45,336 nt of DNA, from assembly GCA_022925895.1 (NCBI GenBank), contig JAKSYS010000516.1, forward strand, positions 1 through 45,336, written 5' to 3'. Of this stretch, positions 1-45,336 are shown one piece after another (within the stretch, counting starts at the first letter, position 1; each line of letters opens with the position of its first letter). Origin of the DNA: Fragilaria crotonensis. Taxonomy: Eukaryota; Bacillariophyta; Fragilariophyceae; Fragilariales; Fragilariaceae. The notes below the pieces were generated by a model that worked only from the letters and a program-made list of their open reading frames with translations, did not search any database and was not told the DNA's origin. A program made the translations under genes and the position numbers.

Positions 1-965
1 CCAGGTAGACCAAAGGAGTGCTGAGTTCAATCAAAAAAGAGTACAATGATTTCGTTTGAAAGGGACTTCGGTGTGGGTTTGCCCAGGTTCACAAGAATGG
101 GCTTCTGAGATCAGTGCGGAAAGAATGGCAACGCGACATATCGACATATCGTAATAGTCTTTGTGAAGGTCAATAATGTTGTTACGTGGGTTCATCACTT
201 AACATGACAACGCGACATATCGGAAATACATGTAGAATATTGTGATCCATACGTTTGTTCGATCACTTAACATCCTCCTTGCATTACGAATGGCCAAATC
301 ACCCAATCGCATACAACAAGATCATATATCAGATACATCAGTGAACACTTATAGGTCCGAGGTACTAAGATGGGGGTTCGGGATTATGATTGTTGTGTTC
401 TCGATATTCCAGATTTGTCCATTAACTCTCAGCTATTTAGCAGTGTGAAACATTTATTCGAAAGACGGTCAGCTACATGTGTCCAAGCAGTCTTTAATGG
501 ACATAGAATCTGATTAAGCCTGCATAGGATGTGAAATGAACAACATTTATCGTCCGAATTCTGCTAATAGGGACAAAGGGAACACTACGGAACCCGTAAG
601 CTGGTGTGGTAGGTTTGACTACTAAAGTAGCCTACTAAAGCTCGCTTTACTTGGATGCACTAACGCACCTCATTGATACGTTTATTAGTAAGTTCAACTT
701 ATATATACAGTACTATCGAGCTTACTAATTTACTGTCGCGTTTTGTACTACTACCGGTACGGCAAACTAGAAACATGTAATGCCGTGACAGGTGAACACC
801 CTAATTTCATTGATGAACATTTACCTGAAATTGCTAAATCAATCAACAGATTGGATGGTGAAGATGATAATGTGCAAAACCAAATAATTAGTTGAAATAT
901 ATCCTGCATCAGAACTAATAGTGTGGAGGGAATTGTGCATTTAATTGCACATTGAAGTTAGCTAC
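1..965. other. Gene-poor left edge
   Basis: I see no supportable gene. Short reading frames are not recognisable and are not bounded by splice signals. A short phrase, CAACGCGACATATCG, occurs near 131 and again near 207, suggesting degraded repeat DNA. The stretch is AT-rich and ends where an inverted-repeat element begins at 966. Confidence 0.5.
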
Positions 966-2035
966 TACTAGTGTCTATTCTCCTGGGCAAAATATTTAAT
1001 TAACGACACAATTGTTGTTAGATAAAAACAACATTTTCGTACCTTTGCAAGACGGTCTGTCGTGCAAATATTACTACGGGCTACACAACAATTGACATCG
1101 ACCATCGGCATCAAGAATACAACAAATGATTCCATTTCTTGAAATGTTGACAAAGAATAGTGTTTTTTAATCATCATGCAATGCGCTGAAGTGGGCGGCA
1201 AAGCATATAGTTTGTTCTGTTTTGTATTATTTGAGGCCCTTAACTATCTGTCGTTGGGCCTGGTATATATTCTACATGATTTTCATTGGTCGTTTTAGTG
1301 GGTGGAGCACTTCGCCATGCAGTACTGCTGTCTAATTTCTTCACGTTCTCAGACAAACTTCCCATATGCCCAGTCACGTTTCAATGTATGGTGAACCCGG
1401 TGATGACCTCACTTTCCGTTTGATTTGATTGGAGCATGTTCTAACCCAAAGGGAAATATGTGTCATAAACCAGCAAAATATTGTGACGTTCGGTATATAT
1501 TCTACACGATTATAATTTGCTGTAGAGATTGGTACATTTTCTACATGATTTTTCAACGTTTTCTTTGCTGTTGGACCTCTGTTTTTCTGTTCAATGCTGC
1601 TGATTTAGAACTTGAACGGAAGACAAACCTTCCATATGCCCCACCAAGGTATGTAAATGATGAACACGTTGCTGCCCTCACTTTCGGTTGAACGTGACAG
1701 GAGCATAATCTGATCATAGGATCAAATGTGTCATGAAATTCTGCTATCTGTCGTGAGTTACGGTATATATTCTACGTAATTCACGTGAAGAGAAAAAAAC
1801 AGAAAACTAAAAAATAAATCAACCCACCTCGTCGGGAACGTCTAATTGCGTTAGTTCTCATCTGAGTTAAAGGAAACCCATATGCCCCACTGGGTTTGAG
1901 GAGACCATGCTTGACACGATGGTCATGTAGTTTTGACAGGTTGCATAGGGAAGTCGGATTTCAGCGTAGGCTGAAAAATGTCTTTCATTAAATATTTGTC
2001 GTTAATTAATGACAGAAGTAGAATAGACACTAGTA
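966..2035. mobile_element. Non-autonomous TIR element (family shared with 23285-24549)
   Basis: The 16-bp sequence TACTAGTGTCTATTCT at 966-981 is repeated in exact inverted orientation at 2020-2035. After a spacer, both ends continue with TTAATTAACGACA (about 998-1010 on the left, about 1999-2011 inverted on the right). If the element proper starts at CTAGTGTC, both flanks are TA, which would be a 2-bp TA target duplication; this is suggestive only. No transposase is encoded. The interior is filled by three degenerate ~250-bp repeats. The terminal CTAGTGTCTA and nearby TTAATTAA also occur at the ends of the element at 23285-24549, so the two probably belong to one family. The superfamily is not assigned. 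Confidence 0.65.
1230..1900. repeat. Degenerate ~250-bp tandem repeat, about three copies
   Basis: GGTATATATTCTAC occurs at about 1262, 1493 and 1761. CCATATGCCC occurs at about 1361, 1630 and 1876. A phrase like CCTCACTTTC follows at about 1407 and 1677. The spacing (roughly 231-269 bp) shows a diverged tandem array inside the inverted-repeat element. The reverse complement of the TATATTCTAC word recurs twice, about 220 bp apart, inside the second element near 23780 and 24001. Confidence 0.65.
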
Positions 2036-3186
2036 TGCACAAAAAATGACTTAAGAGTGTCATTCCAAATAAGACACATGAACAAGCCCTGCCTATAACA
2101 CCATTCTTTGCGTCACTCAGCCAGCCCTCAGATGCTGTTTCTAAGTAGGAATCCTGCATCTACAAAAGTGGGGCAGGGAGTGTGGATTGCTTGCTCAAAA
2201 GTCAATTATGGGCATGTTTGATCCTATTCTTATGAATGGTGTAAAGCCTTCTGTCATAATGCAATGGTAGAGAGCCAGCCATGATGTTGATGACTTGCTT
2301 ACTATGCACTTTCATAGTGGGTAAAGGAGTGAAGAATTTACATAGATTATGTCATCACTAGCACCATTGCTACTACAACCATGCTTGGCAGCACCACTAT
2401 GATTGATGCCAACAACAATGATGGTGCTGAGGTTGTGAGATCATGGGTAACAGACATTGCTGCGGCAAAACTGTTCGTTTTCCCAGGCTACAGTGTCTTG
2501 TTCACACTGCAAATGGGACCCATTCTTGAGGACTTTTGAATGTTGTCTCACTGCTCTGATCTTGTTGTCATGAAATTGACTTCTGTGTTCAGCATGCCCA
2601 GCGAAGAAGCTAGCTCGTTGAATGAGAGCTCGGCAACAACAACAGGAGTCCAAGTAAAGCTTCAACATTGCAATAATGAGGATGATTGCAATCAGCTTGT
2701 TTGTTTGCAACCCTCAGTGAATGCTTTTAGGATGCAGGAATTGAACAGTTGCTTCTTGCATCTTGCACAATTGGGGAAGAAGACGGCAAAACTAAATGAT
2801 CATATTGTTTTGATGCACTGAAGAGGGTGACCAAGACGCAATCCATTATTGCAAAACAGGAGTTCCTCATAAGTTCTACTGCTGTCGACAATCCAAACAG
2901 AGACAATTGTACCTACTTGAGCTTCAAAAACTCAATCAAGGATTGGCACATGCGACTAAAGACTTGATGTTTGCTGAGGAATAGATAATTCTTGACAATG
3001 AAGTAGGAGCAGAGACTCTGGATGTCAATCAAGTAGACATGATGATTGATGCCACCATTTCCAGTGTGCTTCTCAACAACAGCAACAAAATGCCAATCAG
3101 GAGACGACAGGGAGCCCGATGCCAATGTTTCTCGCACCCGATGTGGACAAAGGTGACATGGTGGATAAATACAATATAGGCTAGTA
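2036..3186. other. Intergenic DNA, no supportable gene
   Basis: A 93-codon open frame at 2540-2821 (+) and an overlapping minus-strand frame at 2441-2710 are visible. Neither resembles a family I recognise. The position next to a Harbinger-type transposase relic makes a decayed second transposon protein possible, but nothing in the sequence proves it. Confidence 0.4.
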
Positions 3187-3960
3187 CTATGCATGTCCTT
3201 TTGATGCGGGAATGTGTTGTCGAACGAGAGCATCTGGAAATGGAGTCACATAATCATCATGAGTTTTGTCGTTGTCGCCCTCGTTGTCGTTGTTGCCATC
3301 ATCATCATTGTCATATTCATTAGCCCAAACACTATGGACGCCTTCTTCCCATCATTGTCTATCTAAGCCATCAATATCAAGGAGCTTTTTGTGTAGGTTG
3401 CAGCAAGTGAAGAATACTTTGTCAGGCCCATTTGTTCCGTGAATTCGTATTCCTGTGTTGAGAATAAGCCACCTCCCCTTCAGAACAATGCCAAAGGTGC
3501 ATTCTATAACTTTTCTTAGCGACTGCAACCATGCTGAAAAGCAAATCTCAGCTCAATGATTGCTTGTCTTGATTGGGGGGGGGCTGTTGGGCGATCACGG
3601 TATCCATTGTCAACAAACAACCACCCACCAAAGTAAGGCTGAAATACCACATCACCTGAGTTGTTATGCACAAGAACATTGAATTCAATGTTGTCTAGTA
3701 TCTTATAATCATCCAGTCCTTGCATGAATGGATCAAAGATGGTCAGGGTTTTGTTGTTCCACCTTGCAGGGTGCCCGGTTGTTGTCGCCAAGATGCGGCT
3801 GTGTGTGTTGACTTGAACGCAATACGTGCCTACCAATGCTTGTTTGGAACACACTCAAGGATGATGTGGGTAGCATCAGTGGAGGGCCATCTGCTGGTCA
3901 GCATGTTCTGCACACGATGGACTCAAGACATACCTCTGGTACAATGCAGTAGAGACAATT
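3187..3960 (-). pseudogene. PIF/Harbinger-type DDE transposase relic
   Basis: Read on the minus strand, the fragments match the DDE_Tnp_4 (plant-transposon/PIF-Harbinger) nuclease in order. First comes STDATHIILE (about 3880), carrying a likely first catalytic Asp. Then HPARWNNKTL followed by FGGWLFVDNGY, with the second Asp in VDNGY. Then VIECTFGIVLKGRWLIL (about 3480), with the Glu in IECTFG, and a C-terminal CCNLHKKLLDIDGLD. The frame is broken near 3836 and 3520, and an in-frame TGA lies at 3352-3354. The reading continues after it to a stop at 3187. The usual ~100-residue N-terminal part is missing above about 3990, so this is a 5'-truncated copy. Some breaks may be the same indel errors seen across the window, but the truncation argues it is inactive. 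Confidence 0.65.
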
Positions 3961-4392
3961 GGGTAAAACAGGGTTCGCAGTAAAAAACTAGCAAATTATC
4001 GATCATAAGCCCTAACTGTAACTGATCTCACCGTTTTTCAAGTGTATCTTGTTTACCCTGTTGACTTCGTCCCAAGCGCTTTGTACCGTAATCTGTGATC
4101 TTAGTTCTCCACCAGCGACGCAAGGCGCAACAGCAAAGTACTCCTGAGTACTCGACAAGTACAGTACCGATTTTCACGACTCGGGTCTGAGTACTTGTAG
4201 GCTCGTCTTGTACTCCGTTGTCCTTGGAAGCAAGTGCCTAACAAACTACTCCACTACCAGGAACGAGTAGGTTGAATCACAGTTCATTTGTACCCCCGCA
4301 ACCTTGGACCGCCCGGTCAGCCCTCGGGCGAATGAACATCTCCCTTTCCTGGTTATAATACATCCAGGACTGCTGGAACACAAAAGTCAGCC
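3961..4392. other. Spacer between transposon relic and TPR gene
   Basis: No gene is visible. The stretch is rich in GTAC and GAGTA words (for example around 4137-4270), like other spacers in this window. It contains the 3' flank of the minus-strand TPR gene. Confidence 0.45.
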
Positions 4393-7300
4393 CTAACGCA
4401 GTCGCATCTTCTTCAATTCTCCCAGCGACCCACGAATATCTGTCAGGATCTGTCGCTCAAGTAGCTCCTTTCGCCTCCCTTCTGATGTAGTATTCACTTC
4501 AGTCGCTCGAATGGCAAGTAATGCCTTTTCAAGTTTGTCCACTTCGGCTTCAACGTCGTTCTGCTTGCGATGCGCTCGACTCATCTTGTACAGAATTACT
4601 GCTTCAGCTTGCCGCCGGTTAGATGCGTCCTCGATACTTTCAAGCCTGGAGAGGATTTCTTCATAATATTGCAGTCCTTGAGAACATCCACCACTCGACG
4701 ATAATGCGTCGGCCAGACTGTCCATTGTCGTTATGACTGTTGGGTGAGTTTGGCCAAGAACTCCCTCCTGCAGCTAAATGCGCAAAGGATATCGTAAGCA
4801 AGATTTTGTCATAGCATTCGAGTACTGAAGGGCAAAACTTACACTGAGCGCTTCTTTAAGGACCAACGCGGCTTTTTGATGCATTTCGCGATAGCGATAG
4901 AGGTAACCGAGATTGCAAAGAGTCGTCGCAGTGCCAAACATAAGCGGACCGCTATCTGGTTCATGACACAAGGCGTTTCTCTGGATGTCAAGAGCGGCCT
5001 CAAAAGCTCGCCTTGCTTCTCTAAGTTCATTGAATTCGACATGAACACAGGCAATATTGTTGTATACCCTCGAGAGCGACGGGTGCAAGGCCCAGAGCTC
5101 GCTTTCGAATCGATAACGCTTCGAGAAACGCTTGCAGTGCTCTGTCGAATTGGTGCAATAGTAGCAACGAAATGCCGACCTTTACTTGTGACACGGCAAC
5201 TTCAGGGTGATCCCTCCCGAGAGATCCCTTTCGGACACGAACAGCAAGCTCGAAGTAGTCTAGAGCTTGCGTATGCTCATTTAAGCGCAGATGTACCAAA
5301 CCAACATTGTGAAGAGCAGCTCCGACATCCTCGTGAAGCTCGCCACGAATCCGACGCTGACACTCGAGCACAGCCATAAACAAATGTTTTGCTTCCTGCA
5401 GCCGGTTTTTCTGTAGAAGTGGTTAGCGAAAGCACGAAGGACGTTAAAACATCCGTTGAGGGCTTACCTTCAAGTACCGAGAGGCAACTACATGGATATC
5501 AGAAGGTGGCGCTCAGGGTTTCAAGCATTCCTTTTGACAATCGGACCTTTTGATCGATGATAGCAAAGTGATGTCGACTCAGCGGGGCAATGCCTTCATC
5601 GTTTTCTTCGAACTCCTTGTCGACGCCACCCCGCGGAGGAGACAATGGCTTCCGCCTTGCGTCCCCAGTCCATCGACCTCTCATAGTCTGGGCTAAAGGC
5701 TGAACAAGCTGTCCAAGGGTGTCGCGAGATGGGACAGATGCAGATGGCCTTACGACCATTATCTCGTGAGATGACAGGTTCACACCGTCATCGTCATCGT
5801 CGCCTCCCCGGACTAGAAAGGATGAAAGGAGATCCACTCGATCTCCACTTCCATTAATGAGACAACTCTCCTCTGCATCATAAGCGTGACTGCTGGATTG
5901 TCGGCCTAACGACGAATCAGATTCACTGCTACTTGGCGCGACAGGGGTTCTTGTATCGGAAACGAATGATCCATCCGGACTCGACGACTTACGAGTTGGT
6001 GACTGCCTGGGAATGTAGTGAGGTTCAATATAAATCTTCGTTTTTTCCAGTGTTCGGGATCTTCTCCTTTTTGGAGGATCGTTCAGTAGTGAATCATCCT
6101 CATCGGTGGGAGCAACGTCAGAAACAGTTGATGCGGCGTCTAGGGGTCGGGGGGGTGCTACAGCACGAGTTCCAACTCTTGCACCTCTTGAGAGTGGCTT
6201 AACGGGTTGAGACAGCACATCTTTTGATCTCAACTTGCGAGCAGCAATGGACTGAGCGATAAGCTCCAGCAACGGGGATGACGAATCAGCCTTTGGAGCG
6301 GGTGCGTCTTGCGCTACCTTTATGGAGCGGCCTGGAGATCCAGACGTAGCTGTGGATGGAGACGCGGGCAAATTTCTCGATATGCCAAACGATTCCGGTT
6401 CACGAGTTGACAAATCAGTGTGAATTGCAACTTTTCTCGATTTGTTGGGCGTTTGGTTACATCGAAAGGTGGGTCCTATTTCCTGCGGCATTAGCGATGA
6501 ATTTGTCCGAACCATGTCGTGTAGCGACTTCACTTGGAGAGACAGGGGGTGCTGATGCCCAAGGACGGTCGACCTTATCTCCAGTGATTCCGCTAAATGA
6601 CTCTCAGCCTCCCACATGACTATTTCGTTGGTGCCGTCTTGCCGCAGCCACTCTAAACCTAGACCACCGAGATTCGCTAACGTATCAGCCACTTCGAGTA
6701 GTCTCGCTCTCAGATCCTCACGGGTGCACTTCATGCGCTTGACTCGCAGATTATGTCGTTGAATATTCAGTGCCCTGGTCAGGCTGTCCTTCGACTCGCT
6801 GAAGTTTTGTAGGTGAAGGTGTGCCACGCCTAAAATGAAAGTGTGAGCATTAGGTGGAGGCACAAGGTATTTTGTATCGTTCCACGTACCGATGTTGTTG
6901 TGAAGATTCGCTATTAACGGATGGTGCGGATTGCTTGCGTAGTGTACGGTGCGGATTCTCAGAGCCTCCTCAAAAGTTATCAACGCAGGGTTGAATTGAC
7001 GAGCTTGAAGAAGCAGGAAGCCAATCTTCACCAAACTGACAGCCACGTTGGGGTGGTTCTTTCCTAGTGAATCTCGAGCCGTTCGGGCAGCCCGTTGGAA
7101 GCATTCCAACGACTGCTGGCGGACATGTGTCTGCTGCAAAGTTCCCTCTAACAAGATGTCTGCCCTTTGCGCGTGTACCATGCCCAAGTTGTGATAGGCT
7201 GATGCCACTAATGGATGGCGAGCACCATGCTGCTTCTGGTAAATGTCCAAGACTCTCCCAAGGAGGACAAGGGCTATATCATACTCTCCCTGTTCAACAT

Positions 7301-8929
7301 GGTTTTGTGCTGCCACCGCCATTTGATTCGCATCAGGCAGCTTGCTGTGTTTTCCAATCTGGCTTGGTAGGCTTGGATTGTCGCCTGCATCTAAGAGCAG
7401 ATCCCCCATCATGCTTCGAAGATTCTCGGAGCTGTGGGTGCTAGAGCTGTAGAGCGAGCTGTCTTGACTGCCAGATCGAAGGATTGCGAGGGCTCTACGT
7501 TCCGGCGTGACCTGTTGCGCATCTTCTTGCATTTTGCGGAAGCGTTTTGGAGGGTCTGAGGTGGCAGACGTTGAAGACGCATCAGTAGTCTCTGTTCCAT
7601 AGTCCCGTGATCGTGTTGGAGTCCTGAGAGTCGGTTTCATAGACAGTTGTTCACTCTTATGGATACTCAATTTCGCAGTAGTACTCACGCGTGACATAGC
7701 CTCCTCTTCGGAACTTGGAGACAACGGCACTAGATCACTCACCATCAAACGAATGTGTTCATCACTGGTGATGCTTGCATTCTCTGAAATCGCCAAGGAT
7801 GAATTAGATGATGCCAATTTATTTCGTTGTCTGGACGGTTCAAACCCTCGAATAGCGGGCCCCTCAGGACTGAATTGCAGGTATGGCGATCCAGCTGGCA
7901 TTTCATGGCCTTCGTGTATGTGGGTCTGCCTCCGCGACCTGGAGTTTCGAATCACATTGTCCAGTATCATATCAGTTTCAGAGAACAAATGAGCAACTAC
8001 GTCATCACCATCATCGTCAGTAGGTCTGTCTGGCTCAACTCTTCGTCGAAGATGTTGGGACCGACTACTTTGTCTGTGGGCAGAGGAATCGTGGCGGATA
8101 ATTCCGTTGACACCGCCATCGGTACATTGGAATGCTGCCCTCGATAGCCTGCTGGTTCTTGCTCTCCATCGTAAGTATAGCCAGTCCCTTGTCTCTCCAT
8201 TTCGAGACGTCTTCGATGCGAACGGTCTTGAGGCGTGGGCATTGCAAGCAGATGAACTGGTGTCGTTGGCGCAGACTTAGCAGTGTCGGAACGATTGCTA
8301 GAGTTATGCTGCACAGCCTCCATCTCCCCATCGTTCGCTACCCTCATCCTACGATCCACCGCTCTCGTGTGACGAGATCTATCAGTTGTTGCAGTCATAG
8401 AGACCTCAACTCGATTGGGTTTTCGTTCTGAAGAGGCTTCTTGTCCCCTGTAGCCGGCAGGCTCTTGCTCCCCGTCGTACGTGTTCCCCAAGCCTCGTTC
8501 CATTTGCAAACGACGTTTATGAGATCGATCAATAGGTGTTGGCATGGCGAGCAAAGACCCCCTGGTACTCGAACTGAAATTGCCATCACTCTCTGGAGAT
8601 GAAACTGGTGTTGCTGTCATAGAAGCGGTCGTTTGACTGGAAGGCGAATTCTTCATTGATTGCAACAATCCCCGCTTCTCCAACCTTTCGTAATCTGGTT
8701 GGTGCAGCTGTGATTGAGAGACGTCACCTTCAGACATATCCGATGTCGTAATGGTACGAGGCACCCGAAAGGAAAAGCATGATCGAGTTCCTATCCCTAA
8801 TTCCTTCATCTCAGCTTGTTGCTGTGCGTGTGGTCGCGCCGCCACTGTCACCACCTTAGTGCGCCGCCTTCCACTTCGACCATGCGGAGACGGCGTCATG
8901 TCATAATACAGCAAGTCAGTGGCTGACAT
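4393..8929 (-). CDS. Large TPR-repeat protein (kinesin-light-chain/NPHP3-like repeats)
   Basis: Probably a scaffold or adaptor; its partner is unknown. The start ATG at 8929 opens MSATDLLYYD. The first ~310 residues are low-complexity, polar, and hold two copies of a ~35-residue repeat (LLAMPTP.DRSH.RRL.MER, ending DGEQEPAGYRGQ). TPR units of the 42-residue kinesin-light-chain type follow at about 7280-6700 (HPLVASAYHNLGMVHAQ; HPLIANLHNNIG) and again at about 5380-4770 (GAALHNVGLVHLRL; YNNIACVHVEFNELREA), separated by a disordered Ser/Asp-rich linker. Introns: 6830-6889 (60 nt, readable in frame), 5411-5467 (57 nt) and 4774-4842 (69 nt), all GT-AG. The frame changes by one base near 7995-8050, 5500 and 5095, while the repeat pattern continues. 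I treat it as one gene; two adjacent TPR genes remain possible because the linker is long. Confidence 0.7.
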
Positions 8930-10480
8930 GCTTGTTTCTTGTTGCTCTACTGTGCGTTACCCAGGTTTGCTATCCGCGCAATCACAACGATCGCAATCAC
9001 ATGATAATATGCAATATTGGTAAGGAGGCGCCGGGCGGGTGCCTCAAAGTCTTCGATGGACCAGTACATGTGGCACGAGTACTTCAGTACCGTAACTTCT
9101 ACTGGACGACTGCCATTACAACGCTCCGAATTTAACTGCGCACCGTGCCGTTCGAGAGGACAGAGGGAGTGGAATGAATTGAGTCTTGTCTAAATTGGCA
9201 AATTGGCCGACCCACCGTGTGAATGGTAGCAGAGACATGCAGGTTGTGTGTCCTCTCTATGCATAGTCGAATGCCCGATGTCGCATGTCTTGTGCTACCG
9301 GGTACCGGTAACCGGTACTAGTTCCACTTGTATTATTGTAATAGGGACATGTATGCTATAAATTCCTGCAACCTGCAATTATGATAGTCTGAAGCACATG
9401 GTACAACATCGCAACGGAACACATAATTTGAGTTGTTTGATTATATTTCTATATCTAGTGAGGAGGTTTTGCATGTTGGAAATCGATGCGTTGCAGATTC
9501 AACGCTCGGCTCGGGTGCGCCGGTACGATTCCTGTTAAGATCCTCCCCCGTGTCCCATGTTCGTGTCCCATTTCCCATGCGACACCATAATCCATGTGTA
9601 TATGTTATATGTATGTATATGGTATGCTGTTGGACCTAGTATGTGGTACTGAGTACGCCATACAAGTGCCCTAGTTGTACCAGGTACCGGTACGTTGGCT
9701 GTGACAGGCGTCGATACAATGAAGTGAATCGTGAATCACGGCCCTACAGTATGGATGAACTCCAACAGTGCGCAATAACTGTATACGGTAAACGGAGTAT
9801 ACTTATCAGCAGGAGACAGGTGGATAATGGTACCTGGTATATTGGATGATGGGGAGCTTGTTGAAGATTAACCACGTACTCCAGGACCATGGTCTACGCT
9901 GGTACCTGGTACATACTGACAAACCTCATGCGACCTCAGTTGCTTGGTCTCGCCCTTATCGCCAAATTGAATGAAGGATTCAATTATTGGAAGAGGAACA
10001 GAGCGTGAATTTTCCAGCAGGAACAGGAAAGGATATTGGAATCAAAATGTTGATTGACGATTCGTTTTGTGAAACGGAGTCAATGACAGACAAGCACACA
10101 AAGTCAGTACCAGGTACCAATAATTTTGGGTTTCTCATCAATTGAGCCCGCCTTCATGCAGCGGCGGGTGCAAGCTAGGTCTGAGGTTGACAAAGGGATT
10201 GATTAGTTGGTCAGAATTAAAGGTCTAGATACCTTCACAACCTGCTTTGATACATTCAACCTCATTGGGGAGTACTACATGCTGCAGGGCTCTTTTGTAT
10301 GGCAGTACATTTGATGATCTTCTTGTGATGATCTTGGAGAAGTTGACATTAAAAATGCTCTCAGACCTCCACATTGTGACAAAAAGGTGGAATAGACAAT
10401 TTGTTTATCAACAATAGTTGATGACCCGCTGGAGGAGTTTTCCTTCCTTTGCTCTCATTGCAATGGATGGTCTGTCCCTT
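8930..10480. other. Intergenic spacer left of the large transposon
   Basis: No supportable gene. GTAC and ACCGGT words are frequent (for example 9295-9325 and 9650-9700). From about 10140 to 10480 the DNA changes texture and has a transposon-like look, but stops interrupt every frame. The large inverted-repeat element begins at 10481. Confidence 0.45.
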
Positions 10481-10505
10481 CATCAGAAGGTGGCGGGTTT
10501 TACAC
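10481..10505 (+). repeat. Left terminal inverted repeat of the large transposon
   Basis: 25 bp, identical in inverted orientation to 22202-22226. The exact outer boundary could be up to 3 bp further in, because no clear target duplication fixes it. Confidence 0.85.
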
Positions 10506-10857
10506 GTAACAAATTTGGTACACTGTACCGTTTTTTTTTAAGTCCAGTACAGTGCGTAATATTTTTTTCCACTGTAATATGAAAAGGTTTATGTAATATC
10601 TCTTGTATCTTGAATAATTTTTTTCGAGTCCAGTACAGCTGTGTACCCTCTTATGCTACACCCAGCATCCAATTGTTTCTGTACCTTGGCTGTTGATGTC
10701 ATAACATCTAGCTGTGGCTGTAAAACCCCTTTTTGGTCGGGTGTAACATCCATTTACGGTTCCTCCTGTATACAGTATGACAGTAGTTCAATAGTACAGT
10801 GCTCCACTAGTGCAGTTTGCAATACATTCAACGTGTGCTTCTTCCAACGAGTGCTAT

Positions 10858-12611
10858 TTATAACTCAATGAAGGCATTGACTACCGGTTGATTCGTCCTC
10901 TCCAAACTCCGCTGTAAAGCAGTGTGATCTGTCTCCCTCTCTTGGCCCATTCGTGCTCCAGCACCTCCAGCCTGTTGCCTCAAACTGTTCATCAGCCACT
11001 CCTCTGCGTCCCTTGCATTTCGACTCGCTCTGTCCTCTTGCACCATCTCACACAATACATTGAATTGGAGAATCCCCTCTTCAGTCCAGCCCCCATATTC
11101 GTTTGACGTACCACCATCTGTATGTGTGTATTTTCCCACAATTCGTTTAGACCTTGGGTCCCCCCTTCTGTCTTCGTGATACCTTTTGATCCACTTGTCA
11201 ATGTAGGCATCGTAAAGCAGCAACGCAAATGCCTCATCTGAAACTGTGACTACGGGTGCGCCCGTATCATTCGATTTTGCGTCAGATATGGTAGCCTTGT
11301 ACTTCTTCCTGTTACCCCATCCCCTCTTTCCACACACACATTCTAGTAGTTCACCTGCGAACCACAGGAAAGCCTCCTTTTCCTCCACCGTCTGCGACTG
11401 GCGAAGTTTGCAAAGAGTGTCCATCGAATATGGTGGGGGGATCCACCTCATCCACATGATTCTTGATCTTCAGCAGTTTCATCGCTGCTTCTTGTGCCGA
11501 CTGTTCGCATGTGCTCCGTTTTGTATTGAGGGCACCCATGACGATGGTCTTGTACATCCTCACAAACTGTGGTGTATCGGCGGGCTTCTCTTGATCAAGA
11601 ATCACCTGCATCACCATATCGAAGTATTCTTTACATGTTATGAACTTGACCCCCCGAAAGATAACTGTTTTCACCGTAACTTGTATGCGATCCCTGATGT
11701 TTTTCTTTGTCAATCCCTTGGCAGTTCTGTATGACATGGCGCGTCTCTCTTGTTGTTGTGGCAACAACGTCACTCCATGCTGTTCAATACCTCCACCTTC
11801 CTGCACTTCTTGCGCTGTCCATTCCTGCAAGCCATGGAGACCATTCCCATCTCCAACGAGTCGTTGTTGTCCGTCAACTTGCCTGCCTTGGAATGGATTT
11901 GAGGAGCTCCTGTTGTCAGCTCTTTGTTGGCCTTCACGTCTGACGCCAACTAGGGTATAGTCTCTGGATGGAAGCCCTCCATTGTTGACAACGTTCGCAC
12001 CAGTTCCAGCAACATTGCCGTCTCCAACCTGGCTGCCACGCCTGCTGTCAACAAGTGGATAGTCTCTGGATGGAAGCCCTCCATTGTTGACAACGTTCGC
12101 ACCAGTTCCAGCAAGCAACATTGCCGTTTCCAACCTGGCTGCCACGCCTGCTGTCAACAAGTGGATAGTCTCTGGATGGAAACCCTCCATTGTTGACAAC
12201 GTTGGCACCAGTTCCAACATTCCCGTTTCCAACCTGGCTACCACGTCCGCCGCCAACAAATGGAAAGTCTCTGGATGGAGGCCGTCCATTGTCAACAACG
12301 TTTGCAGGGGGTGCAACGTTCATATTTCCAATCTGGCCACAGGTTCTGTTGTCAACAATTGGAGGTCCTCTGGATGGACGCCCTCCATTGTTCCTTTGAA
12401 GTACAACAGGATCATCATCATCGTCTTCGTCACTTACGTTGCTGTCTCCCTCATGCGATGGCGTTTCGAGTTCTGCAGCTCTACTACTTCTTGTTGCTCT
12501 CGTGTTCACGTTGTTTCCTGCGCGTCTCTTCTTCTGCACACCACCAATCTGACCCACACACTCTGTTTCTGGGTCCTCGTTTTCTTCATTCTGCGTCCGT
12601 TTGTGCGCCAT
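10858..12611 (-). CDS. Transposon accessory protein with NNGG-type tandem repeats
   Basis: I do not recognise the family. The start ATG at 12611 opens MAHKRTQNEENEDPE. An acidic, basic-patch N-terminus with KKRR (possible nuclear signal) is followed by about five copies of a ~33-35 residue repeat (ANVVNNGG.PSRDYPLVDSR). Next is a helical region (KGLTKKNIRDRIQVTVKTVI), then a C-terminal domain with DEAFALLLYDAYIDKW and NEYGGWTEEGILQFNVL, which looks like a conserved fold rather than filler. Two frame breaks occur. One near 12110 is a 4-bp GCAA duplication inside the repeat array. The other, near 11430, is in a run of six C where five would keep the frame. A DNA-binding or regulatory partner of the transposase is a reasonable inference from location only. 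Confidence 0.6.
11962..12400 (-). repeat. Coding tandem repeat, ~97-105-bp unit, five copies
   Basis: Copies of GATGGAAGCCCTCCATTGTT and variants start near 11968, 12073, 12177, 12276 and 12373. The inner copies are nearly identical and the outer (5' coding) ones are diverged, as expected for recent unit expansion. One copy carries an extra 4 bp (GCAA doubled near 12112) that changes the reading frame. Confidence 0.85.
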
Positions 12612-13394
12612 GGCTGCTTACCTAATGATTTCGTGACAGTACTTGTCGTTTGGGGATTTTTTCCTTATGGCCGATGCAGTTTTGAGTTTGATGTATGAGC
12701 CTTCCCGCGCACGTATCTGGTTTTGAATGATAGTGTACGTAGTCATGTTACACAAGACCTCTTGTCTGTTTGTGTAATATTGTATTTATAATGTATACTA
12801 TTCTACTTTCTGTAACCTGCACACAGTAACTGTAGTATGTCGTGTTTGCAACATGGTTTTTAAATTGTTTTCTACAGTGCTGTACGTAGCATGTACTGTT
12901 GTGTTTTACGGATGTTCGTGTTTTGAATTGCTGCGCATGAAAGATAAACTACTCCTGCATATGCATGCATGTAAATAATTTCTTTTATTGGCATTGTTCG
13001 TTAAGCACGCTTATATTGTTACATATGTACGATAAACGTGGTAAGGATGTCAGTATGTACCATGTAGGAAATCGAATTTTTATGTCCTAATAGTCCCACT
13101 ACATGATAATTTCATCTGTTGTACTGGCTGCTACATATAAAATGATGTATATAATTAATACAATTTGTTAACAAAGTGTATCCTGTGATGTCGCATTCGT
13201 TAAGTATGTGTATCTCTAAATTTTGGATGTCATGCAATTAAATCCCTTGTAGTAAATGTGTCATGTATATTAACATGCAAATGATGCACCCAATTTTCTG
13301 TTTCAAATAAGTGGTTCAATGATATATTCTGTACTGCGTACTCCAATGTATAGAATCTTTCTAGTTCCGTCCTATGTATTCCATATATAAAAAT
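12612..13394. other. AT-rich spacer inside the transposon
   Basis: About 780 bp with no supportable reading frame. It is rich in TGTA/TACA and ATGCAT words. It holds the upstream region of the minus-strand accessory gene and the downstream end of the small minus-strand frame. Confidence 0.45.
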
Positions 13395-13598
13395 TCATTG
13401 CTGTCTGTAAAGTTTGTTGCCTTGCATGTAGCATTGTAGTAAATCAATTTCATGTTTATCCATTGTCGGAATGAAGTCCCACATCGCTGTCTTGTACATA
13501 TCTTGTTTTCTTTGGTATGTCACGTACTGATTCCCACCGTGAATGTTTTCTCGCACGTTTCCCGCAAAGTTTGCGAATGCTCTCACATCATCACTCAA
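13395..13598 (-). CDS. Possible small ORF in the transposon
   Basis: A 67-codon frame ends MQGNKLYRQQ. It has no ATG at its upstream end (TTG begins the open stretch) and may continue a frame from the motif array if one base is missing near 13598. The composition (FANFAGNVREN, MWDFIPTMDKHEIDLL) looks protein-like, but no family is recognised. It lies downstream on the minus strand from the 16-bp motif array, so that array would be its promoter if it is expressed. Confidence 0.3.
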   Translation of the reverse strand: MSDDVRAFANFAGNVRENIHGGNQYVTYQRKQDMYKTAMWDFIPTMDKHEIDLLQCYMQGNKLYRQQ

Positions 13599-13621
13599 GC
13601 TCGTCGATCTTCAAAGCAATC

Positions 13622-14110
13622 GTTACCATCCAGTAACACTTGTTTTGTTGTATCTATTGTTGCCATAGTAACAAGTGCTTTGTTTTGTCCATTGTTGCCA
13701 TCCAGTAACAGGAGATTGAATACGAGGTGATAGGTACTGACGAGGATTCCTCCTTTTGAATTTGTCCTGCGTAAGTGTTGCTGTTGATTTGTTACCATCC
13801 AGTAACAATCTTTGGTTCTACACTCGCTCGATTCCAAAGTAGTGGCATTTCAACAAGCTTGTCACGCGGTTCGTTTGCTTATCTCGCCAGTGTCTGGGTG
13901 CTTTTGATTCGTTGCCATCCAGTGACGTTGATGTGTACCACAAGGGAAGAGATTGGCCACGAATCACATTCGTTGTATCCAGGCTTTGATTTGTTGCCAT
14001 CCAGTAATGATCACTTGCTGTGCAATTGAATGGCAACCGGAGGGAATCATGTTGAGATGTGTTGACATTTGTCTGCTTGCCTCAGAAGACATTCGTTGCC
14101 ATCCAGTAAC
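13622..14110. promoter_or_regulatory. Seven-copy array of 16-bp near-palindrome GTTGCCATCCAGTAAC
   Basis: Copies (allowing one or two changes) start at 13622, 13659 (2 bp shorter), 13694, 13791, 13911, 13993 and 14095. The arms GTTAC/GTAAC make it an imperfect palindrome. The last copy ends 41 bp before the ATG of the large plus-strand gene. The spacer DNA between copies is unrelated except for the first three, which lie in a ~36-bp tandem duplication. Regularly repeated palindromes upstream of a transposon gene resemble binding sites for an element-encoded or host regulator. The binding protein is unknown. Confidence 0.65.
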
Positions 14111-14151
14111 TATGTTTACCTGCACTGAACGACATTTTGTCACCAGGGATC

Positions 14152-17100
14152 ATGTCCCCATCTCCTTCGGATAACAAACAACGAGGAAAACGCTCTTCAC
14201 CACATCGGAAGAAGAGCGTGCAGCGAGACAGTGCGGGCGACCGCAAGCGCAAGGCCAAAGGTTACGAACGTGGTCGTGGTGGTGCGTCACGACGTCGCGT
14301 TTCTCGCGCTGTGTCTGATGTTGTGGGTGGCCGCACTTTCCCCGGTGAGCTCTCCCGTTACATCATTGCTGGGTACGAGAATCCCCGTGTCTTTCCTGGT
14401 GTGCCATCAACCAAAGCTGACGGCCAAACCAAGGGCAAACGCAAGGTCTTCGTCCCCAGTGGCGGACAAAGCGCCGCCGTTTTGTCCAAGGGCCTGCCGA
14501 GGCACGTATCCGCTTTTTTCACCGAGCGCTTTCTTCATTACCAGAAGGCACCGGATACTGCTTCTCTGTCTGTCGGGGGTGGTGTCCCAATTGGTGCCAA
14601 AATCTGCAAGACAACATTTGTTGCGAGTATTCACTTCGCGTTCCTTGATACGTTCGGAATTGATAACGTTACTGTGGAGCGGTGTGAACACATGCGTAGC
14701 ATCCAATACAAGACAGGAGTTGTGGTCGTCCCTCATGCTCTTGAGGTTGTTGTTCTAGACGCGGTGTTGGCACGGTCCCGAACACACCCGAAGCCACTGT
14801 GTAACACACGTGCCACTGTCGACAAGCCTGTCAAGATGCATGTCGATGACGATGCTCTCCTCGATCCATGTCATGATGCCCGTTTCAGGGCAATGGTGGT
14901 AGTCCTTCCCGAAGCTGGTGTGTTCTACTGCCACCGCGAACGCAGGAAAGCTTGCGTGGGAGTCTTGAACAGTCTCGTTCCACTGGACATGAACTGGCTT
15001 CGCACACTACGGAATGGCACTTCTCTGAAGAGGTTTGCTAAGAATGGATACATCACCCATCTCTGGGAAGGTGATGGCAACTGCATCTGGAAGTGGAAGG
15101 TCAACCGTGGGTCGCCTGCGTTCAACATACCTTGCAGTCAGTTTGCATCTTTGTCTTCCGCTGTCTTCCGCTTCAACAAATGTCGAAACAAGACTGTGTA
15201 TCACGTTCAACAATGTGCTGACGAAGATTCGCCACGTTTGCCGCCTGACTTTATTGATGGAGAGGATTGCTCTTCCACAATGAGTCGCAAAGAGCTTCGA
15301 CGATTGTACCTGATGAAGTACGTCCGGTCGCCATCGGCGCGAAGGGGTTGTCGTCATTATGTTGCGGGTTTCCTCCACCGCAACGTTGACCCAGAATCAG
15401 TTTGGGTCGTAGATGCAGAGATGGAGGGTGACGTTGATCTGAACGTATCAACACACATTCGCCACCCTAGTAAGGGGAATGATTCGGTTGCCCTTTTTCG
15501 TGATTCCATGGTTCAGGTCAGACACCTTCCTGCACTTGGTGAAAGAGCTGTTGCTCTGCTGCGAGACATACACCAGCACGCCACTTCTGTTCGTGAACGT
15601 CGAGGGTCGAGAGGCGTCAGGGGTAATCACGGTGACCACGGTTCCATGCATCCGGTTGGGACCCGAATAATGAAAGATCGCACTGGCCCCTGGAGAACTC
15701 GATATGTGACATCATCATCACCGCGCGAACAACCGGCTCTTGCAGCCTGTGTTCGTGCAGCCGCGCAGCTTGCATCGACGTCTGTTCCTGCTGTCCTCCG
15801 AGTGATGCAGGACATGGAGGATGATGCGGACCTCAAGCCTTCTGGGGGCATGGCCGGTGATGGAACATTTGCTCGCGTGGCGCACACGATGGATGTTAGT
15901 GTGGACTTGTCGAATGCATCACACTATGACGTCAACGACGCCTCGTCATCATTTGCCATCTGGACGGAAGATTCGCCGGGTACCACGAACAATTGGTATC
16001 TCGTGCTTCCTAATGTATTTGGTAAGAAAACTAGAACTGGTCGCACCTACAACGGTGTTGCGATTAAGTTGACTCATGGTACACTTATATCATGGGATGG
16101 CCGGCTGATCAGGCACGCCACATCAATAATGGACAGGAAGCCTGGTTGTCATGTTTATGGTACCTTTTTTGGTGCAAAGGCTGCAATTGTGCATTATGGC
16201 GTTCGACGTGCCATCGCTGCGGAGCGACAACGCCGTGCATACGCAATCGCGCGAAGAACTGTCGTGAACTGCGATGATGGTGAACCTATTGTTGATATAG
16301 TTCCGTCGCCTGAATCAAAAGTCATAGTGGACAGCGACGAAGTTGGCTTGGATGGCTCCGTATCTTCCGCGGAGTCGGACGATGACTCATGGATTGCTGC
16401 GTTGGGGAGTGACCTGCATCTCGGTGATGACGTACACTACGACGACGACGACAGCACTGTTGATGATGGCGTGCCTGTCTCTGATGCCGTTGAGGGCGAT
16501 CAGGTCTCCGATAGTGGAATTTGGGACGAGCCTGATATTGCTGCTTGGAGGATTCCTCGACGATCGTTACCCGAGGTGCTGGATGTTGATGATGACGAGG
16601 AGACTCATTCATCGTCACGATTGGGATCACCATCCAAATCCGGCGATGCATCCTCTGCAAAGTTGCTAAAGTCGCATGTGATTGCATCCGCTTTTGACAA
16701 GCATCTACCCGACTTGATGGCTCCAGGTACGGAATGTTGGAGTTGTGTGGCATGCCACTCACTGTGCATCGACGGTGGTGAAACTTCTTGTCGAGATGCC
16801 CTACGCTTTGTCAGCTCAGGTGGCTCCTTCCGTGGGACTGTGGATGCAAGGGAAACACGTCATCCGAATCAGATGCGCCTTACGAATCGACAGAGGTTGC
16901 AACCCTTCTGTCCATTCCTTGGAGGTTGGATTGATGGTAATCGGGTTATCATCCGTGTGTACTACCCGTACTTCCGTGTCAAAAATGGGGAGGTTGGCTC
17001 TCTCTTTGATGTCTTCCACCCACGAAAGGTCACTGCCTTCCATTTGATTCGCGCATCTCGTGTGTTGGTTCCATGTCCCCATCTCCAATTCCATTTCGAG

Positions 17101-18257
17101 GAGTTTTGGAAACTGTTGTTGCCAGAGTTCACGACGCTGAGAACTGGCATTGAGTGGGTTGATGAGGTGGCATGGTATTACATTCAGATGGTCAGGTGCA
17201 AGACAAGGTATCCGCACATCCTCTCGACTCCACCGGCCTTTGACACATGGATTTATGTCAACGACTACGATTGGGCTGAGTTCAAAAAAGCAACCTCTCA
17301 GAATGTCATGGTTGGCGTTTCCGGTGATGGTGAGGCGGATGCACGGATGGTTGCCATCGAATCCCTCACTCCCGGAACTTACCTTGGTGGGAAATGCATC
17401 TACTTCCCATCAATACGCCTACGAGAAGTCTTCGCAAGGAAATTTGAACCCTTTCTGCCTGAGGGTGCTCGAACTCATGCTGGCCAAGAGGAAAGTGATG
17501 GCTCCCTTCCCGCCCTCATGGAATTGACCATCAAAGTATCATGTACTACTTCATGGTCAAGGTGACTGACAGCGATGTCGCCCGTCGCGTGCTTCGGAAG
17601 TGCGATGACGATTCTGATGTGATGATGCGGGAGGCAAAAGGACACCATACCCAGTGGTCTCGCGAAGTAACCAGTGGGGCGCTGACGAGGTATGATGAGG
17701 ACGACGCCTTCTTCTGTTATGACCTCAACTCTGAATTGTACGACCGGCGTTTCCGTTGGTATGAACTCAGTAGGTTTGAAGCGGCGAAGGAAGTAGGTCC
17801 AACATTCCAATGGAAATCTCTTCAGAACCTGTCCAAAGCCATGCATCAGATCTTGACTTTGCGAAAGCCCCCCGGTATTCTTGGACTCAATGGGGATAGA
17901 CATGCAGCTTTGGCAACCGAAACGCTGATCGATGCCTTATGGGAAATGATGACATTCGGATTGAGGTTTGCGATGGTGTTCGACAGGATGTGTCTTTGTG
18001 TGAAAACAGCAATTCCGTGCCTGGCTTCTCCACAGGTTGGTGATCTTCTGTCTGCATTCGCATCAATGATCATAACAAGGGTGCCAGAAGTCGTTCCACG
18101 GTATGCCTTCGCCTGCGATGATGCATTCCTACTCGAGTCATTGGCACTGAACATGGTGCGCATTCTTCCCTTCAGCAATAGAGATGCTTTCGGTATCCGG
18201 GACACGTTTGCCAGGATACTGCCAAGACATGGGGTGCGACGCAGGAATGGAAGGTAG
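14152..18257 (+). CDS. Large transposon-borne protein with possible 2OG-Fe(II) dioxygenase-like core
   Basis: About 1,370 residues. The ATG at 14152 (MSPSPSDNKQRGKR) is chosen over upstream non-ATG codons. The N-terminus is basic and disordered. Around 15900-16180 lies NASHYDVNDAS, then NWYLVLPNV, then HGTLISWDGRLIRHAT and YGTFFGAK. This order (H-x-D, strand, GxxxxxDG, distal H) fits the double-stranded beta-helix of 2-oxoglutarate/Fe(II) dioxygenases of the TET/JBP kind; the usual 2OG-binding Arg is not obvious. An acidic linker (DDDDSTVDDG) and a Cys/His-rich CWSCVACHSLC follow, then a long unrecognised C-terminal half. One base is missing near 17523 (ATGGAATTG; one extra G gives GIDHQSIMYY), joining it to the frame that ends at 18257. 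The dioxygenase call is inference. Confidence 0.55.
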
Positions 18258-18318
18258 TACATTTTATATGTTAGAGGACTACATGTTTTACATTCCAAAC
18301 AAGACTTGTTCTGATGTA

Positions 18319-21300
18319 CTATGTACGTTGTCGCTTATCTGTGCTTCCTCGATGTCTGGCAGATCCCGATTCTCCATCTCCAATGGTGGCTGCCTTTCTT
18401 CGCTTTCCAACGGTGGGCTTTCGGACAGCGCTCCTGGAACCCTTACGGCGACTGCGGCGGGAAGCTGGGGATGGGGGGATGATTCTGTCCGGTCTGTGGA
18501 AACCTTCATCTCCACTTTCGTCAGACTCTGCTTTCTTCTTTGTTATGACAATTTCCTTGTACTTTTGGTGAATGAACAAGTCCCATGTTTTCGACCATTC
18601 TGTTTGGGGAAGCATCATGAAGATGTACATTGCATTCGGGATGGTCTGACCATCATTTTTGTGGACACAATCACTGAAATTGTCGGCAACTGCGACAGTC
18701 GGTCTTTTTATCGAGTCGACGTGGACAAGATAGAGAATCGGTTGGAGGCTGTTGGGGATCAAATCTAGTTGAAACTTCCGGAATATAGATCGGTCTCCCT
18801 CTTCATCTGCTTCCTCCTCGTCATCGCCAATTCCCCCGGGCTCCTCGTCATCACCATCGTCTTCACTGTCGTCACCATCGGGGAGTACCTCGTTGTATGA
18901 TTCAATGACAGCATAGAAACCAGGGTTCGGGACAGAAACCTCTTGGCCAGAATGCGGAAGTCTTATCTTGGAGCCATTCGTTACGTTGCAAAGATTGAGG
19001 AATGCATGAATGCGTGCAGGGAAGAGATCATCGTATCCATGCCATTTAACGAGAGCGTAATCATACCAGGGTTTACCATGGTAACATGGATGAGCACGAT
19101 AGATCTGACCATCCGCCGACTTGTACTCTGTATGACAATGAAGAATACGTGGAGTCGTATGGGGAAGTACATGTTTTGCAAGACATGTTGATACGTGAGA
19201 TGTCAAGTGATAGTCCTCTGGAGAGGGATCGTCAGCCTTCTTCTTCTTTGATGCATTACGCTTACAGACGATGACACCGTCAACATCTTCTTCCAAAGAG
19301 AATCTCTTGCCCTGGAGCCGATGAGTGTCAAGCATCATTGTAGGGATTTGCAACATGTCAGTTATACTTGATGCGCACTTCCGGATTGCAAGATTTTCGA
19401 TGTAACGCATGGCAGCCTGGAGTGTGAACGTTCCTTGACGCTTCTGGGTATTGCGTGTTGTATCCTTTGAGATGGTTATATGGGCAGACTCCGCATAACT
19501 ACTGTTCATAACCTCAGGAACGCCAAAGTTGAGCATGTCTTCATCCATGTGCAAGACGAGATGTGTCTTGATTGTTGTATTTCCCATGGTGCCAGAAAGT
19601 CGGGGGGCAACAAACTTCAGCGATCGCATTAGGGACGACACTGCAAGCCCAGATCGGGAGACAGATAGACGCGAGATGCGACTTTGCTTAAGCCATGCAT
19701 GCCACTCGAGCAGGGAACTCAGAAACATTTTCCAGTCCTCGACAAAATCAGGGTTGCTGAGGCTCATGTCCACTTCAACTTCTGGCGTGTGAGATGTGGG
19801 CTTTGACAACGTCGACTTCGATGAATGATGCTTCCTTCGCTTCGACATCTTTGATGACTTGAAGATTTCCGAAAAATGAGTAGTATGCAACGAGATGAGC
19901 ATGATGAATATGCAACCGGCGTACTCATGTCCGGGGATGTTGGCACCCGATGTAAAACCTTTTGTGACCGTTGTCCTGGGAACAAGTCGATCACTTTGAC
20001 GACCTACGCGCCGGTTGATGTCCAACAGCAGATTATCATACCTCTTGCCGGACTCGGATGCCTTTCCAATTTGCTTGAAGAAGGAATCAAGAACATTCTT
20101 GAACCAACCCAGGAGGATCAAGTGAAGGATCTCCCCCCTGGACATGCACCAAAAATCCCACGATTGTTGTGCGCACCAAACCTGACCGAATCGAATGCAT
20201 TGATGAGATACTGTTGTGAATTGGACTTCAACTCCAAAAACTGTCTGTTGGTGACCATTTGGTTAACTGAATGGGGAGTGCGTCTTGCATATGCCCTGGC
20301 CTTTGAATAACCGGATTTATCGGTCGGACATACACACGAACGACAAAGCTGAGCAACAGTTGAGGTCCGAGATTGGTAATGACCACAAAGAGCATCATGG
20401 CCAACCGTATCTCCAACTATGAATGGAACATAAAGGTGGAGGTGAACAGGGAAAGACTTTCCACGGTAATGGAGGTTCCATTTCAAACCAGATTCCTGGA
20501 GATCGAGATACCCAGACTCGCGCAAAATGAAGTCAATTTGAATGTGATACTCATTCAGTCGGTAGCAGGCTTCCGAAACATGGGGAGGACCCACAATGGG
20601 GAGTGGTGTATTCGGTCTGACTTCTCCAGGTTGGAAAGCACGTTCCTTGACTGGAGTTGTATTGATGAAACCCAAAACTCTCATTGCTGCGGGGGGTTTT
20701 GCGGATGTCGTGCGCCATCAGTCCATACGATACGACGATGGGTTCAAGGCTTAGCTTTCCACCACCTCCGATGTCGCAGGTCGTCTTATCAATTGCAAGC
20801 ACACATGGAAGTAACATATCTTCAGCTTTCTTTATCAGCAAGTCATATGTTTTCAGGTAGGACTTGCCTGTGTTTATGTCACCCAAAACCGAACCACATG
20901 GTCGCGCAAAAGGGTTAACATCCGGATTGTCAGGGTCATGGAATATATAGTTCTCATCCCGGTTCAGCTCAGCACACGAAAGGAAAGAATTAAAAACAGC
21001 ATGGGCACTGAAATAAACGATATCAACCTGACAGTTTGAGTATGGGAGATAAAGCTGCTTCAACATGGGGGTCAAACCTTCAAAGTCAACACGATTTTGC
21101 AACTTGCCCATGACGGTCTTTCGAGAACAGATGGGGATGTCACGAAAGGAATGTCCTCGAGAGCATGATCTGACGGCCCACTTCATCACCTCATCAAACG
21201 CAATCATCGGACATCTCAACCTCTTCAACGTCTGAAGTAGGTCCACCTGGACCTCCTCTTCCAAAGAAAACGTTTGGAGGTTGAGACCGTCATCATCATC

Positions 21301-21852
21301 TCTCTTGGACCAAGCGTCACCAAATGTATTGGGGAGAGTGAGTGGTGACTCAGAATTGTCGGAAAATGGTGCAACATTGCGGTCAGGATGGTCGGAAAAT
21401 GGTGCAACATTGCTGTCAGGATGTTCCGATTCCTCGTTGTTCAACGTGGCATCCACAGCATCGGTAAATAATTGCTCCCGGTCATCGTCCAGATCCGAAA
21501 AAGTGGAAGTACCAAAATCATCATCATCGACGGGTAGACGTGCGTAGTTATTTGACTTCAAGGACGGAGGAGCATAAGAAACACCAGTTTGACAGGTGGA
21601 AACGGGAAGGTGATCGCCACTCTGCTGTGCTTTGTTTGTCATTGTGCCGTCCAACAAACTTGGATCCCCTGAGTAATCCAAAGAACACTGAGGATGACTC
21701 GAGAAATGACGGGAGAGTCCCATTGAACCAGCAACGACATATCGACCACAGGAGAGGCATTGCTCTTTCTCTGGTGATGACATTAGAACCTTTTTTGCAT
21801 TTCTCTTGCGTGCATTCTCAATCTTACGTGAAAGTTTTGCTTGGAGACTCAT
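18319..21852 (-). CDS. Plavaka-like transposase
   Basis: This is the enzyme expected to cut and join the element ends. The ATG at 21852 opens MSLQAKLSRKIENA. A C2H2-like zinc finger follows (CLSCGRYVVAGSMGLSRH), as in Plavaka transposases. The core has LPCVLAIDKTTCDIGGGG, EPIVVSYGLMAHDIRKTP, AMRVLGFINTTPVKE and GEILHLILLGWFKNVLDSFF, matching the Plavaka pattern in which a catalytic Asp lies in the first block. The C-terminus is acidic and then strongly basic (SRRSRRKGSRSAVRK). There are two single-base frame changes. One is in a C6 run near 20687 (five C restores the frame). The other is in a G6 run near 20137 (seven or four G restores it). Length (~1,170 residues) is normal for the group. 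Whether the breaks are real decides if the element is autonomous. Confidence 0.8.
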
Positions 21853-22201
21853 GATTGTTTAGACAACAAAATTAGAATGATGAGCTGAGATGGTGAAAAA
21901 AGAGGAGCTGTCAAATCGATGAAATTAAGATATCGCGGGTCCACGGGACATGAAATGTGAAGAGTACTTGAGGGTAGGGACTCGGATGTCTTGATGAGTG
22001 CAAAAGAAACAGTGCACACGTAACATAGAAATGTACAGCGCACATCTGGATTTGTGCTACCGTACCAGGTGGTGTACCAAAAATGGAACACCAACTGGAA
22101 ATGGGGTGTATTTACACTTAAATATTACAGTGACATATAGGTATGTAGAATTTGTAACAAAATTGCCTACTTTTGTAAAATAATGTACTACGAAATACTA
22201 G

Positions 22202-22226
22202 GTGTAAAACCCGCCACCTTCTGATG
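22202..22226 (-). repeat. Right terminal inverted repeat of the large transposon
   Basis: 25 bp, exact reverse complement of 10481-10505, ending CCTTCTGATG at 22226. Confidence 0.85.
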
Positions 22227-23284
22227 TTGGTGTGCTGGCAAGCAGCATCAAATTTTCAACTGGACAAAAGCATACCTTGCATTATCTCATGCCCAGAGTC
22301 CTGGAAGGTAAATTTGTTGAATGCTTTAATCATAGCAATTGCAGAACCAAGTCATCATATATCTTGGCTGAGTCCCCAGGTCTTGTTAGAGTCGTGCTCA
22401 CTTAGCTAAGCAATCCAGGGGATGTATGCACTATTCAACAAGGAGCTGGTGGTTGTTGTTGACAGGGCTTGCCCAGAAAACTCTGATGAATCTTTTGAAC
22501 AAGCAAATTGCGAAGAACATTATGGATGTTTCCAGGTGTGATGCACTAGCATTCTTGTGGATCTCAATTGATGGACTTTTGCGCCTTTGAGGAAGCACAA
22601 GCAACGCTACAGAATTTGCACAATATTCTGATCCTCCTCCTATCTTTGTTGATATTGTTCATTCAGAAAACAGGCGACCCTTGCTTCTAAGAGCAGACTT
22701 CCACAGGAATAGTGTGTTGGCAAGGGATTTGGAGTGTTGGGTGCACTTTGGTTACTGGTGTCGCAGCCCAACAACAAGGGGACTTGTTTTTTAACATAAT
22801 TTCCGATGTTGTATGACCATTGAGAATATGATCATGAGAAGAAACCATCTTTCAATGCATGGGTGCTTCTGAAATGTGTCATTTGTATGGTCATTTGCTA
22901 CCCACCACCATCTAGTACCTTGTTGTTCCATTTATGTGGCTGCTACACCTGCATTGAATTTTATGGCAGACAATCAAATGAGTCATTATGAAGACAGAGT
23001 GGGATGACATGCTCCTAATGAATTACTTATTTAGACAGCATGCATTACACTTAGGTTAGGCTTCTTGAGAACAATGCAGGCATTGTTTTTTCCTGGTTTG
23101 TTTTTGTGCCATTCTCATCAAAAGTGCTGCAGTCATTCTACATGAGAAGTTTCCCTATGAAAACTCTCATTAAATCCCAACCTCATCTTCAATTTTATCT
23201 TCACCATATTCAGTCTCCTCCATTCATGATGAGATGATTCCTTGACAACCCAATCGGATCACTCAATAGTCAGAGTTCGCTATC
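22227..23284. other. Gene-free stretch right of the large transposon
   Basis: No frame longer than about 60 codons. The texture (old-looking, stop-rich, few GTAC words) resembles the left flank at 10140-10480, so the large element may have inserted into an older decayed transposon. I cannot name that element. Confidence 0.35.
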
Positions 23285-24549
23285 CTCTAGTGTCTACCCA
23301 CCCGACGGGGTTAATTAACCCCATTTGGGGTTAATTAACCCCGTATTTGCTCATTACAGAAACTGCTCGCTATTACTTGCAAGTTGTCCGTTGGACTAGA
23401 AATTTGGGCAGTGGCTCAAGAACTGTATGAATGTGTATGGTTTCAAGGCACAGTATCTGAATAATGTTTGTCATTGAGAAACAAGAGCTTTTCGGCATCA
23501 TTTTTCTGTACCCTCGAATTTTTTCACGTCATTTCTGATTTTGTCCAGCTGTAGAAGTAATACCAGATTCTACGTGAAACCCTCGATTCTAACCCACCGT
23601 GAAGGCCTTCGTTTTGATCATGTTCTCGAAAAATTCAAACAAAAGTAAGGTGACCATTGTGTTTCAAATAGATTGGAGTATTGTTTCTAAACGTGAAACT
23701 TGTCCTAATTTTCTTTATTCAAGCGACAGTACTCAATTATAGAGAGACATCAAATCAGAAGAAAACTACGTAGAAGAATCGTGTAGAATATATACTGTAG
23801 TCTACGGTGGATGAATTGATTTCTGTCCCCATTCTTTTAGATCGTATGCTTCTTAAGATTGAAACAACTTATGTTATCATCATCTTCAGTATACTTCGAA
23901 TGGTTATGCAGCATGCCGCATATCTGACCAGCTTTAAGTATTCACCGTGGAAAATTGATGTGAAAGAGGAGCCCCAGCGGACAATTTCTAGACAGAAGTT
24001 GTGTAGAATATATACCAAGCTTTTCGAAAAAATTCACTACTTCGACAGGTTTTGTATGAACTGTCAGAAGATGATTTCGCCACACAATACTTAACGAGTG
24101 AGGTTGCCATATACTTCGATAAGCGGTCGGTCATCGGTCACTCAGGATGTTTGCTTGGATATCTCAATTAGGAAGAGCATAAATGAATGAAAATGGACTA
24201 CAAAAAATTAAAAACTGTTTTGACCATACGTAGAACATGTACCACACTCCACGCAAAATTGCATCCCTTTTGTCGGAGACTGCTTGGGGATGAAAAACTC
24301 AAGTATCGAGCTTTTCTTCAGATCAGTGACTTCCACTGAAGATGAAGAAATTGAAAATGGACCAAATGAACACTGATAAGTTGAGTAATTCGTTTCACTT
24401 CGTGAATGCAATTGGAACATCTTTTTTCAGTGGACCGCAGTATAAAATGAACAGAAAAGCGTCTTGCACACGTACGAAAATGATGGGGTTAATTAAGGCA
24501 AATGACGGGGTTAATTAACCCCATGGCCCCGGGTGGGTAGACACTAGAG
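23285..24549. mobile_element. 1.27-kb TIR element with GGGGTTAATTAACCCC palindromes
   Basis: CTCTAGTGTCTACCCACCC at 23285-23303 is exactly inverted at 24531-24549. Next to the ends sit perfect 16-bp palindromes GGGGTTAATTAACCCC at 23307-23322, 23327-23342 and 24507-24522, plus a partial one at 24485-24498. A 95-codon frame at 23807-24094 (+) is not recognised and probably not functional. GTGTAGAATATATA occurs twice (about 23780 and 24001), matching the inverse of words repeated in the element at 966-2035. The CTAGTGTCTA terminus and TTAATTAA are shared with that element. No clear target duplication is visible. Confidence 0.7.
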
Positions 24550-25017
24550 CCATAGTATATGCATGTATATGATACATATGATACTCCGAGTAGAGAGAAA
24601 GTACAAGGTAGTACAAGACGTGTCTTGCTATGCATGCTGTGTACTACAAATGCGAAAAACGAGTGTATGATATAAACGCCGTACAAGTACTCCGAGTCTC
24701 CGAGTACGAGTAGACCTACCGGTAGTTGTACTGGACAATTGTACCTTGTACTCGGAGTAGTAGACTCGACACGTTGTTGACGCAGCACTGTACGTGTTTT
24801 TACTGGAATACGTACGAGTACTTGATATTGTGACCTCAGTAAAACACGCGTTTGAAGTTTGAATACAAAAATCTGGTACTAGATAGTAGTACTGAAATAC
24901 ATACCAGAACTGTACCAGGTACTGAGTACACGTTGTGTGACCGAACACCGAACTATCTGGTGTCAACTTGTCGCACGTTGATTGTTCATTTCCTTTTACA
25001 AGTACCATCGATCCAAG
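24550..25017. other. Upstream region of galactokinase
   Basis: No gene. Very rich in GTAC and CTCCGAGTA words (for example 24690-24770 and 24890-24930). The galactokinase ATG follows directly at 25018. No TATA box or other element can be assigned with confidence. Confidence 0.4.
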
Positions 25018-26297
25018 ATGACCATTACCCTCAGCACTCTCTCACCCGCTCTCCAAAAGCTTGTTGAAGAAGCCAGAGGGCTGTATATCCAGAGCTACGG
25101 CTCCTCCACTGAGAACTTTTGCACCGTCGCTCCAGGGCGCGTCAATCTGATTGGTGAGCACACCGATTACACAGGTGGATTTGTCTTGCCGTTAGCAATC
25201 GACTATGGTACTGTCGTCTACGGTAGTGGTGCAATTTTGGAGGATGAATCAACAAGAACAAGTGAGATTGAATTGATTAGCGGCATGGCTCCTGATAAGG
25301 TTGAGAAGTTGACGATTGACGCAGATACAAAACCTCCGTCTGCCGATGAACACAACCATTGGACCAATTACGTGTTGGGTGTGGTTGCACAGTATCTTCC
25401 TGACTTGCCTCAAGGTACCTCGTTTTCCATCAAGATTGCCATCGCTGGCAATGTACCTCTCGGGGGAGGCTTGAGCAGCAGTGCCTCGCTCGAAGTGGCA
25501 ACCGCTCGCTTCCTAGAGTGTATCTTGGGCGATTCAGCGTTTTCCAGTTCCACGGACAAGCTCGCCGCAAAGGTTCGAGCCCTTCGTTGTCAGAAAGCTG
25601 AGAACGTATGGTGCCATTCGCCATGCGGGATCATGGATCAATATGTTAGCTCGGCAGCCTCGGAAGGCGCCTTGCTGCTTATTGATTGCACCTCCTTTGA
25701 ATACCAAAAAGTCCATGTCAAGCAGCCGTCGTCTGTCGTTTTGGTGGTGACCAATTCCAACGTCAAGCACGACATTGCGGGTGGTGAATATCCCGTGCGT
25801 GTGGCACAGTGTCGGACGGCAACGGTCGCCCTGCAAAGTTCAACAAGGGCATATCCACCCTCCGCGATGCGACGTTGCAGGACGTGCTTGCTGCGGAAGC
25901 GGACATGGACGAGATCTCCTTCCGACGTGCGAGACATGTTGTGACGGAAAATGCAAGGACGCTGGCAGCAAAGGATGCCTTGGAGGATGGAGACTGGGCG
26001 CTGCTTGGAAGTCTCATGAATGACTCACACACGAGTATGCGCGATGATTATGAAGTAAGTTGCTCGGAGATAGATGTTCTTGTGGACTTGGCACAGACGT
26101 TCAGTGGTGTATACGGAAGTCGCTTGACTGGAGGCGGCTTCGGAGGGTGCACTGTCACCTTGGTGGAAAAGGAAAGCGCGCCCGCTTTGATGGAGTATTT
26201 GAAGAAGGAGTACAAGGTACAGACTGGCACTGATTGCGACTGTTTTGAGACTAGTCCTGGTCCCGGTGCCAGACTTCTTGGTACTGATAGTGTCTAA
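25018..26297 (+). CDS. GALK: Galactokinase
   Basis: Phosphorylates galactose to galactose-1-phosphate with ATP, first step of the Leloir pathway; probably cytosolic because no targeting peptide is seen. The ATG at 25018 opens MTITLSTLSPALQKL. The galactokinase signature GRVNLIGEHTDYTGGF is near residue 40. The GHMP-kinase ATP motif is GNVPLGGGLSSSASLEVA. PCGIMDQYVS holds the catalytic Asp, and GGEYPVRVAQC and SRLTGGGFGGCTVTLV follow, in family order. Length of ~425 residues is close to eukaryotic galactokinases. One base is missing near 25835 in an A run (CTGCAAAGTTC; an extra A gives ALQKFNKGIS), so simple ORF finding splits it in two. No introns seen. Confidence 0.93.
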
Positions 26298-26384
26298 AAC
26301 GATAGTAGTAAGTCGATAGCTAGAGGCCTCTACGTTTGCAAAATTCGCTGTAAGCTTCAAATCTCGATTCGCTGAGGAAATTGA

Positions 26385-26621
26385 GTGCTCCCCACTCTAC
26401 ACTGGCCACGACAACCAGCCCTGATTCAGATGGGGTTGGACGGCAGAAGATGCACGTGCGTCACCGTCGCTCACATGATTAGGCCTTCGGAGTTTGGCTT
26501 GATTCCAATGAAACGAATCGAAATTCCTGAAGCGAAAAAAAGGGAACGCATTTGTAAGGAAGTTGTGGACAATCCTTTCCTCGACGACGACCAAGACAGG
26601 CGGCATCCGAAGGTTCGGTAA
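26385..26621 (+). CDS. Possible small conserved ORF
   Basis: The downstream half (RPSEFGLIPMKRIEIPEA, ending DNPFLDDDQD) has the charged, regular look of a real short protein. The upstream half reads better in another frame (QKMHVRHRRSHD), as if a base were lost near 26480. No family recognised. It would end 11 bp before the end of the convergent ORC6-like gene. It could also be chance sequence. Confidence 0.25.
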   Translation: MLPTLHWPRQPALIQMGLDGRRCTCVTVAHMIRPSEFGLIPMKRIEIPEAKKRERICKEVVDNPFLDDDQDRRHPKVR

Positions 26622-26632
26622 CCCGCCACTTC

Positions 26633-27714
26633 TCAAGACACGGCCCTCCCAAATCGGCGCAAAACGGCATCGGCTGCCTTTTGCAGCGCTTGTGAGTCTG
26701 ACAAGTCGCCCTCCTTATCTCGCGCTTGGCTTATAGCAGTTGCAGAGTTTGCGACCTCCATGAACTGAAAGCGTCGCTATAGGTGTAAGTGGCAAGTGAT
26801 GCATGCCCGGTGGCGCCGGCGACTGACGAGACACCATTTTCCATGGATTCTGCCAATTCCGTCAGGTCAGCCGCAATTATGTTTTGACTAGACGAACTCG
26901 GCTGCCTCTTTAGCCGTTTTGTTGACCCGACCATCTCTGGTAGCAATCTTCTCTTTTTAAGTCTCACAATCTCATAAAACTTCTTGGCTTCCTTGTATAT
27001 ATCTTCGAATTCTTGTGACTGGACGTTTGCTACCTCCATCAGCATGGGCTTCAATTGATCCATGTGTTTAACTTGATTCTCCTCCATTACTAAACAGAAA
27101 CATGCAGATTCGTACCCTGGCTTCTTACGCTCCATGTCTTGTAGAAACCCGGATCGTTTAAATTTGTCTTTTAATCCCCAAACATGCAGCTGTATGTCCT
27201 TTATCAAATGCTGTGTAAGCTTCGCGAAACCGAAACTGTCTGGAATATGAGACCCTAATTTGATAGAGAGAATGGGGATGATGCTGCTGTTGTCCTTCCC
27301 GGGAAGGGTCTCTGCGGCTTGAGGGCGCGTAAATTTGAATCGAGAAGGCGCGCGCCCACCTCGAGATTGCGGCGCATGCTGTCTGTTCTGTCGTGGGGTA
27401 CTATCCATGTAGTTACCAATTTTTGCCGACATGGACTCAAAATCTTTCTTCTTCATCGTACATATCTTGCTCAGATTTGATTTGATCGCTATGCCATTCC
27501 GACGAAGGATCAAATCAAGCACAATAGCAGCTCGATTCTCGACACTGTCGCCCTTTCCAAGTCCTCCCACCTTGATCTTGATGGCAACCTTACGCAGCGT
27601 CTCTTCGGACGTGATTATGATATCTTTGGTAACCACGGTTCGATCATCGGAAGATATCTTCTCTACTATATTTTCTACAACAGAAGTCGCGGGGCGAGGC
27701 GGCGGTGGTGCCAT
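26633..27714 (-). CDS. ORC6-like origin recognition complex subunit (tentative)
   Basis: The start is taken as the ATG at 27714 (MAPPPPRPATSVVEN); an upstream ATG at 27780 is also in frame. The first ~100 residues (LGKGDSVENRAAIVLDLILR, then AIKSNLSKICTMKKKDFESM) have the layout of the first cyclin-like domain of Orc6. A second such block (KPGYESACFCLVMEENQVKH, then LMEVANVQSQEFEDIYKEA) lies in the C-terminal half, separated by a basic linker (RGGRAPSRFKFTRP). This two-cyclin-box pattern suggests Orc6, which helps load MCM helicase at origins in the nucleus. One base is missing near 26757, after which MEVANSATAISQARD continues to a stop at 26633. A TFIIB-like or other cyclin-fold protein is the main alternative. 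Confidence 0.5.
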
Positions 27715-28157
27715 TGCGATCACTGAACAAAGGGAGCTGGGTGAGATTTTTGTCACATGTGCCGCCTTCAATTGTCGCATCTGCGAGTACTGTACAATTT
27801 ACGTTGCGACATACTGGTAGATCACTTTACATGTATGTGTACCGGTACTATCGGTAGTCTCTGCGAAATACTCCCAGTACACAGTACAGTACAGAATATG
27901 TATATACATGTATGTATAGCAGCACATGTAGAAATGACTCAGGACACTGGTATTGTACCGGCTACGTGTAGACCCTTGTGATTACGGTATGTTGTAGGGA
28001 GTACTGGAATACTATACTTGGCGTACTACAAGTACCAAATCAAATGTGTCCGAAGCTGTTTTGGCCGTTGCTCCGCCGCCATCGGGAAAACTGTTAGATT
28101 CAAACGACGAAACCGATCCTCATTCTTTTCCAACACGACCTCAAAGGATTTCGCGCC
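27715..28157. promoter_or_regulatory. Divergent promoter region, ORC6-like / kinesin
   Basis: 443 bp between two divergent starts, so it must hold both promoters. About nine GTAC words lie in 27830-28040, including ACCGGTAC and CAGTACAGTACAG. No recognisable TATA box. Shared control of a replication-origin gene and a mitotic-spindle gene in the cell cycle is plausible but only inferred from the layout. Confidence 0.4.
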
Positions 28158-31100
28158 ATGACGAAGACGACAACGGCGTCTTCAAGCACAACTCAAGTCC
28201 GCGTCGCGGTCCGAGTGCGACCCTTGACAACTAAGGAGCGAGATTGCAAGGCCGTAGTAGATGTTCGCCCTCCGGCATCCGTAGGAATCGCGGCACGCAC
28301 TTTCACTTACGATTTAGTGTTTGATGCAAGAGTGCCACAAGCTGCGCTGTATGATAAGGTGTCTCCCAATTTGCTCTCTTCATTTCTGGAAGGATATAAT
28401 GCAACTATTATGGCATATGGACAGACCGGATCAGGAAAGACGTTTACCATGGGGAGTGAGGTTCACAGCGCGGACGGTGAAGCTGGTTTGATTCCCCGAT
28501 TCATGACTTCCATCTTTGAATCGTTGGCGGAAAAGAAAGAAGCGCTTGTAGACTTTACTGTTCAAGCTAGTTTTGAAGTCTACGGAGAGGATGTGCATGA
28601 TTTACTTGATCAAGACCGAAAGACGCTTCCGTTACGAGACGATGCGAATGGTGGAGTTGTTGTAGCCGGTTTGACATACCGAGCCATTTCGTCGGCAGAC
28701 GAAGCTCTTGACGTATTGAATCAAGGAACATTAAACCGCACTACCGCTGCGACCTTAATGAATCTCACCAGCAGTCGCTCTCATGCAGTGTTTACGATAT
28801 ACTTATCACAGACAACTCGTGCAGACAACATTGATGTCACCACAACATCTAAGTTTACGTTAGTGGATCTAGCGGGAAGCGAGCGCATGAAAAAGACTGG
28901 AGCAGTCGGCGAGAGAGCTCTTGAAGGAATAAAGATCAATGAGGGTCTCCTAGCACTTGGGAATGTTATCAATGCCCTGGCAGATGAAGAACGTATCTCC
29001 AAGGAGAGGAAGATCCATGTGCCCTATCGTCAGTCAAAGTTGACACGACTCTTACAAGATGCTCTTGGCGGAAATTCTCAGACTCTATTTATTGCTTGTG
29101 TCTCGTCTGCTGACATCAATGTCAGTGAAACTCTATCGACGCTGCACTACGCAAACCGGGCTCGCAACATCAAGAATGCCCTGACAAAAAATGTCGACGG
29201 AGCTGCCTTGGAACTACAACGTTTGCAGGCTCTCAATGCCTTGTACTGCAAAGAATTAGTGCGACACAAATTCGATACTGATGATATGGAGAGCCCTGAG
29301 GTCAGGGAATATTTTGAAGCTTTGCATGATGCGGCTGCTATTGATGACGCCGCTTTCCCCGTTCTGCGGCCCCCAATGGCGGCACTACCAATCGATAAGC
29401 AGGGATTCGGAGAGTCCTCATTTGGCCCTGCATTCTCCGGCGCCACCACAGCAGTCGCTGCAACGCCGTCGAGAACGAATGCTAGTTTCATCGATGACAT
29501 CTTGGATGAGTCAATCTTGGAGGAGGTCAACCCAGCAGAAGAACTTGCAATTCTAGATCAGTTGCTCGAGCTCCAAAACCAGGACCACGAATTCAGCAAG
29601 AAGCACCGACAGAGCCAAGTCGAACTGAAACAAGTTCAGGGAGAGTTAGACGAACAGGAAGCCCTTTTGTTGCAACTACGGGACAGTCTCAAAGTCTATC
29701 ACAACATGAAGGAGAAGTATCAAATGCTGATGGCAGAGGTGCAGCAACTCGAGGTGGAAAAACTGTCGCTTGCTGATCAGCTTGAGAAAGTATCGGTGGA
29801 TCCAACCAAGGGCTGTTCACTGGCTATCAAGAAGAAGTTGGAGCGTGTCGAAGCCAGTCTCGTTGCGTGCCAGAAGCGATACTCGCAAGCACCAGCAGAA
29901 GTATCGCGAAGCTGAACAACAGGCCCAAAAATGCAAAGCCCTGGAACGCAAGATTTCTCAGTTGAAAAAAGATAAGATTTCCATGATCAAGAAGCAGAAA
30001 GAGGACACAATTCGTCATCGCGAGTTTACTGAGCAAAAAACCCGAGAATTGCTTGTTCTGAAAAGAAAAGAACGCACAGCCGGAATGAAAGTAACCAAGT
30101 TGCAAACGCAGATCCAGAACCATAGAAACGACCTTGCGAAACGCAAGCTGTACGCCGAAAAAGTGACGAACAAATTGAAGGAGACGGAAGCTCACTTGAT
30201 GAAACTCTTGTCTATGCGCAGTCGAGAATTACAAAATCGCCATGCGTCTCCTGGGCGTCGCAAGTCCATCCGTGTCCCACTTCTCAATGATGGATTTGCC
30301 ACGAATTCACAGGAATTGGAGTCTATGATGTTTCTCTTGAATCGTTTGGTTGTTGATCGAGTTACGCTCGAACAGACGAGAGTCCAGTATGAAGATCGTG
30401 TTGCTGAGTACAGTGAAATTATGCGAAAGATCAGGGAAGAAGTCAAGGTTCTAGACATAACAAAACAAGGTAGCGACGAGGCTGGCGAACAAGAACAGGT
30501 TGTTGAGGATCTTGAACTGAAGTTGGAAATTGTCAGTGGGGAAATAGAGATGTTGAATGCCAAGGTTGGGACGACTTCCATGACCAACGAAGAATCTGAC
30601 ATTGAGATGAAAGCCAAGCAAACAATTGGAACCCTTAGCGCACCTACAGTCCGTTCACTTCTATGGGATTTTGTTGGAAAGCTAGCTGATTCAGAACTTG
30701 AACGTCAAAGTCAATCCCGATCCATGGAAAAGAAGGATCGTGTTATTGAAAGCTTCGAAGCGGAGGTCAGATCCCTGAATCAACGGGTTGCTCTTCTAAC
30801 AAGCGACCTTGCTGAACGCCGAAAGCTAGCGGCCGGCGATGACGATCCGTTGGAGTTGATTCGCGACCTCAGGAAACAGCTTGAGGCTGCAAACGCGTCG
30901 TTGGGAGAATCAAAGGCGCTATCCCAGGAAAAGGAAAAGTTAACGACTGCCCTCAAGAAGGATCTTGCCACTGCTCGCTTAGAGTTACTTGAAATCAGCG
31001 AAAAGCTAGCGTTGTCGGACACAATCGTTCGCCAACGTTTGGATGATAACACGTCGGAGCGCACCTTGATGTTTTACAAACCCTTTGGAAACGAATGGTG

Positions 31101-33207
31101 TCCCAGACGACCAGCGGAATAAGTCTCGACTTGCCATCATGTCTTGTTTGGACGACACGTGTCAACGCCAAGTCCGCGATGCAAGAAAGCTCAAGCACGA
31201 TACTGAAATGGAGATCAATAGTCTCCGTGAGAAGCTGCGTATGATGTCGCAGGCTCGGAAAGTCCATTGCTTTGGACGATCCTATCGACCAGTCAACTCT
31301 TACGCAAGAACGAGACCAGCTCAAGGCCAGGTCGATCTTGTAACGCCTGAATATGAGAGTATGCTTGATCGTAAACATCGAATCATGAAGAGTGTGCGCA
31401 GTTTGACGCATGCAATGAACATCTCTTTGGAGGACCTTTCTCCCGACCTGAGAATGCTTCTGAGTGACGGTGACAGTGAAGGACAAGTTCCGCGCACAGG
31501 CAAGGATATGCGCGCGTCGATGAGAAAGGGAGTTGAAGGCATACTCCAAGCGTTGGAAGAGGGTTATCCCGTTGACGATCGAATTGTATCAGCAGAAACT
31601 ATTGCAGCTCCAAGATCGCTCCAATCAGAGTTCCTTGATCGATGCGAGCAAGACTTGACAAGCCTTCGAATGCAGAAATCGAGAAAGGCGGTGGCGAACT
31701 CTGACAAACGGAAGGAGGTCCACTCCCTGGTAATGGAAATGCACGTCACCGAAGGTGATATCAATAGCCTTATCTCGACTTCGACTGTTCATCCTATCCC
31801 GAGCTGGTGGGAGAAAGATGTAGCCGCACACGTTGTTGACGTTATTGTGAAAGAAGATGACATGGTCGACGTGTCCCCGATGTTCACACAGCACCTCGAC
31901 CATATCTGTGCAGTTCTAACGCTAGTGTCGGAACAACGAAAGAAATTATCAACTGCGCTGAAGGACGCTATCGATCGAGCTCAGAGGACGCTGTTGTCCA
32001 CAGTTGGCGAAGAGGTGGATGCAAGCGAAGCGTATGCTAGCTTTCACGAAGCCTTGTTCAATCTTCCAACCCTTTCGAAGGAACATATACAAACGTGTAT
32101 CGAGGAAATCAATGCACTTACGGCCGGAGTCGAAGTCATGACACAAAGCGAAATCGAGGCCCTTACAGTTGTGTGGGAAGCCCTTCACATCACGACGAAA
32201 GAAAAAGGAAATTTTTGGGGCGACATCGAGGATTTTTCCAAGGTTGCTGGATCCAAGGAAAAATCAATGTTCGAATCAATCCAGTCTTCGTCAGAAGAAT
32301 GGGTTTCGGAGGCCGTGAAAGAAGCATCAACTGCCTACCAATTACTAAGCACTCGCCTTCACAAGCTCGAGCAGATACACCTTGAGGTCGAGAAACTTCG
32401 TTCAAAACAGGATGCCAAAAGTCTGATCATTTCACTTGACTCTGAAATAAGGATCTTGACCTCAAGTCTTGCTGAATTTGAGGACAAGAAGTGCCACAAG
32501 CAGCGACTTTTGACAAAGAAAGCCAGAAGCTCAACTCTCTTGCGAGAGGAACGCTTTCGAAACAAATGCAAGGAAAGTTTGCGACTAAGTTACATCAACT
32601 CAAAGCTGCAGTAAAGTCTTGGAAAGAAAGCGATGGCGATGATTTTGAAGACGACGTGCTAAGCGAAGAAGTTCGCATGCTCCTTGACAACCCTGACAAA
32701 ATGGATACGCTAGTGAAAAAGCGCACAGGCTTCATGCACCTTCGCACAGTTCAGACAAAAGTGCCATTGGGAAAAAGGGCAGCCCTACATTTGACACCAG
32801 TGTCAGAGTCTCCTGTTGTGAAGAAACAACGATCAAGCGAGAATTCGTCGGAAGGGTCGACGGGTAGTGTTGGAAGTAACAATAGCGTTCATGGATCGAG
32901 AACGGTTCCAACTCGAGAGGCGCTCAATTCCAGCAGACCAGGGGTCGAGAATCGACCACCATCCGCATCGAGCTCCTCCAACTCCAGGAAACGAAAGCCA
33001 GAGACCACGCAGACACGAAGCCCAACTAAAATGAGATCGAGAGGCCGAAATGGAACTTCGAATAGCCCACTCGCGTCGCAAGGTGGGACTGCATCCATTA
33101 AGCGAAAGAAAACGGACCTGCACATTGCAAAACGAGGCTCTATGATGCCCTTTGGAAACGTTCTCGGAGGCGACGACTCCCCTGATGGAAACAGCACGAT
33201 TCCATAG
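28158..33207 (+). CDS. Kinesin-4 motor fused to MAP65/Ase1/PRC1-type module
   Basis: About 1,680 residues from the ATG at 28158. The motor (residues ~13-345) has GQTGSGKT (88-95), SSRSH (205-209), LVDLAGSE (235-242) and kinesin-4 hallmarks KKTGAVGERALEGIKINEG and YRQSKLTRLLQDALGGNSQT. A KIF4-like coiled coil follows (QKYREAEQQAQKCKALERKI). From about 31067 MAP65-family blocks appear in order: LDVLQTLWKRM, GVPDDQRNKSR, LDDPIDQSTLTQERDQLK, CEQDLTSLRMQKSRKAV, VVWEALHITTKEKGNFW, and LLREERFRNK joined to LHQLKAAVKSWKES. A basic Ser-rich tail with TPVSESP ends the protein. Six frame changes of one base each (about 29878, 31063, 31097, 31268, 31343, 32573) must be crossed, and homology is continuous through each. 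Kinesin-4 and PRC1 normally cooperate at antiparallel spindle overlaps. The gene ends 38 bp from the convergent PP2C gene. Confidence 0.82.
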
Positions 33208-33245
33208 GCATAAATGCGCATACCACTGTATAACAAAAGTAGCAT

Positions 33246-34712
33246 CTATTGATTCAATGGTTTTAACCAAACTATCACAACACAAATGTTGTCTCCACTT
33301 CCTCGATTCAAAGCCTCAGAAGCAATATAACGTGACATGTTCTTTCGTCTCACATCCTGCATTCTTCGCGCAATCTTGTATCCTTCGCTGCCGGGCTCGA
33401 GGGACCCACTCGGCTTGACGGCCTCCATTTTCCGATGAACGAATTGCACAACTTGCTCCGAGGTCATGACATCCCACACACCATCAGATGCAAGAACAAT
33501 GAACTCATCATCCTCCCTTAGCGGGAAAAGTTGAATTTCTGCCTCGCCGCTAACAGTGGGTTTCGCAAAACGATCGCCAATGGCTCGCGACAAGGATAAA
33601 TTCTTGACTCGGTGAATCTTGCCATAATTATCCTCGATTTGCTCACCCATGTTCTCGATCCTCGCCCGCTCCTGTTCATCACCGGGTTTGTGATCTCGAG
33701 TCATATCTACCGCCATTCCACGACGACACAGCACTGCCCGACTATCGCCAACATTCGCCGACACCAGAGTTTTCGATCCATCTTCCCCTTCATGAATGGC
33801 TACCGCCAGCCGTGGATCCCTGATATTGCATCGCATCCTTGCCCAGCACTTCCGCATCGATCGACAGAAACGCCGCACGCAGCGCCATGACGAGCGAGTG
33901 GAGAGAGAATGTTCCATTTCCCACGACGTGCGTTTCCACTCGCGCTGAAAGCGTTGGTACAAGTGATGGCGCAAGTGTCGTGACACGTCGCTCCCACCGT
34001 GTCCATCAAAGACTCCCACAAACTTTCCGCCGTTTCCGATGAAGTAATCATCTTCCATGTAAAGACGGCCGCCTTGAATGGCGCGGACAGAAACCTATGG
34101 GATAGGAAAGAGACAAGGCGTAGCGTGAGCAAGGAGCAGTGCACGCGTGAAAAGAGAGAATACACAAAACGCGGAAGGACACGAGTTCAACAAGACATTA
34201 GGACTTACATCAAACGAGGTGCCGCCTTCACTGTTTGTTGCAACCGTAGGTTCTTCCTCATCGTCGTGCTCCTGAGCACGCTTGGACCCCAACAACAGAG
34301 TTTTTCCCTGAAAAGGGGGCAAGGAGCTCCCACCACCTCCACCTCCCCACGAAGCGAATCCAAACTCTGAGGATGGCGTTGGTCCACCCATGCTACTGGT
34401 TGTGTAGCAAATGGCCGCACCACTGACAAAGGCTGCCACAACGGAAGATGCGAGGAGTTCCCATGATGACCACCATAGCGAAGTGTCGGTGTCGTGAAGT
34501 GTTGACGATGCGCAGCGTAGTACACCGTTTGACGGAAGTGCGACGGCTTGATTGGGAATAGAATCCTGTAGTGCTGCAAATGAAGGAAGCGACAAAATGC
34601 TGTAACTTCTTGTTGCTCGAACAGAATCATCCAAAGTTGCGTATGATCTCTTTGCTAGGATGGCAACCAATCGAGATGAGGATGTCACGGACAGGCTTTG
34701 TGCTATCATCAT
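33246..34712 (-). CDS. PP2C-type protein phosphatase with N-terminal membrane or targeting segment
   Basis: A metal-dependent Ser/Thr phosphatase. Exon 1 (34712-34209) encodes ~168 residues: a Ser/Arg-rich start (MMIAQSLSVTSSSRLVAI), a hydrophobic helix (LLASSVVAAFVSGAAI) and a Gly-rich linker. This suggests mitochondrial targeting with an inner-membrane anchor, or a signal anchor. The intron 34095-34208 (114 nt, GT-AG) is phase 0. Exon 2 holds the whole PPM domain: GGRLYMEDDYF, FVGVFDGHGG, SANVGDSRAVL, LSLSRAIGDRFAKP, FIVLASDGVWDV and GSGDNICVV, which carry the Asp metal ligands. Two compensating one-base changes near 33935 and 33815 put MALRAAFLSIDAEVL in a different frame; with them the domain is complete. 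Confidence 0.88.
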
Positions 34713-36784
34713 GCTGAATTAGCAGGATATCGTTCCAGGTTCCTTGATCCAAGTAGCCGCTGCTGATAGACTGGTAACTGGTAGTACGATGTTCGAATAC
34801 AAGATTGATCTCAACAGGACGGCGATAGACGTCAAGACTCAAATAACTGTGAAAGCTCAAAGATCGAGGAAGAATTAATGATGTAATGGAGCACTCCTAG
34901 TCTCACACGCTCACTCTCGCGTTGATCAGCTACACCAATACGAGTTGCACAAGAGTTCTTTGTTATGGCAGGTCGGAAATGCGAGATACGATATGCGATC
35001 ACCAAAGATGAGATGTTCAACTATCCTCCAGTATTCTGACTTGTGACGCTCGGTGTACGTTGCTAAGAACTTAAGAATATGCATGTGCAGTACACAGAAC
35101 ACACAAACAACCAGAACTTGAGATTTGAGATCCTCCGGAACACCCGCGTCAAAGGCTGGATCGTTTTAAAGCTTTCTCACGAACTCTGGCCTCTGACACG
35201 CTTCTGGAGGTTAGTGGTAAGCCCCACTCAGAATGGATGGAACTTGGAGTACCTGGTACGATAATGACATCAGGATGACGTCCTTGTGTTTCGCAGTGAC
35301 AGCGTGACAGCTATCGAGAAAACTCTTCGTATGACATTTCATACGTCCACTCTATCACTATATACTAGCATGCATACACTACTAGTTGTATGAGAATAGG
35401 GTCTTCTACAGTACTGGAGTACTATGCATATTGAAATTGAGTGGAGGTGTCAATATTACTACAAGGGCCAGTACCGGTACATGAAGCATATCTTCCAGAG
35501 TTTAGGGATAAAGATGAAGTCAGTACAGTAGATGTATGATGCACTCTACTCCGAGTATTCTTTTAGAGACCAGTAGCTTTCACTCCCAGAACTCAGAACC
35601 GATTCTGAGTCAAAGCTACAGTACTGTAGCGGTAGAGTAAAAGGATTCTTACTCAACAGTACTAGTACTTGCTAATTGCACTATACACTATACAGTAACC
35701 GAAATTTGCCGAATTTCGCCTACAGTACCTGCCTTAGCTTGCTTATCATCGACGTGTTCCTTTCATCATAATTGAACTCCGCGAGGACCATCATTTTAGT
35801 GCCGCAGCTCCTCAAGACCACACAGTTGCTAGTACAAAAAAGGCTTCAATCCTCAGCAGAAGAAATCCAATCATCTGCATAGAACAAACAGCATGCAACA
35901 CAATGAGAGGGTCTGAAATGATTGCTGAATCCAACATGGAACAAGGGACATAACTTCAGATTTAAAATTTTGTCATCTTGCTGTTGTTAGGATAACAGAG
36001 GTGGCTGCATGCAAGGTTTGGCTCCTGCGAAAGGTAGTTTTCTTTACGGTCAACGAATTGCATTTGTGATGAGACTCGAGTTTTGCTGCCAAGACTTGAA
36101 CAAATCAGGAACCAACCTCAACATTGACATCTCAACAATGGTAAAACTTCAGACTAGTTCTTGAGTTCAAGACTTGTCAAATTCATATAAGTGGTTACAA
36201 TGATATAAACAAGATGTGCTGGCTGTGCAAAGTTTGGTTGCACAAGATGAGAGTCTTCACTGTCAAAGAAATCAAGTATTTCTGACAAGACTTTATCAAA
36301 TTAGAAACCAGCATCAACATTGATATCTCAACAAAGCAATACATAAGACTATTAGACAACTTTGCCAGAGAATACTTGTTGGTTACGTCCTCAACAAGCC
36401 ATATGCGAAGCATGGTTCTTGTAAATACTTCCGTAGACACTTCAGTACTGGGGCATCTAGGGCATAGCCCGTTTCCACCACGAGCTCCTGGTTCCTAACT
36501 CAAACCCTGTCACAACGTCACGACATACGTGGTATACATACTTGTAGAACATGAATGTCATACTCCCGAACCCGTGCGTGGCAGGAGGGCAACTGGATCC
36601 AACAAGACAACAGGACACAGCCCAAACCGCATCATTTCAGTCACATCCACGTATCGATAGTAATCATATCCACATATCTACGACTACTACACAGCGAAAC
36701 AGGGTTAACTGCAAAGCTGCAAAGCCACTGTTTTTGCTTTGATTGTACCGACGACTTGCATCTGAAAACAAACGAACGCGCACC
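34713..36784. other. 2-kb intergenic region without a gene
   Basis: Divergent spacer between PP2C and metacaspase. No supportable reading frame. GTAC words are dense from 35240 to 35740. A diverged ~195-bp direct duplication occupies 36005-36400. The last 250 bp before the metacaspase ATG have no assignable promoter element. Confidence 0.45.
36005..36400. repeat. Diverged ~195-bp tandem duplication, two copies
   Basis: TGCAAGGTTTGG near 36010 pairs with TGCAAAGTTTGG near 36218. CATTGACATCTCAACAA near 36122 pairs with CATTGATATCTCAACAA near 36317. The intervening DNA aligns loosely. Function unknown. Confidence 0.55.
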
Positions 36785-38045
36785 ATGGCCTCCAGTTTCG
36801 ACGCTCAAGTTGAAAAGAGCATCCCAGCCGAGATCCATATGATCTCGGGATCTCATGATTCTCAAAGTAAGTACAAGTACTGTAGTACTTTACCTACCGG
36901 AAACTACGTGTACCCCTGGTAGTTGTAGGAACCGATGAATGATGAGCGAATCAGCTTTTTACGTCCCACGTCAATTGCTTCACCAAGATTCTCCATGGTC
37001 GTCGTTGAGTATCGCATATTCTTGGTTTTGATGGCATGGCACGCAGAAGCATCACAAACTAACACGCGCTGCCCTCTTTCATCTCGTGTGAATCGAATCA
37101 CAGCCAGTGCCGACGTGAGCAACGTATCCCAATTTCAACTCCCCGACCCTGCTGGCCGTGCAGGTGGCGCTTGTACGTCTGCAATTTTGCAGGTTTTGTA
37201 TAAGGACAAGCATCAACAGGCTGAGAGTTTGACGTGGGTCGAGCTCTTGCGTCGGATGCGTTCCGTCTTGCTCAATATGGGATTTGATCAAGTTCCCCAG
37301 TTGACGTCCTCCCGATTGATTGATGTACACAAGCCCATGTACATTGTTCCACCCGGATCGAACGGTACGAGGCGAGCGATTCTTATCGGCATTAACTACA
37401 AAGGACAGCAGGGACAGTTGAGTGGATGTCACAATGATGCGTCCAACATTGGAGAGTTTCTCGAGAGGGTGCACGGATTTTCGCGATCCAACATGCTCAT
37501 CCTTATGGATGATGGTAAGAATCATTCTCCTACGAAGGACAACATCATCAATGCCTTTAAACGGATTGCAGACTACAGCAAAGCTGAGATGTCGTATTTC
37601 TTCATTATTCTGGTGAGTGCCCTTCTATCAAGTAATGTGAGGATCAATTCCAACTAAGCACAATGACAAGTTTCTAACACATGCATCATTCCATGGCTCT
37701 TTTCTCTCGAAATGGGTAGGCCACGGCAGTCGTGTTCGAGATCAAGATGGCGACGAAGACGACGGGTATGACGAAACATTGGTTCCCGTCGATTTCCAGC
37801 GCAGCGGCCAGATTCGCGACGATGACATTTTCAAGATTCTCGTCCAACCCCTTCGTGCAGGCGTCACCATGACCTGTTTGATGGATTGTTGCCATTCCGG
37901 CACTGTCTTGGATTTGCCATATCGCTTTACTGCCGATGGCGATGTCATGCAGCGAAATGACAGGTTTCAACTCTTCGACAGCCCTGAGGGTGCCATTGCT
38001 GCTGCCTGTTGTCTTTTTGCACTGTTGTCTTGCATACTTGAGTAA
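36785..38045 (+). CDS. Type III metacaspase (p10 before p20)
   Basis: A Cys protease of the caspase-hemoglobinase fold, cleaving after Arg/Lys and usually Ca2+-dependent; in diatoms linked to stress and cell-death control. Exon 1 (36785-36866) encodes [12 protein letters not shown] and [10 protein letters not shown]. Intron 1 is 36867-37103 and intron 2 is 37613-37719, both GT-AG. The p10-type block ([42 protein letters not shown]) comes first. The p20 block ([20 protein letters not shown]) follows, with catalytic His in SGHGSRVRD and Cys in [13 protein letters not shown]. This inverted order defines type III. Near 37606 one C is missing (TTCTTCATTATTCTG); with it the reading is FFHYSG|HGSR across intron 2. 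Without it the catalytic-His strand is lost. Confidence 0.9.
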
Positions 38046-38115
38046 AGTGATGGTGAGCAGTTTAAGTAGTGCGGAGATTAACTGATTGTAGGTTTACCGC
38101 GAATTTCACCTTGCC

Positions 38116-39556
38116 CTACAACAACAGTTCATTCCGATTGTCGCATGTCATTGTCCTGTATATCTGTTCCGACAATTTCTTGCGGTGCCCTCGTTCTCCA
38201 AACAAGTGTGCCACCATATGTTCCTTAGGGCAGTCGTCGTCTTCCCCCAGGACAGCTCCAGGTGCCGTCGCACCTACAGGCTTCTGATAGGCCTGCCAGA
38301 GCGATCTAGCCGTCGGATAGTACTGTGCCAGTTGTTCAGCACGAGCGGCACTCATTCGTGGAATTTGTTGCAACATGCGTATCCATGCATCCTGAGCACG
38401 AGCTAGGGGGAGGCGCCGTGGCAGGTAGGGCGCATTTTAGTTTCCGGACACAGTCCAATTCCGTCACCTGTTGGGCATAGGGTTGTTCGGCAATGGCACG
38501 AGCCAGATCACGCAGGAATTCAATCACTTGGTTTTCGGATTTCAGGATTTGGCATTCGACGCAGAAGGCCACTTGCAGCCAAACAAGTGCGTCGTTGATG
38601 TCGCCTTCAGTGACCAAATGCCACCGTTGGGCCTGGGATGCAGCGTTCCAGTGACGACGAATCGTATCAATGATGCCAGGCAACAGAACAACAATTTTCG
38701 GTTTCTTGGAAGCCTTCCAATTGTTTCCCCATGAGGCGTAAATCTCCTCCAACCATTCTTCGAGTCGTGGGGTAGTCATCTTCTAATTCCGATCGTTCTA
38801 ACAATCTCAGAAAGTCATCTGGATCCGAGAATACAATCAGAAGACGGTCGACAAGTTGATAGCCATCGGCATTGACATCCTGAAACGCCCGGATTGCGGC
38901 CTTGGCACCGCCTGCAAGATAATCTCGGCGGAGAAAATGAATGGCTCTCTTGTCAACTCCTTCTGTTTCCATCACATGAGGACGCGTTTGGATCAGTGTG
39001 GTCCACGCTCTTCAGACCAGCTTTGTCTCAATGCTGGGTGCAGGAGGAGTCCAACTTCTTCCTTGGCAAACTTGCCAGAGATCTGTTGTGCCGCCAATTT
39101 TCGATTCAGCTTGTCCTCTTTAAGAGAAATTCGCTGCGATTCGCGTTCTTGTCGCTCATTTTCTCTGAGCACTTCCTTTTCTCTCTTTCGCCGTTGCAAT
39201 TCGAGCTCCTTGAGACGTCGACGCTCTGCGGTGGCAAGCTGGCGTTCGAGTGCCTTGTCCGGTGATTTGTGTGCTTTCGGACGCAGGCGTTTTGCAGCCA
39301 ACGACTCGACGTGAGTAGTACTGTCGTCATCGTCAGAAGAAGGAGAGTCGATCCGCGCGACTCTTGGTCGTCGTTTGGCAACAGTTGGTTTTGAAAAGAT
39401 GGACTCGGTCGGAATGTCAAAATCTGAATCATCCGAGGAGGATTTCACGGATAATGCAGCACTGGCCTTCGACTTCTTTTTCGCTGGCAACACCACCAAA
39501 CTATCATCAGAGGACGATGAATCGGAGGAAGAAAGGAGGCTAATGGGGTCTGTCAT
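38116..39556 (-). CDS. EME1: EME1/MMS4-like subunit of MUS81 endonuclease
   Basis: The non-catalytic partner of MUS81, which cuts branched DNA in recombination and stalled-fork repair; nuclear. The ATG at 39556 opens MTDPISLLSSSDSS. The N-terminus is Ser/Asp-rich and disordered. A long Lys/Arg/Glu helix (LERQLATAERRRLKELELQ) as in EME1 follows. The ERCC4-like domain comes next: AIHFLRRDYLAGGAKAA, KPKIVVLLPGIIDTIRRHW, DINDALVWLQVAFCVECQI and FLRDLARAIAEQPYAQQ. A C-terminal helix-hairpin-helix region (QIPRMSAARAEQLAQYYPTA; RKKLSEQIYRTMT) ends the protein. One-base frame changes near 38985 (missing C), 38770 and 38400 (C5 where C4 fits) break it into four frames. XPF-family relatives are the alternative, but the N-terminal helix favours EME1. 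Confidence 0.78.
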
Positions 39557-40050
39557 TGGTCATTCCGTCATTTCCGAATGGATTTCTGGTTACGTTTCGC
39601 TTTTTCATGTGTAATGAAATCGTGCCATGTGAAAAGTTTCTCCAAAAAATTCAAATCTGGAATTTGTCCGAGGAGTACACGCTACACGCGACATGTACCG
39701 GAATCTATGCAGTACGACGTAGGAGAGTAATCGATGATACTGTACTATGGAATACTACTGCTACTGGAGTCGCACATACGTTAAAGTCTACCGTACTCGC
39801 AGTACTGTATCATACCTGGTAATCAATGAATGCACTTTTGTCGTGTACTATGGATACAGTATAGTAGAAGCACCCAACGTAATACGTGCTACTCCGTTGT
39901 ACCGTACAAGAATAACGTTGATCCGAAGTCGGATTTTCATCACACCGAGTTCCCCCCAACAGTCAACGGTAACAGTAGAACAGTGGCAAGTGACCAGTAG
40001 GAAATCCCACAGCACAATCAAACTCCGCAGAAGTCACAAAGAAATCGACG
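39557..40050. promoter_or_regulatory. Divergent promoter region, EME1-like / BolA
   Basis: About 490 bp between divergent starts. Dense in GTAC/TACTG words around 39700-39910. No gene and no assignable core element. Confidence 0.4.
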
Positions 40051-40476
40051 ATGCTCTCTAAGGTGCTGTCACCAACGACAGGAAGAATAGCATCGCCATT
40101 TGCAAAGTTACTGATTCGTACCATGACCTCGGTAGCAGCATCCATCGAATTCAAACTGACCAAAGAGCTTCAACCACTGCACCTAGAAATCCGCAATGAA
40201 TCCCATATGCACAACGTTCCCAAAAATTCTGAAACACATTTCAAGGTAATTGTCGTTAGCGACCAATTCGCCAAACTCCCAACACCCTTGCAGCGACATC
40301 GTCGAGTTAATGAAATCTTGAAAGAAGAATTGCAAGGTCCTGTGCATGCTCTTTCGATTGTGACCAAGACGCCGGAACAGTGGAAAAGCATGCAAGAGAG
40401 CGGCGCAGAAATTGGAGCGTCGCCAAAGTGTAGAGGAGGGGATGGAAGCTTGCCGCCGAAAGGGAGTGGAGTTTAA
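40051..40476 (+). CDS. BolA-family protein, probably mitochondrial
   Basis: BolA proteins partner monothiol glutaredoxins in Fe-S cluster handling. The ATG at 40051 gives an N-terminal extension rich in Ser, Arg and Lys without acidic residues (MLSKVLSPTTGRIASPFAKL), a likely mitochondrial or plastid targeting peptide. A second ATG at 40123 could give a short form. The BolA domain is clear: HLEIRNESHMHNVP, ETHFKVIVVSDQF, LQRHRRVNEILKEEL and GPVHALSIVTKTPEQW, including the NESHMH motif and the conserved RHR. The ~25-residue C-terminal tail (CRGGDGSLPPKGSG) is extra. Single uninterrupted exon. It faces the convergent isocitrate dehydrogenase gene with 260 bp between. Confidence 0.9.
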   Translation: MLSKVLSPTTGRIASPFAKLLIRTMTSVAASIEFKLTKELQPLHLEIRNESHMHNVPKNSETHFKVIVVSDQFAKLPTPLQRHRRVNEILKEELQGPVHALSIVTKTPEQWKSMQESGAEIGASPKCRGGDGSLPPKGSGV

Positions 40477-40736
40477 GATAGTATCAAAGTTGATTACCGT
40501 TAGTTAAGTTTTACGTTAAGTATGGCCATGAGGTACGCTGCTTTCATCGCCATATGTCGTGATGGCTACAACGGCCAAATTGACAATCGTTAGGGATTCA
40601 ACTAGAACGAGTGCGATAAGGCCAAAGTATTCTTCTCTTAGTCCATCACCTAGTATCCTATGCAAATCAAAATCAAGTGCACCAAACAAAAATGCAAGTC
40701 CAATCTTCGACGTAGGTGTGGAGGAACAACATTCCA

Positions 40737-42730
40737 TTAGACATCAGGATTCTTCACCTTCGCTGCCTTCGTCGGTGCGACACCCATCTTGACCAGCATT
40801 CTAGTAAACTCCACAATATCAATTTGTCCGTTTCCATCCACGTCGTATGTGTCAAATAGTGTCTTGACAGCATCTTCATCAACAGAGAAGTTACGACGGA
40901 ATTCACGAGACGGCTCCGACAAGGTGGAGGCGGAGCTTCATCCAATTGAGCGGCCAAATATCGATTCAATCTCCATTCCACCTTGTCAATAAATGCTTCA
41001 GTCGAAAATCCGGATGGACCAGACATATCCTTGGTACCTTGACCATATCTGAAAGTGTTGTGAATTGCCCTTCGCAACGTTTCCGTGAAGTTGAGCACCT
41101 TGTCCTTGACAGCCTGCTTTTCGGAGCTCTCGGGATGAGCATCGGCATCGAGCATGGCGGCATGATTCATCGCACCAATCATAGCCTCAACCAAACCCAG
41201 GGGATTCAAAGACGTTTCTTGACCAGCCAAATGCGCATGCCAGAGATCAGACACAGTGCCGTGGGAGGCTTCGAATTCCTTGATAAGTCTGCCATCATCA
41301 GTGACACCAACGAGGTTAGAGGTGATGAAACCAGGAGAACGATGCACTTGAGCAATCTGATCAGTCAACATATCTCCGTCGTAGTTGTGAGCGGCCATTC
41401 CAAAACCGCCATCAGTCCAACGAATCAACTGCATAGTTGCAGCATCGGAGATGAGATGTTGCAGCTCCCCTCCGCATCTTTCCAGCAAGCCAGCTTTGAG
41501 GAACTGCTCCTTGTATTCAGCATCGAAGATTTCTTTCATAGTGGCCCAGAATCCCTCCTGCCACTTGAAGACAGTTTTCTTGGTAACCACGTAAGGAGTG
41601 ATGCCAGCTTCGAAGCAACGCTTGAAAAACAAATGAGCAAGCGGTTTGACATTGTCGTAAGGGTTGTGATAGACGACTACAACGTTGTTGTCATCCGTCA
41701 GCTCTCTCTTGTCGACAATGAATGGAGCGTCTCCATCGGACGGTAGATAGGTGGTCAACAACGTTCCGCGCCCAACTTTGTTCCAACCCGCTCCGTACTC
41801 TCCCCCAACAGCATGTCGCTCGAAGAAAACAGGCTTCTTGTACCCAAGTTCAATCCCATCAATATGAATTGTATCACGGCTGATGGTGATACCATTCCAA
41901 CCGCGTCGCATGGCTCCATTCGGAGATCCGTAACTCTTCGAGAGTCCCATTTCCTTCACTTGCAGGGCAGAGGGAGTAATGGTTGGTTCCTTGAAAATGG
42001 CACCAATTCGAGAGCCGGCTTCGACAGCGTCATGTAAGACTTTATCGTTGGAAGCATCGCGAGCCTTGCAGGACAAGTCGTATCGTTCCCAAGTCGACGT
42101 ATCGAAGTATGGCTCAATCCACTGCTTTACGATAAGATTGCAGGCATAGTTGGTCATCTCTTCTCCACTGATGTATACCATAGGTGGTGCCAGGACTTTC
42201 TGACCTGGAACCAGAGTCGACTTGAATCTGAAAAATGATTGGAATGGGCCATGATTGGAAGTGCCTGAAGGGCGAAATGAAAATGTGAGTCGTCGACAAT
42301 GGGATAGACTTTGCTCCGACACAGAGATTGCGAAAAAAGTCGATAGTGACGTCAACGAGCGACCGATAAAGGATTCTGGTTCGAAATCGCCTTAACGGCA
42401 TCGTGAAGATATCGGTGCAGATATGGTGATCAAGGATATGGGCACAGATGCTACGATCATACGAGTCGTAGCGATTAACAGCGGCATGACGATGCAAATA
42501 CAATCGCTTTGGAATGGCGCCGGTGGAAGGATCGCTTAGAAGAAAGACGAATCGAATTCGGTGCATTGACTTCCACCTGCAGAATCTCTCATTGGGATAA
42601 TTTTTATCTCCTTTTCTATCTGATAAGCTCCCTAGTAGTACGCATAGATGCACTCACAGCTAGGCGAGAAGGGTGATGCTCCGCGAACAGCCCCTTGGGC
42701 AGCGCGAGATAAGGCGATGCGGAACGCCAT
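40737..42730 (-). CDS. IDH: Mitochondrial isocitrate dehydrogenase with C-terminal EF-hand
   Basis: Oxidises isocitrate to 2-oxoglutarate in the citric-acid cycle. Exon 1 (42730-42658) encodes only a targeting peptide (MAFRIALSRAAQGAVRGA). A 393-nt GT-AG intron (42265-42657) leads to CTSNHGPFQSF. The body aligns with homodimeric (type II-like) IDH: ISGEEMTNYACNLIVKQW, AMRRGWNGITISRDTI, VVYHNPYDNVKPLAHLFF, YDGDMLTDQIAQ and QETSLNPLG. Where NADP enzymes have HGTVTRHYR, this protein has HGTVSDLWH. Loss of the Arg/His pair for an Asp suggests NAD+ use. One base is missing near 40925; after it comes EFRRNFSVDEDAVKTLF and the EF-hand loop DVDGNGQIDIVEF, then a stop at 40737. Calcium control of the enzyme is plausible, and diatom NAD-IDHs with EF-hands are, as I recall, known. 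Confidence 0.88.
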
Positions 42731-43685
42731 GATTGTCGGAGTCCCAAATCTGGATTTGTGCGTTCCGTTTTCTTCTCCTTTTTTTCTTGCAGATGTCGTT
42801 TTCTGATGGTTGTTGGGCGATAGCACTTGTCACTGTTCGGCTGTGAAGTGCTTCAAGCTGCTGGGCACTGCGCATTTCCACCTCTGCACGGGACCGCGTG
42901 AAAACTCAAAAGTGCAAGAAGCTCCTTGCGTTTTTTTTTTTTTTACCTGGCACTGTATCATAGTACTTGTACTTGGCACTTGGCACCAGTAAGTATTAAC
43001 GTACATTTGCTGTCGCCTACTACCGGTAGTAGTCTACTGTACATAGTGCTTGGTTCTCGTATGCATATACATGTACCCACAGACGGACATTCCGAATTGC
43101 AGTGAAACCAGTACAATACTATTGTACCGGTATTGTGCCATGAGACAGAAATGGTTGTTTGGATTTTGGATCTTTGAAAATATAACGATTAGGTCTACTG
43201 GCACACCCTACCGGTACATGCGTACCGCGTTCTAATTGAATATATGATAGTACTCGGAGTTCGGAGTACATATCATACGATATACGATACTACAGTACAC
43301 AGTATGATGCATAAAATGCATATCATAGGTACTTCCATCTACTGGCGTACTCTGTAGCAGTGGTGTACTTCGACAAATGTTTGTAGGGTACAAGGTACAA
43401 GTACTTGTATCTTGTATATGCATACCTTGTAACTGGCACTTGTATATACTACATACATGTATATACCCATACCCTTTCCAAGATTCTACTTCCCCATTTT
43501 CCTACAGTACCATGTAGTACTTTGCGTACCGGCGGGACCAGGCATTGAAACATTGAAACATGAGAATCGACGGAATTTGTCGAAACGCCGACATGCATGG
43601 GGACCACATGGTACTTGTACTTGGTGTCAGGTACATAGATGTCATACAACTACAAGAGTACGGGTGCTCTACTTTGTATATGCAT
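42731..43685. other. Intergenic spacer upstream of isocitrate dehydrogenase
   Basis: No supportable gene. A T13 run lies near 42932. From 42950 to 43660 the DNA is saturated with GTAC, ACCGGTA and ATGTATAT words. A short hAT-type element begins at 43686, preceded by its 8-bp target copy at 43678-43685. Confidence 0.45.
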
Positions 43686-44006
43686 CAGAGACGGGAATTT
43701 CAAACCCAGCCCACCCAAACCCACGGCCCACCCAAACCCATTGGGTTAAGGGTGGGTTTTGGGTGAGCTCAGGACTTCCTGGGTGGGTCTGGGTGGGCCG
43801 GCAAATCATAGCAAAAAATGACAGTAGATGTTTGCTACCGGTAGTAGTAGAAACATATACTCCAGTACTAACTACTGGGTTTGGGTGGGTTTGGGTAGGT
43901 CTTGGTAGATCGTATGGGTTCTGGGTGGGTTTGGGCTGGTACTTCCGTGAGCGTAGCTTTACGTGGGTACCCATGGGTTTGATATTTTCAGAAATTCCCG
44001 TCTCTG
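43686..44006. mobile_element. 321-bp hAT-type MITE with 8-bp target duplication
   Basis: The ends CAGAGACGGGAATTTC (43686-43701) and its exact inverse (43991-44006) are 16-bp terminal inverted repeats. They are flanked by identical ATATGCAT copies at 43678-43685 and 44007-44014. An 8-bp duplication with ends starting CAG is the mark of the hAT superfamily. The interior has CCCACCCAAACCC runs on the left and GGGTTTGGGTGGG runs on the right, so the whole element can fold on itself. No protein is encoded; mobility would need a hAT transposase elsewhere. The exact ends and target copies suggest recent insertion. Confidence 0.92.
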
Positions 44007-44175
44007 ATATGCATAGAGACCACAAGTCCAAACTGCCATCCGCCATCCGTTATAAATGCGGTTCTACTGCACCTAACTACTGTCAGAGTTTAGATGGAAT
44101 AGGCAGAAAGGCAATTAGCAATCGGTAGTCTACCTTCTAGGCAATCCGCCAAATTCAGTCATGCAGGAGGTAATT

Positions 44176-45145
44176 CTAAAGAATACTCTTGCCCATCATA
44201 GAGGTGATTATTTGGAGTCCAAGCTCAACAGTATCCTCCGCGCCCTTGCCATCCGCAAGGGTAGGGTTGAGCTCAACCAAATCGGCTGAAGCTAGATTGC
44301 CACTCATGGCCATCGCTTCTGCCACGTAGTGAGCTTCACGAAAGTTGAGCCCTCCACGGACGGCCGTTCCGGTGGCTGGAGCCAAGAATGGATCCACAGC
44401 GTCAATGTCGTAGGATAGGTGAAGTGGTCTGTTGGGATCGTCTTTCAGCAACTGGCCGAGCGCCATGTCCATAACTGCTCCAATTCCATAGTGATCAATG
44501 TCATGCATGGTGAAAGCAGTAATGCCAAGCTTTCGAATAATATTGCGTTCTGCCACATCTACATCGCGGAGTCCAACATATACCAGGGAGTCCGGTGACA
44601 GCCTTGGTCCATCGATCAACCAGCTCATACCAGGAAGCTCCGAAAATCGGGAGCGACTCCTCCATCAGAAGACCCACGGGCATGCCATGCATATTACCGG
44701 ACTCTGAAATCGCAGGTGTGTTAAGGTCAGCATGAGCATCTACCCACAGAACACCTGTGTTTGGTCTCGCACGTAGGACGCCGGCAAGGGATCCACCTAA
44801 TCGAATGATCACCTCCTAGAAGGAGAGGCGCCCATCAAATATCTTTCCTCGACTACCTTGGACAGATGCTCGTTGACAGCACCGACAATACCACAGTTTC
44901 GCGCACTCGGTATCGCAGTTTTGATGGCTCGATGTGCAATTTGCTCAAAATCAATATCGCCGATGTCATCGACCCTCCAACCCAACGACGTCAGCATGTT
45001 TCGAAGTCCACCTCACGAAGCAAAAGCGGTCCCGTATCAGTTCCTACGAATGGCTGCCCATACGTCATTGAGCACCAAGAATGGACACAGTTTTAGGAAA
45101 GGTGGCATGCTGAAAGAGATCCGTTTGATGCAATGACGGCATCAT
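44176..45145 (-). CDS. Arginase
   Basis: Hydrolyses arginine to ornithine and urea (urea cycle; often mitochondrial in diatoms). The start is taken as the ATG at 45145 ([18 protein letters not shown]), with an in-frame stop just upstream. Family blocks in order: VSILGA then [110 protein letters not shown]. The Mn ligands in GGDHS, DAHAD and DIDAVDP are all present. Single-base changes near 45090 (CC read as C), 45018 (GG as G), 44815, 44800 and 44655 split the gene; in one of the wrong frames the GGDHS ligand loop disappears. No introns needed. About 320 residues, as expected. Confidence 0.88.
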
Positions 45146-45336
45146 CTGATCCCGCACATTTCAAGTCCTGCACCCCCGCCGGTTGAAAACATCTTTGGGA
45201 GGTCCTCAATGTGGACGTGGATCTCATTTCAGTTATTACAACGTTGCGGATCATCTGCAGACAACAATATTTGTATTCGTTCGTAGTTGTATGAAACGCT
45301 AAAAGTTGTGAACCTGACTGAGAGCTTCCAGATTCC
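45146..45336. other. Right edge, upstream of arginase
   Basis: 191 bp with no supportable gene. It would contain the arginase promoter. An additional 5' arginase exon beyond the window cannot be excluded. Confidence 0.35.

Follow-up and report, generated by a model that had tools for sequence, protein, structure and literature searches.

In animals, the C terminus of Kif4A docks on the N terminus of PRC1 with a dissociation constant (Kd) of 0.3 μM, a loose link (PMC6200392). In reconstituted midzones, the PRC1/KIF4A ratio determines overlap length in vitro (PMC6616649). The docking residues of PRC1 are I25, W26, M54, E57, and E58, and the KIF4A tail has PRC1-docking FF pairs (PMC10620760). 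Isolated diatom spindles have been reactivated in vitro for anaphase B studies (PMC5192431).

We analyzed a 45,336-nt stretch of DNA (the window) from the diatom Fragilaria crotonensis. A preliminary description of the window had placed a kinesin-4 motor and coiled coil running directly into a MAP65/Ase1/PRC1 crosslinker at 28158-33207. The coordinates proved correct, and the domain composition was confirmed by Pfam matches and by a second, nearly identical assembled copy on contig C183 (L010). The region is apparently a single gene, intron-free in appearance, with the following parts.

28158..33207, + strand: whole fusion gene, from ATG to stop; 1685 codons when both assembled copies are read together
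28278..29171, + strand: kinesin motor domain (PF00225), with GQTGSGKT, SSRSH, and DLAGSE, presumably the kinesin motor motifs by role
29574..30072, + strand: KIF21A-like (kinesin-4) coiled-coil domain (PF25764), coordinates converted from the composite reading
30073..31062, + strand: rest of the kinesin half, coil-like, with positive coding signal all along
30718..30720, + strand: CGA (Arg) in the window, TGA stop in the C183 copy, from comparison of the copies
31060..31411, + strand: MAP65/PRC1 N-terminal (dimerization-end) block, PF03999 profile positions 2-122, converted from L010; frame breaks in the window copy, none in C183
31412..32263, + strand: central stretch of the MAP65-like part with weak conservation; helices predominate in a low-confidence model
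32264..32646, + strand: MAP65 microtubule-binding (spectrin-like) block with LLREERFR...W, profile positions 319-414, converted from L010
32647..33207, + strand: Ser/Arg/Lys-rich tail, probably disordered, with S/T-P sites (e.g., RSPTK); this basic tail presumably resembles those of PRC1

The protein begins with a kinesin motor that carries the nucleotide motifs, as expected of a kinesin-4, and matches PF00225 with an E value of 7.2e-101 (Pfam scan of window:28158-29915). Among the best 60 of 154 structure matches, the closest solved relative was KIF4 (280.8 bits); the next molecule was 7x4n, named only “Kinesin-like protein” (267.7 bits), and other solved kinesins included OSM-3 (257 bits) and KIF7 (254.8 bits), which we take to be a kinesin-2 and a kinesin-4, respectively. 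Judged by best hits within these 60, the motor appears nearest to kinesin-4 members among solved kinesins. The KIF21A_4th domain (PF25764; cut-off 33.1 bits) scored 42.2 bits in the C183 copy, 41.7 bits in the composite reading, but failed to reach the cut-off in the broken raw frame of the window (21.3 bits). The coil also matched that of a separate kinesin-4 of the same genome, C146 (BLASTP E value of 8.5e-5), whose motor is the nearest other one in the genome (267 bits), followed by that of C240 (245 bits). The C240 kinesin is a 720-codon frame, and no MAP65-like block was visible when its translation was read by eye.

The place of a KIF4A-type tail with PRC1-docking FF pairs is occupied by the MAP65-like part. 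A search from residue 388 to this part found no F/Y/W pair, and no Cys cluster was found in the fusion. The C146 kinesin-4 is also without a Cys cluster and has FF at position 1366. The KIF4A tail has a Cys-rich stretch, and a tail of this type is a feature of KIF4A that is not common to the whole kinesin-4 family.

The whole frame is intact in neither assembled copy alone. In C183, a single stop-free frame of 720 codons leads from the kinesin coil into and through the MAP65 part and carries both the N- and C-terminal MAP65 blocks. In all 35 sliding windows along this frame, the coding score, calculated with a codon table taken from C146 and from the separate MAP65 of this genome, C166, was above zero (0.11 to 0.50), and the other two frames of the stretch never exceeded 0.05; the signal stays in the same frame across the kinesin/MAP65 join. 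The score does not discriminate fully: the 12 control windows taken upstream of the gene included one at 0.23 and one at 0.01, with negative values in the others, and the downstream control stretch was too short to yield a value. At the DNA level, a second assembled copy whose reading frame stays open over the join supports the proposal of a single fused gene. With the domains in this order, a shared open frame in one copy, and coding signal across the join, we consider one fused gene highly probable.

Results with the Pfam MAP65_ASE1 profile (PF03999; cut-off 26.9 bits) were mixed. As they stand in the window, frames 31070-32614 and 32482-33207 gave no match even at E ≤ 10, presumably because both terminal blocks are interrupted by frame breaks. 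In contrast, the 720-codon frame of C183 scored 27.7 bits, narrowly above the cut-off, and its MAP65 part taken to the frame end (608 amino acids) scored 33.6 bits (E value of 2.4e-8) in three stretches, those located being in profile order. Shorter cuts of 495, 489, and 160 amino acids fell below the cut-off (21.5, 22.2, and 16.8 bits). No MAP65 match was obtained with one reversed version of the 720-residue frame (at E ≤ 10) or with one shuffled version (at E ≤ 1). The full-length composite gave no match at E ≤ 1, and a PF03999 search over the whole genome found only C166 and missed the fusion locus. When the blocks were scored against the letters of human PRC1, with 2000 shuffles each, the N block scored 78 (reached by 0 of 2000 shuffles, the highest being 76) and the C block 64 (reached by 3 of 2000); a kinesin-coil control scored 52 and was equaled by 57 of 2000.

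Similarity in the MAP65 part is low. Identity amounts to 18 to 20% in the N-terminal block and 19 to 22% in the microtubule-binding block, although both are present and in order, as expected of the family. Pairwise BLAST with the genome’s own MAP65 gave an E value of 0.03 at best, and pairwise hhalign with this protein and with the C146 coil found nothing. A PDB sequence search with the MAP65 part returned no PRC1 and, each time, two weak matches with unrelated names; an AlphaFold2 model made without an alignment had a mean pLDDT of 45.7 and was unusable. In a rival reading, the fusion is true but its MAP65 part has diverged too far for antiparallel crosslinking and serves as a stalk or cargo end only, a reading favored by the ~20% identity in conserved blocks, the weakly conserved middle, and the absence of a MAP65 call in the full-length scan. 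We consider it unlikely since the N- and C-terminal blocks are kept in order, and the positions of PRC1 R377 and K387, which we take to be microtubule-binding, read R and R in the fusion (alignment read by eye). The MAP65 part may bind and crosslink antiparallel microtubules as a dimer.

The C183 copy differs from the window at one site that bears on gene boundaries. About 115 codons ahead of the MAP65 start, at 30718, it has a TGA stop where the window reads Arg, and an in-frame ATG follows 3 bases later, at 30724, as the second codon of the 720-codon frame; in C183 the stop would divide the reading in two. If the window base is wrong, the locus could instead hold a kinesin-4 gene that stops near 30718 and, next to it, a MAP65-like gene starting from this ATG. 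The preliminary description had argued against separate genes because MAP65 homology would begin upstream of any ATG. This is nearly right: the nearest Met (residue 857, the ATG at 30724) is the only one in the 114 codons before LDVLQ (residue 971) and lies inside the coil, and the next Met, residue 996, is 25 residues into the MAP65 block. Two genes are nevertheless improbable. The intergenic gap would be 3 bases, which leaves no room for a terminator and a promoter, and coding signal in the same frame is seen over the ~115 codons ahead of the MAP65 block. Moreover, the window reads CGA, and two paralogous fragments, C39 and C380, also carry C, not T, at base 30718. These fragments were rejected as further copies of the fusion, both being broken, and their homology to the window beyond 31062 gave nothing above shuffles.

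The two copies of the fusion differ by 11 indel events (2.18 per kb), 10 of them frame-changing, and with neither copy intact end to end, the frameshifts and the stop codon could be real and the gene a decaying pseudogene. We give this little credence: the long reading stays open in one copy or the other at all 11 sites, and the C183 frame scores coding-positive throughout. In two neighboring genes, one of them a phosphatase, three indel events were counted per gene (2.81 and 3.53 per kb), and since these rates are similar, the indels in the fusion look like assembly errors. Though the assembly is noisy, a chimera of two loci is very hard to credit, as both contigs contain the same junction although they differ at other places (22 substitutions between them in 34095-35429, and some 1.7 kb more sequence in C183); the near identity of the copies within the gene means that the independence of their reads is not fully proven.

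The expected absence of a stand-alone kinesin-4 and PRC1 fails in this genome, which encodes both C146 (a 1567-codon frame with no MAP65 match) and C166 (604 amino acids). The fusion therefore adds to an ordinary pair, and the idea that it replaced separate genes is rejected. For the same reason, the proposal of a fixed motor-to-crosslinker ratio without recruitment control is weakened. Searches for relatives of the fusion yielded 17 pattern matches in a prokaryotic contig collection and 2 in a viral one, of which none were confirmed, a result that carries no information on diatoms. A diatom origin of the DNA finds support in 19 matches to the silicon-transporter family, 18 of them above its cut-off. 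At the PRC1 docking positions named in PMC10620760, with numbering fixed by placing W26, the fusion reads L, W, Q, D, and A, and C166 reads V, W, K, E, and E (alignments read by eye). The changes in the fusion would fit a docking site that is no longer needed, as weak evidence.

Overall, we put at roughly 0.65 the probability that the locus is a single gene in which a kinesin-4 motor and coil are followed, in the position of the kinesin-4 tail, by a divergent MAP65 crosslinker working as proposed below. The chain would be translated whole and would dimerize, and its MAP65 end would grip antiparallel microtubules as the motor moves toward plus ends; the crosslinker would thereby be carried by, and locked to, the motor at 1:1. 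Its place of work may be the central overlap of the diatom spindle, alongside the ordinary kinesin-4/MAP65 pair. Because it covalently joins the equivalents of the Kif4A C terminus and the PRC1 N terminus, the ends that dock in animals (PMC6200392), the fusion is expected to behave like a complex that never undocks, which would couple motor steps to sliding more tightly. More tentatively, it could be a covalent overlap regulator built into the diatom central spindle, a 1:1 kinesin-4–PRC1 machine that bypasses regulated recruitment and stands beside the ordinary, tunable pair.

If expressed as one chain, the fusion would offer a natural experiment on what determines the size of the spindle central overlap; with motor and crosslinker covalently linked, the need for recruitment control and for a variable ratio could be addressed directly. 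The fusion is also a named candidate for the diatom central spindle. If the reading is true, a crosslinker that follows coiled coils in a fusion can escape domain scans of the full-length protein, and since the MAP65 match was lost in such a scan here, similar fusions in other species may have gone unnoticed.

Compared to known systems, the fusion resembles the kinesin-4 family (KIF4A and KIF21A) in its N-terminal motor, with KIF4 as the best solved match among the best 60 of 154, and in its KIF21A-like coil. Unlike these proteins, it has a MAP65-like C terminus, and aromatic pairs are absent from residue 388 up to that part. With MAP65/Ase1/PRC1 proteins it shares an N-terminal block and a microtubule-binding block, arranged as in the profile, and a basic S/T-P-rich tail, but it has no start codon of its own beside the block, its N terminus runs on from the kinesin coil, its identity is low, and the PRC1 docking acids E57/E58 read D/A. 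The closest likeness in arrangement is to the animal midzone PRC1-KIF4A complex, where the same two partners meet by the same two ends (PMC6200392). That complex is loose, with a Kd of 0.3 μM, whereas in the fusion, as read from DNA, the link would be covalent and the ratio 1:1.

The motor of the fusion gene is a kinesin motor beyond doubt: its frame in the window matches the Pfam family Kinesin (PF00225) with E = 7.2e-101, and KIF4 is its top solved relative. The preliminary description had this kinesin-4 motor and its coil running directly into a MAP65/Ase1/PRC1 crosslinker at 28158-33207 (+). In the window copy, the reading is broken into four frames.

Open frames of the window copy (forward strand)
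28098-29915, motor frame
29731-31122, coil frame
31070-32614, third frame
32482-33207, fourth frame

The raw third and fourth frames gave no match to MAP65_ASE1 (PF03999), even at E ≤ 10. The absence of such a match from the window translation had been named beforehand as refuting; the match was obtained with a second copy of the locus, on contig C183.

This near-identical second copy was located at C183:17177-22232 by searching the gene's DNA against the window's own genome. Within the gene, it and the window copy are separated by 3 substitutions and by 11 indel events (10 frame-changing). In C183, a single frame of 720 stop-free codons begins in the kinesin coil and extends into the MAP65 part, where it includes the block TLDVLQTLWKRIGVPDDQR and reaches LLREERFRKQMQGKF...W. 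Against MAP65_ASE1, the 720-codon frame scored 27.7 bits in three stretches, a narrow pass of the 26.9-bit cut-off. The MAP65 part up to the frame end (608 aa) scored 33.6 bits (E = 2.4e-8), and shorter cuts fell under the cut-off (495 aa, 21.5 bits; 489 aa, 22.2 bits; 160 aa, 16.8 bits). The stretches located follow the profile order: positions 2-122, then 319-414 (with 357-414 inside the latter). Neither one reversed nor one shuffled version of the frame gave a MAP65 match. When compared with the letters of human PRC1, the N-terminal block scored 78, which none of 2000 shuffles reached (top shuffle, 76); the C-terminal block scored 64, reached by 3 of 2000, and a kinesin-coil control scored 52, reached by 57 of 2000. 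The C183 copy settles most of the fusion question.

Codon preference was calculated with a table trained on two other genes of the genome, a separate kinesin-4 and a separate MAP65. All 35 sliding windows along the C183 frame had positive values (0.11 to 0.50; 0.48 and 0.32 at the junction), and neither of the other two frames exceeded 0.05. Upstream of the gene, 10 of 12 control windows were negative and the remaining two reached 0.01 and 0.23; a downstream control yielded no value, being too short. The measure thus picks the frame well but is an imperfect coding test. The 114 codons preceding LDVLQ, the start of the MAP65 N-terminal block, contain a single Met, inside the coil; the next lies 25 residues into the block. 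Composite readings took either observed form at each of the 11 indel sites and the window base at all three substituted sites. A frame of 1683 to 1685 codons from the ATG at 28158 resulted in 4 of 2048 combinations, and one of at least 1675 codons in 8.

The indels look technical in origin because their rate in the fusion gene (11 events, 2.18 per kb) is of the same order as in the neighbor gene at 26731-27798 (3 events, 2.81 per kb) and the phosphatase gene at 33246-34094 (3 events, 3.53 per kb), although these counts are small. The substitution rate between the copies, ~0.6 per kb within the gene, jumps to 16 per kb in the stretch after it (34095-35429), which gives the contig pair a mosaic appearance, with some segments near-identical and others diverged. 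The divergently oriented neighbor gene (window 26731-27798, minus strand; 55-1218 in L010, the extracted C183 locus) matches ORC6_2nd weakly (14.8 bits, E = 0.042, cut-off 27); it is possibly an ORC6-like gene that shares its upstream region with the fusion.

Several results count against the fusion. At 30718, the CGA codon of the window reads TGA in C183, and an in-frame ATG comes 3 bases on. The first base of this site is C in both broken paralogous coil fragments, which suggests, short of proof, that the T of C183 arose by error or belongs to a derived allele. The full-length composite matches kinesin, Microtub_bd, and KIF21A_4th, with no MAP65_ASE1 match at E ≤ 1. A whole-genome search with PF03999 returned one match, the separate MAP65 on C166, and missed the fusion locus. 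Compared pairwise with that MAP65, the fusion's MAP65 part gave a BLAST E of 0.03, which is at noise level, and nothing with hhalign. Since the window and C183 copies are near-identical within the gene, they may have been built from common reads.

The coil fragments lie at C39:6824-7224 (L004 1501-1901; 77% DNA identity to window 30679-31062) and C380:13626-13966 (L005 1501-1841; 72% identity to 30679-31026), within a repeated element of ~1.5 kb. The longer homology ends at 31062, adjoining the start of the MAP65 part; either the capture boundary fell there by chance or the source kinesin-4 lacked MAP65.

The organism is a diatom, judged by 19 silicon transporter matches in its genome, 18 over the cut-off. 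Two open frames carry such domains in tandem: three at C97:29749-33762 (1456 codons) and two at C771:21664-24330 (1008 codons). A separate kinesin-4 on C146 (1567 codons; PF00225, 343.7 bits; KIF21A_4th, 95.7 bits) has KIF4 as its top solved relative and no MAP65 match at E ≤ 1. Its motor is the nearest in the genome to that of the fusion (267 bits), followed by that on C240 (245 bits), and its coil matches the fusion coil (BLASTP E = 8.5e-5). Its tail carries the motif VFERL four times (residues 1305, 1397, 1477, and 1544). The C166 MAP65 (604 aa, 210.9 bits) has PRC1 as its top solved relative. Genome searches, which may miss weak matches, returned only itself for C166 (one match, E ≤ 1) and, for the fusion's MAP65 part, four matches (one on C466, three on C183), nothing beyond the two copies of the fusion locus.

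No kinesin-MAP65/PRC1 fusion was found in the portions consulted of the literature on diatom and stramenopile kinesins and spindle, the Phaeodactylum central spindle, diatom mitosis, kinesin-4-PRC1 overlap length, or kinesin evolution and domain architecture. MAP65 is absent from the main text of a kinesin survey of photosynthetic eukaryotes that included one diatom, whose authors describe diatom kinesins as mostly short, possibly through poor gene models (PMC1434745). A 45-genome survey reports 105 domain architectures, with the full list in its supplement; neither PRC1 nor diatom occurs in its main text (PMC2867816). The Kinesin+MAP65 architecture may already be present, unremarked, in protein databases.

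Most simply, the fusion would be a motor and a crosslinker permanently docked, working alongside an ordinary docked pair; its expression, dimer form, localization, and crosslinking we infer. In animals, the Kif4A C terminus is thought to bind the PRC1 N terminus with a Kd of 0.3 μM, a link described as loose (PMC6200392). In vitro, overlap length is set by how much PRC1 is present relative to KIF4A (PMC6616649). The docking site on PRC1, chosen from a predicted structure, includes I25, W26, M54, E57, and E58, the last three of which were mutated (PMC10620760). The tail of the C146 kinesin-4 has an FF pair at 1366 of 1567; the fusion has no F/Y/W pair from residue 388 to its MAP65 part. In alignments read by eye, the five docking positions are V, W, K, E, and E in the C166 MAP65 and L, W, Q, D, and A in the fusion. 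Compared to animal Kif4A-PRC1, the fusion joins exactly the same two ends, motor C terminus and crosslinker N terminus.
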